From: an uncultured Bradyrhizobium sp.
Lineage (GTDB): Bacteria; Pseudomonadota; Alphaproteobacteria; Rhizobiales; Xanthobacteraceae
Assembly: GCF_947648125.1 (NCBI RefSeq)
Contig: NZ_CANSMR010000013.1
Span: forward strand, 143,589 to 207,588
Length of the DNA stretch: 64,000 nucleotides
Direction: 5' to 3'
The notes beneath the pieces were generated by a model that was not told the DNA's origin, searched no databases, and worked only from the letters and a program-made list of their open reading frames with translations. This document shows positions 1-64,000 of the stretch, piece after piece. Position numbers and translations under genes: made by a program. Within the stretch, counting starts at the first letter, position 1; the number at the start of each line of letters is the position of its first letter.

Positions 1-150
1 GCGCCGTGACAGACCAGAAAGGTTTTCGACGAGTTCGCAGTCATGGGGAAGCTTCCATTCCGATTGTCGTTGATGAGCCGTGATTTTGAAGTGTACCCAC
101 CGCCTGCGTCGTGTAAACGTCGCGGCAATGTACAAAACAACGAGACGAGG

Positions 151-894
151 ATGAACCCGGCAAGCTACGCGGTCCTGTTCTTCGGCGCGCTTGCCGGCGG
201 TTTCGTCTCCGGTCTTGCCGGCTTCGGCACCGCGCTGATGGCGCTCGGCATCTGGCTCTATGTGCTGCCGCCGACGCTTGCGGTGCCGCTGGTGCTGGTC
301 TGCTCGGTGATCGCGCAGCTGTCGACGCTGCCGTCGATCTGGAAGACCATCGACTTCCGTCTGGTCTGGCCGTTCGTCATCTGCGGCCTCGCCGGCGTGC
401 CGATCGGCATCTTGCTGATCGCCCGCGCCGACCCCGAGGTCTTCAAGCTGACGATCGGCGTCTTCCTCCTGGTGTTTCCGACCCTGCTGTTCCTGCAGCG
501 CAAGCCGATGTCGATCGCCTTCGGCGGCAAATGGGCCGACGGCGCGATCGGATTTGCCGGCGGCATCCTCGGCGGCCTCGCCGGATTGTCCGGCCCGCTT
601 CCGATCCTGTGGGCGAGCCTGCGCGGCTGGGGCAAGCAGCAACGCCGCGGCGTGTTTCAGATCTTCAACTTCACGATCCTGGCGGCCGCGCTTCTGGTCC
701 AGATCGCAAGCGGCCTGGTGAAGCCCGAATTGATTTGGCTCGTGGCCTGCGCGTTTCCGGGAACGCTGCTCGGCGCCTGGCTTGGCTCGCGCCTCTATCA
801 CGCCCTCAGCGACCGCAATTTTTCCGACGTCGTGCTGGTGCTGCTGTTGCTGTCCGGCGTGGCGCTGGTGTGGAACGGGCTGGCGCCGAAATAA
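151..894 (+). CDS. TauE/SafE-family membrane permease (sulfite exporter-like)
   Basis: This 247-residue integral membrane protein has the TauE/SafE pattern: an N-terminal glycine-rich hydrophobic repeat (AGGFVSGLAGFG, about residues 12-23) and a second one near the middle (GGILGGLAGLSGP). That is the two-fold pseudo-repeat of the family, with about seven to eight predicted membrane helices. Family members move sulfite, sulfoacetate or other small organosulfur anions across the inner membrane, but the substrate cannot be read from sequence. I chose the ATG at 151 because a purine-rich stretch (GAGACGAGG) lies just before it. The longer frame from 43 adds a charged, non-conserved-looking tail. 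It stands alone. A second, distinct TauE/SafE protein lies at 32977. Confidence 0.85.
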   Translation: MNPASYAVLFFGALAGGFVSGLAGFGTALMALGIWLYVLPPTLAVPLVLVCSVIAQLSTLPSIWKTIDFRLVWPFVICGLAGVPIGILLIARADPEVFKLTIGVFLLVFPTLLFLQRKPMSIAFGGKWADGAIGFAGGILGGLAGLSGPLPILWASLRGWGKQQRRGVFQIFNFTILAAALLVQIASGLVKPELIWLVACAFPGTLLGAWLGSRLYHALSDRNFSDVVLVLLLLSGVALVWNGLAPK

Positions 895-997
895 TGCTGG
901 CGTGGCGCTTCATTTAAATTTGACGTTCCGGCGAGGGCAATGGTTGATTTATTTGGCCCTATCCAGCCCCATAGCGTGCTTGGAAGCGTAAGAATGG

Positions 998-1327
998 GTG
1001 TCGAGCAACAACATGTCCAACCGACAGCCTGAAGTTGGAGCCTCGAGAGCAATACAAGTAGTTCGGCTTGCGATCTTATTTGGGTACGCAATTGCTGCAT
1101 TCGGTTGCCTGACTTATCAGGGAACCATGGAAAGGCAATTTCTGACTGGTCGAAAGGTCCCAATGCCTGCGTTGGAACAGACTGTCCCTCTGTCGATAAA
1201 GTCGAGCACGACCTACGTAACCCCGTCCGAGCATACTGTTTATCTTCGAGTGGCTTGGGGCGCGTACGCAGCCTTCCTCATTGGTGCGATGAGCGTGGTG
1301 TCACTCAAAAAGTGGCCGATCCGCTGA
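998..1327 (+). CDS. Small two-helix membrane protein, unknown function
   Basis: I do not recognise this 109-residue protein. It has two hydrophobic segments (VVRLAILFGYAIAAFGCL, about residues 21-38, and AAFLIGAMSVVSL near the C-terminus) separated by a Thr/Ser-rich loop of about 45 residues, so both ends probably face the same side of the inner membrane. The start could be the GTG at 998 or the ATG at 1013; neither has a strong ribosome binding site. Base composition is visibly more AT-rich than the neighbours, which suggests recent acquisition or weak constraint. It converges on the ABC transporter gene, with a hairpin between them. That it is a gene at all is moderately supported. Confidence 0.5.
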   Translation: MSSNNMSNRQPEVGASRAIQVVRLAILFGYAIAAFGCLTYQGTMERQFLTGRKVPMPALEQTVPLSIKSSTTYVTPSEHTVYLRVAWGAYAAFLIGAMSVVSLKKWPIR

Positions 1328-1348
1328 AACAGGTCTGTTACCTCGCGC

Positions 1349-1374
1349 GGCTGACGGGACTCTGCCCGTCAGCC
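1349..1374. terminator. Hairpin between convergent genes
   Basis: A perfect 10-bp stem (GGCTGACGGG / CCCGTCAGCC) with a 6-base loop lies between two converging genes. There is no T-run on either side, so intrinsic termination is likely but weak. It could serve both strands. Confidence 0.5.
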
Positions 1375-1386
1375 ACGCGCCATCAC

Positions 1387-3240
1387 TCACTCCGCCGCAG
1401 CCTGGCCGAACTCGGTCGCCTGCCGCTCGAACAGGCCGCGGTAGATACCGCCCTGTCGTGCGGCAAGCACCTCATGCGTGCCCTGCTCGACGATCTCGCC
1501 GCGATCGAACACCAGGATGCGATCCATGCTGCGCACGGTCGACAGCCGGTGCGCGATCACGATCGAGGTCCGGCCCTTCATCAGCCGCTCCATTGCCTGC
1601 TGGATCAGCGCCTCGGATTCCGAATCGAGGCTCGAGGTCGCCTCGTCCAGGATCAGGATCGGCGCATCGGCCAGGAAGGCGCGCGCCAGCGCCACGCGCT
1701 GCCGCTCGCCGCCCGACAGCTTGACGCCGCGCTCGCCCACCAGCGTGCCGTAATCCTTCGGCAGCCGCATGATGAAGTCGTGCGCATTGGCAAGCCGCGC
1801 CGCCTGCTCGATCGCCTCCATGCTGGCGCCCGGCCGGCCATAGGCGATGTTCTCCGCCAGCGTGCGGTGAAACAGGATCGGCTCCTGCTGCACGATCGCG
1901 ATCTGGCTGCGCAGCGATTGCTGCGTCGCCTTGGCGATATCCTGACCGTCGATCAGGATTTTGCCGCCGGAGACGTCGTAGAGCCGCTGCACCAGCTTGA
2001 CGAAGGTCGTCTTGCCGGAGCCGGAGCGCCCGACGAGGCCGACGCGCTCGCCAGCATCGATGTCGACCGACAGCCCGTCATAGAGCGGCAAGCGATGGCC
2101 GCCATAGTGGAACGTGACGTCGTCGAACACGATACGGCCGCCCTGGATGTCGATCGTCCTGGCATCGACCGCATCGACAATGCCGAGCGGCTCGCCATGG
2201 ATCTGCACCAGCTCCTCCATGTCGTTCACCGAACGCTGCAGGTTGTTGATGTGCATGCCGACATCCCGCAGGTACGCGTGGATGATGTAGTAGCTGGTCA
2301 GCACATAGGTGACGTCGCCCGGCGTGGCTTGGCCGGCCGCCCACAGCAGGATCGCGCCGCCGATCACCGAGGCGCGGAAGCACAGCAGCACCAGGAGCTG
2401 CGCCGTCGAGGTGTGGTTGTAGCGGAACCAGGTCCGCCGCACCCGCCGGCGCCAGCGGCTGATGACACCGTCGAGCCGCATGTCCTCGCGCGTCTCGGCG
2501 CCGAACGACTTCACCACCGCGTTGCAGGTCAAGGCATCGGCCAGCGTGCCGCCGACCTTGGTGTCCCACGCATTGGAGACGCGCGCGGCAGGCGCGACGT
2601 AGCGCACCTGGAACACCATGGTCATCGCGACATAGATCACCGAACCCACGGCGATCACCGCGCCGAGCGATGGCCAGTGCAGCCCGAGCAGGATCATCGA
2701 GCCGAGCAGCACCACGAGCGACGGCAACAGCGCCATCAGGATGGTGTCGTTCAACAGGTCGAGCGCCCACATGCCGCGCGTGATCTTGCGCACGGTGGAG
2801 CCCGCGAACGAATTGGCGTGCCAGTCGGTCGAGAAGCGCTGCACGCGCATGAAGGCCTGCTGTCCGACATCGGACATCGTCTTCAGCGTGAACGGCACGA
2901 TGGTCTGGATACCGACCAGCCGCAGCATCAGCGACAGCGCGCCGAGGCCGACGATGGCGCCGAACGCCAGCATCGCCGCATGGCGTGCGGCGGCATCGGT
3001 CGCGCCCGCGGTCAGCGCGTCGACCAGATGGCCGGAGAATACCGGCATGAACAGGTCGGCCGCGGTCGCGCCGAGGAATCCCGCCGTCACCGCGAAGGCG
3101 CGCAGCGGCTGCTCCAGCCAATGGCGGAACACGAATGGCAGGACGATCCGGATCGCGGCCGGTCGCTTGTTGGTCAGAGAGGTCATGGCACATTCCGGCC
3201 GCGCTTCTGCTGCGCAAGCCGGCTCCATCTGAGGCGACAT
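1387..3240 (-). CDS. ABC exporter, fused permease and ATPase
   Basis: This 617-residue half-transporter has an N-terminal exporter-type membrane domain (about six helices, residues 40-350) followed by a nucleotide-binding domain. Walker A is GRSGSGKTT near residue 403, the signature is LSGGERQRV near 507, Walker B is ILILDEAT near 525, and the switch His is in IAHRLS near 560. All key ATPase residues are present, so it should work as a homodimer exporting a lipid, peptide or drug. The start used here is the ATG at 3240; an internal ATG at 3186 (MTSLTNKR) is equally plausible. It appears monocistronic. Family resemblance is to MsbA/McjD-like exporters, without enough detail to name a substrate. 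Confidence 0.9.
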   Translation of the reverse strand: MSPQMEPACAAEARPECAMTSLTNKRPAAIRIVLPFVFRHWLEQPLRAFAVTAGFLGATAADLFMPVFSGHLVDALTAGATDAAARHAAMLAFGAIVGLGALSLMLRLVGIQTIVPFTLKTMSDVGQQAFMRVQRFSTDWHANSFAGSTVRKITRGMWALDLLNDTILMALLPSLVVLLGSMILLGLHWPSLGAVIAVGSVIYVAMTMVFQVRYVAPAARVSNAWDTKVGGTLADALTCNAVVKSFGAETREDMRLDGVISRWRRRVRRTWFRYNHTSTAQLLVLLCFRASVIGGAILLWAAGQATPGDVTYVLTSYYIIHAYLRDVGMHINNLQRSVNDMEELVQIHGEPLGIVDAVDARTIDIQGGRIVFDDVTFHYGGHRLPLYDGLSVDIDAGERVGLVGRSGSGKTTFVKLVQRLYDVSGGKILIDGQDIAKATQQSLRSQIAIVQQEPILFHRTLAENIAYGRPGASMEAIEQAARLANAHDFIMRLPKDYGTLVGERGVKLSGGERQRVALARAFLADAPILILDEATSSLDSESEALIQQAMERLMKGRTSIVIAHRLSTVRSMDRILVFDRGEIVEQGTHEVLAARQGGIYRGLFERQATEFGQAAAE

Positions 3241-3551
3241 GCGGACGGAATCCGGCCGCTTATGTCGCTGGAAATTGTAGATAAATTGTTGGGAAGTTTG
3301 GATGATCGGGCATCAAGCCCGTTCAGCGCTGGGACCTAACGCGCGAGAGCGCCCAGGAGCAACGAACGCGGGCGCACGGTCTGCGAAACAAACGACATCA
3401 TGTGCATCTCCCCGGTTCGTGAAACGATGGCGCTGCTTATAAATGCATCACGCGCGATTGGCAAGATGACAAGCGCGTGAGTGCGTCAACGTGTCGATGA
3501 TGCAACGCTCTGCACGCGACCGGGCACACATCGCGCGCGAAGCCGATGCGC
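3241..3551. other. Intergenic stretch, nothing recognised
   Basis: These 311 bases lie upstream of the ABC exporter and downstream of the efflux gene on the same strand. I see no convincing gene, repeat or terminator. The promoter of the ABC exporter is presumably here. Confidence 0.5.
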
Positions 3552-5141
3552 TCAATGCGCGTCGCCGCCGCCCGTGGTCAATGACGGCGGCTTGTTGACG
3601 AACAGCACCAGAACGCTGAGCGCGACATAGAACAGCGACAGCATGAGGAAGGCGTCGCCATAGCCCATCACCGCGGCCTGCCGGTGCACGATCTGCGAGA
3701 GCTGCTTCATCGCCATGATGGCGGAATCGCCCATGCCCTGCATCCGCTGGGTGAGCATGTTGAGGGTCTCGACCGCGGTGGTGTTGCCCCAGGTCACGCG
3801 GTCCTGCAATCGCGAGATATGCAGATCGGTGCGGTCGTTGAGCACCTCGTTAATGACAGCGAGCCCGAGCGCGCCGCCGAGGTTGCGCATCAGGTTGAAC
3901 AGGCCGGAAGCGTTCTTGACGCGGTCCTGCGGCAGCGTGGCGAGCGCGATGTTGTTGGTCGGCACCATCGCGCACATCATGCCGATGCCGCGCAGGATCT
4001 GCGGCAGCAACAGCTCGTAGAAATCATAGTCGCGGGTGATCCAGGTCATCTGCCAGGAGCCGAGCGCGAACGTGACGAGGCCGAAGGCGATGATGTAGCG
4101 CAAATCGACCTTCTGCATCAGCCGGCCGATGACGGGCGCCATCAGGAACATGGTGACGCCGGAGACGAACATGGTCTCGCCGATCATCAGCGCGCTGTAG
4201 CCGCGGATCTCGGCGAGATAGCGCGGATAGACGTAGGTCAGGCCGTAGAGCCCGATGCCGATGCAGAATTGCAGCACGCAGCCGACCGCGAAGTTGCGGT
4301 TGGAGAAGGCGTAGAGATCGACGATCGGCTCCTCCGCGGTCAGCACCCGCCAGAAGAAGGCGATCGCCGAGACGAAGCCGACCGCGGCGCAGACCGCGAC
4401 CGAGGTGTCCTGCAGCCACTCATATTGCGGGCCTTCCTCCAGCACATATTCGAGCGAGCCGAGGAAGCCGCCCATGAAGATCAGGCCCCACCAGTCGAAG
4501 CGATCGAGCAGCGCGAAGTTCGGCTGGTCGAAATCGATCAGCGCCAATACGCCAATGGTGATGATGACGCCGGGCACGATGTTGATGAAGAACAGCCAGT
4601 GCCACGACATCAAATCGGTGATGTAGCCGCCGACGGTCGGGCCCACCGTCGGCGCAAGCGTCGCGACTAGGCCGATGATCGGCGCCACGATGTAAAACTT
4701 CGAGCGCGGGAAAATCAAATAGGCCGAGGCGAACACCGTCGGGATCATGCCGGCGCCGAGAAAGCCCTGCAACGCGCGCCACAGGATCATCTGCTCGATC
4801 GAGGAAGCGAAGCCGCACAAGAGGCTCGACACCGTGAAGCCGAACGCCGAGATCGCAAACAACAGCCGGGTGCCAAGTGCGCGCGACAAGAAGCCGGACA
4901 GCGGGATCGCGATCACCTCGGCGATCAGATAGGCGGTCTGCACCCACGACACTTCGGTCGAGGATGCCGACAGGCCGGCTTGGATCTCGGTCAGCGACGC
5001 CGAGACGATCTGGATGTCCAGGATCGACATGAACATGCCGAACACCATGATGATGAAGGCAAACAGCCGCTTCGGCTGGATGCGCTCGGACTCCGAGGCG
5101 CCGGTCATCATCGAGGGCGAAGCAGTGGTCGCGTCGGCCAT
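3552..5141 (-). CDS. DHA2-family MFS multidrug efflux permease (EmrB-like)
   Basis: This 529-residue protein has 14 predicted membrane helices and typical DHA2 (EmrB/QacA) features: an N-terminal MFGMFMSILDIQIV-type helix with the Asp of motif D1, the TEVSWVQTAYLIAE segment, and motif C-like APTVGPTVGG in helix 5. It should be the proton-driven inner membrane pump of a tripartite efflux system. The gene directly downstream of and co-oriented with the EmrA-like adaptor (5185-6513; 43-base gap) supplies its partner. An outer membrane factor is not in the window. Regulation is probably by the divergent TetR repressor at 6702 through the operator at 6595. Confidence 0.92.
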   Translation of the reverse strand: MADATTASPSMMTGASESERIQPKRLFAFIIMVFGMFMSILDIQIVSASLTEIQAGLSASSTEVSWVQTAYLIAEVIAIPLSGFLSRALGTRLLFAISAFGFTVSSLLCGFASSIEQMILWRALQGFLGAGMIPTVFASAYLIFPRSKFYIVAPIIGLVATLAPTVGPTVGGYITDLMSWHWLFFINIVPGVIITIGVLALIDFDQPNFALLDRFDWWGLIFMGGFLGSLEYVLEEGPQYEWLQDTSVAVCAAVGFVSAIAFFWRVLTAEEPIVDLYAFSNRNFAVGCVLQFCIGIGLYGLTYVYPRYLAEIRGYSALMIGETMFVSGVTMFLMAPVIGRLMQKVDLRYIIAFGLVTFALGSWQMTWITRDYDFYELLLPQILRGIGMMCAMVPTNNIALATLPQDRVKNASGLFNLMRNLGGALGLAVINEVLNDRTDLHISRLQDRVTWGNTTAVETLNMLTQRMQGMGDSAIMAMKQLSQIVHRQAAVMGYGDAFLMLSLFYVALSVLVLFVNKPPSLTTGGGDAH

Positions 5142-5184
5142 GGGCTCATCAGGCTCCGAGCCTCGGACTGCGTCCGAAGCTTCA

Positions 5185-6513
5185 TCACTGCGGATGGATC
5201 ATCATCGGTGCGTCGAGGTCGGTATCGGCGTCGGCATCGGCCGCGCCCTCTCGCGTGTCGACGGTGGTGTAGACCGACATCCCGGCGCGCAGCATGCCCT
5301 GCTTGGCGACGCTATTCGGCACCCGGATGCGGACCGGCAGGCGCTGCACGATCTTGGTGAAGTTGCCGGTGGCGTTGTCGGGCGGCAGCAGCGTGAACAC
5401 CGAGCCTGCCGCCGGCGAAATGCTGTCGACGATACCGGTGAACTTGCGGAAGCCGTAGGCGTCGACCTTGATCGTCACCCGCTGTCCGGTGCGGATGCGC
5501 TTGAGCTGGGTCTCTTTGTAGTTGGCGTCGATGAAGACGCCGTCGAGCGGCACCACATTGCCGAGCCGCTGGCCGACATTGATGTAGTCGCCGGTGTTGA
5601 CCAGGCGGTTGGAGAAGGTGCCGTCGACCGGCGCGCGCACCTTCGTGAAATCGAGGTCGCGCTCGGCCCTGGCGAGCTGGGTCTGCAATTCGGCGAGCTG
5701 GGCGCGGGCCTCGGCCTGCTGCGCCTTGGTCACCTCGACATTGTCCTTGGCAGCATCATAGGCCGCCTGCGCCGAGCGCACCGCAGCCGCCCCCTGGTCG
5801 CGGCCGGCTTCGGACACTTCGAAGGTGGCGCGCGAGGCAAAACCCTTGGTGCTCAGCGCCTGCTGGCGATCGAAATCGAGATCCGCGCGCTTCAGGCCGG
5901 CCTGGGCGGACACCAGCTGCGCCTGCGCCTGCTCGACCGAACTCACCGCGGCCGCGACCTGGCGGCCGATGCGCTCGATCGTCGCCTGCTGCGTCCCGAT
6001 CCTGGTGCGCGCGGCGTCGACCGCGATACGATAGTCGCCGTCATCGATCCGGAAGATCACATCGCCTGCCCGCACCAGCGCGTTGTCGCCAGGCAGGATC
6101 GCAGCGATATGGCCCGCGACGCGCGCACCGAGCATGGTGTTGTTGGCGCGGACATAGGCGTCGTCGGTCGAGACATAGAAGCGCCCGACCATCAGGTAGT
6201 AAGCGGCATAGCTCGCGGCGGCGAGCGCCAGCAGCCCGACCACGCCCATCATCACGAATTTGCGCTTGCCGGACTTCGGTGCCGCGGCGGCGGGCGACGC
6301 CGCCTTCTCGGGCGCAGAAGCGGGCGGTGCCTCGGCGGGACGCCTGTCACCGGGACCCTTTTCGACAGGCCCCCTGGCCTCGTCGGCCCTTTTAGCTTCG
6401 TCAGTTCTGGCCTGCTCGCCGAGATCGACGGATGCGTCGCGCGCCATCGCGTCCTCAGCCATCTCAGGCTCGGAACGAACAATGCGTGCAGCCTGATCCC
6501 GTGCTGCGGCCAT
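5185..6513 (-). CDS. HlyD/EmrA-type periplasmic adaptor of MFS efflux pump
   Basis: This 442-residue membrane fusion protein has a long Ala/Pro/Glu-rich cytoplasmic N-terminus (about 80 residues), one membrane helix (VGLLALAAASYAAYYLMV), a biotinyl-lipoyl half-motif (ARVAGHIAAILPGDNALVRAGD), a long coiled-coil hairpin rich in Ala/Gln/Glu, and the C-terminal beta-barrel with VRAPVDGTF. It links the MFS pump to an outer membrane channel. I prefer the ATG at 6513 because GGGGAG lies at a good distance upstream; the longer frame from 6549 lacks such a site. The first gene of the adaptor-pump operon, it is divergent from the TetR gene at 6702. Confidence 0.9.
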   Translation of the reverse strand: MAAARDQAARIVRSEPEMAEDAMARDASVDLGEQARTDEAKRADEARGPVEKGPGDRRPAEAPPASAPEKAASPAAAAPKSGKRKFVMMGVVGLLALAAASYAAYYLMVGRFYVSTDDAYVRANNTMLGARVAGHIAAILPGDNALVRAGDVIFRIDDGDYRIAVDAARTRIGTQQATIERIGRQVAAAVSSVEQAQAQLVSAQAGLKRADLDFDRQQALSTKGFASRATFEVSEAGRDQGAAAVRSAQAAYDAAKDNVEVTKAQQAEARAQLAELQTQLARAERDLDFTKVRAPVDGTFSNRLVNTGDYINVGQRLGNVVPLDGVFIDANYKETQLKRIRTGQRVTIKVDAYGFRKFTGIVDSISPAAGSVFTLLPPDNATGNFTKIVQRLPVRIRVPNSVAKQGMLRAGMSVYTTVDTREGAADADADTDLDAPMMIHPQ

Positions 6514-6594
6514 AACCGAGGCTCCCCAGAAAAAACTCGACACGCGCATGGCGGAAGAACGGCCGTGCGGTGCATCGTCACTCCCACCAATACC

Positions 6595-6617
6595 ATTGAC
6601 CGAACGGTTCGGTCAAT
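6595..6617. promoter_or_regulatory. 23-bp perfect palindromic operator with divergent promoters
   Basis: Two 11-base arms (ATTGACCGAAC and its exact complement) flank a single central base, between the EmrA-like gene and the TetR gene. The outer ends contain TTGACC on both strands. On the plus strand TTGACC (6597) is followed after 17 bases by TACATT, a good sigma-70 promoter towards the TetR gene. On the minus strand the same hexamer precedes TATTGG. One dimer pair bound here would block both -35 boxes. Binding by the adjacent TetR protein is inferred. Confidence 0.8.
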
Positions 6618-6701
6618 CTACATTCCCGCCGAGCGGATTATAAGGCTTCGATTCTTCCCGGACTGATTCCGGGTTGGGTTCTTTCGCGAGAAGCTAAATC
6701 A

Positions 6702-7349
6702 ATGGTTGCAGCGTCCCCAAACCCCCTCCACCTCGTCGCCGGCGACGAGGAGTCCTCGAAGCGCCGCCAGATCCTGGACGGCGCCCGCAAGGTGTTCCTG
6801 GAGCTCGGCTTTGACGGCGCCAGCATGGGCGAGATCGCCCGCGCCGCCGCCGTCTCCAAGGGCACCCTGTACGTGTATTTCCCCGACAAGGCCGGGCTGT
6901 TCGCGGCGATCGTCGAGGAGGAAAAGCACGAGCAGGGCAAGGTCGCCTTCAACTTCGATCCGGCGCGCGACGTCGACACCACCCTCCCCGAATTCGGCCG
7001 CGCGTATGTCGCGGTGCTGTGTCGCCCCGGCGGCGGCTCGGCGATCCGCACCGTGATGGCGATCGCCGAGCGGATGCCCGAGCTCGGCAGCCGGTTCTAC
7101 ACCCATGTGATCGCCCACACCGTCGACCGCTTCGCGGCCTATCTCGAGGCGCGCGCCGCACTCGGCGAGCTGGTGATCGACGACTATCAGCTCGCGGCCT
7201 GGCAGTTCATGCAGATGTGCCAGGCGACGCTGTTCCAGGCGTTCATCTTCCAGGCCAATCCGTCGCCCTCGCCGGAGCGGATCGCTGATGTCGTCGACAG
7301 CGCGACGCGCGTGTTCTTCGCGGCATACCGGCCAAAGCAAGCGGATTGA
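6702..7349 (+). CDS. TetR/AcrR-family repressor of the efflux operon
   Basis: This 215-residue protein has an N-terminal TetR helix-turn-helix (residues about 20-65: ILDGARKVFLELGFDGASM, then GEIARAAAVSKGTLYVYF) and a C-terminal all-helical ligand domain of the AefR-like/TetR_C type (FGRAYVAVLCRPGG onward). It is divergently transcribed from the EmrA/EmrB-like pair. The intergenic 23-bp palindrome covers both promoters, so autoregulated repression relieved by an efflux substrate is the likely scheme. The ATG at 6702 starts the conserved region closely. The ligand is unknown. Confidence 0.9.
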   Translation: MVAASPNPLHLVAGDEESSKRRQILDGARKVFLELGFDGASMGEIARAAAVSKGTLYVYFPDKAGLFAAIVEEEKHEQGKVAFNFDPARDVDTTLPEFGRAYVAVLCRPGGGSAIRTVMAIAERMPELGSRFYTHVIAHTVDRFAAYLEARAALGELVIDDYQLAAWQFMQMCQATLFQAFIFQANPSPSPERIADVVDSATRVFFAAYRPKQAD

Positions 7350-7460
7350 ACCCCGGCCGTCGCAAGACAGGCGCGTAACGATCCAATACGACTATTTCTT
7401 TTGGAAGGACCGCAACTTGGCGCTTGTCGCGCGACGCCACCTCGCGCGACAATTCCCAGC

Positions 7461-8558
7461 ATGAACGGGGATATCGACCCAGATCGAATGTCCAGCGTAA
7501 TGGCGCGGCTGGGGGACGCAGTGGTCGACCCGACGGCGTGGACCGACATCATGACGTCGATCTGCGAAGCGGTGGGTGCAACCGGCGCCGTGCTGCTGCA
7601 AAGCGACGTGCGGACCCCGGACGTGCCACGCACGGCGTCGACCGAAGAGATGGTGCAGCTCTACTTCGCACACAACTGGCATGAGCAGGATTCGCGCGCT
7701 CCAGGCATTCCGCGAGCAATGGCCGGCGAAGTGATCACCGATCAGGACTTGCTGACACCCGAGCAGATCCGGTCCGATCCGATGTACAATGAGGTGCTGT
7801 ATCCGTTCGGCTTCAAATGGTTCGCCGGCATCGGCTTCTGGGCCGACAGCGCACCGTGGGTGCTGACGTTGCAGCGCACCGGAGAGGAAGGACTTTTCGA
7901 TACACGCGAGACGCGGCTGCTGGCGCAGCTGGGGCCGCGCCTGACGGAGACAGCGACACTGTCGACTGTGGTCGGCCGCATCGCGCTCTCCTCCATGACC
8001 GGCATTCTCGACCGGGTGCGGCAGCCGGCCGTCGTACTCGACCGCGCAGGCCTTGTGATCGATCGCAACGCAGCCGCCGATGCCGGCTTCGATGCGGACA
8101 TCAGGATCAGGGATCGCCGGCTGATCGTGCGCGACAGGGCGGCACAGGCGCGGCTTGATCAAGTCGTCGATCTGATCCGCGCCGCACCCGAGCGCGCGGC
8201 GCTGCCAATCGAGCCGATCCTGATCCGCCGTACGCAAAAGGGGCCGGTGGTTTTGCGCGTGTTGCCGATCGACGGTGCGGCACGCAACGTCTTCCTCGGC
8301 GCACGGGCGATGCTGGTCTTCGTCAATTTGACGCCACACGCGATGCCCGAGCCTGGCTTGATCGCCCAAGCATTCGACCTCACGCCGGCAGAGGCGCGGC
8401 TGGTGGCGCTGCTCGCGGGCGGCCTCTCGATCGCCGACGCTGCCGAACGGCTCGGAATCGTTCGTGACACGGCACGCAACCAGTTGAAGTCGGCCTTCGC
8501 CAAAACCGGCACGCACCGCCAGCCCGAACTGGTCAGCCTCGTCCTTCGTATCGCCTGA
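7461..8558 (+). CDS. LuxR-type helix-turn-helix transcriptional regulator
   Basis: This 365-residue regulator has a C-terminal LuxR/GerE helix-turn-helix (LTPAEARLVALLAGGLSI, then AERLGIVRDTARNQLKSAFAKTG, last 65 residues). A large N-terminal region of about 290 residues includes a PAS-like part (RQPAVVLDRAGLVIDRNAAA) that probably senses a small molecule or redox state. There is no receiver domain or autoinducer-binding signature that I recognise. I chose the ATG at 7461 (MNGDIDPDRM); the frame upstream is Arg/Pro-rich and unlikely. It follows the TetR gene by 111 bases on the same strand and may be separately transcribed. Target genes are unknown. Confidence 0.8.
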   Translation: MNGDIDPDRMSSVMARLGDAVVDPTAWTDIMTSICEAVGATGAVLLQSDVRTPDVPRTASTEEMVQLYFAHNWHEQDSRAPGIPRAMAGEVITDQDLLTPEQIRSDPMYNEVLYPFGFKWFAGIGFWADSAPWVLTLQRTGEEGLFDTRETRLLAQLGPRLTETATLSTVVGRIALSSMTGILDRVRQPAVVLDRAGLVIDRNAAADAGFDADIRIRDRRLIVRDRAAQARLDQVVDLIRAAPERAALPIEPILIRRTQKGPVVLRVLPIDGAARNVFLGARAMLVFVNLTPHAMPEPGLIAQAFDLTPAEARLVALLAGGLSIADAAERLGIVRDTARNQLKSAFAKTGTHRQPELVSLVLRIA

Positions 8559-8692
8559 GCATGGCGCCGCACCGGCGCGGTCCCTGCGGCCTCCTCAGCT
8601 TGACGGACCCACACTCTTTAGGCCCCCAAGGGGGATTGTTCTCCCGCCGTCGATGTGCACGATCAATAACCGGCGCGAAGAGATCATCGGCC

Positions 8693-9535
8693 ATGAACGA
8701 GATCATCATACGCACGATGCAGCCCGACGAAATCGCGCTGGCGGTGGACTGGGCCGCGGCGGAGGGATGGAATCCCGGTCTCGCCGATGCGCCCTGCTTT
8801 GCCGCCGAAGATCCGCAGGGATTCTTGATCGGCGAGCTCGACGGAGAGCCGGCCGCGGTGATCTCCTGCGTCAATTACGGCACGCGTTTCTCTTTCCTCG
8901 GCTTCTACATCGTGCGCCCGGATCTGCGCGGCCGCGGCTATGGTCTGAAGATCTGGAACGCGGCCATCGCGCATGCGCATCCGCGCGTGATCGGGCTCGA
9001 TGGCGTGGTGGCGCAGCAGGCGAACTACCAAAAGTCCGGCTTCGCGCTCGCTTACGCCAATGTGCGCTACGGCGGCACGGTCACCGTACCGTCCGCGCCG
9101 AACGCCGGTATCGTCGCGCTGACCGAGGTGCCTATGGCGCTGGTCGAGACCGATGACGCCACGGTGTTTCCCGCACCGCGTCCGGCCTTCCTGCGTGCCT
9201 GGATCAACACATCAGGGCATGTCGGACGCGCGCTGATGCGCGACGGCCGGCTGGCCGGCTGGGGTGTGATCCGTCCATGCCGCACCGGCCGCAAGATCGG
9301 TCCGCTCGTCGCCGACGACCGCGCCGCCGCTGAGTCCATTCTTTCGGCATTGCTCGCCAGCGCAGGCAGCGGCGACATCTTCCTCGATGTTCCCGCGGTC
9401 AACCGCGACGCCGTGGCGCTGGCGCAAGGCCTCGGGCTGTCGCCGGTGTTCGAGACCGCGCGGATGTATACCGGCGCGATCCCGCCATTGCGGATCGATC
9501 GCGTGTTCGGCGTCACGACATTCGAGCTCGGCTAG
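8693..9535 (+). CDS. GNAT acetyltransferase with second C-terminal GNAT-like domain
   Basis: This 280-residue protein has an N-terminal GNAT fold with the acetyl-CoA loop RPDLRGRGYGLKIW (about residues 78-91) and FLGFYIVRP just before it. The second half (TVFPAPRPAFLRAWI, GWGVIRPCRTGRKIGPL) matches the C-terminal domain seen in YitH-type acetyltransferases. Substrate is unknown; relatives act on small amines or amino acids. The ATG at 8693 gives a start at the domain edge; the upstream frame is Arg-rich noise. It is isolated between the LuxR gene and a small conserved gene. Confidence 0.82.
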   Translation: MNEIIIRTMQPDEIALAVDWAAAEGWNPGLADAPCFAAEDPQGFLIGELDGEPAAVISCVNYGTRFSFLGFYIVRPDLRGRGYGLKIWNAAIAHAHPRVIGLDGVVAQQANYQKSGFALAYANVRYGGTVTVPSAPNAGIVALTEVPMALVETDDATVFPAPRPAFLRAWINTSGHVGRALMRDGRLAGWGVIRPCRTGRKIGPLVADDRAAAESILSALLASAGSGDIFLDVPAVNRDAVALAQGLGLSPVFETARMYTGAIPPLRIDRVFGVTTFELG

Positions 9536-9697
9536 ACGAGCCCATGCGTTCAAATGCCGCACGGCCGCGGACGCGGCTCCTGTGAAGCCACTCATAACGC
9601 GATTATTCAACAGGGAAATACACTTCTGGTTGAGCGAAAGAGCCAGTTCGGCGCACTTCCGCGCGCTGCGCTCGTCCGCAACAGAAGGAGGTGTCGC

Positions 9698-9991
9698 ATG
9701 GCGTTCCTGTTTTTCAATTTCCGCAGCATGGGCCTCAGCGAGGCGCTCGCCAATGTCGGCGAGCTCAAGGGCGTCGTCGCCAACACGCTGAAGCAGAACG
9801 GCTTCACCGATGTCGTCAATACCCAGTCAGAGGTCGCCGGCAACAAGAACGGCGTTCGCGTGTCCATCCTGCATCTGCACAATGTCGATCGGCAGTTCTG
9901 GCAGGTGTTCATGGCCGGCGGCGATAGCGCGGCCACCAAGCAGACGCTCGACGACGTCGTGAACAAGGTGGAGCACCTCGCCTTCCTCTAG
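9698..9991 (+). CDS. Small conserved protein, unknown function
   Basis: This 97-residue soluble protein has no recognised domain. It begins MAFLFFNFRSMG and has a helix (LANVGELKGVVANTLKQNG), a beta-hairpin (GVRVSILHLHNVDRQFWQVFMAGG) and a C-terminal helix, a compact alpha/beta pattern. The strong ribosome binding site AAGGAGGT seven bases before the ATG settles the start. It is monocistronic, with a GC-rich bidirectional hairpin downstream. I give no function. Confidence 0.75.
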   Translation: MAFLFFNFRSMGLSEALANVGELKGVVANTLKQNGFTDVVNTQSEVAGNKNGVRVSILHLHNVDRQFWQVFMAGGDSAATKQTLDDVVNKVEHLAFL

Positions 9992-10032
9992 AGCTTCCGG
10001 CTCCGATTGAACTGGAGCTGCGGAGTCGTGCG

Positions 10033-10061
10033 AAATCCCCGCGGGCAGGCCGCGGGGATTT
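10033..10061. terminator. Bidirectional intrinsic terminator
   Basis: An 11-bp perfect stem (AAATCCCCGCG / CGCGGGGATTT) with a 7-base loop lies between two converging genes. The A/T ends of the stem give short U-tracts on both strands. Confidence 0.75.
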
Positions 10062-10069
10062 GCGCTCCC

Positions 10070-12742
10070 CTAGTTCGCCGCGGCGTTGACCTTCGGCGCG
10101 GCGACGTTGTCCTGCTCCAGCTCCTCGGGCAGTCCGGCGAAACGCCTTAGCGCCTTCGCCATCTTCACGCGGCCACTGACGCCGGTGATGATGACGTCGA
10201 CCATCACGAACGACGAGTGGAAGTGGCCATTCCCCTTGAGCTGCTCGACCTTGACGCCGACTTTCGCGAGCGCGTCGCCATAGGCATTGCCCTCGTCGCG
10301 CAGCGGATCGAACTCCGCAGTCGCAATGAACGCCGGCGGCAGGCCTTCGAGCTTGCCGCGCAACGGCGCGACGCGCGGATCGGTGCGGTCGGCCGGCGAG
10401 CAGTACAGGTCCCAGAACCAGAACATCAGCCCACGGGTCAGGAAGTAGCCGGCCGCGTTGTCGACGTAGGACGGCCGGTCGAACGAGGAGTCGGTGACCG
10501 GGCAGATCAACAGCTGGCCTGCGATCTCGGGCCCGCCGCGATCGCGCGCGAGCTGACAGGTGACGGCTGCGATGTTGCCGCCGGCGCTCCAGCCCGCGAC
10601 CAGCACCGGCCCTGCCCTGCCGCCGAGCTCGGCGGTGTGGGCTGCGATCCAGCGCGTCGCCGCAAAGCCGTCCTCGGCGGCAGCCGGGAAGCGATGCTCG
10701 GGCGCGTGGCGATAGCCGACGCTGACGATGATCATGCCGGTGCGCCGGCACAGATCGCGGCAGAACGGATCGTCGGACAGTTCGTCGCCGAGCACCCAGC
10801 CGCCGCCGTGGAAATACACCACGATCGGATGCGGCCCCGGCGTCGCCGGCCGGTAGAGCTTGTACGGCAGCGGACCGTCAGCGCCCTGCAGCATACCGGT
10901 GCCGACCTCGCCGACCGGGCGGCCGGCAGGACGGCCCTTGTTGAACTCGTTGAGGAAGTCGCGCGCGCCCTGCGCCCCCATCGTCTCGATCGGCGGCAGA
11001 TTCATCTCGCCGAGCATATTGAGCACCAGCCGCACATCCGGCTGCAAACGCACCACCTCGCCGTCATTGCACTGCTCGGCAACTCCGGGACCGGAGAGCT
11101 TGAAGCCGAGCATGCCGCGCCCGACGACCTCGTTGCAGATGCTGCGATACGGACCGACGCCGCCGGTATAGGGCATCACGCCCTGTGGCTTGCCGGGCAC
11201 GTTGGCGCCCGTGTACCAGGTGTTGGCGAGCCGGTGCAGCGTCAGCGTCGCGCAATCGGCCATGTGCCGCTCCCAGCCGGCCTGCGCGGTCTCGGTTGCT
11301 TCCATCGTGGTGAAGCCGGCATCGCGCAGCGCGGCGATACGATCGACCACCCAGTCGACATGCTGCTCGATCGACACCGCCATGTTCGACAGCACCGACG
11401 GGCTGCCGGGACCGGTGATCATGAACAGATTGGGAAAGCCTGCGACGGTGACGCCGAGATAGGTCTGCGGTCCGTGCGCCCAGACATCCGACAGCGACTT
11501 GCCGCCGCGGCCGGAGATCGGATGCACCGCCATGATCGCGCCGGTCATCGCGTCGAAGCCGGTGGCGAACACGATGACATCGACATCGAAGCTGCGCTTG
11601 TCGGTCGAGATGCCGCCGGCGGTGATCGCCTTGATCGGTTCCTGCCGCAGATTCACCAGCGTGACGTTCGGACGGTTGTAGGTTGCATAGTAGTTGGTAT
11701 CGAGGCAGGGACGCTTGGCGCCGAACGGATGATCGTGCGGGGCGAGCGCCGCCACCGTCTCCGGATCTTTGACGACGGCACCGATCTTCTCGCGGATCAG
11801 ATCGGCGACCAGTCTGTTGCCGTCGACATCGACCGCCTGATCGGCCCAGAGCTGGGTCAGGATGTGGACGAGGTCGCCCGCCGCCCACGCCTTCTCGAAC
11901 CGCTCGCGGCGCTCGGCGTCGCTCAATTGCCAGCTCACCACGGTCTGCTGCGGATACGGCACGCCGGCCATCGACCAGCGCGCCTGCTCGCGATAGGCCG
12001 CACGGTCGGTCTCGAAGAAGGTCTTGCGATCCTCCGGCGCCGGGCCATTGCCCGCGGGCAATGCGAAATTCGGCGTGCGCTGGAACACGGTGAGTTGCGC
12101 GGCCTGTTCGGCGATCAGCGGGATCGACTGAATGCCCGACGATCCGGTGCCGATCACGGCAACGCGCTTGCCCTTCAGGTCGACGCCCTGATGCGGCCAG
12201 CGGCCGGTGAAATAGATCTCGCCCTTGAAGTCCTTGACGCCGTCGATCTCCGGCGGCTTCGGCGACGACAGGCAGCCGGTCGCCATGATGTAGTAGCGGC
12301 ACGAGACATTGGCGCCGTTGTTGGTCGCAATCTGCCAGCGCGCGGTGGCGTCATTCCACGTCGCCTGCGTGACCTTGGTGCCGAAGCGGATATCGCGGCG
12401 CAGATCGTAGCGGTCGGCGACAAAGCCGAGATAGCGCAGGATTTCCGGCTGGGTCGCGTATTTCTCCGACCAGGTCCACGCCTGATCGAGCTCGGGATCG
12501 AAGGTGTAGCTGTAATCGATGGTCTGGATATCGCAGCGCGCGCCGGGATACCGGTTCCAGTACCAGGTGCCGCCGACGTCGGCGCCCTCTTCAAGCGCAA
12601 CCGCCGAGAAGCCCGCCTTGCGCAGCCGATGCAGCAGATAGAGACCGGCGAAACCGGCGCCGACGACCGCGACGTCGACTTGTTGCGTGGTCTCGCTGTG
12701 CGTGGAGTCCGAAGCGCGTGCTGCAACTGCTGCGTCTGGCAT
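10070..12742 (-). CDS. Baeyer-Villiger-type flavin monooxygenase fused to HSL-family esterase
   Basis: This 890-residue protein joins two enzymes. Residues about 20-540 are a flavin monooxygenase with FAD motif VVGAGFAG, the [15 protein letters not shown] segment and NADPH motif VIGTGSSG. The type I fingerprint near residue 170 reads [12 protein letters not shown], so the usual His (FxGxxxHxxxWP) is Phe. Residues about 620-880 are an alpha/beta hydrolase of the hormone-sensitive lipase type: oxyanion HGGGW near 645, nucleophile GWSAGG near 715, Asp in EFDPLRDEG near 811, His in GNGHFHSS near 840. A ketone could be oxidised to an ester and hydrolysed by one polypeptide. The site GGGAGGA supports the start. 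The frame is open throughout and the linker is clean, so this is not a sequencing artefact by appearance. Confidence 0.9.
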
Positions 12743-12968
12743 GCCATTCCTCCCGTATGTTTTGATTTGACGGAAGGCTAGCGCTGCGCTTTCAGTTTGT
12801 CATCACGACAAACGCAATCTGTGGTCGCCGCAATTGTGACGCGTGCAGCCTGGAACGCGACGCGCAGCGCGTAGACGCAAGTGCGTCGGGCGTTGCGACA
12901 AGGCCGCGTCAGCGCTCGAAGCTAGACCGTCGTCCCATAGGCGTACGAACGCCGCCACACTCTTCAAT

Positions 12969-13108
12969 GTCGTCCCGGCCGAGTGCGCGCTTGCGCACGG
13001 AGCCGGGACCCATAACCACCGATGGTCATTGTTGTGCGTCGGTGGAACGACGAGCCCCTTCCACAACATTCGCCGCGGAGTATGGGTCCCGGCTTTCGCC
13101 GGGACGAC
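12969..13108. repeat. GC-rich inverted-repeat element (family A)
   Basis: The outer arms GTCGTCCCGGC and GCCGGGACGAC pair. Inside the left arm is a smaller hairpin around GTGCGCGCTTGCGCAC. The text GGGACCCATAA / TATGGGTCCC recurs. A related element lies between thiS and thiG at 55576. It fills most of the 436-base gap between the fusion gene and the SDR gene; I see no gene in the rest. Confidence 0.8.
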
Positions 13109-13178
13109 GGCGAATATTTGGTGCCGTTTGTGAGTCATAAGCTCACTTGCCTTGAGGATGACGGGCTTACTGGTCGTT

Positions 13179-13883
13179 TCAAACCGACCGCATCAAACCG
13201 CCATCGACACGGATGTTCTGTCCGGTGATGTAGCCCGCACCGTCGGAGACGAGGAACGCGATCGTCGCGGCGATCTCCTCCGCCTTGCCGTAGCGCTTCA
13301 TCGGCACGCTGTCGCGGCGCGCGTCGGTTGCCGGCAGGCTGTCGATCCAGCCCGGCAGCACATTGTTCATGCGGACGTTGTCGGCGGCGTAGCTGTCGGT
13401 GAACAATTTCGTGAACGCGGCGAGCCCGGCGCGGAACACCGCGGAGGTCGGAAACATCGCGCTCGGCTCGAATGCCCAGGCGGTGGAGATGTTGACGATC
13501 GCCCCCGATTTCTGCGCCTGCATGTGAGGTGCGACGAGACGTGTCGGGCGGATCACGTTCATCAGATAGACATCGAGACCGGTGTGCCACTGCTCGTCGG
13601 TCAGTTCCAGCACGCCCGCGCGCGGGCCGTGGCCGGCGCTGTTGACCAGCGCATCGATGCGGCCCCAGCGCGCCATCACGCCGTCGACGGCGCGCTTCAG
13701 ATCATCGTTGGAACGGTTCGAGCCGGTGAAGCCGACGCCGCCGAGCTCGGCCGCCAGCGCCTCGCCCTTGCCCGACGACGACAGGATCGCAACGCGAAAT
13801 CCATCTGCGGCAAGCCGCCGCGCCGCCGCCGCTCCCATGCCGCTGCCGCCTGCGGTGACGAGTGCGACCTTCTCTGCTGTCAT
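13179..13883 (-). CDS. SDR-family protein with atypical active site
   Basis: This 234-residue Rossmann-fold protein has the SDR cofactor motif TAGGSGMGAAAAR at its N-terminus, LVNSAGHGPRAG in the middle, and an active-site Ser in VNISTAWAF. Where classical SDRs have YxxxK the sequence reads PTSAVFRAGLAAFTK, so both catalytic Tyr and Lys appear absent. Similar Tyr-less SDRs (with SNALRAG-like segments) exist, so the protein may still bind NAD(P) or use a different mechanism. I chose ATG 13883 (MTAEKVALVTAGG), which puts the glycine motif at the usual distance. It is on the same strand as the upstream DoxX pair, 78 bases away. Confidence 0.85.
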   Translation of the reverse strand: MTAEKVALVTAGGSGMGAAAARRLAADGFRVAILSSSGKGEALAAELGGVGFTGSNRSNDDLKRAVDGVMARWGRIDALVNSAGHGPRAGVLELTDEQWHTGLDVYLMNVIRPTRLVAPHMQAQKSGAIVNISTAWAFEPSAMFPTSAVFRAGLAAFTKLFTDSYAADNVRMNNVLPGWIDSLPATDARRDSVPMKRYGKAEEIAATIAFLVSDGAGYITGQNIRVDGGLMRSV

Positions 13884-13961
13884 GATCGAGATTCCATTGA
13901 TGACGAACCTGACGCAAGGTCTATCATCAGGGATCGCGCCGCGCGACACCCCGGGCGGCGC

Positions 13962-14282
13962 TCAGGACGAGGTCGCGGCAAGTGCGATCAAGACGACGAA
14001 GACGCCAAGTGGCACAAGATGAGAAAAATCACTGTGGCGCAGAGCGGTCAAAACCGCGGCCGCAATGATGGCCGCCCCAAGCACGAGGCCAACAACCCGA
14101 CTGGCGGGAATTGCAATCAGAACAGCGCTTATCAGTTCCAGTCCACCGGTCAAAATGCCCCACCAGCGCGGGTAGCCCCACCGAGCGAAATCGCTTTGCG
14201 TCGCTGACGTGCTGATCGCGTTGAAGAGGCCCGCGCCAAAGAAACCGGCAGCGAGCAGCCAGATTGAGAGAGCATGCATCAT
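13962..14282 (-). CDS. DoxX-like four-helix membrane protein
   Basis: This 106-residue protein has four hydrophobic helices (LSIWLLAAGFFGAGLFNAI, WWGILTGGLELISAVLIAI, VVGLVLGAAIIAAAVLTAL, LVPLGVFVVLIALAA), the layout of the DoxX/DUF4345-like group. It starts at ATG 14282, one base after the stop of the preceding DUF4267 gene; GGAGTG lies upstream. The pair is therefore one transcript, probably repressed by the divergent TetR protein at 14787. The biochemical role is not known. Confidence 0.75.
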   Translation of the reverse strand: MMHALSIWLLAAGFFGAGLFNAISTSATQSDFARWGYPRWWGILTGGLELISAVLIAIPASRVVGLVLGAAIIAAAVLTALRHSDFSHLVPLGVFVVLIALAATSS

Positions 14283-14283
14283 C

Positions 14284-14664
14284 TCAGGGCACTCCAATGA
14301 TCAGGGGCATCGCTGCAAGGACCATGATCACCGCCGTGAGACCGTGCATGCCGAAGGCGCTCTTGGTCGAGCCTTTCGCTGCAAGAATGAGCAGCATGTC
14401 CCCTATGGGGATGATGGCTTCAACCAGCAGGATGATGCCGACCTCGCGCGGCGCGCCGAACACCATGAACGCCAATACGGCCAATCCCGCCACAATGTCG
14501 CGCACCCCCTTGAGGCGAAGCCACCAGACGATGTTGGGGCCATTTTCAGGAAGCGGCAGGCCGAAACTGCGTGTCGCGGTTGTCGGGCTCGCGAGATAGC
14601 TGGTGCCGATCGCGATAATTCCCAAGGCCAGGAGCAATCCCGTTCCGAGTGCAAACCAATGCAT
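14284..14664 (-). CDS. DUF4267-type membrane protein
   Basis: This 126-residue membrane protein has about four helices and the segments FGLPLPENGPNIVWWLRLKGVRDIVAGL and LLVEAIIPIGDMLLIL, which resemble the DUF4267 family. The start at ATG 14664 (MHWFALGTG) has AGGTAGGGAC upstream; the TTG-initiated extension overlaps the operator and is unlikely. It is the first gene of the pair with the DoxX-like gene and reads away from the tandem palindrome at 14696. Function is unknown. Related proteins often sit beside TetR regulators. Confidence 0.75.
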   Translation of the reverse strand: MHWFALGTGLLLALGIIAIGTSYLASPTTATRSFGLPLPENGPNIVWWLRLKGVRDIVAGLAVLAFMVFGAPREVGIILLVEAIIPIGDMLLILAAKGSTKSAFGMHGLTAVIMVLAAMPLIIGVP

Positions 14665-14695
14665 CACACCGTCCCTACCTAGCTTTAGAACAATA

Positions 14696-14727
14696 TCTAG
14701 CAATGCTAGATATATAGCAACGCTAGA
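14696..14727. promoter_or_regulatory. Tandem palindromic operator between DUF4267 and TetR genes
   Basis: A perfect 15-bp palindrome (TCTAGCAATGCTAGA, 14696-14710) is followed 17 bp on by a degenerate copy (TATAGCAACGCTAGA, 14713-14727). The half-site TAGC-GCTA and near two-turn spacing suit two TetR dimers. The position just upstream of both divergent genes supports an autoregulated repressor site. Confidence 0.75.
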
Positions 14728-14786
14728 TTTTCAAGCGCAGGTATGATATTGATATATTTGGACCTTCCGGTCCGGGAGATCGACGA

Positions 14787-15377
14787 TTGGGTACGGCTGA
14801 GCGAAAAGCCAGGGACCGGGCTGCGCGCGAGCATCGCATTGTCGCGGCAGCGCGGGCGATCGCAGAGCGCGAAGGATGGGATGGCGTTACGGTCCGCCGT
14901 CTCGCCGACGAGATCGAATATAGCCAGCCCGTCCTCTACTCACATTTCAAGAACCGGGATGCGATTGTTGCGGCAGTTGCCGTCGAGGGCTTCAAGGAAC
15001 TCACGGTCGCACTACGCGAAGCAGCGAGCGGATCGACAGGACGAAACGCCCTCAAGAATGTCGCCTTGGCCTATCTCGCCTTTGCGCTGGATCGTCCCGC
15101 GCTTTACGACGCCATGTTTGTGCTGCCAACGGATTTGCGGTTCGCCGAAGCTGGCACCAGACCCGAACTGCGGGCCGGTTTCGAAGCACTCGCGGCGGTC
15201 GTCGCGCCGTTTTGCGTCGAGGTAGCTGATGTGACGGAGACTTTTTGGGCAGCCCTCCATGGGCTCGCTGCACTCGAACGTTCAGGCCGAATTAGGCCCA
15301 GGATGCGCGGCGAACGCATAGCGCTTATTGTCCGGGCGATCGTCGTTTCCGGAAACAGCGCGCGTGCTCGCGGCTGA
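14787..15377 (+). CDS. TetR/AcrR-family regulator
   Basis: This 196-residue protein has a TetR helix-turn-helix (IVAAARAIAEREGWDGVTV, then ADEIEYSQPVLYSHFKNRD, residues about 18-62) and a C-terminal domain of the WHG type (LALAYLAFALDRPALYDAMF, FWAALHGLAALERSGRI). It diverges from the DUF4267-DoxX pair, with the tandem operator between them, so it probably represses that pair and itself. The inducer is unknown. Start ATG 14787 (MGTAERKARD) is favoured by domain position; another ATG upstream at 14743 is in a different frame. Confidence 0.88.
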   Translation: MGTAERKARDRAAREHRIVAAARAIAEREGWDGVTVRRLADEIEYSQPVLYSHFKNRDAIVAAVAVEGFKELTVALREAASGSTGRNALKNVALAYLAFALDRPALYDAMFVLPTDLRFAEAGTRPELRAGFEALAAVVAPFCVEVADVTETFWAALHGLAALERSGRIRPRMRGERIALIVRAIVVSGNSARARG

Positions 15378-15428
15378 GATCGTTCACTTCAACGACTGGT
15401 TCGGCGCATCGAGACCATGGCTGCCCGC

Positions 15429-15659
15429 TTATGAGTCTACACGCTCGTCTGCCGCAATGTCGCACGACTTCCGGAACACCTGCTTCGAACAGGCGTCGAA
15501 CCTCGCCACCGGCCGGTCCATCTGCCACAGTTCGATATCATGACGGTCGACAAGACGGCTGGCCGATGTGACGGCTGCATCGTCATCGCTGCAATCCATG
15601 TTGACCACGCCGATGGATCGGCTGTGCGGTCCGACGATATAGGCGCGATAGGTCGTCAT
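15429..15659 (-). CDS. Small conserved protein (MTTYRAYIVG family), unknown function
   Basis: This 76-residue soluble protein begins MTTYRAYIVGPHSRSIG, followed by a Asp/Ala-rich helix (CSDDDAAVTSASRLV) and VDRHDIELWQMDRPVARF, a beta-alpha-beta pattern. I know similar short proteins from Bradyrhizobium genomes (often many paralogues) with no assigned function. The ATG at 15659 is preceded by GGAGAACG. It has no obvious operon partner. Confidence 0.75.
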   Translation of the reverse strand: MTTYRAYIVGPHSRSIGVVNMDCSDDDAAVTSASRLVDRHDIELWQMDRPVARFDACSKQVFRKSCDIAADERVDS

Positions 15660-15799
15660 CTTCGTTCTCCGGCTGTTGCGGCGAAGATGAGCGCGAGGGC
15701 GTATGAATTCGAGAAGAACCGCGACGAGAACTTATAAAGACGGAATAAGCGCCTGCCGCGAACAGCCCACCAGGCGCGGCAGGCGGCTCGAGACCGCCG

Positions 15800-16183
15800 T
15801 CAGGCCGGCGCGCCGTTCTTGAGCAGCTTCGCCACAGCCGCAACCAGCTCATCGGGCGAGAACGGCTTGTTCAGCAGCACGCTGTCCGGCACGCCCCGGG
15901 TCGGCCACTCGTCGCCGCCGCCGCCGGTGATGTAGAGCACCGGGAAAGACGGATCGATCTCGCGGGCACCGCGTGCCACCCGCCAGCCGTCGAGCCGGCC
16001 AAGCAGGCGGATGTCGGTGACCAGCGCGCTGTATTTGGTGCGGAACGCCTTCAGCAGCGTCAGGGCTTCCTCACCCGAGCCCGCGATCGCCGGCTCATAG
16101 CCGCCGTCCCTCAGGGCGTCCTCTACCATCATCTGAAGATCACGATCGTCTTCGATGACGAGAATGATCGGCACGTCTTGCAA
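15800..16183 (-). CDS. Single-domain response regulator (receiver only)
   Basis: The protein is a CheY-like receiver of about 127 residues: acidic pair in VIEDDRDL, phospho-acceptor Asp in LVTDIRLLG, Thr in LYITGGGG and Lys in LLNKPFSPDEL. There is no output domain. I favour the TTG at 16183 (LQDVPIIL) because CCGGGGGAT lies just before it and the domain begins at once; a GTG at 16258 would add 25 residues of non-receiver sequence. No cognate kinase is adjacent, so it may be part of a phosphorelay. Confidence 0.82.
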   Translation of the reverse strand: MQDVPIILVIEDDRDLQMMVEDALRDGGYEPAIAGSGEEALTLLKAFRTKYSALVTDIRLLGRLDGWRVARGAREIDPSFPVLYITGGGGDEWPTRGVPDSVLLNKPFSPDELVAAVAKLLKNGAPA

Positions 16184-16294
16184 AGCTATCCCCCGGAAAT
16201 CAGCCGGGTGCACCCGGCTCAGCGAGCATATGCAGCAAATAGTGGCTACCGTTTGCACGGCACCCCCAGTAAAAATACGGGTATCAGACGCGTC

Positions 16295-17512
16295 CTATTC
16301 GTCGGCGAATTCGTCTTCTTCGTTGACCCCCGCCTTACCCCGCGGGGCCGGCTTTCTGCCGCCGAGCGATCCTGTGACATAAGGTTCGCGCGCTGCATAG
16401 GGGCTACGGCCGCCGGCACGCGCCGCGACCTCTTCGCCGGAGACGGCAGCGGGCTGGCAGATCAGGCGCCGGCTGGCCCGGCGCATCAGATCCACATGGA
16501 TGTGGTCGTAGTGATAGACGTTAGAGCCTGGCGCCAGCACCGTGGTGAATTGCTGGCAGGCGGCCGCCTGGACATCGCGCAGGAAGCCCTGCTCCTCCGG
16601 CAGGCCCTTCCAGCCATCCTTCACCGAGATGCGTCGGCCATCGGCGAGCGTGAAGGCCGCGATATCGAGCGCATTGCCGAAGGCATGCTCGGAAATATGC
16701 GCGTGCGAATTGCCGTTCATGCCGCGGCAGGAATAAGCCGAGATCTGCTTGATCTCGACGACGCGCGCGCCGAACCAGCGCTGCGCCGCCGGCTGCACGG
16801 AATCGGCGAGCCAGCGCTCCAGCACCGAGACGATCGGACACGCGAGCGTTGCGGCAGGCTTCACTGCGACCGGGCCGACCGCCATCACCGGGTTGCCGTT
16901 CGACGGGCCGAGCCGCGGCGGCGGCGCCGCGCCGGATGGCTGCTGGGAATAAGGCGCAGGTGAATAAGGCGCGGCCGCGCCCTCGCGCTGCCGATTGCCG
17001 GGCAAGCCCGGATAATAAGCTCGCTCGCCGCTGGCATCTGGCGAGCCCTCCGGCGGCAACTCGATCTCGCCCTGCTGCGGCGGAACGCCGGGCGCCGACA
17101 GCGACACCGGTCCGTTCGGCTGGCTGCCATAGCTCGGCTGGCCGACAGCCTGTTCGGAGTACGGCGCCTGCGACGGCGGCGGGCTCGGCTGACGATTGAT
17201 CGGCCAACGCGGCTGGTTGCCGACCGACGCCGGTGGACGCAGGCTGTCGTCGGCAAATCCGTAAGCTGAACTGGCTTCGCCGAGCGCGGCGACCTTGAGC
17301 GGAAACTCGGCGCCACAGACACCGGGGCCGGAGATCGGATCGATGCGGACGAGGTCCGGGCCTTCCTTGACCGCGCCGGATTTCAGGCAAGCGGCCTCGG
17401 CCTCGGCCCGCCACGGTTCGCGCTCGGCAGTCTGGAACAGACCGCGACCGCAACCAGCAAGCGACACAAGGACAAGGGAGCCGACGAGATACAAACGAAC
17501 TCCACGCGTCAT
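16295..17512 (-). CDS. Extensin-like family lipoprotein, periplasmic
   Basis: This 405-residue protein has an N-terminal lipoprotein signal with lipobox LAGC (Cys about 21), a Pro/Gln/Ser-rich low-complexity middle (about residues 90-210) and a C-terminal Extensin-like_C domain. The latter includes LERWLADSVQPAAQRWFG, HISEHAFGNALDIAAF and YHYDHIHVDLM, the last two resembling the metal-binding HxxxxxxD and HxH sets of M15-type peptidases. A role in cell wall remodelling is inferred. Four Cys pairs in the C-terminal domain may form disulfides. It is monocistronic. Confidence 0.85.
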   Translation of the reverse strand: MTRGVRLYLVGSLVLVSLAGCGRGLFQTAEREPWRAEAEAACLKSGAVKEGPDLVRIDPISGPGVCGAEFPLKVAALGEASSAYGFADDSLRPPASVGNQPRWPINRQPSPPPSQAPYSEQAVGQPSYGSQPNGPVSLSAPGVPPQQGEIELPPEGSPDASGERAYYPGLPGNRQREGAAAPYSPAPYSQQPSGAAPPPRLGPSNGNPVMAVGPVAVKPAATLACPIVSVLERWLADSVQPAAQRWFGARVVEIKQISAYSCRGMNGNSHAHISEHAFGNALDIAAFTLADGRRISVKDGWKGLPEEQGFLRDVQAAACQQFTTVLAPGSNVYHYDHIHVDLMRRASRRLICQPAAVSGEEVAARAGGRSPYAAREPYVTGSLGGRKPAPRGKAGVNEEDEFADE

Positions 17513-18023
17513 GGCGCGGAGGTTCTGCGAATTTGATTAAAGACTCTTCAACGCATTTCGACTGTTTGATTTCAGCCGTCTTTAACCATGCGGTGGAACC
17601 CGGCACGGCAACCCGCGCGATCGCATCGATCTCGTTGTGTCAACAGCCGCCGCGAATGCTCTGCATCACGACGCAACGGGGCGAGGTGATCGCCACCGCG
17701 CCGTTTGATCGCGAATGCATTGGGTTCGACATCCTGTGTCCGGCATCATCATTCACCTTTAGATTGCTTTTGACGACATTACAATCTTGCTGAAATCAGA
17801 CAGACGGTATCCGAGACGGGTGGCCCGTACCCAACCGGCAAAGCCACGGAATATATTTGCAGGCGCTTCAACGCCTTGATTCGGCGCCTGTTTGAGCCAC
17901 GCATCGCAATGCGGCATCACGGGGGAACCTCGAGCTTGGCAGCAAGGCTGACTTTTTCGGCCGGGAACCACTTGCTAGTTTTTGCGTTAATGCGGGTAGC
18001 GATGTGAACCAAGGGAGCGTCCA
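17513..18023. other. Intergenic stretch, no gene recognised
   Basis: These 511 bases between the extensin-like gene and the 31-codon gene are more AT-rich than the neighbours. An 86-codon frame (17533-17793) shows no ribosome binding site or conserved-looking pattern, so I leave it out. Promoters of the two divergent flanking genes should lie here. Confidence 0.5.
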
Positions 18024-18119
18024 ATGGATTTCGCGAGTCCTCTGCTGAGCAAGCTGAGCATTGTGGCCGCGTACATCGCGTTCGCCTTCGTCGGCGCCAT
18101 CATCCTCGGCCTGTTCTAA
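18024..18119 (+). CDS. 31-residue single-span membrane protein
   Basis: The peptide starts MDFASPLLSKLSIVAAYIAF and ends in a hydrophobic VGAIILGLF; essentially residues 9-31 form one membrane helix. An AAGGGAGCG ribosome binding site lies before the ATG, and a perfect intrinsic-type terminator hairpin follows 25 bases after the stop. This promoter-gene-terminator-like layout supports a real small gene. Function is unknown; small single-span proteins often modulate larger membrane complexes. Confidence 0.65.
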   Translation: MDFASPLLSKLSIVAAYIAFAFVGAIILGLF

Positions 18120-18144
18120 AGCATTCGACCAGGTCATCAGTTCA

Positions 18145-18182
18145 GCGCCCGGCGGCCGCCCTCGCCGGGCGCTTTGCATTTT
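18145..18182 (+). terminator. Intrinsic terminator after the 31-codon gene
   Basis: A 10-bp GC stem (GCGCCCGGCG / CGCCGGGCGC, 8-base loop) is followed by TTTGCATTTTC, a broken T-tract on the plus strand. Confidence 0.7.
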
Positions 18183-18210
18183 CAAACGCTCGGCGCCCGA
18201 CTCTATCCAC

Positions 18211-18293
18211 GTCATTGCGAGGAGCGACAACGACGAAGCAATCCATACATCCGCATGCAGAACAGTGGATTGCTTCGCTTCGCTCGCAATGAC
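18211..18293. repeat. Palindromic repeat (GTCATTGCGAG type)
   Basis: The arms GTCATTGCGAGGAGCG and CGCTCGCAATGAC, with GAAGCAATCC / GGATTGCTTC inside, form an 83-bp imperfect inverted repeat. This GTCATTGCGAG...GAAGCAATCC text is a widespread dispersed repeat in Bradyrhizobium-like genomes. Confidence 0.8.
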
Positions 18294-18302
18294 GGAGACA
18301 TC

Positions 18303-18645
18303 TCAAAAATTTGTGCAACTCGATCCGGTGATGCCGCCGATCGTGAAACCGTGGCAGACGAGGCCGGCATTGTCGGGGTCGGGATAGCCGTCGTCGCGCC
18401 GGCGCGGCTCGCGGATGGCGTGGCTGAAGCGCCAGCCGCGGGCGCGCATGCAGCTCTTGTATTGCCGCGACGTCGGCGTGCCGTTCTGCGGCGCGCCGAA
18501 CTCTGCATCGCACACTGCGGCGTCGCCATGCAGCGCGTCGTCGCCGCGCTTCTGTTTTCGACATGTTGGTGTAGATGTCGTTGTCGGCATGGGCGGCGGC
18601 GACACTGCCGGCGAGCAGCAGCGCGACCAGGCTCAGGCGTTTCAT
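18303..18645 (-). pseudogene. Frameshifted small secreted protein gene
   Basis: The 5' part encodes a signal peptide, [20 protein letters not shown], then [12 protein letters not shown]. Near 18555-18565 the reading continues only in the next frame, as [20 protein letters not shown] through [17 protein letters not shown] to GSSCTNF and a stop at 18303. The second part has a sensible composition with Cys residues, while the first frame turns into Arg-rich noise at that point. One extra base (or two missing) at the AAAACAGAAGCGCGG run explains it. It may be a true pseudogene or a sequencing error. The intact product would be a periplasmic protein of about 113 residues. Confidence 0.7.
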
Positions 18646-18748
18646 GTTTGCCTCCATCGCTTGCGACGACAGTGTTGACCTCTATCGGTCGCCCGGGAGG
18701 CAGCAAACGGTTCGACGGCATCCGGTTACAAATTGGACAGCTGCGCGT

Positions 18749-19588
18749 TCAGGAGCGCGGCTCACCCCGGAGTTGCCCCTGCGTGATCACGCGCTGCCGT
18801 GCGCGCGAGACGCGAACCCAGTCGGCACTGGTGCAGTAGACGCGGCCGAGCGCGCAGGACAAGACCCGCAGTCTGTCGGCCCCCTTCAACTCGATCGTGC
18901 CGTAACGGATGGTGCCGCTGCCCTGGCTGGTGACGCCGCCATCCCAGCGCGCGTCCTGCTTCGGCTTCATGTTGATCAGCACCGCTTCGCCGAGATCGCG
19001 CGTGGTCCTGTCGAGCGCATAGCCGCACAACGCCATGCCGCAGAGCCGGATGCGCACCAAATTATTGGCTTCGGTCTGCCAGTCGCCGATCGGACCGTCG
19101 TCCGCCTCGTCGGTCTCGCGCGAGACGCGCATCACCGGCGGCGCCGGACGCGCAGGCGCTGCGGGTACCGCAGCCGGCGGCGGCGGCGGAGCTGCGACGA
19201 CCGGCGGTGGCTGGGGCGTCATCACCCGCGGCGGCGACGGTGCTGACGGTGGCGGAGCGGCAACGGGCGCGACTGGGACGGGCTTGTACACGATGATCGG
19301 CGGCGGCGCGGCAGGTGCTGCCGGCGCGGGCGCAGGCAGCGCGCTGGCGGCCGGCGTGGCCGGGATCGCAGGCGTCGCCGCGGGCGCGGGCACCGGCTTG
19401 ATCGCGCGGCCGTTGTCAGCGCCGTCGTCGCGCCTGGGGCCGCCCGAGACCGAGACGCAGGACAGCGAGCGGCAGCGCGTCGAATCCAGATGGACGCGGT
19501 GGCCGCCAATCGAGAACGTGATGCCCTCACCGGCATGGGCGAAGGGCGTGAACAGCATCAGCGCGACGAGCAGGCAGAAGCGCTTCAT
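18749..19588 (-). CDS. Secreted DUF2147-like protein with Pro/Ala-rich linker
   Basis: This 279-residue protein has a signal peptide (MKRFCLLVALMLFTPFAHA), a short N-terminal module (GITFSIGGHRVHLDSTRC, then SLSCVSVSG), a Pro/Ala-rich linker of about 110 residues, and a C-terminal DUF2147-like domain (GPIGDWQTEANNLVRIRLCG, VLINMKPK, LKGADRLRVLSCALG). Several Cys pairs suggest periplasmic disulfides. I chose ATG 19588, where the signal peptide begins. It is divergent from a clear paralogue at 19769 with the same three-part layout. Function is unknown. Confidence 0.8.
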   Translation of the reverse strand: MKRFCLLVALMLFTPFAHAGEGITFSIGGHRVHLDSTRCRSLSCVSVSGGPRRDDGADNGRAIKPVPAPAATPAIPATPAASALPAPAPAAPAAPPPIIVYKPVPVAPVAAPPPSAPSPPRVMTPQPPPVVAAPPPPPAAVPAAPARPAPPVMRVSRETDEADDGPIGDWQTEANNLVRIRLCGMALCGYALDRTTRDLGEAVLINMKPKQDARWDGGVTSQGSGTIRYGTIELKGADRLRVLSCALGRVYCTSADWVRVSRARQRVITQGQLRGEPRS

Positions 19589-19768
19589 CGAAGCCTCCAA
19601 AACATCCGATGACGCTAGGGGCTCCGTGCTCGCGGCGCAGTGATCTCGGTCACCGTGGCGAGCCATTCGGCTCTGCCCGCAACGTGATGCACATCACGGA
19701 AGCGGGAGCCGATCGCGCGTAGCGTCCGCACCAATCGCCGCCCCCCGCTCAAAGCCATGGAGACCAAG

Positions 19769-20539
19769 ATGAAGAAGCTCGTTGCGATCGCCGCGCTGCT
19801 GATGGCCACCACATCAGCGCATGCCGGCGGCACCGGCATCACCTTCCAGATCGACGGCCAGCGCATCCATGTCGAGGCGCCGCGCAATTGCAGCGCGCTG
19901 TCCTGCATCCGCATCTCGGCGCCCGGCTACAACGGCACGATCGGCGGCATCAGCAAGACTCTCGGCTCGAAGTCCGACGACGATGACGATGTCGCCTCGT
20001 CGACGAGCTCGCCGCCACCCGCGCCACCGCCGGCGCCCGCACCCGCGCCGGTTCAGGCCGCCGCGCCGCAGCCGGCTGCGCCGGCCGCTGCCGCGGTCCC
20101 GCCACCCGCTCCTCCCGCTGCATCGACGACGGTTGCCACCGCGGCCCCCCCGCCGGTCGACCACCCCGCGCCCGTTGCGCCTGCACCAGCCCCGGTCGCC
20201 GCACAGCCAGCGCCGCAGCCGCAAGCCGCTCCTGTTGCCGCCGCGCCGGCACCGGCGACCGGACCGATCGGCGTTTGGGCCACCGAGGAGAACAAGGGCA
20301 ATGTCCGCGTCGAAGCCTGCGGCACCAATCTGTGCGGCTACTCCGAGAAGACCAACGAACGCATCCTGATCAACATGAAGCCCGACGGCAGCAAGTGGAG
20401 CGGCCGCATCCACGATCCCGACTCCGGCCGCAACTACGACTCGACGATCGCGATGAAGGGCCCGAATGCGATGCGCGTGCAAGGCTGCGCCTTCGGCGGC
20501 ATGTTCTGCGGCGGCCAGACCTGGAAGCGGGTCAGCTAG
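19769..20539 (+). CDS. Secreted DUF2147-like protein, paralogue of the divergent gene
   Basis: This 256-residue protein has a signal peptide (MKKLVAIAALLMATTSAHA), the N-terminal module GITFQIDGQRIHVEAPRNC, then SALSCIRISAPG, a Pro/Ala/Val-rich linker (about residues 75-165) and a DUF2147-like domain (GPIGVWATEENKGNVRVEAC, ILINMKPDGSKWSGRI, GMFCGGQTWKRV). ATG 19769 has GGAG six bases upstream; an in-frame ATG at 19757 is possible. It matches the divergent gene 18749-19588 in domain order and motifs, so the two arose by inverted duplication. The domain may bind a lipid or cell-wall ligand, but this is not established. Confidence 0.82.
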   Translation: MKKLVAIAALLMATTSAHAGGTGITFQIDGQRIHVEAPRNCSALSCIRISAPGYNGTIGGISKTLGSKSDDDDDVASSTSSPPPAPPPAPAPAPVQAAAPQPAAPAAAAVPPPAPPAASTTVATAAPPPVDHPAPVAPAPAPVAAQPAPQPQAAPVAAAPAPATGPIGVWATEENKGNVRVEACGTNLCGYSEKTNERILINMKPDGSKWSGRIHDPDSGRNYDSTIAMKGPNAMRVQGCAFGGMFCGGQTWKRVS

Positions 20540-20576
20540 GACGCGAGCTCCGAGATCCGCCTGAATAAATCACCTC

Positions 20577-20666
20577 CGTCATGGCCGGGCTTGTCCCGGC
20601 CATCCACGTCTTTCCCGCTGAATCAAATTAAAGGCGTGGATGCCCGGCACAAGGCCGGGCATGACG
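20577..20666. repeat. Palindromic repeat (CGTCATGGCCGGGC type)
   Basis: The arms CGTCATGGCCGGGCTTGTCC and GGCCGGGCATGACG, plus CATCCACG / CGTGGATG inside, make an imperfect inverted repeat between the DUF2147-like gene and the AraC-type gene. A half-copy of the same text (GATGCCCGGGACGAGCCCGG) is at about 28649-28677. Confidence 0.75.
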
Positions 20667-20759
20667 AGACGATTGAAGGTGCCCAGCTTCATGTCGATCG
20701 CCGGACGCGCTATAAGCGCAGCCGTGTCGAGGTTGAATCGAACCTGCGGGCGGCTTGCG

Positions 20760-21863
20760 ATGGCGATGACGGCTCTTGAACTCGGTCTCCGGGGCGCGGT
20801 GGTTGCGCTGTTCCTGGTGGTTTGCGCGGTGCTGCTGCTGCGCTACGCGGCGGTGCATCGCGCCGCGCATCTCGGTGCCGCGATGGGCGTTGCCGGCGCG
20901 GCCTACGCGATTTCGACGGCACCATTCTTTCCCGCATCGTCATTCGGCTGGAGCTCTCCGTTCGTCGCCTTCGCGATGGGCTCGCCGGTGATCTTCTGGC
21001 TGTGGGCGCGCGCGATGTTCGACGAGCGGTTTACGCTGCGGCCCTGGCACGCGGCGGTGTGGACGCTGCTCGCCGGCCTTGGCGTTGTGAGTCACAATTG
21101 CTGGACCATCTTGCCCGATCTCGCCGGGCGGTGCGGCCGCGCCCTGGCGCTGGCGACGATCGCCTTCGCCCTGCTCGGGATCGCGCAGATTCCGAAGGGA
21201 TGGCGCACCGCCGTGACAACGGCACGCGGCCGGATCCGGATCGCGCTGCTGATCGGCATCGGCCTTCAGATGATGTTCGCCGCCGCGGCCGGGCTCGCCG
21301 CGATTCCGACCCGCTCCATCAGCCTCAGCGCCGCACTCGCGCTTGCCGCATTCGCGCTGATCGCGATCTGGATGATGCTGTTCGATCCGCCCGAGAGCCA
21401 GCCGGCGGTTGCCGGCGGCGGAAGGGGCCAGTCCGCGCCGGTCGCGCGTTCGCTCGCGAATGCCGGGCCGCCTGCCGCCAGCCAGGCCGCGCTCAATCAT
21501 CTCAAGCACCTGATGGCGACCGAGCGGACCTACCGGCAGGAGGGGCTGACCATCGGCGTACTGGCGGTCAAGCTCGGCATGCCGGAATACCGGCTGCGGA
21601 CGCTGATCAATGACGGGCTCGGCCACCGCAACTTCAATGCCTTCCTCAACCGCTACCGGCCCGACGAGGCCAAGGCGGCGCTCGCCGATGCCGGCCAGGC
21701 CGAGGTGCCGGTGCTGACGATTGCGCTCGATGCCGGATTCCAGTCGCTGGCGCCGTTCAACCGCGCCTTCAAGGCGGACACCGGGCTGGCGCCGACCGAG
21801 TTTCGGCGCCGGGCGACAGCCGCGCAAACCACGGACACCGCAGAAATCGCCCGGCCGGGGTGA
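20760..21863 (+). CDS. AraC-family regulator with N-terminal membrane domain
   Basis: This 367-residue protein has an N-terminal half with about six to seven hydrophobic segments (residues 1-230) and a C-terminal AraC/XylS helix-turn-helix (LTIGVLAVKLGMPEYRLRTL, GLGHRNFNAFLNRYRPDEAK, LTIALDAGFQSLAPFNRAFK). This is a membrane-bound AraC regulator, which probably senses an envelope signal. Start MAMTALELGLRG at 20760 (or ATG 20766) begins the first helix; the upstream frame runs through a dispersed repeat and is not credible. Target genes are unknown. Confidence 0.85.
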   Translation: MAMTALELGLRGAVVALFLVVCAVLLLRYAAVHRAAHLGAAMGVAGAAYAISTAPFFPASSFGWSSPFVAFAMGSPVIFWLWARAMFDERFTLRPWHAAVWTLLAGLGVVSHNCWTILPDLAGRCGRALALATIAFALLGIAQIPKGWRTAVTTARGRIRIALLIGIGLQMMFAAAAGLAAIPTRSISLSAALALAAFALIAIWMMLFDPPESQPAVAGGGRGQSAPVARSLANAGPPAASQAALNHLKHLMATERTYRQEGLTIGVLAVKLGMPEYRLRTLINDGLGHRNFNAFLNRYRPDEAKAALADAGQAEVPVLTIALDAGFQSLAPFNRAFKADTGLAPTEFRRRATAAQTTDTAEIARPG

Positions 21864-21990
21864 GAATTCACTCCTCGATTTCAGAAATCGATAGGCTTGC
21901 GGTCCCACAATCTGCCTTTGCTGTGCCGGCACAGGCGCGGATTGCGTCACGGCGTGACATGACAACGTGGCAAGCGGAGTTCGAGGGCCG

Positions 21991-22605
21991 ATGAAGCACT
22001 TTTTTACCGCGGCAAGGCTGCTCGCCCTCGACCTGGCGTCGACCCTTGTCTTTCTTGTTCTGTTCCTGCTGACGCACAACACCGCGCTTTCGGTCGGTAT
22101 CGGCATCGCGTTCGGTGTCACGCAGATCGGCATCCAGATGGTGCGCCGGAGGCGGATCGACACCATGGAATGGCTGAGCCTGTTCCTGGTGGTCACCGCC
22201 GGCACCGCGACATTACTCACGAATGACCCGCGCTTCGTGCTGTTCAAGCCGAGCGTGATCTACGCCATCGTCGGCGTCGTGATGCTCAAGCCCGGCTGGC
22301 TCAACCGCTATCTGCCCGAGATCGCGCAGACCGTCGTGCCCGATGTCGCCGTCAAGGTCGGCTACGTCTGGTCGGGGTTGATGTTCGTCTCCGCCGCCGT
22401 GAACGCCTTCGTCGCGCTGACCTGTGAGATCACGACATGGGCCGTCGTGATGCCGATCTTCGGCATCGTCAGCAAGATCGTGGTGTTCCTCGGCGGCTTT
22501 GCCGCGATCCGCTTCACCGCCAGGCGCCGCATCCGCGCCATGCCCGAGGCCCAGCGCGAGGCCGTGCTCGCGCTCGAGGGGGCTCCGGCGACGGCGACAC
22601 CGTAA
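21991..22605 (+). CDS. YciB/IspZ-like inner membrane septation protein family
   Basis: This 204-residue protein has five to six membrane helices and the YciB/IspZ layout: a first helix, then the cytoplasmic loop QIGIQMVRRRRIDTMEWLSL, then LLTNDPRFVLFKPSVIYAIVG, a signature region of the family (typically D-RFI--KPT). In enterobacteria YciB acts in cell envelope synthesis and intracellular septation. ATG 21991 has GAGGG upstream. The usual neighbours (dapF, ftsY or ccm genes) are absent here, so this is probably a secondary paralogue rather than the housekeeping copy. Confidence 0.75.
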   Translation: MKHFFTAARLLALDLASTLVFLVLFLLTHNTALSVGIGIAFGVTQIGIQMVRRRRIDTMEWLSLFLVVTAGTATLLTNDPRFVLFKPSVIYAIVGVVMLKPGWLNRYLPEIAQTVVPDVAVKVGYVWSGLMFVSAAVNAFVALTCEITTWAVVMPIFGIVSKIVVFLGGFAAIRFTARRRIRAMPEAQREAVLALEGAPATATP

Positions 22606-22761
22606 GGGCTGACGTCAACCGTCCGCGTGTGGTTAACGAAACAAGCGGGGCACGCGACGAAACCATTTTTCAGTGCGCACGAAGAATTGCCGAAACCAAG
22701 CCTGCCTAGTGATGGCCTCGACAACGCGCTGCAACGGCGCGACCACCACAAGGGGGACATC

Positions 22762-23088
22762 ATGGCTTTCACCGCTTCGACGCTGCGTCATGGCAAACTG
22801 CTGGCGGCAACCGCGTTCACGCTCGGTCTGCTGACGTCGGCGTCCTATGCCTACACCGACGAACAGCAGCAGATGTGCACCGGCGACGCGATGCGGCTGT
22901 GCAGCTCGGAAATCCCCGACGTCGATCGCGTCACCGCCTGCATGGTGCGCCAGCGCGCCCTGCTCAGCGACGGCTGCAAGGCGGTCTTTCACTATGTCCC
23001 TCCTGCGACGGCCGCGCAGCCCGCTAACTATGCTCCCGCGGCCAAGCCGGCGAAGCCACTCAACATCACTCCTCACAAACGCGGCTAA
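22762..23088 (+). CDS. Small secreted Cys-containing protein
   Basis: This 108-residue protein has a signal peptide ending near SASYA (residue about 30) and then a compact domain with four Cys residues: QQQMCTGDAMRLCSSEIPDV, VTACMVRQRALLSDGCKAVF. The C-X7-C ... C-X11-C spacing resembles the cysteine-rich repeat of eukaryotic golgi apparatus protein 1 (GLG1), which is also seen in short rhizobial proteins. The tail is Pro/Ala/Lys-rich. The start has AGGGGGAC at a good distance. It acts in the periplasm; the role is unknown. Confidence 0.75.
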   Translation: MAFTASTLRHGKLLAATAFTLGLLTSASYAYTDEQQQMCTGDAMRLCSSEIPDVDRVTACMVRQRALLSDGCKAVFHYVPPATAAQPANYAPAAKPAKPLNITPHKRG

Positions 23089-23241
23089 CCAAAACCCCCA
23101 ACAACGACCAAGCGCCGCGCTTCCTTCCGGGAGTGCGGTGCTTGATCGTTCGGGTCCGCCATGACAACAAGGCAGAACCGTTCATTCGGCATTCAGCCTG
23201 ACGCGGCTCAATTGCCGATCCCCAATGCCTCCCGGGAATCG

Positions 23242-24843
23242 ATGGTGATGCGCCGCGCCTTCCTTTATGCGCTCCTGCTTGGTGCCGGCGTCACGATGGG
23301 TTGGCATACAACAGCCAATGCCGCGCCGGAGCTGACGCAGTTTGCGCAAGCGCAGCCTGCACCGGCGCCCTCGGCCGCCCCGGCGCCGAATGCGACACCG
23401 TCAACGCCAGCGCCTGCGACGCCCGCTCCGGCCGCCGCGCCGCAGGCCGCAGCTCCCGAGCCGATCGGCAACGTCGCGACGCTGACCGGCACCGCCACCG
23501 TCACGCGCAACAACTCCACGACGCCGCTGCAGATCCGCGACGACATCTTCGCCAATGACGACCTCGCGACATCCGCGACCTCCTCGCTCGGCATCACCTT
23601 CAACGACGGCACCACCTTCAACCTGAGGGCCAACGCCAGGATCACGATCGACAACTACGTCTACGAGGACGGCGGCCAGCAGAACAGCGCGCTGTTCAAC
23701 GTCGCCAAGGGAACCGCGGCGTTCGTCGCCGCAGCCGTCGCCAAGACCGGCGACATGAAGATCTCGACCCCGACCGCAACGCTCGGCATCCGCGGCACCA
23801 CAGGCCTTGTCGAAGTACCGGAAGGCGCGAATGCGACCGGCAACAATGTCGGCATCAAGCTCTATCCCGACGCCGACGGACATGTCGGCCGCATCGAGGT
23901 CAACGACCGCAGCGGCGCCTCGCTCGGCGTGCTGACGCGCGGCGCGAGCGGCTTTGCGATTCGTCCAGGCACCGGCGGCGCCCGCTTCGCCGCGGTGCCG
24001 CTGACGATCTCGCCGCAACAGATGACGCGCGATCAGGGTTTCGTGCGCGCGGTGCATTCCGCGCAGACGTTGGGCCGTCAGGTCGTGACCGAGCAGCGTG
24101 ACTTCCGCAGAGCCAATCCCGACTTCCGCAGGGCCAACCCGGCCGCGCCCTATCCGAATCGTGGCCAGCCGGTGCAGCCGAACCCGCAGCGCCAGAACGG
24201 CCTGCCGGGCCAGAACCGCAATGCGCCGCAGCAGCCGGGTCAGCAAAACCGTCCGGGCCAGTTGCAGCAGCCCGGCCAGCCGAACCGTCCGGGCCAGCCG
24301 CAGCAACCGGGCACGCAACCGGGCACACCTGGCCGGCAGGGCTCGCAGCAGCAGCCGGGCACGCAGCAGCAAGGCGGCGCACAGCACGCGCTGCCCGGCC
24401 AGCCCGGCGGCACGACACTGCCGCACGCGCCCGGCGTCCAGACGCCGGGCGGACAACGGCCTGCGGGACAACAGCCCGCGCGCCAAGAACCTGCGCGCCA
24501 AGGACCCTCACGCCAAGGACCCTCACGCCAAGGCGGCGCAGCGCCACCCGTCGGGCAACAACCGCCTGCACGTCAAGGCGGCCTGCAGCCCGGACGCACA
24601 CCGGTGCCGGGCGGCGCGCGCCAGCCGGGGCAGCCAAGTCAACCGGGCGCGCCGCGACAGGGCGCGGCGCAGCCTGCGCCGGCGGCACCCGGCCAGGCGC
24701 GGCCCGGCATTCAGCAGGCCGCGCCTAGCGTCCGCCCCGGCATGCAACAGCCCGCAGTGCAGCCACGCCCCGGCGTCCAGCAACGGCGCGCACCGCCGCC
24801 GCGCGCGGCGAGGCCGCAGCCCAAGGACAAGCGTCACAATTGA
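23242..24843 (+). CDS. FecR-domain exported protein with long Pro/Gln-rich tail
   Basis: This 533-residue protein has an N-terminal export signal (MRRAFLYALLLGAGVTMGWH), a Pro/Ala linker and a FecR-like beta domain (about residues 75-230: GNVATLTGTATVTRNNSTTP, GITFNDGTTFNLRANARITI, STPTATLGIRGTTGLVEVPE). The last 250 residues are a repetitive Gly/Pro/Gln/Arg-rich tail (PGQPNRPGQPQQPG-like units). FecR domains in such proteins often sit in surface or envelope-associated proteins rather than iron signalling, and there is no TonB receptor or sigma factor nearby. The start could also be the ATG at 23161, but the 23242 ATG sits right before the signal segment. Confidence 0.75.
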   Translation: MVMRRAFLYALLLGAGVTMGWHTTANAAPELTQFAQAQPAPAPSAAPAPNATPSTPAPATPAPAAAPQAAAPEPIGNVATLTGTATVTRNNSTTPLQIRDDIFANDDLATSATSSLGITFNDGTTFNLRANARITIDNYVYEDGGQQNSALFNVAKGTAAFVAAAVAKTGDMKISTPTATLGIRGTTGLVEVPEGANATGNNVGIKLYPDADGHVGRIEVNDRSGASLGVLTRGASGFAIRPGTGGARFAAVPLTISPQQMTRDQGFVRAVHSAQTLGRQVVTEQRDFRRANPDFRRANPAAPYPNRGQPVQPNPQRQNGLPGQNRNAPQQPGQQNRPGQLQQPGQPNRPGQPQQPGTQPGTPGRQGSQQQPGTQQQGGAQHALPGQPGGTTLPHAPGVQTPGGQRPAGQQPARQEPARQGPSRQGPSRQGGAAPPVGQQPPARQGGLQPGRTPVPGGARQPGQPSQPGAPRQGAAQPAPAAPGQARPGIQQAAPSVRPGMQQPAVQPRPGVQQRRAPPPRAARPQPKDKRHN

Positions 24844-24859
24844 TTGGAAACGCGCGGCG

Positions 24860-25657
24860 TCAGGCCGCGCGGCGCAGCCAGTCGCGCACGCGCTCGATCA
24901 GGTTCTTGCGCGGGGTCGGCTGCACGGCTGCGGCAACGGGTGCGATCTCGCGCGCGGATGCCGGCGGCGCTTCGGGTGCAGTCACTTCAACGACGTGCTC
25001 GCGCTCGGCCACTTCTCCGGCATCCGTTGCGGCATACTCCGGGATCACGGCCGGCTGATCCGGTTCTAGATCTGCCGTCCGCGCATCAACGGCCGCGGGC
25101 ACTTCCGCGACCGCGCGTGCTTCAGCGAGCGCAGGCGTATCGATGACCACGGGCGCGCCAGCGACCGGCTCTTCTTCGGCAAGCTGGGCGCGCCGTCGCT
25201 CCGCGGTCGCAACCCGCAACCGCGCGCGCCGCTCACGCTCGGCGTTCGCCGCGGCCTGCAACGCGATCGGTCCGACATTCTCCAGGAACGCGCGCTCATA
25301 ACCGCGCGACAGGCGATCGAGCGCTTCATCGAGCGGCAGCCAGTCGACTTCCCTGATGTCGCTCATCAACGCGCGCACCGGCTTGCCGCCGGCATCCATG
25401 CGCCAGTAATGCACCACCTTCGAGCGTCCGCCTGAATCATAGACCAGCGTGCCGAGGAATTCATGCACCTCGACGTCGTGGCCGGTTTCCTCCAGCACCT
25501 CGCGCTCGGCGGCGTCGCGCGGCGTCTCGCCATCGTCGAGCTTGCCCTTCGGCAACACCCATTCATTGCGCTTGCGCAGGCGCACGACGGCAAAGCGCGG
25601 TGGAGCCTCCCGCCGCAGCACAATGCCTCCCGCCGCCAGAACAGGCGTCCGCGCCAT
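24860..25657 (-). CDS. Nudix hydrolase with disordered C-terminal extension
   Basis: This 265-residue protein has an intact Nudix box (GKLDDGETPRDAAEREVLEE followed by TG, about residues 38-60, fitting GX5EX7REUXEEXGU) in an N-terminal domain of about 140 residues. The C-terminal 110 residues are Ala/Glu/Val-rich and probably disordered, ending in a basic stretch (PRKNLIERVRDWLRRAA). The Nudix domain resembles diadenosine polyphosphate or mutT-like hydrolases; substrate is undetermined. It is convergent with the FecR-domain gene, 16 bases apart. A dispersed repeat lies upstream, at 25716. Confidence 0.85.
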   Translation of the reverse strand: MARTPVLAAGGIVLRREAPPRFAVVRLRKRNEWVLPKGKLDDGETPRDAAEREVLEETGHDVEVHEFLGTLVYDSGGRSKVVHYWRMDAGGKPVRALMSDIREVDWLPLDEALDRLSRGYERAFLENVGPIALQAAANAERERRARLRVATAERRRAQLAEEEPVAGAPVVIDTPALAEARAVAEVPAAVDARTADLEPDQPAVIPEYAATDAGEVAEREHVVEVTAPEAPPASAREIAPVAAAVQPTPRKNLIERVRDWLRRAA

Positions 25658-25715
25658 CTCGTGTCCATCAGGTTTGCGATTTAGGATCGTCGCACGACGA
25701 TCCCAACCATTCTAA

Positions 25716-25787
25716 AGCATGATCGGGAAAAGTGGAAACCGGTTTTCCCTGCGACAAACGCAAAAGCGTTTGCGCGGAGATCATGCT
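25716..25787. repeat. Palindromic repeat (AGCATGATC type)
   Basis: The outer arms AGCATGATC / GATCATGCT enclose two hairpins (GGGAAAAGTGGAAACC region with GGTTTTCCC, and CAAACGC..GCGTTTGC). I recognise this as a common rhizobial dispersed element. It lies in the gap between the Nudix gene and the phosphatidylserine decarboxylase gene, downstream of the latter. Confidence 0.8.
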
Positions 25788-25816
25788 CAAAGAATGACGC
25801 GCAGGAAACAGCGAGA

Positions 25817-26722
25817 TCAGTTCGTAGGCTTTTTCAACAACGGTTCGCCGCATTTGATCCGTGTTCCCTCCGCGACATTGTCGCAGAACTCGAAATTATT
25901 GGGCGCCAGCACGATGATGGTCGAGCCGTGCTCGAACCAGCCGAGTTCGTCGCCCTTCTTCACATGCGCGTCACAGGGGAAATCCACCGGGCCCCGCGAC
26001 TGCGCGTTCAGCGTGATGTCGAGGAAATGCAGGCGGAGGCTCGCCACCAGGATGGCGGCGACCGGAACCAGCGTCAGCGCCTCGCCGGTCGGAAGCTTCG
26101 CGCGCAGCACCGCGCGCTCGTTCTTGCAGAACAGCCGCTCGACCCGCTTCAGCGCGATCGGATTGACGTTCCAGACGTCGCCGTGAATGAACGTGACCTT
26201 GTCGATCGCAAGATCATACGGCGCGTGAAAGCGGTGATACATGCTCGAGGTCAGCCGCAGCGTGACGAAGCGGCCGTTGCTGTGCTGCTCGACCAGCGCG
26301 GGATCGCCGAGAAGATCGAGCAGCGAATAGGGTGCGCCCTTGACCTGGAACAATTGTCCATTCTCGATCCGTCCATGCGCGCCGATGATCGCATCCGACG
26401 GGCTCGCGATGATGGCGGGATCGGCCACGGCCGGGCGCAGGCCGGGCTTCAGCTCGCGGGTAAAGCAATCGTGCAAACTCTTGAACTCGGTCTTCTTCGC
26501 CTCGGACAGATCGAGGTCGGAGAACAGCTTCCAGCAGGCGATCGAGGCATCGCGCACCAGGGGGTTCTCGACCTTGGAGAACCAGCCCATGAAGCGGGTG
26601 ATCGCCGCCCGCGGAATCCGGTTGGTTAGCAGGAAATTGAGGTCTTCCTGCTGGGTGAATGCCGAGATCAGGCCCTTGACTGTCATGAATTTGTTAGGTG
26701 CCGAGGCTAGCGCTTCTGTCAT
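25817..26722 (-). CDS. Phosphatidylserine decarboxylase family protein
   Basis: This 301-residue protein shows the PSD family pattern: FTRELKPGLRP (the FFxRxLkpgxRP motif), IIASPSDAIIGAHGRI, SSMYHRFHAPYD with the catalytic His, and near the C-terminus WFEHGSTIIVL. In the latter, Gly-Ser-Thr is the self-cleavage site that makes the pyruvoyl group (Ser about 267). The enzyme should decarboxylate phosphatidylserine or a similar phospholipid at the inner membrane. Its ATG at 26722 has AAGGGA upstream and overlaps the ATG of the divergent aminotransferase gene. The genes beyond (aminotransferase, PmtA-like methyltransferase, glycosyltransferase) suggest a lipid-modification locus. This may be a second PSD, distinct from a housekeeping psd. 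Confidence 0.85.
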   Translation of the reverse strand: MTEALASAPNKFMTVKGLISAFTQQEDLNFLLTNRIPRAAITRFMGWFSKVENPLVRDASIACWKLFSDLDLSEAKKTEFKSLHDCFTRELKPGLRPAVADPAIIASPSDAIIGAHGRIENGQLFQVKGAPYSLLDLLGDPALVEQHSNGRFVTLRLTSSMYHRFHAPYDLAIDKVTFIHGDVWNVNPIALKRVERLFCKNERAVLRAKLPTGEALTLVPVAAILVASLRLHFLDITLNAQSRGPVDFPCDAHVKKGDELGWFEHGSTIIVLAPNNFEFCDNVAEGTRIKCGEPLLKKPTN

Positions 26723-28385
26723 GGAAACATCCCTTCCGATTCTCTCGCTGTCCGCCGCCGCGCTTGCCGGCGCCGCCGCAGCTTTCCCCAAAATTCAGGC
26801 CCGCCTTGCGCTGTCGCGAGCCAAGCACCGCTCGCTGACCGGACATTCCAAGATGTCCAAGATGGTCGCGCGCATGGTGCCGCACTACGAATTCGATATC
26901 GACGAGTTCTTCCGCTCCGACGGAGCACCGAAGGACGTCGCGATGCAGCGCCAGGACGGCTTCTTCCGCCTCGCCGGCCTCTACGCGGATCGCTACCCCA
27001 AGGGCCGCGCGCTGACCGCCGAGGTGACGGAGCGGATCTCCGACCTGCAGTTCACCGAAACCTACCGCGCGCCGTTCCAGTACAGCCGCCTGGTGCGCGA
27101 GCATCTCGGCACCTCGGCCTTCGTCGAGGCGTCCAGCGGCGTCACCGTCACCGACCTCGACGGCAATGTGTCCTACGACCTCACCGGCTCCTACGGGGTC
27201 AACATCTTCGGCAACGACTTCTACAAGGAGTGCATCGCCGAGGGTGAGAAGCGCGCGCACGCGCTCGGCCCCGTGCTCGGCCCCTACCACCCGATCATTG
27301 CCGACAACGTCAAGCGGCTCTGCGAGATCTCCGGCCTCGACGAGGTCTCGTTCCACATGTCCGGCACCGAGGCGGTGATGCAGGCGGTGCGGCTTGCGCG
27401 CTACCACACCAAGCGCACGCATCTGGTTCGTTTCGCCGGCGCCTATCACGGCTGGTGGGGCGAGGTGCAGCCCGGCGTCGGCAACCCGGTGTCGCCGCAC
27501 GAGACCTTCACGCTCGCCGACATGTCGGAGAAGACGCTGCACGTGCTGCGCACCCGCAAGGACATCGCCTGCGTGCTGGTCAATCCGCTGCAGGCGCTGC
27601 ATCCGAACGGCAACGCGCCCGGCGATTCCGCGCTGGTCGATTCGTCGCGCTCCTCCCGCTACGACCGCGCCGCCTACACCGAATGGCTGAAGAAGCTGCG
27701 CGAGGTCTGCACCGAGCGCGGCATCGTCTTGATCTTCGACGAGGTGTTCGTCGGCTTCCGCCTCGCCGCCGGCGGCGCCCAGGAGTATTTCGGCGTCAAG
27801 GCCGACATGGCGACCTACGGCAAGAGCCTCGCCGGCGGGCTTCCAGTCGGCGTGGTGTGCGGCCGCAAGGACTTGATGCGGCGTTTCCGCGACGATCGGC
27901 CGGCCGACATCTGCTTTGCGCGCGGCACCTTCAACTCGCATCCCTATGTGATGACGGCGATGGACGAGTTTTTGAGCCGGCTCGCCAGCCCCAACTTCCG
28001 CTCGATCTACAACGGGCTGGAGGAGACCTGGAACGGCCGCGCCGAGGCGCTCAACGACCGGCTCAAAGCGCAAGACCTGCCGGTTCGTGTCGGCAACATT
28101 TCGTCGATCTGGACCGTCTCTTACACCGAGCCGTCCCGCTACAACTGGATGCTGCAATATTATCTGCGGGCCGAGGGTCTGGCGCTGAGCTGGGTCGGCA
28201 CCGGCCGGCTGATCTTCAGCCTGAACTACACCGACGCCGATTTCGCCGAGGTCGCCGACCGCTTCGTCGCGGCAGCCGAGAAGATGAAGCGCGACGGCTG
28301 GTGGTGGCACAAGGAAGGCCTCACCAACAAGAACATCAAGCGGCAGATCCTGAAAGAGATGGTCGCCGTGAGGTTCGGGCGCTGA
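26721..28385 (+). CDS. Class III PLP-dependent aminotransferase with N-terminal membrane segment
   Basis: This 554-residue protein has a hydrophobic N-terminus (LPILSLSAAALAGAAAAFP, residues about 5-23), a helical region of about 90 residues, and then a class III aminotransferase domain related to glutamate-1-semialdehyde aminomutase: YDLTGSYGVNIFGND, FHMSGTEAVMQAVRLAR, RFAGAYHGWWGE, LIFDEVFVGFRLA, and PLP Lys in TYGKSLAGGLPVG (Lys about 368). It is about 120 residues longer than a normal GSA aminomutase, and the extra part probably anchors it to the membrane. Its start codon overlaps that of the divergent PSD gene. An amino-lipid or carrier-bound substrate is a reasonable inference from context, not shown. 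Confidence 0.85.
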   Translation: METSLPILSLSAAALAGAAAAFPKIQARLALSRAKHRSLTGHSKMSKMVARMVPHYEFDIDEFFRSDGAPKDVAMQRQDGFFRLAGLYADRYPKGRALTAEVTERISDLQFTETYRAPFQYSRLVREHLGTSAFVEASSGVTVTDLDGNVSYDLTGSYGVNIFGNDFYKECIAEGEKRAHALGPVLGPYHPIIADNVKRLCEISGLDEVSFHMSGTEAVMQAVRLARYHTKRTHLVRFAGAYHGWWGEVQPGVGNPVSPHETFTLADMSEKTLHVLRTRKDIACVLVNPLQALHPNGNAPGDSALVDSSRSSRYDRAAYTEWLKKLREVCTERGIVLIFDEVFVGFRLAAGGAQEYFGVKADMATYGKSLAGGLPVGVVCGRKDLMRRFRDDRPADICFARGTFNSHPYVMTAMDEFLSRLASPNFRSIYNGLEETWNGRAEALNDRLKAQDLPVRVGNISSIWTVSYTEPSRYNWMLQYYLRAEGLALSWVGTGRLIFSLNYTDADFAEVADRFVAAAEKMKRDGWWWHKEGLTNKNIKRQILKEMVAVRFGR

Positions 28386-28435
28386 GGCGACGCGCGGCTC
28401 TCGCGCTCCCTCGTCCCGCTGCTGTCCTTCTTTCA

Positions 28436-28587
28436 CCTCTCCCGCTTGCGGGAGTCGAGACGAGCGCAGCTCGCTCTTAGGTCGGATCGCATCGAACGAT
28501 GCGATCCGGGTGAGGGTTCTCTCCCCACGAAGATTATCGCAAGCGGCGATACCTCCACCCCACCCCTCCCCCGCAAGCGGGAGAGGG
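28436..28587. repeat. Inverted-repeat element (CTCTCCCGCTTGCGGG type), copy 1
   Basis: Outer arms CCTCTCCCGCTTGCGGG and CCCGCAAGCGGGAGAGG surround GGATCGCATCGAACGATGCG and GGTTCTCTCCCC text. A second copy with the same order of modules is at 63848-63967. It occupies most of the 317-base gap after the aminotransferase gene, followed by a half-copy of another repeat at about 28649. Confidence 0.85.
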
Positions 28588-28702
28588 AGCGCAGTCCCGT
28601 TTTGGCCAACAGCGCGGCGGAGTCTCTTCACGATAGCCCTGAGACGTAGATGCCCGGGACGAGCCCGGGCATGACGCAGTTCAAAGACGTTGGGAGCAAC
28701 GA

Positions 28703-29320
28703 TCAGGCGTGCCTGACGTGCTTCTCGAGACCCGGATCGATCAGCTCGCCCTTCATCAGGAACAGCGGCGCCTTGTGATAGAGCTTCAGGTCGTGGAAGG
28801 GGTCGGTGACGATCTTGGTCATCCAGACGAGGCCGGTCTCGATGTCGCGGATGAAGAACAAATGGATGGTGCGGAACAAGAGGCCGCCGATGCCGACCAC
28901 GAGCCAAATCTTGGCGACCTGACGGGTGAAGTCGCCCATCGTGACCCAAGGCTTGAACAGGCCGAACAGAGTCGGATCGAAGTACAGCACCATCGGCGAC
29001 AGCGCCCAGATCGCCATCAGCACGACCTTGCGCTGCAAATTGTAGCCGACCTTGATGTCTTCCTTGTGCTCGTGGGTCGCCTGGTTGACGTGGTCATACC
29101 CCTTCGGCTCGAAGAAGAAGTGACCGGCCTGGCGCGAGGTCATCGAGACCAGCCAGCCGACCAGAGCCGACACGACCGGATCGAAAAACAGCATCACATA
29201 GGCGAACAGGAAGCTCAGCGCGCTGACGAAGTGCAGGCTCTGGTTGATCCGGCTGTGATGGTAGAAGCGATGGTCATCCCAGCGCTGGGTACGCAGCTCT
29301 TGCAGAAAATTCTTGATCAT
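28703..29320 (-). CDS. Mpo1/DUF962-like membrane protein
   Basis: This 205-residue membrane protein has four to five helices. Near the N-terminus it has YHHSRINQSLHFVSAL, and after the second helix SRQAGHFFFEPKGYDH, which resemble the H-x-x-x-N-x-x-x-H and Q-x-x-GH-x-x-FE motifs of the Mpo1 (DUF962) family of Fe-dependent dioxygenases acting on 2-hydroxy fatty acids. The match is partial and my confidence in the family is moderate. ATG 29320 has GGGGGAACC upstream. Between the aminotransferase and methyltransferase genes, it fits a lipid-related role. Confidence 0.7.
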   Translation of the reverse strand: MIKNFLQELRTQRWDDHRFYHHSRINQSLHFVSALSFLFAYVMLFFDPVVSALVGWLVSMTSRQAGHFFFEPKGYDHVNQATHEHKEDIKVGYNLQRKVVLMAIWALSPMVLYFDPTLFGLFKPWVTMGDFTRQVAKIWLVVGIGGLLFRTIHLFFIRDIETGLVWMTKIVTDPFHDLKLYHKAPLFLMKGELIDPGLEKHVRHA

Positions 29321-29561
29321 TGGTTCCCCCAACATCTTTCGGGACAGGATTTACAGGGATTCGATGTATCGCGTGTGACATCATCATAATGACATATGAC
29401 AATGCGGAGCGACGCCTTGACGCAACCGGAGAAGGGTCTCGCCTCATCCCGGCGAGGTTTACGGGGATGAGGCGAAGGAGATCGTAGCCTCCTGGCCTGG
29501 GGTGCGCTGTGCGCCACCTCACCCAAGAGGACCGGCGGGCTCAGCCGCCTGGCCAACCGCC

Positions 29562-30251
29562 TCAGGCGGCCTTGGCGACGTCCGCCTTGCGGAAGCGGAC
29601 CAGCGAGAAGTGGCCGAGCGGTGGGATCAGGCGGCGCTCCGCCAGCTCCATGCCGCGCACGCCGGCCAGCCACTTGGTGTAGCGCGACCAGGCGAATTCG
29701 GCGGTTCGGAACCCGAGCGGGCGCACCACCGGCTGCAGCTTCTGCTCGATGAAGCGGCGCACGCCGGCATCGGCGCTGACGCGGGTCAGGATGATCAATT
29801 CGCCGCCCGGACGCACCACGCGGGCGAACTCGTCGAGCGCGGCTTCCGGGTTCGGCACCGCAGACAGCACGTACTGCGCCATCACCACGTCGAACGAATC
29901 GTCGGGGAATTCGAGCTTCTCGGCGTCCATCACCGCGAGGCCCTCGACATTCTTCAGGCCCTGCTCGGCAACCCGCTTCTTGGCCTTCTCCAGCATCGCC
30001 TCCGAGATGTCGGTGCCGAAGATGCGCACATTCTGGCTATAGAGTGGCAGCGAGATGCCAGTGCCGACGCCGACCTCGAGCACGCGGCCGCCGATCTTGT
30101 TGGTGGCCTGGATCGCAGCCTGCCGGCCTTTGCTGAACACGCCGCCGAACACGAGGTCGTAGATCGGGGCCCAGCGGTCATAGGCCTGCTCGACCGTTTC
30201 GCGGTCGAAGTCCATGGAACGGTCGGCGCCCAGCTTGATGATTTCAGCCAT
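29562..30251 (-). CDS. PmtA-like SAM-dependent phospholipid N-methyltransferase
   Basis: This 229-residue class I methyltransferase has motif I VLEVGVGTG (residues about 57-65), FGTDISEAMLEKAKKRV, the acidic motif LAVMDAEKLEFPDDSFDVVM and a C-terminal GHFSLVRFRK. The N-terminal YDRWAPIYDLVFGGVFSKGR is typical of the Rhodobacter-type phosphatidylethanolamine N-methyltransferases. It would turn PE into methylated PE or phosphatidylcholine at the membrane. ATG 30251 is chosen at the start of the conserved region. It is followed on the same strand by the Mpo1-like gene and preceded by the glycosyltransferase, 34 bases away, so an operon with the latter is likely. Confidence 0.85.
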   Translation of the reverse strand: MAEIIKLGADRSMDFDRETVEQAYDRWAPIYDLVFGGVFSKGRQAAIQATNKIGGRVLEVGVGTGISLPLYSQNVRIFGTDISEAMLEKAKKRVAEQGLKNVEGLAVMDAEKLEFPDDSFDVVMAQYVLSAVPNPEAALDEFARVVRPGGELIILTRVSADAGVRRFIEQKLQPVVRPLGFRTAEFAWSRYTKWLAGVRGMELAERRLIPPLGHFSLVRFRKADVAKAA

Positions 30252-30285
30252 AGATAAGTCTCTCGTCTTTCGTTCGTTTGAGCTG

Positions 30286-31341
30286 TTAATTCGGAACCGC
30301 ACTGCGGCCGGCGACGCGGCGGGCGGGCCGCGGTGCGCGGCTCGGCTGCAACGTGGCCAGATTGCCGATGAACTGACGCGCACTGTTTTCCCAGGAACGC
30401 TCCAACGCAAAATTGCGGCAGTCGGCGCGCGACATGTTCAGCGCGCGCAGGCAGGCGCTGCGCAGATCGTTGTCGATCGCGCCGATCGGATGATCCGCGA
30501 TGACGTCCTTTGGGCCGGTGACCGGGAACGCCGCGACCGGCGTGCCGCAGGCCAGCGCCTCGAGCTGCACGACGCCGAAGGTGTCGGTCAGGCTCGGGAA
30601 CACGAAGACATCGGCGGCGGCGAGGTGCGAGGTCAAATCCTGGCCCTTCTTCTCGCCGAGGAAAATCGCGTCGGGATATTTCTGTTCCAACGCCGCCCGT
30701 TGCGGGCCGTCGCCGACCACGACCTTGGAGCCCGGCAGGTCCAGCGACAGGAAGGCGTCGAGATTCTTCTCCACCGCGACGCGGCCCATGGTCATGAAGA
30801 TCGGCCGCGGCAGATCGAGCAGCGCCGGCTGGTCCGGATTGAAGATCCTGGTGTCGACGCCGCGGGTCCAGAAGCCGAGCTTGCGGAAGCCGCGCTCGGC
30901 AAGCTCTGTGCGCAGCGAGTCGGTCGCGACCATCGTCATCGATCCGGCGGCGTGGAAGTGGCGCAGCACGGCATAGCCGACGCTGTCAGGAATTCCGGTG
31001 CGCACCGAAACATATTCGGGGAAGCGCGTTGTATAGGAGGTGGTGAAGGCGAGCTTGTTGCGCTGGCAATAGCCGCGCACCGCCCAGCCGATCGGTCCTT
31101 CGGTCGCGATGTGGATCGCCTCGGGCGCGGCCTCCTCGATCCGGCGCGCGATCTCGCGGCGGTTCGGCAGCGCCATGCGCAGGCCCGGATAGGTCGGCAC
31201 GCCGACCGAACGGAAACCGTCGGGGGTAAGGAATTCGATCTCGGCGCCGAGGGTCGCTGCGCTGCGCGCAAGCGACGTCAGCGTCCGAACCACGCCGTTG
31301 ACTTGCGGATGCCAGGCATCGGTCGCAACGAGTATGCGCAT
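30286..31341 (-). CDS. GT4-family glycosyltransferase
   Basis: This 351-residue GT-B glycosyltransferase has an N-terminal Rossmann domain starting MRILVATDAWHPQVNGVVRT, which is typical of GT4 enzymes that glycosylate lipids (MgtA/SqdX/PimB-like), and a C-terminal nucleotide-sugar domain (GRVAVEKNLDAFL, VVVGDGPQRAALE, FVFPSLTDTFGVVQLEALAC). The usual EX7E first Glu is replaced (LTDTFGVVQLE). It probably glycosylates a membrane lipid. The gene is at the head of a probable operon with the PmtA-like gene and divergent from the TAXI protein gene. A Pro/Arg-rich tail ends the protein. Confidence 0.85.
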   Translation of the reverse strand: MRILVATDAWHPQVNGVVRTLTSLARSAATLGAEIEFLTPDGFRSVGVPTYPGLRMALPNRREIARRIEEAAPEAIHIATEGPIGWAVRGYCQRNKLAFTTSYTTRFPEYVSVRTGIPDSVGYAVLRHFHAAGSMTMVATDSLRTELAERGFRKLGFWTRGVDTRIFNPDQPALLDLPRPIFMTMGRVAVEKNLDAFLSLDLPGSKVVVGDGPQRAALEQKYPDAIFLGEKKGQDLTSHLAAADVFVFPSLTDTFGVVQLEALACGTPVAAFPVTGPKDVIADHPIGAIDNDLRSACLRALNMSRADCRNFALERSWENSARQFIGNLATLQPSRAPRPARRVAGRSAVPN

Positions 31342-31479
31342 CGCAGGAGACCCAAATCGTTAATCTTGATTCTGCTCGCACGACGTTCTGACATGGATGT
31401 TTCAAACGTATGACGTCATCGAAATGTTAGGTTGTTTTTCACGGCGAACTGCCGGTTTTTCGTGTAACATGACAGCCAG

Positions 31480-32865
31480 ATGTCAGAGCAGCAGAGTGAA
31501 CATCCCAGCACCACGCGTCGCAGGCTCAAACGGCGAAACTCCTCGCTCCTGATCCTGGCGGCCGGCATCTTCGTGTTTGCCGTCGCCGCAGGCGTGCTGT
31601 TCTACGGGCTGCGTCCGGTGACGCTGAAGATCGCAGTCGGCCCGACCGGCAGTGACGACGTCAAGCTCATCCAGGGCTTCGCGCAGGCCTTTGCGCGTGA
31701 CGGCAGTTCGGTGCGGCTAAAGCCGGTCACGACACAGGGGGCCGCCGAAAGCATCGCGCTGTTCACCGCGAACAAGGTCGACCTCGCGGTCGTGCGCGGC
31801 GATCTCAGCCTGCCGGCGAGCGCCGAGGCGGTTGCGATCCTGCGCAAGAATGTCGTTGTGCTGTGGGCACCGTCGGGCGGCAAGGGCAAGCCGCGGTCGG
31901 CGAAGATCAAGAGCATCGACGATCTCGCCGGCCACAAGGTCGGTGTCGTCGGCAGCACCCAGGCCAACGTCACGCTGTTGCGCGTGATCCTGACCGAGTC
32001 CGGCATCAACCCCGACAAGGTCACGATCAGCCAGTTCGCCGTCAACAAGGTCGCCGATCTCGCGCGCGATCCCTCGCTCGACGCCTACATGACCGTTGGG
32101 CCGCTCGACAGCAAGATCACGGCAGACGCGATCGCGGCGACGGCGGCCGCACGCGGCGAACCGAAATTCCTTCCCGTCGACGTCTCGGAAGCGATCGCGC
32201 AGAAGCATCCGCTCTATGAGTCCGAGGAGATCGCCGGCAGCATCTTCTCCTCGTCGCCGGCCCGGCCCGAAGACAAGGTCGAGACCGTCGGCGTCAATCA
32301 CCTCATCATCGCACAACACACGCTGCACGAAGCGACCGTCGGCACGCTCGACCGGCAATTGTTCACGCAGCGGCTTCAGGTCGCGCGCGATCTGCCGGCG
32401 GCGGCCAAGATCGAGAAGCCGGACACCGACAAGGATGCGGCACTGCCGGCGCATCAGGGCGCGGCCGCCTATATCGACGGCACCGAGCGCACCTTCCTCG
32501 AAAAATACTCCGACTACATCTGGGGCGGCATTCTGCTGGTCTCCGGCCTCGGCACGGCGGGCGCCTGGCTGCGCCACTACGTGAAGCGCGACGAGCGCGA
32601 GCGCTACATCACCCACCGCGACGGGCTGCTGACGCTGATCGCGCGGGTGCGCCGCGCCGAGACGCCGGAGGAGCTCGAGGCAATGCAGGGCGACGCGGAC
32701 GCGCTGCTGCGCGAGGCGCTCGATTGCTACGACGACGGTGCGATCGAGGAAGGCGATCTCTCGGTGATCGGGCTGACGCTTGAGCAATTCCATCACGCCG
32801 TCTCCGACCGCCGCGCGGCGATGGGCGGCGACCGGCCGGGCCTGCCGAAGATGCGCGCCGGCTAG
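31480..32865 (+). CDS. TAXI-family (TRAP-type) binding protein with two membrane anchors
   Basis: This 461-residue protein has an N-terminal membrane helix (LLILAAGIFVFAVAAGVLFY), a TAXI substrate-binding domain (LKIAVGPTGSDDVKLIQGFA, AVVRGDLSLP, DLAGHKVGVVGSTQANVTLL) and, unlike a free periplasmic binding protein, a C-terminal helix (YIWGGILLVSGLGTAGAWL, about residue 345) followed by about 90 cytoplasmic residues. No TRAP permease gene is near. It may act as a membrane-tethered sensor or serve a permease coded elsewhere. It diverges from the glycosyltransferase gene, 138 bases apart. Confidence 0.82.
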   Translation: MSEQQSEHPSTTRRRLKRRNSSLLILAAGIFVFAVAAGVLFYGLRPVTLKIAVGPTGSDDVKLIQGFAQAFARDGSSVRLKPVTTQGAAESIALFTANKVDLAVVRGDLSLPASAEAVAILRKNVVVLWAPSGGKGKPRSAKIKSIDDLAGHKVGVVGSTQANVTLLRVILTESGINPDKVTISQFAVNKVADLARDPSLDAYMTVGPLDSKITADAIAATAAARGEPKFLPVDVSEAIAQKHPLYESEEIAGSIFSSSPARPEDKVETVGVNHLIIAQHTLHEATVGTLDRQLFTQRLQVARDLPAAAKIEKPDTDKDAALPAHQGAAAYIDGTERTFLEKYSDYIWGGILLVSGLGTAGAWLRHYVKRDERERYITHRDGLLTLIARVRRAETPEELEAMQGDADALLREALDCYDDGAIEEGDLSVIGLTLEQFHHAVSDRRAAMGGDRPGLPKMRAG

Positions 32866-32976
32866 GCGCACACGCCGATTGCACCGAGAGCAATGTGCAC
32901 CGAGAGCAATGTTTGGATTGCGCGTGCATGCGCGCGTGGCCATGTTGAGTACGACCGCAACGCTCAGCACGACACC

Positions 32977-33759
32977 ATGATCACGTCCATCATCTCCGAC
33001 ATGCCCGCGCCGTTCGTGCTCGCGGTCGCGCTGGCCGGCGTCTTCCTGATCGCCTTCATGAAGGGCGCATTCGGCGGCGGCTTTGCCATCGTCGGCATCC
33101 CGCTGCTCTCGCTGGCGATGGATCCGATCGCGGCCGGCGCACTGCTTGCGCCGCTGTTCGTCGTCATGGACATCACGGCGCTGCGGTTCTGGCGCCCCAA
33201 TACGTGGTCGCGCGTCGACCTCGCGATGCTGCTGCCGGCGCTCGTCGTCGGCATCGGCCTCGGCTATTTCGTGCTGCGCGATCTCGACCGGCATGCCGTC
33301 GAGATCGTAATGGGCCTGGTGACGCTGGTGTTCGCCGCGCTGTGGTTCATCGGCGGCGGCGAGATCAAGCCGCGTCCGCGCTCGACGATCAAGGCCAGCT
33401 TTGCCGGGCTCTCCTCCGGCGTCACCACGATGGTCGCGCATTCAGGCGGGCCGCCGCTTGCGATCTATCTGCTGCCGCTCGGCATGTCGAAGGCGCTTTA
33501 CGCCGGCACCACCAGCCTGTTCTTCACGGTCGGCAACCTGCTGAAGGCCGGTCCGTGGCTGGTGCTCGCCACGCCGTCGCGAAGCCTGTGGATGCTGATG
33601 GCACTTTGCGTGCCGGCCGTGCCGGTCGGCGTCTGGGCTGGTTGGCGGCTGCACGAACGTCTCGACCAGCGCGCGCTGTACCGCGCCTGCTACGCCATTC
33701 TCGTTATCACCGCGGCCAAGCTGCTGTGGGACGGACTGGCCGGATACGTTCAGCTCTGA
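32977..33759 (+). CDS. TauE/SafE-family membrane permease, second copy
   Basis: This 260-residue protein has about eight membrane helices with FMKGAFGGGFAIVGIPLLSL near residue 25 and a second glycine-rich region GLSSGVTTMVAHSGGPPLAI near 150, the two-fold repeat of TauE/SafE permeases. It differs strongly from the copy at 151-894. The substrate is not determinable; anions of sulfur compounds are typical. I chose ATG 32977; the extra N-terminal codons in the longer frame are not hydrophobic and lack a binding site. It converges on the acyltransferase gene, 25 bases apart. Confidence 0.85.
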   Translation: MITSIISDMPAPFVLAVALAGVFLIAFMKGAFGGGFAIVGIPLLSLAMDPIAAGALLAPLFVVMDITALRFWRPNTWSRVDLAMLLPALVVGIGLGYFVLRDLDRHAVEIVMGLVTLVFAALWFIGGGEIKPRPRSTIKASFAGLSSGVTTMVAHSGGPPLAIYLLPLGMSKALYAGTTSLFFTVGNLLKAGPWLVLATPSRSLWMLMALCVPAVPVGVWAGWRLHERLDQRALYRACYAILVITAAKLLWDGLAGYVQL

Positions 33760-33784
33760 GCGCCAACAGCGTTGTTGCTGCTCG

Positions 33785-34999
33785 TCAGGAAGATCGCCTG
33801 GTGCCGCTGACGGAGATGGCAAGCGGCCCGATCCCCTCGAGCATCTCGACCATATCCTCCGGCTCGAGCCGCTTGCGCGCCACGAACGAGAAATGGCGGC
33901 GCAGCTTCAAGACCGGCTTCTCGATCCAGTGCCAGGAGAACGCCGCGAAAGCCGTGATCAGCACCAGCGCGACGGCGAACTGGACAATCAGCGACGCGCT
34001 CGGCAGCCAGACCTTCACCACCTGCTGCATCGGAAAACCGTACAGATAGATTCCGTAGGAATAGTCGCCCCTCGAAAACAGCGGCAGCCGCGGCAGCTTC
34101 GAGACGCCGAGGAACACGGTGATGTAGACCAGCGCCGGAGCAATGACGGCATTGAGGACAGGCTGGGTGATCCAGGCGGCCGGCCCGAGCAGTGCTGCTC
34201 CGAGGCAGAGCGCGCAGCAGACGGCGAGAATGCGCCCGTCATAGGGAATGCGGTCGCGGTAAAGGTAGATCGCGATCCCGAGCAGGCAGGCAACCGGCAG
34301 TTTCGCGCCGCGCCCGAGGAACAGCGCCGTGCTGAAGATCTTGTCATACAGCGTGCCGGCGACGCCCGGAGGCAGTTGCGACGGCGTTGCGGCATGCCCC
34401 GTGATCTGCACGGCAAAGCCGATGCCGACCAAGACGACGACGCTGAGCACGATCAGCGCCGGCCTGCGCAGCAGCCCCAAGGTCATGATGACCGCCATCA
34501 CCGCGTAGCAGCCATATTCGAACGGCACGGTCCACAGCGAACTGTTGACCTCCGGCGCGGGATTGCCGGTGAACACGCCCGGCAGGGTGTAGTTCACGAG
34601 GCCGACGACATTCGTGAAATATTTGTAGGTGCCGGCGCTGGTGAAATAGTCCCAGAGCGGCAGCGTGGTGAAGATCGGCCCGAGGATCAACGCCGACAGC
34701 ACGATCTCGACCGCAAGCGCCGGAATGATCCGCATTCCGCGATTGATCAGGAATTCCTTCAGGCTGAGCCGCAGCCCGCTTGCAGCAATCAGGAATCCGC
34801 TCAATGCGAAGAACATCACGAGAATGGCAAATTGCGGAAGCCAGAGGATCCACATCGGATCGGCGTCGCCGCGACCGGTGGCGACATAGGACGTATGCCC
34901 CGCGACGACGGAGATGGCGAGCGCAACGCGGAGAAAATCGAACCCGGGACCAAAGCCTTTCTGCTGATCCAGCATGCTGCCGATGGAAGGCGCTGGCAT
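33785..34999 (-). CDS. Acyltransferase 3 family membrane protein
   Basis: This 404-residue protein has about ten membrane helices and the acyltransferase-3 layout: FDFLRVALAISVVAGHTSYV near residue 20 with the conserved His, FFALSGFLIAASG, and WTVPFEYGCY. Such enzymes O-acetylate or succinylate polysaccharides, LPS or lipids, using acyl-CoA from the cytoplasm. ATG 34999 (MPAPSIGS) has GGAG upstream; a longer frame to 35248 is Arg/Cys-rich and unlikely. It is divergent from the L,D-transpeptidase gene. The target polymer is unknown. Confidence 0.85.
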   Translation of the reverse strand: MPAPSIGSMLDQQKGFGPGFDFLRVALAISVVAGHTSYVATGRGDADPMWILWLPQFAILVMFFALSGFLIAASGLRLSLKEFLINRGMRIIPALAVEIVLSALILGPIFTTLPLWDYFTSAGTYKYFTNVVGLVNYTLPGVFTGNPAPEVNSSLWTVPFEYGCYAVMAVIMTLGLLRRPALIVLSVVVLVGIGFAVQITGHAATPSQLPPGVAGTLYDKIFSTALFLGRGAKLPVACLLGIAIYLYRDRIPYDGRILAVCCALCLGAALLGPAAWITQPVLNAVIAPALVYITVFLGVSKLPRLPLFSRGDYSYGIYLYGFPMQQVVKVWLPSASLIVQFAVALVLITAFAAFSWHWIEKPVLKLRRHFSFVARKRLEPEDMVEMLEGIGPLAISVSGTRRSS

Positions 35000-35247
35000 G
35001 ATTTCCACTCCATTCCAAACCACGCCTTCGGAGAGCAAGCGCCGTGCCAGCAATGATGTCTTGGGATGGGACAGTCCCCGGCAACGCGCCCTTAACCGTG
35101 CGACGAAACACCGACGAAACAAATCCCTAACGGCACGAAACCATTTTGGCGATTTCGTGCAAACGTCCTGAAACGCCTCACCTGTACTGGTTTGACCCAA
35201 CGACGCGCCGGAACTGGCGCGCAGGGCGCAAACAACAGGGGTCGACA

Positions 35248-35937
35248 ATGTTCAATTCCATCAAGCTGAACGCACGTCTCGCTGCCGCCGCCTTCGGTGC
35301 GCTGGCGATTGGCGCCGTCGCTTTCTCGAATTCCGCCGCGGCCGCTCCGCTGCCGCTGTTTCCCTTCATCCTGACGCCGCCGACCGAGGCGGTGCAGCCG
35401 CCGGTGCAGTCGATGCCGCAGGCACAGGAGGAAGACCGTTCCGTCGAATTGCCCGCCCGGCTGCGTCGCCAGGTCGTGGCCTATCCGACCCGCGAGGCGG
35501 CCGGCACCATCATCATCGATACCCCGCACACCTATCTCTATCTCGTGCTCGGGAACGGCCAGGCGATGCGCTACGGCATCGGCGTCGGCCGCGACGGCTT
35601 CACCTGGTCGGGCACCCAGACCATCACCAAGAAGGCGGAGTGGCCGGATTGGACCCCGCCGCCGGAAATGATCGCCCGCCAGCCCTATCTGCCGCGCCAC
35701 ATGGCCGGCGGCCCCGGCAACCCGCTCGGCGCCCGCGCCATGTATCTCGGCGGCACCGTGTACCGGATCCACGGCACCAACGCGCCGGAGACGATCGGCA
35801 CCCACGTCTCCTCCGGCTGCCTGCGCCTCACCAATGAGGACGTCACCGACCTCTATTCGCGGGTCAACGTCGGCACCAAGGTGATCGTGCTGCCGATGAC
35901 CGACCGCCGCGCCGACCTCGGCTCGGCCGTCCGCTAG
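35248..35937 (+). CDS. L,D-transpeptidase (YkuD/ErfK family), periplasmic
   Basis: This 229-residue protein has a signal peptide (RLAAAAFGALAIGAVAFSNS, then AAAA) and a YkuD domain: IIIDTPHTYLYLVLGNGQAM, YGIGVGRDGFTWSG, and the catalytic IHGTNAPETIGTHVSSGCLR with active Cys in SSGCLR. It forms 3-3 crosslinks in peptidoglycan or attaches proteins to it. The ATG at 35248 follows an AGGGG site. It is monocistronic, with a strong hairpin after the stop. This is one of the many YkuD paralogues expected in this group. Confidence 0.92.
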   Translation: MFNSIKLNARLAAAAFGALAIGAVAFSNSAAAAPLPLFPFILTPPTEAVQPPVQSMPQAQEEDRSVELPARLRRQVVAYPTREAAGTIIIDTPHTYLYLVLGNGQAMRYGIGVGRDGFTWSGTQTITKKAEWPDWTPPPEMIARQPYLPRHMAGGPGNPLGARAMYLGGTVYRIHGTNAPETIGTHVSSGCLRLTNEDVTDLYSRVNVGTKVIVLPMTDRRADLGSAVR

Positions 35938-35957
35938 ACCCGACACATTCAGACATT

Positions 35958-35992
35958 GACGACGGCTCCGGCATCATGCCGGGGCCGTCGTC
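35958..35992 (+). terminator. Hairpin terminator after L,D-transpeptidase gene
   Basis: A 9-bp outer stem (GACGACGGC / GCCGTCGTC) with an inner 7-bp stem (CCGGCAT / ATGCCGG) follows 20 bases after the stop. No T-run is present, so termination strength is uncertain. Confidence 0.6.
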
Positions 35993-36142
35993 GCGTTCAT
36001 AATCGTTAACGTCCAGATCGTTAACTTCCAGGTGATCTCGGGCGACCGGCCCGCTTCCGCCCCCGAAGCAGCTTGATCCCGCCACACTGGCGCCGTCGTC
36101 GGCGGGCCTGTACAACCCGTCAAGTTGATTTCATCCGGGGGA

Positions 36143-37714
36143 ATGATGCGTCTACCGATGCATCCAAGAACGATCGCGCTCGGGCTCACGGTGGTGCTGG
36201 TCTCGTTCGCGATCAGCCTCAAGGCCATGGATTGGCTGGCGCCGAGCGTCACGGTGCAGGCGCCACCGCTGGTGCAGCTGCCGCCGCTGCCGCAGGCGCC
36301 GCGGTCCTCGACGGTCGTTGCGCAGGTCTCGGTCGCGCTGTCGGCGATCCGCGATGCCGCCGAACGCGGCGCGCCGAAGACCTTCGGCGGCAAGGCCGAC
36401 AACCCGGTCCAGCAAATCCTGCAGAATGCCGACATCGGCTGGTCCGCCTCGCGCGGGCCGATCGCAGCCACCGGCGCGCAGGACGTGCTGACGCTGACGA
36501 CCCCGATCAACGGCACGCTGAAGGTCACCGGCTCGCTGTCGGCGCAGGCGACCGGCGCGGTCAGCAACGCACTCGGCAGCCTGCTCGGCGGCAATGTCGC
36601 CAAGCAGATCGGCGCCGTGAACATCAAGAACATCAACGCCAATGCCGACATCAAGGGCAGCGTCACGCTGACCGCGCGGCCGAAGCTCGGCGCGTCCTGG
36701 CGGATCGAGCCGAACCTGCAGGCGCAGGTCAATCTCGGCGACACCAGCCTGTCGGCCGCCGGCGTCCGCATCAGCGTGCCGGCCCAGGTCAAGCCGGTCA
36801 TCGACAAGGCGGTCGCCGACCAGATTTCCGTGGTCGAGGCGCGGTTGCAGAACAATCCGGTGTTCCAGAACGCCGCCCGCACGCAATGGGCCAAGGCGTG
36901 CCGCTCGATCCCGCTGCAGGGCACCGGCGGCACCGCGTCGATGCCGCCGATGTGGCTCGAGCTGCGGCCGACCCGCGCGATCGCCGCGCAGCCGAAGGTC
37001 GATGCGTCCTCGCTGATCCTGACCATGGGGATCGAGGCCGAGACGCGGATCACGGAGACGCAGACCACGCCGAACTGCCCGTTCCCCGACAAGCTCTCGA
37101 TCGTGCCGCCGATGCCGAGCCAGGTCTCGGTCGGCCTGCCGGTCGACATGTCCTTCACCACGCTGACGCAGCTCGTCGAGGCGCAGTTGAAGGGCAAGAC
37201 CTTCCCCGAGGACGGCTCCGGCCCGGTCGACGTGACCGTCAAGAGCGCGAGCATCGCCGCCTCCGGCGACCGGCTTTTGATCTCGCTTCTGGTGCACGCC
37301 AAGGAGAAGAAGAGCTTCTTCGGCCTCGGCGCCGAGGCGACCGTGCACATCTGGGGCCGGCCGCGGCTGGATCAGGCGGCGCAGACGCTGCGGCTGGCCG
37401 ACGTCGAGCTGGCGGTGGAGTCCGAAGCCGCGTTCGGCTTGCTCGGCGCCGCCGCGCGCGCGGCGATCCCGCATCTGCAGCAGGCGCTCGCCGACCGGCT
37501 GGTGGTCGACCTCAAGCCATTCGCGACCAATGCGCAGCGGAAGATCACCGCCGCCATCGCCGACCTGCAGAAGAACGAGGAAGGCATCCGCGTCGACGCC
37601 GACGTCAACAGCATCCGCCTTGCCGGCATCGCGTTCGATTCGAAGACGCTCCGGGTGATCGTGGAAACCGACGGCACCATCAAGGCCGCCGTCACCGCGC
37701 TACCGGCGCTGTAG
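36143..37714 (+). CDS. DUF4403 family exported protein
   Basis: This 523-residue protein has an N-terminal hydrophobic anchor (TIALGLTVVLVSFAISLKAM) and then a large beta-rich region matching DUF4403: VQAPPLVQLPPLPQAP, TPINGTLKVTGSLSAQ, IEPNLQAQVNLGDTSLSAAG, and WAKACRSIPL in the middle. DUF4403 proteins are thought to be periplasmic, lipid-binding BPI/TULIP-like proteins, though no specific role is shown. ATG 36143 has GGGGGA directly upstream. No operon partner; the next gene starts 135 bases on. Confidence 0.82.
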   Translation: MMRLPMHPRTIALGLTVVLVSFAISLKAMDWLAPSVTVQAPPLVQLPPLPQAPRSSTVVAQVSVALSAIRDAAERGAPKTFGGKADNPVQQILQNADIGWSASRGPIAATGAQDVLTLTTPINGTLKVTGSLSAQATGAVSNALGSLLGGNVAKQIGAVNIKNINANADIKGSVTLTARPKLGASWRIEPNLQAQVNLGDTSLSAAGVRISVPAQVKPVIDKAVADQISVVEARLQNNPVFQNAARTQWAKACRSIPLQGTGGTASMPPMWLELRPTRAIAAQPKVDASSLILTMGIEAETRITETQTTPNCPFPDKLSIVPPMPSQVSVGLPVDMSFTTLTQLVEAQLKGKTFPEDGSGPVDVTVKSASIAASGDRLLISLLVHAKEKKSFFGLGAEATVHIWGRPRLDQAAQTLRLADVELAVESEAAFGLLGAAARAAIPHLQQALADRLVVDLKPFATNAQRKITAAIADLQKNEEGIRVDADVNSIRLAGIAFDSKTLRVIVETDGTIKAAVTALPAL

Positions 37715-37849
37715 GGCACAGATCCCGGCGTTCCATCCGCCGCGCGGCATACGCATGCCCAAAAAGTCGTCTTTGCGACAGGTTGCCGCACCGGATAGAA
37801 GGTGCCTCGTGGAAGCAACCTCGAACGAAAAATCAGGGAGAGAAACACG

Positions 37850-39064
37850 ATGAAATCGCTCTTGGCCGCAGCAGCGGCCGGCCTCGCGCTTGCGGTCTCC
37901 GGCACCGCGGCGAACGCCCAGATCTCCGACGACGTCGTCAAGCTCGGCGTGCTCACCGACATGTCGAGCCTCTATGCGGACGCCACCGGCAAGGGCTCGG
38001 TCGCCGCGGTCGAGATGGCGGTCGCAGATTACGGCGGCAAGGTGAAGGGCAAACCGATCCAGGTCGTCGTGGCCGATCATCAGAACAAGCCCGACGTCGG
38101 CGTCAGCATCGCGCGCAACTGGTACGATAACGAGAAGGTCGATGCGATCCTCGACGTGCCGACCTCGTCGGTCGCGCTGCCGATCTCGGCGCTGACGCGC
38201 GAGAAGAACAAGATCCACATCAACTCCGGCGGCGGCTCCTCCGATATCACCGGCAGCGCCTGCTCGCCCAACACCGTGCACTGGACCTACGACACCTACG
38301 CGCTGTCGAACGTCGCCGGCAAGGCGATGGTCAAGCGCGGCGAGGACACCTGGTTCTTCGTCACTGCCGACTACGCCTTCGGCATGGCGCTGCAGCGCGA
38401 CGCCGCCAACGTCGTCAAGGAGACCGGCGGCAAGGTGCTCGGCGAGGTGCGCCACCCGCTCAACTCGTCGGACTTCTCGTCGTTCCTGCTGCAGGCGCAG
38501 GCCTCCAAGGCCAAGGTCGTGGCGCTGGCGGATGCCGGCGGCGACACCACCACCGCGCTGAAGCAGGCCGCCGAGTTCGGCCTGGCCCAGGGCGGCCAGA
38601 AGCTGATCGCGCTGCTGATGGAAATCACCGACACCCATGCACTGGGGCTGAAGGCGACGCAGGGCCTGATCGTCACCGACGCCTTCTACTGGGACATGAA
38701 CGACGAGACCCGCGCCTTCTCGAAGCGCTTCAACGAGAAGGTCGGCCACATGCCGACCATGATCCAGGCCGGCCTCTACTCGGCGACCATGCATTACCTG
38801 AAGGCGATCGAGGCGATCGGCACCGACGAGGCGCCGAAGGTGATGGAGCAGATGCGCAAGACGCCGGTCAACGACTTCTTCGCCAAGAACGGCCATATCC
38901 GGATCGACGGCCGCATGGTGCACGACATGTACCTGTTCGAGACCAAGAAGCCCGAGGAATCCAAGGGCGAGTGGGATCTCTACAAGCTGATCGCCACGGT
39001 GCCCGGCGACGAAGCCTTCCGTCCGCTCGACAAGGGCGGTTGCCCGCTGGTGAAGTCGAACTGA
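37850..39064 (+). CDS. ABC transporter substrate-binding protein (branched-chain amino acid type)
   Basis: This 404-residue protein has a signal peptide (MKSLLAAAAAGLALAVSGTA, cleavage after ANA) and a type I periplasmic-binding fold of the Leu/Ile/Val family: VKLGVLTDMSSLYADATGKG, INSGGGSSDITGSACSPNTV, FFVTADYAFGMALQRDAANV. Similar rhizobial proteins bind amides, urea-like or aromatic ligands. No permease or ATPase genes are nearby, so it must pair with components encoded elsewhere. ATG 37850 has AGGGAG upstream. A strong terminator follows at 39123. Confidence 0.9.
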   Translation: MKSLLAAAAAGLALAVSGTAANAQISDDVVKLGVLTDMSSLYADATGKGSVAAVEMAVADYGGKVKGKPIQVVVADHQNKPDVGVSIARNWYDNEKVDAILDVPTSSVALPISALTREKNKIHINSGGGSSDITGSACSPNTVHWTYDTYALSNVAGKAMVKRGEDTWFFVTADYAFGMALQRDAANVVKETGGKVLGEVRHPLNSSDFSSFLLQAQASKAKVVALADAGGDTTTALKQAAEFGLAQGGQKLIALLMEITDTHALGLKATQGLIVTDAFYWDMNDETRAFSKRFNEKVGHMPTMIQAGLYSATMHYLKAIEAIGTDEAPKVMEQMRKTPVNDFFAKNGHIRIDGRMVHDMYLFETKKPEESKGEWDLYKLIATVPGDEAFRPLDKGGCPLVKSN

Positions 39065-39122
39065 CGAGCACGCCGCTGCGGGCGGCCATGCCGCCCGCAT
39101 GCGTGCCCGATCACAGCCAATG

Positions 39123-39159
39123 AAAATGCGCCCGGCCGGCACCGGGCGCATTTTTCTTT
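39123..39159 (+). terminator. Strong intrinsic terminator
   Basis: A 13-bp perfect stem (AAAATGCGCCCGG / CCGGGCGCATTTT) with a 6-base loop is followed by TCTTTC. It lies downstream of the binding protein gene and, with its A/T stem ends, could also stop transcription on the other strand. Confidence 0.85.
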
Positions 39160-39197
39160 CCGCGGCAGGTCCGGGTGATCGCCCGCGTCAGGCGGCG

Positions 39198-39350
39198 CTA
39201 ATCGCCGTTCGCACCGGGGATCATCCAGGTCGAATACGTCTGCCAGACGCCGTCGCCGAGATTGCGTTGATAGGCGATGAAGTCGGCATGGTCGCCGTGC
39301 ACGAGCTCATAGCGATAGTACCTTGAGAGGTCGTCGATCTGCTTGGTCAT
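39198..39350 (-). CDS. 50-residue conserved protein, unknown function
   Basis: The reverse strand encodes MTKQIDDLSRYYRYELVHGD followed by HADFIAYQRNLGDGVWQTYS and TWMIPGANGD. A GGAG ribosome binding site precedes the ATG by nine bases. The composition (several Tyr, His, Trp) and clean start argue for a real small protein. It reads towards the bidirectional terminator at 39123. I recognise no domain. Confidence 0.6.
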   Translation of the reverse strand: MTKQIDDLSRYYRYELVHGDHADFIAYQRNLGDGVWQTYSTWMIPGANGD

Positions 39351-39509
39351 GGAACATCTCCGTCATAAGGGAAAGCCACTGTTATTCGACGTAGTCGAGG
39401 CAGGCTCACGGTCAATAGCATGATGATGATCATTCAATCACAGACGCGAGAGCCGGTCCGCCCCGTCGAGGATGCGGGTCGATCGACCCGCATCCTGTTT
39501 GCTCGGGTC

Positions 39510-39812
39510 TCAGCGCCGGGCACGGTATGAGCGGTGGTGCGGCATCTGAGCGATGCCGATGCCGCTCTCCTGCGCCTGAAGCGCCTGCAACACCGCCGGC
39601 GGCTCCAGCACGAGTTTGGCCGCCGGGGTCGGCGCGCCGTTGTTGAGCACGTCGCGATACGGATACAGCGCCTGGTAGGCGGCCGGTTCGGAGATCGCGG
39701 CCTGGGCCGAGGCCGCGGTCGCCGTGACGGCCGACAGCGCCGCAACCAGCGCGATGGTTTTCAACGTCCTGGTTCTGAATGTCCTGGCGAGATGGGAAAT
39801 CCTGGTAGCCAT
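39510..39812 (-). CDS. Small secreted protein, DUF4148-like layout
   Basis: This 100-residue protein has an N-terminal signal (LKTIALVAALSAVTATAASA, cleavage near AQA) followed by a short mature part, AISEPAAYQALYPYRDVLNN, then a Pro/Ala/Val/Leu-rich region and a basic tail HHRSYRARR. The start ATG 39812 has GGGAGCG upstream. The mature part has no domain I can name with certainty; short exported proteins like this are common in Bradyrhizobium. It is monocistronic. Confidence 0.65.
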   Translation of the reverse strand: MATRISHLARTFRTRTLKTIALVAALSAVTATAASAQAAISEPAAYQALYPYRDVLNNGAPTPAAKLVLEPPAVLQALQAQESGIGIAQMPHHRSYRARR

Positions 39813-40028
39813 GGTAACGCTCCCGCGATTTACATCGCATACGATTAATTCGTTCCCGCCTGATAAAGGCATGGCACGACCGGGCTTCAAGTATCCCGAT
39901 TTAATCGGATGCGATTTATTCGGACGCGGGGCTTCAAATATCCGTGTGATCCGGGTGATCTTGCGCGGCTTGCAGGACAGGTCTGATCGCGCGGCACGGC
40001 TGCAGCGTCGGCGACGCTCGCAAGTGCT

Positions 40029-40706
40029 TCAGCCGCGTTCCTTGGGCACCTCCCCGAACACCGTCTCGTCAACGAGGCGCCAGTACGCCTCGACGACCTT
40101 CGGGTCCGCGGACGACAGTCCGCCCGTGACCTGCATTTCCGGCCCAAACTCGGAAAGCGTCGCGGTCAGGCTGACCATCATGTAGTGAAAAAGCATGGGG
40201 TCGACGGCGGGGAGCAAACCCTGCTTCTGAACCGCGATGATCTGCGGCAGCAATCGCTCCAGCAGCGGAGCCAGGATCGCTTCCGCCACCCATTTCAGCC
40301 GCGGATTGTTTGTCAGCGTCTCCTGCCGCATGAAGCGGTGAAATTCAGGAAATGCGACCGTGTACCGGAACAGTGTCGTGTATTCCTGGCGAAGCCGCTG
40401 CAGCGGCGACAAATCGGATGTCTCGGGCGCGGAAATATCCCAGCCGGCGCGAATCTGGGCGAAGGCGTGCTCCGCTGCGGCCCGCCACAGGATGTCCTTG
40501 CTGCGATAGTGATAAGTGATCAGCGGATGCTGCAGGCCGAGCCGATCGGCGATGGCACGAATGCTTGCGGCTTCGAACCCGCGTTCGGCGAATTCGGCGA
40601 TGGCTGCATCGAGGATCGAGGCTCGGGTCTCGATCGAACGTTGTTGTTCGGCTCGCTGCCGCGGGCGGCCGCGACGCGCAGCCGCCGGGCTCGCTTTCTT
40701 CGTCAT
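40029..40706 (-). CDS. TetR/AcrR-family regulator of the CocE/enoyl-CoA hydratase operon
   Basis: This 225-residue protein has a basic N-terminal tail ([17 protein letters not shown]), a TetR helix-turn-helix (ILDAAIAEFAERGFEAASIR, ADRLGLQHPLITYHYRSKD) and a C-terminal domain with FRYTVAFPEFHRFMRQET, the TetR_C type seen in YfiR/PsrA-like fatty-acid or lipid regulators. The start at ATG 40706 is chosen by domain position; a frame extending to 41213 is the shadow of the next gene. It is the last gene of a three-gene minus-strand cluster, and the probable ligand for the palindrome at 43454. Confidence 0.85.
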   Translation of the reverse strand: MTKKASPAAARRGRPRQRAEQQRSIETRASILDAAIAEFAERGFEAASIRAIADRLGLQHPLITYHYRSKDILWRAAAEHAFAQIRAGWDISAPETSDLSPLQRLRQEYTTLFRYTVAFPEFHRFMRQETLTNNPRLKWVAEAILAPLLERLLPQIIAVQKQGLLPAVDPMLFHYMMVSLTATLSEFGPEMQVTGGLSSADPKVVEAYWRLVDETVFGEVPKERG

Positions 40707-40801
40707 GCGGCCTTGGCCTAACATGGTTTGCGGCCCAACGTCACGCGACGTGTCCTCGAGCCCATCGCCAGCAGCCGTGCCGTCCTTGTTGCGCAGGCGG
40801 T

Positions 40802-41590
40802 CTATTTGCCTTCGAACACCAGCGGCGGCGGCTCGATGTCCTTGTCGAAGGCCGCGGCGGTGTTGACAAAGCCGCGCTGGGCGTCGGGGCCGTCGTAGAG
40901 CTCCATCGCGACATCGAGCATCACGAGGTCCGCGGCGGCGACGCCGCCGCTTGACCACGCCTTGAGCAGGGTGCGCGTCGCGGCATATGATCTGGTCGGC
41001 CCTGTCGCGAGCTGCCGTGCCAATGCAGTCGCCGTCGCCGTCAACGCACTTTCGGGCACCACATGGGTGGCAATTCCGAGCGTGCCCGCTTCGGCTCCGG
41101 AGATCGGCTCGCCGAGCATCGCAAATCGCGATGCACGCGCCCGCCCGGCGCGCTCGGCGATGCGCTGCAACGCGCCGGCGATCGGCAGCATCGCCGTCGT
41201 GACCTCGACACAACGGAAGGTCGCGTTATCGGCTGCAACGAGGAAATCGCACGCCAATGCGAGCTCAAAGCCGCCGCCGAAGGCTATCCCCTGCACCACC
41301 GCGACCGTCGGGATCTTCAGCATCTCGATGGCGCGATAGGCGATGTTCACGTCGGCAACGAACGTCCTGAACCAGTTGACGTCCTTGCCCGGCCATTCGC
41401 GCACTTCGCCGCCGAAGCTGAAATGCGGCCCTTCGGCGCGAATGACGAGCACGCGAATGTCGCTTTGACTGGCTTCACGCACCGCCGCGCGCAGGTTCTC
41501 CGCGAAACGTGCGTCGAGGCGGTTGAATGGCGGATTGGCGAGGACAATGTTGCCGATGGCGCCGTCTCGTTCAAATCGGATCGTCTTCAT
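40802..41590 (-). CDS. Enoyl-CoA hydratase/isomerase family protein
   Basis: This 262-residue crotonase-fold protein has oxyanion-hole segments FSFGGEVREW and GIAFGGGFELALACDFLVAA, and NIVLANPPFNRLDARFAENL at the N-terminus. The family handles acyl-CoA hydration, isomerisation or dehalogenation; active-site acids cannot be assigned with certainty. ATG 41590. It lies 25 bases downstream of the CocE-type hydrolase gene and 95 bases before the TetR gene, so these three are probably one operon for degrading a specific ester or amide through a CoA intermediate. Confidence 0.85.
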   Translation of the reverse strand: MKTIRFERDGAIGNIVLANPPFNRLDARFAENLRAAVREASQSDIRVLVIRAEGPHFSFGGEVREWPGKDVNWFRTFVADVNIAYRAIEMLKIPTVAVVQGIAFGGGFELALACDFLVAADNATFRCVEVTTAMLPIAGALQRIAERAGRARASRFAMLGEPISGAEAGTLGIATHVVPESALTATATALARQLATGPTRSYAATRTLLKAWSSGGVAAADLVMLDVAMELYDGPDAQRGFVNTAAAFDKDIEPPPLVFEGK

Positions 41591-41615
41591 GGTCGCGTTC
41601 TCCTTCTGGGAGGCC

Positions 41616-43361
41616 TTAGGCCGGACGCCGGTCGGCGGGCTCGGGAATGATCGGCAGCAGCAGATGGGACGGCCGCTCCGCATCCCGATAGACCTTGTGG
41701 GTGACGGTCCGGCTGCTGCACACGTGGTACGGGATGTACTCGACGTTGGTCATGGCTCCCGTGCCGGTCGGGACGTCCATCGACGTGATGTCGAGGCAGA
41801 TGCGATGGCCCGCCTTGAACTGGTTCGCGGTGGCGAGGATCTGGATCTGGTATTCGACCACGTCTCCCGGCTTCACGGGCGCGATCGCATCCTGTGTCAG
41901 TTTGTGGAAAGGCTCCCAGGGTTTCGAGCGCTGCTCGTCGAGCGCGCGATAGGACGCCTTCAACCAACCCCGCGTCAGCTCGCGCTCCGGCAATGTCGAC
42001 GGAACGTCGCGCTCACCCTCGCGCGCAGTGCGCACCGACACGTCGGGCCCGACGTCCTTGAGCGCGATGATCCAGTTGGTGTCGTCCTGGTCGATCGCAG
42101 CATACAGCGTCAGCGTGATCGGGCCGGCGACGGTGACGTCGTGCGGCAAGGGCTCGGTCATGTAGCGCAGCCGCTCGACCTTGGTCGTCCGCGTCACCGG
42201 CATCTGCGTGAAGACATCGGGCTCGCGCGCCGAAGCGCCGACCTCCGCGGCCGGCCGCGGCGGCTCGGTCGACAGCGTCTCCCAATGCGAGAGATAGTAT
42301 TTGGTCCACTGCGTCTCCGGCAGCGGCCAATTCGTGCCGGTCCGCCACTCGTTGGCGCCCATCAGCCAATAGCGCACCGGTGGCTCGTTCATGATGCCGG
42401 TGTCGTGCCCCTTCAGCCAGTGATCGTACCAGCGGATGATTTCATCGTGGTGCTGATGGAACGGCCGCTCGAGATGCGCCGGCCCGGTGAACAGCAGCTT
42501 CTTCGGCGCATCGACGTTCTGGAAATAGTGTTGGGCGCCAAGCCAATGCAGCTTGTAGGTATACGCATAGGCGCCCGAGCCCGTGTAGAACGGAATCTTG
42601 ATCTTCCGGAAAGTCTCTTCCGCACGCTCGACGGTGCCGTCCGCCTCCCAGGGATGCGTCATCATGAGATACATGATGAAGGTGCGCTGTCCCTTCTGGG
42701 TCAGGATGTTGTAGAGGTTGATGTACTGCTTGAAGTCCGGGTTGCGCATGGCCCGACGCCAGAGCTCTTCCTCGGCGGGCGGCAGCTCGGCGGGGCGGTC
42801 GCGCGATTCATGGACGGTGCTGAAAACGTCGAGCAGATAAGGGAAGCTGTGCAGCACGCCGCCGGGATTGAAGTCGCGGAATCCGAACATGCCGCCATAG
42901 GCGCTGCACGCGTCATAGGGGAAGATGGCCTTCAGCGCAGGATGCCCCTGCGCGGCCGCGCGCCATTGCTCGCCGGCAAATCCCGAGATTCCGACCATCC
43001 CGACCTTGCCGTCGGACCATGGTTGCTGCGTGATCCATTCGATCAGGTCGTAATGGTCGGTGTCCTCGTGGCCGTAATGCCCTTCCGACTTGGCCGAGCC
43101 GCGCGGCTGCGCGATCACGTGGACGTAGCCATTGGCGATGAAGCGACGCGTATCGCCCGCCTCGATCGGACCGAACCACAACGGCGCGTGAGCCGGTTGC
43201 GGCGGCAAGACGTCCGCGATGTCGGGGCCCTGGATGTCCTTGTTGTGCAGCGCTGAGGCGTACAGCACGGGGTATCTGCCGGCTGCGTCCGGACGGTAGA
43301 CGTCGACCGCAAGGCGGGTCCCGTCCCTCATGGCGACGCTGATGTCGCGTTCCTCGATCAT
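41616..43361 (-). CDS. CocE/NonD family hydrolase (X-Pro dipeptidyl-peptidase type)
   Basis: This 581-residue protein has an alpha/beta-hydrolase core (VDVYRPDAAGRYPVLYASAL, GYVHVIAQPRGSAKSEGHY, nucleophile in VGISGFAGEQW) with an inserted helical cap and a C-terminal jelly-roll domain (DVFTQMPVTRTTKV, GPITLTLYAAIDQDDTNWII). That is the CocE/NonD layout: esterases, nonactin hydrolase or amidases acting on acyl compounds. The start ATG 43361 is chosen for its position near the conserved EERDISVAMRDGTRLAVD. It is the first gene of the operon with the crotonase and TetR genes. Confidence 0.88.
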   Translation of the reverse strand: MIEERDISVAMRDGTRLAVDVYRPDAAGRYPVLYASALHNKDIQGPDIADVLPPQPAHAPLWFGPIEAGDTRRFIANGYVHVIAQPRGSAKSEGHYGHEDTDHYDLIEWITQQPWSDGKVGMVGISGFAGEQWRAAAQGHPALKAIFPYDACSAYGGMFGFRDFNPGGVLHSFPYLLDVFSTVHESRDRPAELPPAEEELWRRAMRNPDFKQYINLYNILTQKGQRTFIMYLMMTHPWEADGTVERAEETFRKIKIPFYTGSGAYAYTYKLHWLGAQHYFQNVDAPKKLLFTGPAHLERPFHQHHDEIIRWYDHWLKGHDTGIMNEPPVRYWLMGANEWRTGTNWPLPETQWTKYYLSHWETLSTEPPRPAAEVGASAREPDVFTQMPVTRTTKVERLRYMTEPLPHDVTVAGPITLTLYAAIDQDDTNWIIALKDVGPDVSVRTAREGERDVPSTLPERELTRGWLKASYRALDEQRSKPWEPFHKLTQDAIAPVKPGDVVEYQIQILATANQFKAGHRICLDITSMDVPTGTGAMTNVEYIPYHVCSSRTVTHKVYRDAERPSHLLLPIIPEPADRRPA

Positions 43362-43758
43362 CGTTTCATCCCGGTGTTCGCGACCATTTTCGGTCGATGG
43401 CCCGTGGCGGTGGAGGCACTCTGCCCGCCCGGTCGAACGCACCATGGCATAAAACTTTACTATCGTAAAGTATAATTATCATACCCTCGGAACACGACGG
43501 AACGGCTCGATATTCCTCGGCAGTTCCGAAATCCCGGGATGATCGTGGTGGCGGGCGCGGCTGGAGGGTTCGATGCGCCCACCATCTCCATCCGAGACGG
43601 ACGCCATACCGTGCGCCACGCGCCCGCGTCGGCAGCAGCGGATGCGGTTGCTCCGGTCAAATTCGAGCCGGATCGGACAGGCTGGCGAGGTTGGCAGGAT
43701 TTAACATCCACGCCATAGTGAATGACTATCCTGGTCATGAGCCAATGTGGGGTCAGCT
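43362..43758. other. Divergent intergenic region with operator
   Basis: These 397 bases separate the CocE operon from the HlyD-ABC-2 operon. Apart from the AT-rich palindrome at 43454 there is no gene or repeat I can support. A 92-codon minus-strand frame (43460-43738) shows no binding site and I consider it noise. Confidence 0.5.
43454..43471. promoter_or_regulatory. AT-rich palindromic operator upstream of CocE operon
   Basis: ACTTTAC and GTAAAGT flank TATC, an 18-bp imperfect palindrome in an otherwise GC-rich region. On the minus strand it overlaps a TATACT hexamer that could be the -10 box of the CocE operon. The TetR protein encoded last in that operon is the likely binder; this is inference. 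Confidence 0.65.
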
Positions 43759-44820
43759 ATGGACGTGTCACCTTCTGGTAGCGAGAGCCGAAGCACGTCG
43801 GAGCCACCACAAGCAGCGCGCCAGGACAATGCGCACGCCGCGACGCGCATGCCGGCGATCATCGTCGGCGTCGTTGCCGCCATCATCGTTGCGCTGTCGA
43901 TCTATTATCTGCTGCGGCCCGAGCCGCTGCTCGTGCAGGGCGAGGTCGATGCGACGCGGCTCGATATCGCCGCGCGCGTCGACGGACGCGTCAAGAGCAT
44001 TCCGGTCGAGCGAGGTCAGAACGTGGCGGCAGGCGCCGTCCTGGTGAGGATCGACAATCCGGAAACGCTTGCAAAGCAAGACCAGATGCGCGCCGCCAAG
44101 GCCGTTGCGGATGCGCAACTCGCCAACGTCATGGTTGGAACGCGGGTCGAAACCATCGCCGCGCGGAAGGCGGAGATGGAACGCGCGGAGGCCGCGCAGG
44201 TGCTGGCGCAGAAGACCTTCGATCGCGCCAAGACACTGACCGAGCAAGGCAACGCGCCGCAGGCGCGTCTCGACCAGACCACCGATGCGCTGCACGAGGC
44301 CGAGCGCGGGCTCGATCAGGCGAAATCGGCCTATGAGCAGGCGGTCAACGGCTACACCAAGGAAGAACGCGCGATCGCGAAAGCCAATGTCGAGAAGGCC
44401 GAAGCCGACATTCAGAGCGTCCAGTCGGTGATCGATCAGCTCGCGGTCTACGCTCCCGTCGCGGCGCAGGTCTATCAGCGCAACGTCGAGCCGGGCGAGT
44501 TCGTCTCGCCGGGCGTGCCGCTGGTGACGCTGATCAATCTGGCTGATCTGTGGATCCATTTCGATCTGCGCGAGGATCTGGTCAAGGGCCTGAAGGTCGG
44601 CGACAAGTTCGACGTCCGGATTCCGGCGCTCGACGACCGCCATGTCACGGTCGAGGTCAAGCTGATCGCCACCAAGGGCGAATATGCGAGCTGGCGGGCA
44701 ACCCGCGCCACCGGCGATTTCGATCTGCGGACGTTCTCGGTCCGCGCCTATCCGGTGCAGCCGGTGCCCGAGCTGCGGCCGGGCATGAGCGCCTATCTCG
44801 ACTGGCGGTCGCGCCAATGA
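43759..44820 (+). CDS. HlyD-family periplasmic adaptor 1 (YhiI/YbhG-like)
   Basis: This 353-residue protein has a Ser/Gln-rich cytoplasmic start, one membrane helix (IIVGVVAAIIVALSIYYLL), a lipoyl half-motif (ARVDGRVKSIPVERGQNVAA), a long coiled coil (about residues 100-220) and a beta-barrel with VYAPVAAQVYQRNVEPGEFV. It should bridge the inner membrane transporter to an outer membrane channel. The TGA stop overlaps the ATG of the ABC-2 gene (ATGA), so the two are translationally coupled. ATG 43759 is preferred over GTG 43747. Confidence 0.9.
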   Translation: MDVSPSGSESRSTSEPPQAARQDNAHAATRMPAIIVGVVAAIIVALSIYYLLRPEPLLVQGEVDATRLDIAARVDGRVKSIPVERGQNVAAGAVLVRIDNPETLAKQDQMRAAKAVADAQLANVMVGTRVETIAARKAEMERAEAAQVLAQKTFDRAKTLTEQGNAPQARLDQTTDALHEAERGLDQAKSAYEQAVNGYTKEERAIAKANVEKAEADIQSVQSVIDQLAVYAPVAAQVYQRNVEPGEFVSPGVPLVTLINLADLWIHFDLREDLVKGLKVGDKFDVRIPALDDRHVTVEVKLIATKGEYASWRATRATGDFDLRTFSVRAYPVQPVPELRPGMSAYLDWRSRQ

Positions 44821-47147
44821 GGCTGGCATCGCAGCCCGGATTCTGGCGGGTCGCACAGCGCGAGTGGCAGTGGCTGTTGCGCGACCGCGTAGCCTTGCTG
44901 CTGATCTTCGGCGTGCCGCTGTTCGCCTTCGTGGTGCTGACGACGGTGTTCAGCCAACCGGTGATCCGCGGCCTCGGCGTCACCATCGTCGACACCGACA
45001 AGTCGGACACCTCGCGCGCGCTGACGCAGCAGGTCGCGGCGTCTCCGAGTCTCAGGATCGTCGACGATTCCGGCTCGCTGTCGTCAGCCGTGCAGGACAT
45101 CCGCTCCGGCAAGGCGATTTCGGCGATCTTCATCCCGCCGAATTTCGAACGCGACCTGAAGGCCGATCGCCGTCCGCAGGTGGTCGGCTTCTACAACCAG
45201 CAATTCCTGACCGCGGCCGGCATTGCGTCGTCGGGCCTGAACGATGTGCTGTCGGCCGCCGCGAGCGCGGCCGCTCCCGCCAATCGCGCCGCCCCGGCCC
45301 CTGCGTCGATGGGAACGCTGACCGCGGAGACCATTGCGCTGGTCAATCCGCAGAAGAACTACGCGCAATTCCTGCTGCGCGCGCTGCTGCCGACGATCAT
45401 CCACGTGGTGATCACGCTGGCCGCGGGCTATTCGGTCGGCTCCGAATTCCGCCGCCGCAACGCCCGGGAATGGCTCGAGAGCGCCGGCGGCGATCCGATC
45501 GCCGCGCTCGCCGGCAAGCTGGCGCCGCTGTTCGTGATCTTCATCCTGATCATGCTGGCCCAGCCGCTGATCCTCGAGGGCGTGCTGCAAATTCCCTTCA
45601 AGGGCGACGTGCTGCTGATGATCGCCGCGGGCCTGCTGCTGATCATCGCCTATCTGTCGCTCGGCGCGCTGCTGCAGCTCTTGGTCGGCGACCTCGCGAC
45701 CGGGCTCGGACTTGCCGGCCTGATCGCCTCCCCTGCGTTCGGCTATGCCGGTGTCGGCTTTCCCACCATCGGCATGAATACGTTTGCGCAGGTCTGGAGC
45801 GCGATCCTGCCGCTGCGCTGGTACATGGCGGTGTTGATGGGACAGGCGGCGCGTGGATTGCCCGCCTCGGAATCGGCAATTCCCTTTGCGGCACTCGCCG
45901 GCCTCACGCTGCTGTTTGCCGCTCTCGCCTTGCTGCGGATGGCGAGCCTGACGCGCAGGGGCTGGTTTGCGACGGCGCGGCCGGCCGAACCGGCGGTCAG
46001 CGAGCAGACGCCGTCAGGCGTCGGCGGCGCCTTCGTGGCGGAGTGGCGGCGTGTGCTCGGAACGCGCAGCGCCTTCAGTCTGCTGTTTCTCGCGCCGCTG
46101 GTCTACGGCATCTACTATCCGCAACCCTATCTGAACCAGATCCTGCGCAAGCTGCCGATTGCGGTCGTCGACAATGATCTCAGCGATCTTTCCCGCCAGG
46201 TCGTCGAGACGCTCGATGCCAGCGGCACATTGAGCGTGACGGTTCGCGCCCGCACCCTCGCGGAGGCAAGCACCGCCATCGACCGCGGCTATGCATTCGC
46301 CGCCGTACAAATCCCGCCCGGCACTGAGCGCGATGTGCTCAAGGGCCTCACCGCTCACATCCCGGTCTACGCTGATGCCACCTATCTGTTCATCTTCAGG
46401 TCGACCGCAGGCGCCGTCGCCACCGCGATCGGCACGCTGACATCCGAGCTGGTGTCGCGGGGCGCCCGCGCCGACGGAAGTCTGGTCAAGGCGAAGCTCG
46501 CGAGCCTCAGCCCGGCCAACGTCCTGCTGCAACCGATCTTCAATCCGGTCGGCGGCTATGCGAGCTACATCGTCCCGGCGGCGTTCATCCTGATCCTGCA
46601 ACAGACACTACTGATCGGCGCGGCGATGCTGACCGGCACGGCGCTGGCAAACTCCCGCAACACGGTCGCGGGCGTGTTCGGGCGCGGCGTTGCCCATCTG
46701 ACCATCTATCTGCCGGCGCTCGCGCTCTATCTGATCGTGCTGCCGCGGATCTATGGTTTCTCGACGCTCGGGCATCTGCCGCAGATCTTCGCGCTGGCGA
46801 CCGTCTTCCTGCTGGCGACGAGCTTCCTGGGACAGGCGATCGGCGCCTGGTTCACGCGGCCGGAAAACGCAACCATCCTGCTGCTGGCGACCAGCCTGCC
46901 GCAATTCTTCACCGCCGGCTTCGCATGGCCGCGCGAGGCCATCCCCCCTGCGGCCACGGCACTCGGCCGGCTGTTCCCGGCCGACTCGGCGATCGACGGC
47001 CTCGTGCGGATCAACCAGCTCGGCGCCAGCATCTGGGAGGTCTCGCACGACTGGCTCAGGCTGTGGTGCCTGGCATTGGGTTATTTCGTACTCGCCGTGA
47101 TCTCCGCGCTGGTGTTCAAGAGAGGACAGCAAGATGCCCAACGCTAG
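44817..47147 (+). CDS. Double ABC-2 type permease fusion, no ATPase domain
   Basis: This 776-residue protein contains two ABC-2 (ABC2_membrane_3) permease modules in tandem: residues about 10-380 and 390-776. Each has an N-terminal helix (VALLLIFGVPLFAFVVLTTV and SAFSLLFLAPLVYGIYYPQP), a large extracytoplasmic domain (VTIVDTDKSDTSRALTQQVA and IAVVDNDLSDLSRQVVETLD) and five C-terminal helices. The two outer domains align well, so this is an internal duplication. There is no Walker A motif here or in the neighbouring genes. Overlaps on both sides (ATGA with the first HlyD, 14 bases with the second) show tight coupling. The ATPase must be encoded elsewhere, or the transporter works differently. 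Confidence 0.88.
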   Translation: MRLASQPGFWRVAQREWQWLLRDRVALLLIFGVPLFAFVVLTTVFSQPVIRGLGVTIVDTDKSDTSRALTQQVAASPSLRIVDDSGSLSSAVQDIRSGKAISAIFIPPNFERDLKADRRPQVVGFYNQQFLTAAGIASSGLNDVLSAAASAAAPANRAAPAPASMGTLTAETIALVNPQKNYAQFLLRALLPTIIHVVITLAAGYSVGSEFRRRNAREWLESAGGDPIAALAGKLAPLFVIFILIMLAQPLILEGVLQIPFKGDVLLMIAAGLLLIIAYLSLGALLQLLVGDLATGLGLAGLIASPAFGYAGVGFPTIGMNTFAQVWSAILPLRWYMAVLMGQAARGLPASESAIPFAALAGLTLLFAALALLRMASLTRRGWFATARPAEPAVSEQTPSGVGGAFVAEWRRVLGTRSAFSLLFLAPLVYGIYYPQPYLNQILRKLPIAVVDNDLSDLSRQVVETLDASGTLSVTVRARTLAEASTAIDRGYAFAAVQIPPGTERDVLKGLTAHIPVYADATYLFIFRSTAGAVATAIGTLTSELVSRGARADGSLVKAKLASLSPANVLLQPIFNPVGGYASYIVPAAFILILQQTLLIGAAMLTGTALANSRNTVAGVFGRGVAHLTIYLPALALYLIVLPRIYGFSTLGHLPQIFALATVFLLATSFLGQAIGAWFTRPENATILLLATSLPQFFTAGFAWPREAIPPAATALGRLFPADSAIDGLVRINQLGASIWEVSHDWLRLWCLALGYFVLAVISALVFKRGQQDAQR

Positions 47148-48105
47148 GCGCGTCGCCATTGTCGCGATCCCGCTTGTGCTCGTCGCGGGTGCGCTGATCT
47201 ATGCCGAGAGCCGCGCGACGCCGGCGCCCGCAATCGTCGGTGTGGTCCGCTCGACCGAGGTCAGGATCGAGCCGGAAGTGAACGGCCAACTGGTGTCGAT
47301 CGCGGTCGAGAAAGGCGCGCAGGTGCACGCCGGTGACGTTCTGGCGCGGCTCTCCGCCGTCGAGTTGACCGCACAGGCGGACCAGGCGCGGGCTGCGCTC
47401 GCCGCCGCAGTGGCGAGCCGCAACAACGTCTATGCCGGCGTACGCCGCGAGCAGATCGATACGCTGAAAGCTGCGATCTCCAAGGCCAATTCGCGGCTCG
47501 ACTATGTGGAGACCCAGCTCAAGCGGATCACCACGCTGGCGAGCCAGAGCTTTGAAACCCAGCAGGCGCTCGACCAGGCCGAGAACGACGTTGCCGCAGC
47601 GCGCGCCGGCGTGGCGGCATCCCAGGCGAATTACGATGCGGGGGTGGCCGGGCCGACCAGGGAGGAGCGCGCCATCGCCGACGCGCAGGTGCAGGCGGCG
47701 GCAGCCGCCGTCGCGGTGCTCGAGCGCCGTCTCGACAAGATGGTGCTGCGCGCGCCGGTCGACGGCGTGGTCAGCGTGATCGCCGCGGAAGTCGGCGAGA
47801 ACGTTCGTGCGGGCCAGCCGATCCTGATGATTGCGGCGGCCGGCAAGCAATGGCTGTCGTTCAATGTGCGCGAGGACCATCTCGGCGGTCTTGCGATGGG
47901 CAAGACGGTGAGCGTGATACCGAACGGCTCCGGCGCCGCCACCAAGGCTGCCATCACCGAGTTGCGGCCGCTTGGGGTGTTCGCCACCTGGCAGGCCGAG
48001 CGCGTGATCGGCGATCACGATCGCAACACGCTGCGCCTGCGTCTCGACCCCGCGGGCGCCGCGGAAGGTGTCGAACCCGGCATGAGCGTCCGGATCGAGC
48101 GTTAA
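47134..48105 (+). CDS. HlyD-family periplasmic adaptor 2
   Basis: This 323-residue protein has a membrane anchor (RVAIVAIPLVLVAGALIYAE), a lipoyl half-motif (IEPEVNGQLVSIAVEKGAQV), a coiled coil (about residues 75-200) and a barrel with VLRAPVDGVVSVIAAEVGEN. It resembles the first adaptor but is clearly different. Overlapping the ABC-2 gene by 14 bases, it closes the operon. Two adaptors for one permease fusion is unusual and could reflect one per permease half. Confidence 0.9.
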   Translation: MPNARRVAIVAIPLVLVAGALIYAESRATPAPAIVGVVRSTEVRIEPEVNGQLVSIAVEKGAQVHAGDVLARLSAVELTAQADQARAALAAAVASRNNVYAGVRREQIDTLKAAISKANSRLDYVETQLKRITTLASQSFETQQALDQAENDVAAARAGVAASQANYDAGVAGPTREERAIADAQVQAAAAAVAVLERRLDKMVLRAPVDGVVSVIAAEVGENVRAGQPILMIAAAGKQWLSFNVREDHLGGLAMGKTVSVIPNGSGAATKAAITELRPLGVFATWQAERVIGDHDRNTLRLRLDPAGAAEGVEPGMSVRIER

Positions 48106-48299
48106 CGCGCACACAACGCCCGGCCGCGAACCGCGATGACCTGCGCCCTCCGGCGCCTCCCGGAAGCTTTGTCTGCTCGCCTTGCCCAACAGTCATCGGA
48201 CTGTCAGAAGATTGCGACAAGAAGACAACAGCGTCGGCCCTGTTCGGCTCGGCCCTTATGGCATCGCCCCGATGCCACGCAAAAAATGGAGACTTGGCC

Positions 48300-49697
48300 G
48301 TGAGGCAGATTCGTTCGCGACGGAAGCTGCATGTTGGCGCGATGCTGCTCGGTGCTGCGGCTTTGGCGGTCCTGCTGCCGTCGATGGCGTCAGCGCAAAC
48401 CGGCCCGGCGCCGGCCGGCGCCAAGCCGTTCCTGACCGTCGACGGCAAGCAGCCGCTCGTGATCGGGCATCGCGGCGTGCCGGGCCTGGTGCCCGAGGAG
48501 ACCGAGGCATCGTATGAGCTGGCCGCCGATCTCGGCACCGACGCGCTCGAAGAGGACCTGCATCTGACCAAGGATTGCGTGCTGGTGGCACGCCACAATC
48601 CATGGCTGGGCGACAACACCAACGTTGCCGAAGTGGCGAAGACCAATGCCGCGGTTGCGGCCCGCAAGCGCACGGCGCCGGGCGTTGCCGTCAAGGTGAA
48701 ATGGGCGCAAACGCCGACCAGCGGGCCGGCCGAATATCCCACCGACCTGATCGATCCGGCCGATCCCAAATCGGTGCTGAAGGCGCTGATCGTCGACGGC
48801 GACGACCACACCAACGATTGGTCGATCACCGATTTCACCATGGCCGAGCTGAAGACCTGGATCGCCGGCACCACTTATGATGCAGCCAACGAACGGCCAA
48901 AACTGTTCAACGGCAAGTTTCCGATCATCAGCTTCCAGGACATCATCGACATCGCCAAGGCCAAGAGCAAGGCGACGGGGCGCACGATCTCGGTCTATCC
49001 GGAAACCAAGAATCCGACCTGGAACAATGCCCAGGCCATCGCCAATGGCTGCGGCGCGCCCGGCAGCCACCCGCTCGAGGACGCCCTGATCAAGATCATC
49101 AGGGATAACGGCCTCAACGCGAAGGACGCGCCGATCATCGTTCAGAGCTTCGAGCCCGGCAGCCTGAAATACATGCGCAGCCATGGACTGGAAACGCGGC
49201 AGGTCCAGCTGATCGACGGCAACGGCGTTGACTTCAAGACCGGCAAGGTGCTGCTCAATAACATCGCCAATTCCCGTCCGTACGACTGGACGGTCGCGGG
49301 TGACGGTCGCACCTTCGATGCGATGCTGACGCCTGCGGGCCTTGCGGAGATCAAGACCTACGCCGACGGCATCGGTCCGTGGAAGGCCTATATCGTGCCC
49401 TACAAGATCTCACCGTGGAAGGACAACAACGCCGACGGCACGCCCTACAAGGGATCGACGGCGGACGCGTCGACGCAGGACGCCACCAGCGTGATTGCCG
49501 ACGCGCACAAGCTCGGCCTGTTCGTGCATGTCTTTACGTTCCGGAACGAGAAGAAATATCTGGCGGCCGACTATCGCGCCGACCCGAGCCTGGAATATCT
49601 GAAGTTCTTCCGTCTCGGCGTGGATGGCGTCTTCACCGATTTCACCCACACCGGCATCGCCGCCCGCGCTGCTTATTTGCGTGAACTCGGCTGGTGA
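48300..49697 (+). CDS. Periplasmic glycerophosphodiester phosphodiesterase (GlpQ-like)
   Basis: This 465-residue protein has a signal peptide (RKLHVGAMLLGAAALAVLLP, then SMASAQ) and a GDPD domain: VIGHRGVPGLVPEETEASYE with the catalytic HR and Glu, LEEDLHLTKDCVLVARHNPW with metal-binding E-x-D and His, and YPETKNPTW near the centre. It should hydrolyse glycerophosphodiesters to glycerol-3-phosphate plus an alcohol in the periplasm. The GTG at 48300 has GGAG eight bases upstream; an ATG at 48258 would add a basic tail before the signal. Length and periplasmic export fit GlpQ-type enzymes. A terminator follows. Confidence 0.88.
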   Translation: MRQIRSRRKLHVGAMLLGAAALAVLLPSMASAQTGPAPAGAKPFLTVDGKQPLVIGHRGVPGLVPEETEASYELAADLGTDALEEDLHLTKDCVLVARHNPWLGDNTNVAEVAKTNAAVAARKRTAPGVAVKVKWAQTPTSGPAEYPTDLIDPADPKSVLKALIVDGDDHTNDWSITDFTMAELKTWIAGTTYDAANERPKLFNGKFPIISFQDIIDIAKAKSKATGRTISVYPETKNPTWNNAQAIANGCGAPGSHPLEDALIKIIRDNGLNAKDAPIIVQSFEPGSLKYMRSHGLETRQVQLIDGNGVDFKTGKVLLNNIANSRPYDWTVAGDGRTFDAMLTPAGLAEIKTYADGIGPWKAYIVPYKISPWKDNNADGTPYKGSTADASTQDATSVIADAHKLGLFVHVFTFRNEKKYLAADYRADPSLEYLKFFRLGVDGVFTDFTHTGIAARAAYLRELGW

Positions 49698-49735
49698 CAC
49701 CGCCAACAAACGCGGATTTCATGCACTTTACGACA

Positions 49736-49762
49736 AATGCGCCTGGCATGGCCGGGCGCATT
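49736..49762 (+). terminator. Intrinsic terminator-like hairpin after GDPD gene
   Basis: A 12-bp stem (AATGCGCCTGGC / GCCGGGCGCATT, one G-U pair) with a 3-base loop is followed by CGTCTTTC. The position 39 bases after the stop fits termination of the GDPD transcript. Confidence 0.7.
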
Positions 49763-49787
49763 CGTCTTTCAGGCAACGTAATCCGCG

Positions 49788-49880
49788 TTAGTCGGTCGCG
49801 TATTTGAACTCGGGCATCATCTTCAACTCTTCCTTGGTCGCGCTTGGTCGCGCCCGATGCTGGGAACGCCATGGAAGCGA
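49788..49880 (-). pseudogene. Possible 3' remnant of a small gene, broken by a 10-bp duplication
   Basis: The minus strand reads ATKEELKMMPEFKYATD then TAA at 49788, protein-like text resembling the end of short rhizobial PRC-barrel-type proteins. Just upstream CTTGGTCGCG is repeated exactly in tandem (49833-49852). Removing one copy joins it in frame to FPASGATKEELK. No start or upstream domain is visible. I treat it as a gene remnant with low confidence. The rest of the 49698-50116 gap holds only the terminator. Confidence 0.35.
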
Positions 49881-50116
49881 TGCGGCAAGCCCGAGGGTTG
49901 CGCACCTTCCGACGCATGGAACGTTGCGGTCCTTGACGAAAGCGATCGTGATCTCTCAAGCAGGCTGCGGTTGAGCCTCACGACCGCGCCGGACGCGCAG
50001 TCCCTGATGTGACGATGTTTGGCTCACTAAGTCGTCCCGGCGAACCGCGCTCATCCGCACGCGCATGCCGCAGCGCGCCCGCGCCTCGGAAGCTGATTGA
50101 GCGCGACGTGCCGCGC

Positions 50117-50494
50117 TCAGAAGCCGCCCCAATAGGGCGGCACGCCGTAGAAGCGATGCAGCTCGACTTCCTGCGAGCGGTCGCCCCAATCGAAATCCTT
50201 GTCGGCGCGGAACGACGGCGCGCGCTTCAGCTCGTCATCCTCGATGTCGAGCTCATAGGCCTCGAACTTCGAGTTGTAGTGCAGCCGGCCCCACGGCAGC
50301 GGAAGCAGATTGGTTCCGATCCCGAGGAAGCCGCCGAAGCTCAGCACCGCGTACGACACCTTGCCCGAGATCTTGTCGATCATCAGCCGCTCGATATGGC
50401 CGATCATGTCGCCATTGGCGCGGCGCACCGCCGTCCCTTCAACGCGATCGCTTGCAATGAGCTGATGCGGCCTTGTCCTGACCTCGACAGCCAT
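50117..50494 (-). CDS. PRC-barrel domain protein
   Basis: This 125-residue protein has one PRC-barrel domain (residues about 12-85): ASDRVEGTAVRRANGDMIGH, IEHLMIDK-like IERLMIDKISGKVSYAVLSF, and GTNLLPLPWGRLHYNSKFEA. These domains occur in photosynthetic reaction centre subunit H and RimM, and as stand-alone stress proteins in rhizobia. The C-terminus is aromatic (RFYGVPPYWGGF). GGAGGGTGAG before the ATG at 50494 settles the start. It diverges from the two-component genes. Confidence 0.85.
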   Translation of the reverse strand: MAVEVRTRPHQLIASDRVEGTAVRRANGDMIGHIERLMIDKISGKVSYAVLSFGGFLGIGTNLLPLPWGRLHYNSKFEAYELDIEDDELKRAPSFRADKDFDWGDRSQEVELHRFYGVPPYWGGF

Positions 50495-50781
50495 CTCACC
50501 CTCCTGGCCTGAAAGAGAAATAACGCGTCGCCGGGGGAACGGGTTCCGGCCCTGGTTATGGCAGCCGCCCTTCCCTTTTCCGTGCCGCCATATCGCCGCG
50601 GGACCGGCGTGCGGCATCGGAGACTTCCGCCCGTATTTCAACAGATTAGGCTTGATGACAGAACGATAACTTTTCTCCACAGCGTCGACCTGTTAACTCG
50701 TTATGCCGGGCAAGATTCCAGAAATACACTGAAACAAAATTCCTGAGCCGCTTCCCCCGAATCACGGACAAAAGAGTCGGT

Positions 50782-51519
50782 ATGACCCAGGCTGCGCCCA
50801 ATATCCTCGTCGTCGAGGACGACCGCGAAACGCGGTCTCTCATCGCAAAATATCTCCGCACCAATTCCTGCCATGTCACGACCGCTTCCGACGGCCGCGA
50901 GATGGCCAAGGCCATGACCGACCACCGCGTGGATCTGCTGGTGCTCGACGTCATGCTGCCGGGCGAGGACGGCCTCAGCCTGTGCCGCAAGGTGCGCGCG
51001 GAGTCGCAGACGCCGATTATCATGCTGACCGCGCGCGGCGAGGACGTCGACCGCATCCTCGGCCTCGAGATGGGCGCCGACGATTACCTGGCCAAGCCGT
51101 TCAACCCGCGCGAGCTGCTGGCGCGCATCAATGCAGTGCTGCGCCGGCAGGCCGCCGCGCGCAACGCCAGCGCGATCGAGGGGGCGACCACGCTGACCTT
51201 CCTCGGCTGGCGCATCGACATCCGTCTGCGCGAGCTGCGCAACCCCGAAGGGGCGCGCGTCGCCATGACCAGCGCCGAATTCGACCTGCTGCGCACCTTC
51301 TGCGAACGACCCGGCCGCGTGCTGTCGCGCGACAGCCTGCTCGACCTGACGCAGGGCCGCAGCGCCGGCTCGTTCGAGCGTTCGATCGACGTCTTGGTCA
51401 GCCGTATCAGACGCAAGATCGAGCCCGATCCGCAGGAAGCCACCATGATCAAGACGGTGCGGTCCGGCGGCTATGTGTTCACGCCGAGGGTGGAGGCGGT
51501 TGCCGCCACGAGCAACTGA
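50782..51519 (+). CDS. OmpR-family response regulator
   Basis: This 245-residue protein has a receiver domain (VVEDDRETRSLIAKYL, phospho-acceptor Asp in LLVLDVMLPGEDG near residue 56, LTARGEDVDR, KPFNPRELLARI) and a C-terminal winged helix (LTSAEFDLLRTFCERPGRVL-like region; SIDVLVSRIRRKIEPDPQEA, YVFTPRVE). It pairs with the histidine kinase gene that starts two bases after its stop. The pair resembles OmpR/EnvZ-like systems for envelope or metal/osmotic stress. Targets are unknown. Confidence 0.93.
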   Translation: MTQAAPNILVVEDDRETRSLIAKYLRTNSCHVTTASDGREMAKAMTDHRVDLLVLDVMLPGEDGLSLCRKVRAESQTPIIMLTARGEDVDRILGLEMGADDYLAKPFNPRELLARINAVLRRQAAARNASAIEGATTLTFLGWRIDIRLRELRNPEGARVAMTSAEFDLLRTFCERPGRVLSRDSLLDLTQGRSAGSFERSIDVLVSRIRRKIEPDPQEATMIKTVRSGGYVFTPRVEAVAATSN

Positions 51520-51521
51520 CC

Positions 51522-52880
51522 ATGAAGCTGCTGCGCGTGCTGAGTCTGCGGGGGATCGGCGCCCAGATGGCGGCGCTGGTCGTCGTCTCGATCGTCGCGC
51601 TGCACCTGATCATCACCGCCACCTTCCTGATCCATCGCCCGGACCGGCCGGAGCCGTCCGATCGCTGGCACACCCAGCTCGCCGCCGCCGCACAACTGCT
51701 CGGGCACGCGCCGGCATCGGAGCGGCCGCGGCTCCAGGCCGACGTCATCAGAGCCTTCCCGCAGCTTGCGATCGGTGATTTCACGTCCGATACCAGCGCC
51801 CTCACCGAGACCGACACGCCGAGCCTGCACGCGCTGCGCCGGCTCGGCGCCGGCTATCGTGTCTTCCAGCTGCCGCGCGAGGCGGGCGGCACGCCGCATG
51901 ACAACGAGATCCGCCGCGTCGCGATCCGGCTACCGGATGGCAGCATGTTCGCCGCGAACCTGATGCCGGACCAACACATGCGGCCGTTCTGGGGCGGGCC
52001 GTGGATGATGACGGTGCTGTTCGCCGTCATCAGCGTCACCTTGCTCGGCCTGTGGGCGGCATGGGCGCTGACGGCGCCGCTGTCATCCTTCGTCAAGGCC
52101 GCGGAGACCTTCAGCCTGAACGGCGCGGCCGCGCCGCTGCCCGAACGCGGCCCCGAAGAGATCCGCTCGCTGGCCAAGGCGCTGAACCGGATGCGCGAGC
52201 GCATCACGGCATTGATCGACGACCGCACCAAGATGCTGGCCGCGATCAGCCACGACCTGCGCACACCGATCACGCGGATGCGGCTGCGCGCCGAATTCAT
52301 CGAGGACGAGACCCATCGCCACCGCATGCTGCGCGACCTCGACCAGATGCGCACGATGCTGGAATCGGTGCTGTCGTTCCTGCGCAACGACCGCAAGCTC
52401 GAGGAGATGACGCTGGTCGACATCGCGAGCACGCTGCACCTCGTTACCGACCAGTTCGCCGACATGGGACACAAGGTCAGCTACGAAGGTCCGCAGCACG
52501 CGATGGCGACCGCACGGCCGGCCGACCTGCATCGCAGCATCACCAATCTGGTCGACAATGCCGTGCGCTTCGGCGGCGAAGTTGCGGTTCGCCTCGACGT
52601 CAAGCCGGATCGCCTCGTCATCGACATCGAGGATGACGGCCCCGGCATTTCGGACGCGCACAAGGCAAGCGTGCTGGAGCCGTTCGTGCGCGGCGACCAC
52701 GCGCGCAACATGGACGAGGCCGAAGGCTTTGGCCTTGGCCTGTCGATCGCCAACGCCATCGTGCTCGCGCATGGCGGCACGCTGTCGCTGCACGATCGCA
52801 AGCCGCATGGGCTCGTGGTCCGGATCGAACTGCCGGCGCGGCAACTGCTGCTGCATTCGCCACGGAAGTCCGCGGCCTGA
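51522..52880 (+). CDS. Sensor histidine kinase (EnvZ-like)
   Basis: This 452-residue kinase has two membrane helices (QMAALVVVSIVALHLIITAT and MMTVLFAVISVTLLGLWAAW) around a periplasmic domain of about 120 residues, a HAMP segment (TAPLSSFVKAAETFSLNGAA), H-box AAISHDLRTPITRMRL (His about 243), N-box NLVDNAVRFG and G-boxes EDDGPGISD and GFGLGLSIA. All catalytic motifs are present. The gene begins two bases after the response regulator stop, so the two are one operon. The signal it senses is unknown. Confidence 0.93.
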   Translation: MKLLRVLSLRGIGAQMAALVVVSIVALHLIITATFLIHRPDRPEPSDRWHTQLAAAAQLLGHAPASERPRLQADVIRAFPQLAIGDFTSDTSALTETDTPSLHALRRLGAGYRVFQLPREAGGTPHDNEIRRVAIRLPDGSMFAANLMPDQHMRPFWGGPWMMTVLFAVISVTLLGLWAAWALTAPLSSFVKAAETFSLNGAAAPLPERGPEEIRSLAKALNRMRERITALIDDRTKMLAAISHDLRTPITRMRLRAEFIEDETHRHRMLRDLDQMRTMLESVLSFLRNDRKLEEMTLVDIASTLHLVTDQFADMGHKVSYEGPQHAMATARPADLHRSITNLVDNAVRFGGEVAVRLDVKPDRLVIDIEDDGPGISDAHKASVLEPFVRGDHARNMDEAEGFGLGLSIANAIVLAHGGTLSLHDRKPHGLVVRIELPARQLLLHSPRKSAA

Positions 52881-52926
52881 TCAACCGGGGCTGATCGGCG
52901 ACGAAACCGAACCGATAATCAAGGCA

Positions 52927-53121
52927 TCAGGCGGCGAGCGGCGTGAGCTGCGCTGTGTCGTAGATCGCGATCGCCTCGAAGCGGTAATTGCAGGCGCGGC
53001 AATTCCACAGGAACGACGTGCGCCCCTCGCTGTGCTCCACCCAATCGGGCCGGGCGATCGGCTTGCCGCATTGCGCGCAGGGATTTTCGCGAGGCATATA
53101 GCCGGTGTCCTGACGGACCAT
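52927..53121 (-). CDS. Small zinc-ribbon-like protein
   Basis: This 64-residue protein has two Cys pairs, NPCAQCGKPIARPDW and WNCRACNYRFEA, about 20 residues apart, a typical zinc ribbon (CxxC...CxxC). The rest is short, with a hydrophobic end. I know near-identical small proteins from Bradyrhizobium without assigned function. The ATG at 53121 starts just before the first pair. It is convergent with the histidine kinase gene, 46 bases apart. Confidence 0.8.
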   Translation of the reverse strand: MVRQDTGYMPRENPCAQCGKPIARPDWVEHSEGRTSFLWNCRACNYRFEAIAIYDTAQLTPLAA

Positions 53122-53486
53122 GGCGCATCTCCCGAATGTTGTTTCTTGCGTGCTTTTGAATGGACAGACGTGCTGACTCAACACGCTCGCTGTCACTGAG
53201 GAGTGTAGACCTTCATCGAGTCGTTTGCACGACAATCCGCTGTGGATAGTGTGCGGCACAAAGCGAGCGAGAAAATCGGAGACCAAAACAATTTTCGGCT
53301 GAGACGATTGAAGCAAACAATTTGATGCATCTGTCTTCGCTATCGCGTCGTCCGCTTCACCCGCACCCGGACAATCACGGACGCAGAACGTTCGCTGATG
53401 CGAAGGTTTTGCCACATTCCTGCCCGCTCGCCGTACCATTGAGACCGCAGAACCGACGCGCGTTTGATCACCCCGGGCGACCCGAG
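53122..53486. other. Intergenic stretch, nothing recognised
   Basis: These 365 bases between the zinc-ribbon gene and the lytic transglycosylase gene are relatively AT-rich and should carry the promoters of both divergent genes. I see no repeat or conserved reading frame. Confidence 0.5.
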
Positions 53487-54014
53487 ATGAAGACCATTCA
53501 GAGCCTTAGCTGCCTTGCCGCCGCGATCGCGGTGCTGGCGTCCTGCGCCAGTGCGCGCGCACAATCGCGGGCGCAATATGAGGCAATGGTGGCGGCCGAG
53601 GCCCAGGCCAACCTGGTGCCGGAAGAGCTGGTGCATCGCGTCATCGTGCGCGAGAGCAAGTACCATCCGCAGCTGATCGGGCGCGGCGGCGCCATCGGGA
53701 TGATGCAGATCAAGCTCGCGACCGCCCGCGGGGTCGGCTACACCGGTACCGCCGAAGGTCTGCGCGACGCCGCGACCAACCTCAAATACGGCGTCAAATA
53801 CCTCGCCGGCGCCTATCGCGCCGCCAATGGCGATTTCGATCGAGCCGTGCGTTATTTCGCGGGCGGGTATTACTACGTCGCAAAGCGGCAGCGCGGCGGT
53901 CACCTTAAGGAGGCGATGCATGGCGGCGCGGGCGCGCCACCGAAGGAGCTCGCCAAGCAAGACCAGATGTCGGCCGAGACCGCCGAGCCGAAGCCGGAAC
54001 AGGCTTCCAAATAA
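53487..54014 (+). CDS. Lytic transglycosylase, SLT family (secreted)
   Basis: This 175-residue protein has a signal peptide (MKTIQSLSCLAAAIAVLASC, with a possible lipobox-like VLASC) and an SLT domain: catalytic Glu in VIVRESKYHPQLIG (about residue 57), GAIGMMQIKLATARGVGYTG, and NLKYGVKYLAGAYRAANGDF. It cleaves peptidoglycan glycan strands. The domain is short but complete in its key motifs. ATG 53487. The C-terminal tail is Glu/Lys/Ala-rich. It is monocistronic, with a repeat downstream. Confidence 0.88.
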   Translation: MKTIQSLSCLAAAIAVLASCASARAQSRAQYEAMVAAEAQANLVPEELVHRVIVRESKYHPQLIGRGGAIGMMQIKLATARGVGYTGTAEGLRDAATNLKYGVKYLAGAYRAANGDFDRAVRYFAGGYYYVAKRQRGGHLKEAMHGGAGAPPKELAKQDQMSAETAEPKPEQASK

Positions 54015-54021
54015 GTGTTTG

Positions 54022-54142
54022 CGTGTCCCGGACGCGGTGCAACGTGCAAGCGTTGCTCCGCAGAGCCGGGACCTGCGTTTCGCGCGAATAGGCCCCGGCT
54101 CAGCAGCGCACCGCTGTCGCGCTGCGCTGCGTCCGGGGCACG
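54022..54142. repeat. Inverted repeat downstream of the transglycosylase gene
   Basis: The outer arms GTGTCCCGGACGC and GCGTCCGGGGCAC pair, with further CCGGGACC / GGCCCCGG text inside. It is the same general style as the other palindromic repeats but not an exact copy of any. Confidence 0.6.
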
Positions 54143-54221
54143 AGCGCTCTGCGCACGCCGCGGTGCAGCTCGTGGCATACAAGTTGACACATCCGCCCAT
54201 CCGCCTACATTAGGGGCGTTC

Positions 54222-54340
54222 CGAGGGGTGCTCCGAAGGAGGAGCTGAGATACCGCAAGCTTGGACTTCGCCACCATGGCGATCAGTTCGGGACCGCGGT
54301 GACCCTTTGAACCTGATCCGGGTCATGCCGGCGAAGGGAC
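54222..54340 (+). promoter_or_regulatory. TPP riboswitch (THI element)
   Basis: The conserved blocks are all present in order: GGGGTGC-type 5' arm (54225), GCTGAGATACCGC (54243), and the pyrophosphate-side block ACCCTTTGAACCTGATCCGG, then GTCATGCCGGCGAAGGGAC. An extra stem is inserted between the two halves of P3. The element ends only four bases before the thiO ATG, so its 3' arm includes the ribosome binding site (AGGGACAGGG). Control by sequestering the site when thiamine pyrophosphate is bound is likely. Confidence 0.95.
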
Positions 54341-54344
54341 AGGG

Positions 54345-55358
54345 ATGTACCAGACGTCAAGACTGCGGGGGGATTCCCCCGTCTCCATCATCGGCGCAGG
54401 CATAACCGGCGCCTGGCATGCGTTGTTGCTCGCAGAGGCCGGACGTGCCGTCACCCTGCATGAGCGCAGTGACGCTGCGATGACGCAATCCACAAGCCAT
54501 TGGGCCGGCGGAATGCTCGCGCCCTGGTGCGAGGCGGAAGCCTCCGAGCCCGTGATCTCGCGGCTCGGCATTCGCTCGCTCGACCTGTGGCGACGGCATT
54601 TTCCGGAAACGGCGTTCAGCGGCTCGCTGGTGGTGGCGCATCCGCGCGACCGCGCCGATTTCGAGCGCTTTGCCCGCCTCACCACTGGTTATCGCCGGCT
54701 CGACGCCGACGGCGTCCGCGAACTCGAACCGTCGCTCGAGGGCCGCTTCGGTAGTGGCCTGTTCTATCCCGAGGAGGGCCATGTCGAGCCGCGCCGCGTG
54801 CTGCCGCGGCTGCATGCCGCGATCGCCAAGGCCGGCGGCGCCATCAAGTTCGGCAGCGACGCCGAAGCTGATGATCTCGACGGCCTCGTGATCGACTGCC
54901 GCGGTCTTGCCGGGCGCGACCGCGAGCCGAGCCTGCGCGGCGTCAAGGGCGAGATGATCGTCATCGAGACCGCCGAGGTCGAATTGTTGCGCCCGGTGCG
55001 GCTGATCCATCCGCGCTGGCCGCTTTACGTGATCCCGCGCGGCGATGGCCGCTTCATGCTGGGGGCGACCTCGATCGAGGCCGAAGACAACGGCGTCAGC
55101 GTGCGCTCGGCGCTCGAGCTGTTAGGGGCCGCCTATGTCGTGCATCCGGCGTTCGGTGAGGCGCGCATCGTCGAATTCGGCGCCGGCCTGCGCCCGGCCT
55201 TTCCGGACAATCTGCCGAAAATCAGGATCGAGCAGGAACGCATCACGGTGAACGGGCTCTACCGTCACGGCTTCCTGCTCGCGCCGGCGCTGGCCGAGCT
55301 GACGCTCGCCTATCTTTCGCGCGGCGAAATCGACAATGAGGTGATGCAATGCGCGTGA
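54345..55358 (+). CDS. thiO: Glycine oxidase ThiO
   Basis: This 337-residue FAD-dependent amine oxidase (DAO fold) has an N-terminal dinucleotide motif SIIGAGITGAWHALLLAEAG, HWAGGMLAPWCEAEASEP and a C-terminal NGLYRHGFLLAPALAELTL, typical of ThiO. It oxidises glycine to iminoacetic acid (dehydroglycine), which supplies the C2-N unit of the thiazole ring. Directly below the TPP riboswitch, it overlaps thiS by ten bases. The choice of ThiO rather than ThiH fits an aerobe. Confidence 0.93.
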   Translation: MYQTSRLRGDSPVSIIGAGITGAWHALLLAEAGRAVTLHERSDAAMTQSTSHWAGGMLAPWCEAEASEPVISRLGIRSLDLWRRHFPETAFSGSLVVAHPRDRADFERFARLTTGYRRLDADGVRELEPSLEGRFGSGLFYPEEGHVEPRRVLPRLHAAIAKAGGAIKFGSDAEADDLDGLVIDCRGLAGRDREPSLRGVKGEMIVIETAEVELLRPVRLIHPRWPLYVIPRGDGRFMLGATSIEAEDNGVSVRSALELLGAAYVVHPAFGEARIVEFGAGLRPAFPDNLPKIRIEQERITVNGLYRHGFLLAPALAELTLAYLSRGEIDNEVMQCA

Positions 55359-55546
55359 TCATCAACGGCGAGCAGCGGGAGATCGCGGCTTTGAGCGTCG
55401 ATGCGCTTCTCGCCGAGCTCGACTACGAGGGCACCCATTTCGCGATCGCAGTGAATTACGACGTGGTGCCGAAGGGCCGCTGGGCCGACACCGCGCTCAA
55501 GGCCGGCGACGAGATCGAGATCATTACGCCGCGGCAGGGAGGGTGA
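55349..55546 (+). CDS. thiS: Sulfur carrier protein ThiS
   Basis: This 65-residue ubiquitin-like protein starts MRVIINGEQREIAALSVDAL and ends TPRQGG, with the Gly-Gly C-terminus that is thiocarboxylated in thiazole synthesis. It overlaps the end of thiO, and thiG follows after a palindromic repeat. ThiF, which adenylates ThiS, is not in the window. Confidence 0.95.
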   Translation: MRVIINGEQREIAALSVDALLAELDYEGTHFAIAVNYDVVPKGRWADTALKAGDEIEIITPRQGG

Positions 55547-55575
55547 TGTGAGTTTGTTCGCACGCTCCCTCCCCG

Positions 55576-55695
55576 TGTCGTCCCTGCGAAAGCAGGGACC
55601 CATACTCCGCGGCCCTTCAATGAGGCACGCGGGGCGACGTTCCCTCCGGCAATTGCCGATCGTGGTTATGGGTCCCTGCTTTCGCAGGGACGACA
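55576..55695. repeat. Palindromic repeat between thiS and thiG (family A)
   Basis: TGTCGTCCCTGCGAAAGCAG and CTGCTTTCGCAGGGACGACA are near-perfect complements, each also folding on itself (CCCTGCGAAAGCAGGG). GGGACCCATA / TATGGGTCCC lie inside. It matches the element at 12969. Within the thi operon it would be transcribed into a strong RNA hairpin. Confidence 0.9.
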
Positions 55696-55722
55696 GCTTG
55701 ATTTGAGGAGACACCACGGATC

Positions 55723-56505
55723 ATGGTCACCTTCTACGGCAAATCCTTCCCCTCGCGCCTGCTGATCGGCACGGCGCTGTATGCGTCGCCCGCGATCATG
55801 CAGGGCGCGATCCGTGCCTCGGGCGCCAGCATCGTCACGGTGTCGCTGCGGCGCGAGGCGGCGGGCGGCAAGACCGGCGATGCGTTCTGGGCGCTGATCC
55901 GCGAGCTCGGCGTCACCGTGCTGCCGAACACCGCGGGCTGCCGCAGCGTGCGCGAGGCGGTGACCACCGCAAAGCTGGCGCGCGAATTGTTCGGCACGCC
56001 CTGGATCAAGCTCGAAGTGATCGGCGACAACGACACGCTGCAGCCCGACGTGGTCGGCCTTGTCGAGGCCGCCACCATCCTGATCAAGGACGGTTTTGAA
56101 GTGTTCCCCTATTGCACCGAGGATTTCTCGGTCGCCTCGCGGCTGGTCGAGGCCGGCTGCAAGGTGGTGATGCCGTGGGCCGCGCCGATAGGAAGTGCAA
56201 AAGGCATCACCAACCGCGACGCGCTGAAGCTTTTGCGCGACCGCCTGCCCGACATCACGCTGGTGGTCGACGCCGGGCTCGGCGCGCCGTCGCACGCCGC
56301 CGAAGCGCTCGAGCTCGGCTATGACGCCGTGTTGCTCAACACCGCGGTGGCGAAAGCCGCCGATCCCGTTGCGATGGCCAATGCCTTCCGCCTCGGCGTC
56401 GAGGCCGGCCGCATCGCCTATGAAGCCGGGCTGATGGAAGCCCGCGACTTCGCCTCCCCCTCCACCCCTGTCGTTGGGACCCCGTTCTGGCATGCCGTAT
56501 CCTGA
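55723..56505 (+). CDS. thiG: Thiazole synthase ThiG
   Basis: This 260-residue TIM-barrel protein has the ThiG features [36 protein letters not shown] (the Lys forms the Schiff base with deoxyxylulose phosphate), [20 protein letters not shown] and [19 protein letters not shown]. It joins deoxyxylulose 5-phosphate, dehydroglycine and the ThiS thiocarboxylate into the thiazole moiety. Its end overlaps the thiE start by 14 bases. Confidence 0.96.
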
Positions 56506-57100
56506 TCCGTTCTATCCCGTCGTCGACAGCATCAAATGGGTCGAGCGACTGACCAAACTCGGCGTCGGCACCATCCAGCTGCGCGCCAAGGAGCTCGACG
56601 ATGCCGAGGCGCTGCAGATCGTCAGCGACGCGCTGGCTATCACGAAGGGCACGCCGACAAAGCTCGTCGTCAACGACTATTGGCGCGCGGCGATCGTCGC
56701 CGGCGCCGAGCACCTGCATCTCGGCCAGGAAGACCTTGCCGACGCTGACCTCTCTGAAATCCGCAAAGCCAAGCTCACGCTCGGCGTCTCCACCCATGAC
56801 GATTCCGAGCTCGCCACCGCGGTCGCGGCGAAGCCCGACTATGTCGCGCTCGGCCCGATCTTCTTCACGACGTTGAAGTCGATGCGGTTCGCGCCGCAGG
56901 GCATACCCAAGATCACCGAGTGGAAGAAGCGGATCGGCGCGATCCCGCTTGTTGCGATCGGCGGCATCAAGTTCGAGCACGCCGCCGAGATCTTCGCCGC
57001 CGGCGCCGATTCGATCGCCGTCGTCAGTGACGTCACCCAGAACGCCGACCCCGACGCGCGGGTGCGGCAATGGCTCGGCCTCCGTGCGGAGGCCGCGTGA
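56492..57100 (+). CDS. thiE: Thiamine phosphate synthase ThiE
   Basis: This 202-residue TIM barrel has the TMP-synthase marks GTIQLRAKE (pyrophosphate binding), [35 protein letters not shown] and IPLVAIGGI. It couples the pyrimidine pyrophosphate and thiazole phosphate to thiamine monophosphate. ATG 56492 overlaps thiG by 14 bases, which favours translational coupling; an upstream frame start at 56474 is less likely. Confidence 0.93.
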
Positions 57101-57131
57101 TGAATACAACCCTCGCCACACACACTCTGCC

Positions 57132-57230
57132 GTCATCGCCCGGCTCGACCGGGCGATCCAGTACGCCGCGGCGTCTCCGTATCCCCCCGCGGCCTCTGGA
57201 ATACTGGATCCCCGCTTTCGCGGGGATGAC
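57132..57230. repeat. Palindromic repeat between thiE and thiC
   Basis: GTCATCGCCCGG...GGGCGATCCAGTA and TACTGGATCCCCGC...GCGGGGATGAC pair as an imperfect inverted repeat with internal hairpins. It is another dispersed palindrome type. It lies in the 182-base gap of the otherwise continuous thi operon. Confidence 0.85.
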
Positions 57231-57270
57231 AGCGGTACTCAATTCACGCGCAGCGATGCCAACGAACTAA

Positions 57271-59181
<1,911 letters not shown>

Positions 59182-59191
59182 GGAGCCGACG

Positions 59192-59216
59192 GCGACGCCG
59201 GCTTGCACGGCGTCGC
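59192..59216 (+). terminator. Hairpin after thiC
   Basis: A 9-bp stem (GCGACGCCG / CGGCGTCGC) with a 7-base loop lies 10 bases past the thiC stop. No T-run follows, so the call is tentative. It also separates thiC from the convergent RelA/SpoT gene. Confidence 0.45.
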
Positions 59217-59342
59217 TGCCGCGATGGAGCGCTCTCCACTTAAGGCCCGAATGCCCTTGTTGCGCCGACTCACAGGCTGGGCGACAAAATATCAATCGGC
59301 GGACGCTCCTGTCCAGATGGGCGCGCCATGCCTCCCTGCCTA

Positions 59343-60329
59343 CTAGTTTTTCTTGTCGTACTTGAAGACTGGAGTGAGAGCGCGCACTTCAGGAAAGAGT
59401 TGCACCAACTGCTCGGTTACGTGGCAGGAGTATTTTTGTAGCGGCCCAGTCAGCATTCCGCCCTGGCAAAGCATTCCCATACATACTTGCAGGAGTGACG
59501 CGCTTCTCGGAAATGACTCCTCGGTGAACGCTCGCAGACGTATGTCTAATTCAGATAGAGCGTCTTCTAACCTTACCTTCTTTTTCGACGCCCGAATCAT
59601 CGACGTCAAGTTTTCCGCGAACCGCGTCATGTCCTTCGGGCCAGCTTCGCTCGGGATTACCCCATCGGAATTCAGCTTTTCGATCAAGTCGACCACTCGT
59701 TGCCTGTCTTTCAGCTCAGGCCACGGCGATTCGCTAATTGCCGCTGCAAGCTGTTCAAACTGGACGATGGAAAGATCGAGTTGCTCCGTCGCGGATTTTA
59801 TTTGGGCGGCAAGCCGAAATCGCCTCCAATCAATATTGTCTGACTTGTAGGTAAGGGGATGCGTAGAAACAGTCCACGCGTGTTCAAATGCTGTTCGAAT
59901 TTGAATTTCGAACTTAATGTCGAAAATCGAGAGTGAATCCCCGACATCGAGACCCTCGGGCATGTTGATAAACCCGTACAATCTTGTGGAATCGAAACGA
60001 AACACTTCCGGTGATTTTCTCGTGGACGACCTTCGCTTAACGTCGACGATACGGAAAACCCGACTACAGTAGTCTAACGCTGCCTCCTCGTGAGGTAGGT
60101 TAGGAATAACCATCGTACACGCAACGAGATCGTCCAACTCCTCGAAGGAACCATATCGACCGGTCTCAATTTTTTCTGCTGCCGATTCGATCGTCTTTAT
60201 GCGAGCTATGAGCGGAAGCAAGTTTGATTGGGCATAAGGCCGCAACGAATTCGTTAAACGTTGTTCGATCTCTTGCAGATAGGGCGTGAGTTCCCCGTAC
60301 GCCTTAATCAGGGGCTGCGGAATGTTCAC
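59343..60329 (-). CDS. RelA/SpoT-domain protein (alarmone-synthetase fold)
   Basis: This 328-residue protein has a synthetase fold at residues about 40-165: RxKxxxSxxxK as RIKTIESAAEK (Arg43, Lys45, Ser49, Lys53), LDDLVACTMVIP where most synthetases have D-I-x-G-x-R (the Arg is Thr), and EIQIRTAFEHAWTVSTHPLT followed by YK with the catalytic Glu141. Where synthetases have the acceptor-loop YxSxH the text is FDSTR (112-116). A helical extension of about 160 residues follows. There is no HD hydrolase, TGS or ACT domain, so it is a small-alarmone-synthetase-type protein. It starts 8 bases after the DUF262 gene stop, in an AT-richer island. A toxin or effector role is inferred. Confidence 0.85.
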   Translation of the reverse strand: MNIPQPLIKAYGELTPYLQEIEQRLTNSLRPYAQSNLLPLIARIKTIESAAEKIETGRYGSFEELDDLVACTMVIPNLPHEEAALDYCSRVFRIVDVKRRSSTRKSPEVFRFDSTRLYGFINMPEGLDVGDSLSIFDIKFEIQIRTAFEHAWTVSTHPLTYKSDNIDWRRFRLAAQIKSATEQLDLSIVQFEQLAAAISESPWPELKDRQRVVDLIEKLNSDGVIPSEAGPKDMTRFAENLTSMIRASKKKVRLEDALSELDIRLRAFTEESFPRSASLLQVCMGMLCQGGMLTGPLQKYSCHVTEQLVQLFPEVRALTPVFKYDKKN

Positions 60330-60337
60330 GGATTTGC

Positions 60338-61384
60338 CTATGGTACCGCAATGTTTCCGGAAAGAATTTCAACTAGAGTATTAATTCTGGTTTGCCTGGG
60401 TCCTGCATCGTTAGACGCTGCACGGCTCGCGTTAAAATACGATAGGGCGGGAGGAAAGGCGTTGCGCTTCTGCTCGTCCTCAACGACTTCGATAAAGCGA
60501 TCGAGACGGTTAAATGCCGGTGCTGAAGCGGGCGCTTGACCCGATCTGGACAAGGAGCATACGGCTCCGACCAACGAGTAGAAATCGGCTTGGTTCTTGA
60601 GCCGAGTACGCGCCAGATCGCCCGAATTATCACTCCTCACTATTTCATCGATCTTCTGGATCGCTTGTCGATACTCACCCACCGTGTCTTCCATCTTCTC
60701 CCATTCCGGGTCGCGACTGCTAAATGCAGCATCCAAATCGTCTTGGGAATAAGACTTCGGTCCCTCTTCGATCAACAACAGGAGTTGGGCGATGAATTCG
60801 CTATCTCGCATCTGCTTTCGCGATGCAGGCTGGATAAACGGAAAATTCCTTGGAAGAGTCGCGAAGGTCCATTCCGACAATTCCTCCACCTTGGAGATAA
60901 ACAGCCCCGAAAACTTTGCGTGGCGCAACTCTTGACGAGTTAGCTTGGCAACATTTCGATTAATGCGGTCGAACACCGTATTGATGAGGTTTTCATCCTC
61001 CGATGGGATGAATTCGACAGCAAATTGATATCTCCAGAAACCGCGCTTTGTGTCGTCATCCAGATCTTTGAAGTATTTGTCGCGATGCTTTGCAATCGAC
61101 GCCTCGGAGGAGACGGGAAATTGATTCCCGGCAAACTCGAATAAAGTAAGCAGTCGCTGCTTACCATCGACAACGCTGTACTTTGCCACACCTTCTGGGG
61201 CGATATCTTCGTAAAGAAATATCGCTGGACAGGGATACTCATTGAGAACCGTGTCGACGAAGAAATCCTTGTAGGGTTGATTCCAGATGCTCCTCCGTTG
61301 ATAGGGAGGATCCATTTCTAGAAGATTCCTGTTATACAGATCCCATAGCCAGGACAGGGATTGGAAGGTTGCTTTTCTTTGCAT
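60338..61384 (-). CDS. DUF262 domain protein (ParB/GmrS-N-like), upstream partner
   Basis: This 348-residue protein has the DUF262 signatures: MDPPYQRRSIWNQPYKDFFV (Q29-R30, the P-x-YQR-x-x-x-W motif), PCPAIFLYE, VVDGKQRLLTLFEFAGNQF (DGQQR as DGKQR, 73-77) and NTVFDRINRNVAKLTRQELR (the F-x-R-x-N-x-x-x-x-x-L-x-x-x-E-x-R motif). DUF262 modules are nucleotide-dependent nucleases or NTPase sensors in GmrSD, SspE and related systems. There is no DUF1524 HNH domain here, so it is a stand-alone module with a helical C-terminus. It lies 8 bases upstream of the RelA/SpoT-domain gene and is surely co-transcribed. Base composition is AT-richer than the flanks. Confidence 0.88.
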   Translation of the reverse strand: MQRKATFQSLSWLWDLYNRNLLEMDPPYQRRSIWNQPYKDFFVDTVLNEYPCPAIFLYEDIAPEGVAKYSVVDGKQRLLTLFEFAGNQFPVSSEASIAKHRDKYFKDLDDDTKRGFWRYQFAVEFIPSEDENLINTVFDRINRNVAKLTRQELRHAKFSGLFISKVEELSEWTFATLPRNFPFIQPASRKQMRDSEFIAQLLLLIEEGPKSYSQDDLDAAFSSRDPEWEKMEDTVGEYRQAIQKIDEIVRSDNSGDLARTRLKNQADFYSLVGAVCSLSRSGQAPASAPAFNRLDRFIEVVEDEQKRNAFPPALSYFNASRAASNDAGPRQTRINTLVEILSGNIAVP

Positions 61385-61569
61385 CGTTGCACTTTGCTCG
61401 CGCCATAGCTGCGATTAGACATGTAGCTACTTCTAATAGAATACCGTACGAGCGCAGAACGCAATACTGAGACGGTTGATAGGACCGATCTAAGCCTGAT
61501 CTCGGTCTTGCGCCACAAAAACGTAGTCATGGAGCAAGCGGCGGAATCAAGCCGCTGATAGACGAAAGT

Positions 61570-63240
61570 CTATGCCGACGCACTAACCGTCACCACCTTT
61601 ACGTCGGTACCCGAGCCCCCACCAAACTCGATCTCCCGATACCCCTCCGCCGCCACGCCGTTGATGATCCCCAAGAACTTCGGCGTGCCGCCGTTGTAGA
61701 CGAAGTAGCGCACCGTCCCCTCCTCATGGCCGGGGACGTTGGAGTTGTAGCCGGTGAACCAGCCCTTGGCTTTGCGCATCAGCATGATCTCGTACATCTT
61801 TTTGACATGCGCGGTCCAACGCTCCTGCGCTTCCAACGCGGCGTCGGCGCGGGTCAGACCGCGGTCCCACATGTATTGCAGCAGGTTGGTGCACCAGTTG
61901 ACGCCGTTCTCGATGCCGCGCGGGAAGTTCGTCGACGCGGAGGCGCTTTGCGGGCCGGTCGGCATCAAGAGGTTCGGGAAGCCGTGCACGAGCATGCCGA
62001 GGAAGGTCGACGGCGCCTGCTTCCATTTGTCGGCGAGTTTTGCGCCGCCGATGCCTGATATGTCGATCAGATCATAGGCGCCGGTGATGGCGTCGAAGCC
62101 GGTGGCGTAGACGATGATGTCGAAGTCGTAGTCGCGCTCGGTGGTGCGCAGGCCGGTCTCGGTGACGCGCACCAGCGGCGTCTCGGAGAGATCGACGAGA
62201 TGCACATTGTCGCGGTTGTAGGCCTCGAAGTACCGGGTCTCCAGCGGCAGGCGCTGCACGCCGAAGCCGTGATCCCTCGGGATCAGCTTGTCGGCGACCT
62301 TCTGATCCTTCACGCGGCCGCGGATGCGACCGGCGATGTATTCCGACAGCTCCGCATTGGCGGCCTCATCCATGAAGATCTCGCGGAAGTTCGCGAGCCA
62401 GATGCCGAAGCCGGGCTCGTCGTAGAGCCTGTCCCACAGCTTAAGCCGCTCCTCGCGGCTCACCTCGTAGAAGCCACGCTTGTCGGGGCCGTGCACGAAG
62501 CTGCCGGGCGTCAGTGCGCAGGCGGCGAAGATCTCGTCATAGCGCGCGCGGATGTCGGCCATTTCAGCTTCCGAGATCTCGCTGTTGTTGAGCGGCGCGC
62601 TCCAGTTCGGCCGGCGCTGGAACACCGTGAGCTCGCCGACCTTGTCGGCGATCTCGCCGATCACCTGGATGCCGGTGGCACCGGTGCCGATCACGGCAAC
62701 CTTCTTGCCTGCGAGATCGACCGGCTCGTGCGGCCAATAGTAGGTGTGGAACGAGCGGCCCTTGAAGTCGGAGGTGCCGGGCACGCGCGGCATGGTCGGC
62801 GCCGAGAGCAGCCCGATCCCAAGCACCACGAAGCGGCAGGTCAGGGTGCGGCCGTCGCTGATCCTGAGCTGCCAGAGATCGCGCGTTTCGTCGAACTGCA
62901 TCGCCTCGACCTTGCAGCCAAACTGCATGTATTTGCGCAGGTCGAACTTGTCGGCGACATAATTGAGGTAGCGCAGATTCTCGGGCTGGCCGGAGAAGCG
63001 CTCCTTCCAGTGCCACTCGTCGAGCAGCTCGCGCGAGAACGAGAAGCCGTAGGTGTAGCTTTCGGAATCGAAGCGGCAGCCGGGATAGCGGTTCCAGTAC
63101 CAGGTGCCGCCGAGATCGGGCGCGGCTTCGAGCACGGTGGCCTCAACGCCGAGATCGGCGAGCCGCTTGATCTGGTAGATGCCGGCAACGCCGGCGCCGA
63201 CCACGATCACCTCGTAGTGAGTCTTCGCCTCTCCCGTCAT
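61570..63240 (-). CDS. Baeyer-Villiger-type flavin monooxygenase
   Basis: This 556-residue type I monooxygenase has FAD motif [28 protein letters not shown], the full fingerprint FKGRSFHTYYWP (FxGxxxHxxxWP, near residue 160) and NADPH motif VIGTGATG. All signature residues are present, in contrast to the fused enzyme at 10070. It should insert oxygen next to a ketone, resembling cyclohexanone and phenylacetone monooxygenases. The ATG at 63240 directly precedes the conserved region. It is monocistronic. Confidence 0.93.
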   Translation of the reverse strand: MTGEAKTHYEVIVVGAGVAGIYQIKRLADLGVEATVLEAAPDLGGTWYWNRYPGCRFDSESYTYGFSFSRELLDEWHWKERFSGQPENLRYLNYVADKFDLRKYMQFGCKVEAMQFDETRDLWQLRISDGRTLTCRFVVLGIGLLSAPTMPRVPGTSDFKGRSFHTYYWPHEPVDLAGKKVAVIGTGATGIQVIGEIADKVGELTVFQRRPNWSAPLNNSEISEAEMADIRARYDEIFAACALTPGSFVHGPDKRGFYEVSREERLKLWDRLYDEPGFGIWLANFREIFMDEAANAELSEYIAGRIRGRVKDQKVADKLIPRDHGFGVQRLPLETRYFEAYNRDNVHLVDLSETPLVRVTETGLRTTERDYDFDIIVYATGFDAITGAYDLIDISGIGGAKLADKWKQAPSTFLGMLVHGFPNLLMPTGPQSASASTNFPRGIENGVNWCTNLLQYMWDRGLTRADAALEAQERWTAHVKKMYEIMLMRKAKGWFTGYNSNVPGHEEGTVRYFVYNGGTPKFLGIINGVAAEGYREIEFGGGSGTDVKVVTVSASA

Positions 63241-63404
63241 GTCCTGCTCCCGAAATTCTTCTTGATCTGTTGCGCTGGATTACAGACCCTTTTGCCTGAT
63301 CAGGCAACCGGGCGCGACGTGTGGTCCGGTCACGCGACTTGCGTTGAGGCGCTACCTGCACCACATCGATCACTGCAATTCGACGCGCAATCCGGAAGAG
63401 CACC

Positions 63405-63800
63405 ATGACCGACAATCTCACCGGCGTCTGGGACGGCAGCTATGTTCAGCCAGGCAGCATGGTCACGTTCCTGGCGACGCTGATCGACGCCGGCGGCGCG
63501 CTCGGCGGCAGCGTGACCGAACCCTGCGTGATGCCGGGCTGTCCGCTCAGCTCGCACAATGCTTCGCTCGCGGGTCACCGCTCCGGCAGCGCCGTCTCGT
63601 TCGTCAAACGCTACGAGCCGCGAGGCTACGGCTATGACACGGTCCACTATGAAGGCGCGGTCAACGCCGACGCGACCGAGATCGACGGCCGCTGGAGCAT
63701 TCGCGGCACGGCGTACTCGGGAACGTTCCTGATGGTGCGCTCGGCGGGGCCAGCGCAGGCTGTCACGACTGAAGACGAGATCAAGGAGCCGGTGCGCTAG
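63405..63800 (+). CDS. Conserved small protein, unknown function
   Basis: This 131-residue protein starts MTDNLTGVWDGSYVQPGSMV and looks like a beta-barrel of eight or so strands (FLATLIDAGGALGGSVTEP, GHRSGSAVSFVKRYEPRGYG, YDTVHYEGAVNADATEIDGR, WSIRGTAYSGTFLMVRS), similar in outline to calycin-like folds. It is divergent from the monooxygenase, 164 bases away. I know similar rhizobial proteins with no assigned role. The frame is clean and ends just before a repeat. Confidence 0.75.
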   Translation: MTDNLTGVWDGSYVQPGSMVTFLATLIDAGGALGGSVTEPCVMPGCPLSSHNASLAGHRSGSAVSFVKRYEPRGYGYDTVHYEGAVNADATEIDGRWSIRGTAYSGTFLMVRSAGPAQAVTTEDEIKEPVR

Positions 63801-63847
63801 CGCGTGACGGGCTTAGGTTGAACGGCAGTCGCAGAGGCGGTGCGCTC

Positions 63848-63967
63848 CCTCTCCCGCTTGCGGGGGAGGGCTGGGGTGGGGCTCTCTCCACGAGTCGTAT
63901 TGTGGAGAGAGCCCCCACCCGGATCGCATCTTCGATGCGATCCGACCTCCCCCGCAAGCGGGAGAGG
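63848..63967. repeat. Inverted-repeat element (CTCTCCCGCTTGCGGG type), copy 2
   Basis: Outer arms CCTCTCCCGCTTGCGGG and CCCGCAAGCGGGAGAGG enclose GGCTCTCTCCAC / GTGGAGAGAGCC and GGATCGCATC / GATGCGATCC. It shares the module order of the copy at 28436, in inverted use of the inner parts. The last bases of the window follow with no gene. Confidence 0.85.
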
Positions 63968-64000
63968 TGCAGCAACGCTGCCGCCGACCAATTCTCGAAC

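Follow-up and report, generated by a model that had tools for sequence, protein, structure and literature searches.

A DUF262 gene and a RelA/SpoT-fold gene form a conserved pair, a candidate anti-phage system with a variant base-recognition site

The window, a 64,000-nucleotide stretch of DNA from an uncultured Bradyrhizobium sp., carries a gene for a DUF262 (GmrSD_N) protein followed by a gene for a RelA/SpoT-fold protein, hereafter REL. The adjacency of these genes is more than chance, as both frames belong to conserved families and every one of the 35 loci that allow a test shows the same pairing. The pair looks like a DUF262-plus-effector defence system in which the effector has a RelA/SpoT fold, making it an uncharacterised candidate anti-phage system. 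Throughout its family, REL retains the residues of phosphate and metal chemistry and has replaced those that hold the nucleotide bases.

Results

The two genes lie in a variable site beside thiC

The earlier note described two minus-strand genes, 8 bases apart, in AT-richer DNA running from thiC to a monooxygenase gene, and both the coordinates (Table 1) and the base composition bear this out. The G+C content of the pair is 0.498, lower than in thiC (0.645), in the monooxygenase gene (0.641) and in the window overall (0.647). Pfam assigns residues 15-158 of the DUF262 protein to GmrSD_N (6.7e-19) and residues 43-164 of REL to RelA_SpoT (1.4e-8). With E values up to 1 allowed, Pfam showed no second family in the DUF262 protein or in REL, in keeping with the earlier description of a RelA/SpoT-fold protein without hydrolase or regulatory domains; NCBIfam provided a family match for neither. 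The DUF262 protein, which is predicted to be an NTP-binding sensor, contains the motifs YQR (28-30), DGKQR (73-77) and FxxxN (138-142), with a C-terminal helical region after the GmrSD_N part. REL has a variant base-recognition site (T72, F112 and R116) and a C-terminal helical region at about 200-328. The YQR, DGKQR and Glu141 residues highlighted earlier were all located in the two sequences. Promoter-like sites in the island are at the level of shuffled sequence (2 against a mean of 1.8), and terminator-like sites show no excess over shuffles (0 against a mean of 2.7).

Table 1. Positions of the gene pair and its surrounding interval in the window
Feature	Position	Strand	Description
DUF262 (GmrSD_N) gene	60338..61384	minus	348 aa; first of the pair in transcription order
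REL (RelA/SpoT-fold) gene	59343..60329	minus	328 aa, GTG start; second in transcription order
Intergenic gap, DUF262 stop to REL start	60330..60337	minus	8 bases
AT-rich interval holding the pair, thiC to monooxygenase	59182..61569		content varies among same-genus relatives

In this genus, the position immediately following thiC receives variable cargo, some of which is defence-like. In a search of 146 same-genus genomes, the window's own included, thiC and the monooxygenase gene are present in same-genus genomes, and none of the matches listed covers the island in another of them. Among the relatives with both flanks together, the interval between thiC and the monooxygenase is about 1.0 kb at its shortest (G1056) and 8.4 kb at its longest (G1152), with differing ORFs; this place therefore takes up cargo. 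The ten interval proteins that were scanned comprise one RelA_SpoT, one Abi_C, one Hypoth_Ymh and one SnoaL protein, five without a family and one with a sub-threshold AAA match only. In G1152, thiC is followed by an Abi_C protein and transposase-like ORFs (L200 624-1571). In another relative (G242), a RelA_SpoT protein with canonical residues begins 107 bases after thiC (L204 604-1644), and the monooxygenase is not on its other side. Across the island of the window, no flanking direct repeat marking insertion ends was found. Integration at a tRNA site was ruled out because the window contains no tRNA. The one Rfam match in the window is a TPP riboswitch (54214-54357, 64.4 bits), which precedes the thiamine genes ending in thiC. 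A copy of the pair in a Parvibaculum bin also stands about 1.3 kb from thiC (L048; 1525-3492 and 4765-6813), on the opposite side relative to the window, which reflects either chance or a shared preference for the site.

The pairing is conserved across phyla

Using a four-row REL alignment as the query, from which DUF262 was absent, a scan of 84,980 species genomes yielded 47 loci, 36 of them close (L048-L083, tblastn E up to 1e-20) and 11 weaker (L084-L094); the window REL protein alone, as query of genome contigs, returned zero loci. A same-strand DUF262 gene lies directly upstream of REL in 35 of the 36 close loci, and at the remaining one (L052) the contig begins at REL, placing the upstream partner beyond reach. 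The number of independent loci is slightly below 36, as L057 and L017 are one locus and L080 duplicates L079. By record names, the close loci span 12 phyla, two of them archaeal (Thermoplasmatota and Nitrososphaerota), with several from metagenome bins, in which a stray contig is possible. The earlier note had proposed a search for the two families as adjacent genes and held that a pair confined to one strain, or homologues standing apart elsewhere, would count against it. Instead, DUF262 and REL are neighbours in every testable close locus. Beside the weaker REL loci, DUF262 was found in none of the eight that are testable, the other three lying within 500 bases of the locus start.

The reverse view, from DUF262 in 296 genomes of the bacterial family, is similar. 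All three DUF262 matches with E < 1e-100 are accompanied by REL, and a weaker match (L157, E 2.7e-58) is accompanied by a REL of another type with a canonical site. The remaining 26 of the 30 DUF262 loci have no REL within about 1.5 kb of flank. In addition, DUF262 distances and REL distances correlate strongly over 37 pairs (Mantel r 0.87) and within each of the two branches described below (r 0.84 over 10 pairs in branch A, 0.76 over 27 pairs in branch B), with 0 of 2000 permutations as high in each of the three comparisons. The gap between the genes falls between -40 and +20 bases in 33 of 39 tabulated pairs, figures that use ORF starts as listed, which overreach upstream. Together, DUF262 and REL almost certainly form one functional unit.

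The pair is rare. Only the window's own genome has a family-strength match among 398 phylum-sample genomes, and three of the 296 family genomes carry the pair (its own, G140 and G120). Plasmid matches come from five records, every one a conjugative Rhizobium plasmid. IMG/VR contributes three loci (L095, L096 and L207), with DUF262 in two ORFs in L096 and L207, and 50,697 annotated phage records contain no match. On Rhizobium tumour-inducing plasmids (L014 and L015), the REL gene of a BsuBI/PstI-adjacent pair is split by an IS5 transposase gene. Four phylum genomes (L126, L127, L128 and L150) have two REL-like ORFs head to tail and directly adjacent.

The DUF262 protein resembles a sensor

At the sequence level, neither phmmer with the DUF262 protein nor a family profile matched a PDB chain. 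Fold comparison assigns it the fold of the BrxU and SspE N-terminal domains, and the VDGKQR motif is invariant in 39 aligned DUF262 rows. Passages of the literature describe DUF262 as a modification sensor in GrwAB (PMC12137116) and as a phosphorothioate-triggered NTPase in SspE (PMC10952713), and present the DUF262 proteins of GrwAB, BrxU and SspE as coupling DNA-mark recognition to NTP hydrolysis and nuclease activity (PMC12137116, PMC10952713). A DUF1524/HNH nuclease domain was detected neither by Pfam at E up to 1 nor by fold comparison. The suggestion that the DUF262 protein cuts foreign DNA finds no support because the protein has no detectable nuclease domain, and sensing appears likelier than cutting.

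REL keeps its phosphate and metal residues and replaces its base-holding residues

The REL alignment consists of 40 family rows, including L052, L096 (where DUF262 is in two ORFs) and L017 (the L057 locus) and omitting L080 as a copy of L079. It was compared with 34 of the 46 non-family loci with a REL hit, after omission of 12 long multi-domain or housekeeping-length proteins (L031, L032, L033, L037, L039-L045 and L047). R43, K45, S49, K53, D67, E141 and Q143 are invariant in all 40 rows, and the FDxxR motif is invariant in the aligned family rows. These seven residues align with R64, K66, S70, K74, D90, E145 and Q147 of FaRel2, the pairing of numbers being our own. In FaRel2, passages of the source describe the first four as holding the triphosphate, D90 as binding Mg, and E145 and Q147 as contacting adenine (PMC11782079).

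The base-recognition site is different. Position 72, five residues after the catalytic Asp, is T in 34 rows, S in three, and A, V and M in one each, with R in 0 of 40; position 112 is F and position 116 is R in all 40. At the same positions, the 34 other RSH proteins have R in 32 (one E and one gap), Y in 34 and H in 33 (one K). By our alignment-based matching of numbers, REL positions 72 and 112 correspond to R95 and Y128 of FaRel2 and to R116 and Y155 of CapRel, although the G-loop register is not certain: MAFFT with the 34 relatives places F112 on the Tyr without gaps, profile alignments to PDB chains place F110 there with gaps, and 110 and 112 are both Phe in 40 of 40 rows. FaRel2 R95 is described as contacting adenine and Y128 as contacting the acceptor base, with Y128F as the standard impaired mutant (PMC11782079); the CapRel counterparts are given as R116 and Y155, and Y155A as abolishing protection (PMC9712102). 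Structure-library comparison gives REL the RSH synthetase fold, with matches that cover residues 1-197 only.

This pattern undercuts the earlier likening of REL to single-domain RelA/SpoT toxins, at least as a plain synthetase or toxSAS, since three base-recognising residues are replaced in all 40 REL proteins. The reading of the site that fits best is that base recognition has been rebuilt with phosphate and metal chemistry kept. We put the proposal that REL is enzymatically active with altered specificity just short of an even chance, and because Y128F impairs FaRel2 and Y155A abolishes CapRel protection, REL could by analogy have little or no activity. Another kind of DUF262-RSH pair, separate from this one, occurs in the same bacterial family (L020 6330-8383; also L157). 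At L020, the DUF262 protein is 27% and the REL 21% identical to those of the window, and this REL, which is one of the 34 comparison proteins, retains the canonical Arg, Tyr and His.

These features bear on two alternatives to a sensor with an effector. One is a toxin-antitoxin pair without a DNA sensor, in which REL would be a toxSAS-like toxin and the DUF262 protein its antitoxin, lost or broken down upon infection on the model of bicistronic toxSAS modules. The DUF262-first order, the overlap or near-overlap and the tight linkage are typical of type II modules, and toxSAS proteins are portrayed in passages of two sources as antitoxin-controlled defence effectors (PMC11782079, PMC9712102). 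However, a 348-aa NTPase-fold DUF262 protein with VDGKQR unchanged in 39 rows exceeds the needs of a neutraliser, and REL lacks the adenine-stacking Arg beside which antitoxin YXXY motifs insert, leaving this arrangement unlikely. The other alternative is that REL is a dead RSH-fold scaffold or nucleotide sensor that regulates a DUF262 effector, either NTP-depleting or DNA-acting. The loss of the ATP-site Arg and the G-loop Tyr in every REL would suit a dead protein, as would the impairment of toxSAS enzymes by Y128F-type changes (PMC11782079). Yet metal and phosphate sites usually drift in dead enzymes, whereas those of REL (R43, K45, S49, K53, D67, E141 and Q143) do not vary, and no nuclease domain was found in the DUF262 protein; we therefore regard a dead scaffold as rather unlikely.

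Restriction-modification genes accompany one of two branches

In a tree of 74 RSH proteins, built by a quick method with SH-aLRT support only and with the three trait columns kept in the alignment, a branch with SH-aLRT 99 separates the 40 family rows, as a single clade, from the others. The family splits into branch A, with 12 rows including the window (SH-aLRT 99), and branch B, with 28 rows (97). Branch A is drawn from Pseudomonadota, Cyanobacteriota, Actinomycetota and Bacteroidota. Flanks of 24 of the 28 branch-B rows match a profile for adenine-N6 methyltransferases (cut-off E 1e-5; built by iteration, and so possibly far-reaching), the exceptions being L063, L074, L078 and L096; the gene is upstream on the same strand in 16 and downstream on the opposite strand in eight. 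None of the 12 branch-A flanks contains a match, the window flank (L024) included, with short flanks at L052 (0 kb upstream), L053 (0.5 kb upstream) and L055 (0.7 kb downstream), and none occurs in 19 same-contig control regions. Pfam identifies single neighbours at L077, L095, L068, L069 and L082 as Eco57I/N6_Mtase. The match of the L062 neighbour is weak (Pfam 1e-4, above the family cut-off), and the L061 neighbour has no Pfam match yet is 60% identical to that of L070, with an NPPF motif.

A BsuBI/PstI endonuclease, detected with a profile built from eight BsuBI/PstI proteins, adjoins nine of the 24 methyltransferase-bearing branch-B rows; in addition, L096 has a fragment of one and L014 carries the set intact. 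No such endonuclease stands beside the window copy, BsuBI/PstI-type restriction-modification is absent from the branch-A flanks, and neither protein of the pair contains an endonuclease domain. At L063, a branch-B locus lacking a methyltransferase, the region upstream of the pair (2520-4799) encodes a BsuBI/PstI endonuclease N-terminal domain fused to an AAA_21 ATPase and followed by a 218-aa ORF; this arrangement resembles an ATPase-centred defence operon that has borrowed a DNA-binding domain.

Neighbours were also compared for 19 of the 36 loci (14 branch B and 5 branch A) against 19 same-contig controls. At E up to 1e-5, PADLOC reported 202 families from 102 pair-neighbour ORFs and 9 from 100 control ORFs; the fairer contrast is between type II methyltransferase models with up to 12 members each and control families with one member each, as one methyltransferase matches many models. 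Pfam families among the pair neighbours include N6_Mtase (9), Eco57I (7) and BsuBI_PstI_RE_N (5), none of which occurs in the control regions among the best 25 of 104 families. Across the 12 branch-A loci compared, no third gene is conserved: only DUF262 and REL recur, apart from thiC beside L048 and a weak similarity linking a small ORF of L051 to one of L053.

The earlier note's term of a two-gene island holds for the window's branch and not for the sister branch, where a methyltransferase is the usual neighbour. This methyltransferase linkage, an important part of the picture, cannot be seen in the window on which that note was based. The restriction-modification link has no direct bearing on the window copy, because no branch-A flank holds such a gene. 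The methyltransferases and their placement in branch B could indicate that the pair is an accessory of neighbouring restriction-modification systems, such as a regulator, back-up killer or specificity helper. We consider this improbable given branch A, where 12 rows from four phyla do without a methyltransferase. Finally, the RelA_SpoT fold speaks for a housekeeping alarmone synthetase to which the neighbouring DUF262 gene is unrelated, but this was rejected as contradicted by the conserved pairing, with a fixed DUF262 partner across 12 phyla, an altered active site, a sporadic distribution and an AT-rich island in a variable site.

Discussion

The pair probably has a role in defence. The simplest reading is a sensor with a growth-arresting effector, because the pair lacks a nuclease and has an RSH-fold protein as the constant partner of DUF262. 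By analogy with related systems, we somewhat favour the DUF262 protein as the sensor and REL as the effector, and we are evenly divided on whether a sensor-effector defence module is in full the best explanation. In such a module, the DUF262 protein would bind and hydrolyse nucleotide and sense whether incoming DNA carries a chemical mark. Once triggered, it would release or activate REL, an enzyme that would take pyrophosphate, or a related group, from a nucleotide, attach it to a target in the cell and thereby stop growth before phage release. For branch B, the mark would likely be set by the adjacent adenine-N6 methyltransferase, so that self is marked and foreign DNA is not. For branch A, including the window, the trigger would more likely be a phage-borne modification, as in type IV restriction, because no methyltransferase is nearby. 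REL probably uses an acceptor other than the guanine nucleotide of ordinary alarmone synthetases, given that its base-holding residues are replaced and its phosphate and metal residues kept.

A more specific form of this proposal is a nuclease-free, mark-gated restriction. Here, a DUF262 NTPase would read a mark, either set by a methyltransferase or present as a phage modification, and fire a REL whose base pocket, rebuilt by Arg-to-Thr, Tyr-to-Phe and His-to-Arg replacements, would accommodate a pyrophosphate acceptor or donor that is new. We view this scheme as possible but doubtful. If true, RSH proteins would have a third chemistry, in addition to the synthesis of alarmones and the pyrophosphorylation of tRNA. 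More broadly, the pair would join two defence logics that are separate in the literature found, namely DUF262 sensing of DNA marks and growth arrest by RSH-fold toxins. It also poses the question of how an RSH enzyme functions with its phosphate and metal sites kept and its base-holding residues replaced family-wide. In addition, the branches with and without a methyltransferase offer a natural comparison of 'self is marked' and 'foreign is marked' with the same effector.

The earlier note knew of no characterised system with this pairing, and in open-licence literature, preprints excluded, we likewise found no description of a DUF262-RelA/SpoT pair, which is weak evidence for novelty. The two halves are catalogued apart. 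The PADLOC model PDC-S33 matches 39 of the 40 REL proteins (best 9.9e-12); judging by its name, we take it to be a candidate single-gene defence family and not the pair. For the window DUF262 protein, PADLOC matches are to NsnA (1.3e-34, residues 9-252) and PD-T4-2_A (1.9e-15). The same literature contained nothing relevant on the nature of NsnA, and this match may represent a described system.

Comparison with known systems places the pair between several of them. Unlike type II restriction-modification, in which a cognate methyltransferase is expected, the window copy and the 12 branch-A rows have none beside them, whereas 24 of 28 branch-B rows do, and the BsuBI/PstI type II system adjoins some branch-B pairs but not the window copy. 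With GmrSD, BrxU, SspE and the two-gene GrwAB, the pair shares the DUF262 N-terminal fold and the YQR, DG(K)QR and FxxxN motifs. It differs from them in lacking a DUF1524 His-Me nuclease, whether fused or as a partner, and in having a RelA/SpoT-fold effector; the DGQQR of the GmrSD family is DGKQR in 39 of 39 DUF262 rows of the pair. REL resembles CapRel and toxSAS proteins (FaRel2, PhRel) in its RSH synthetase fold and its triphosphate- and Mg-binding residues. However, the position of CapRel R116 and FaRel2 R95 is Thr, Ser, Ala, Val or Met in all 40 REL proteins, that of CapRel Y155 and FaRel2 Y128 is Phe, and all 40 have Arg in place of the His that follows. Moreover, REL has an extra C-terminal helical region, and its partner is a DUF262 protein, whereas theirs are zinc-finger-like or Panacea antitoxins. 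The closest organisational parallels are Menshen and PD-T4-2, described in one source as combining DUF262 with a non-DUF1524 effector, an OLD nuclease and a HEPN protein, respectively (PMC10952713). The pair shares with them a DUF262 gene in a fixed operon with a different kind of effector (35 of 35 testable loci), but in place of the OLD nuclease or HEPN protein its effector has the RelA/SpoT fold, and an adenine methyltransferase is a frequent neighbour.
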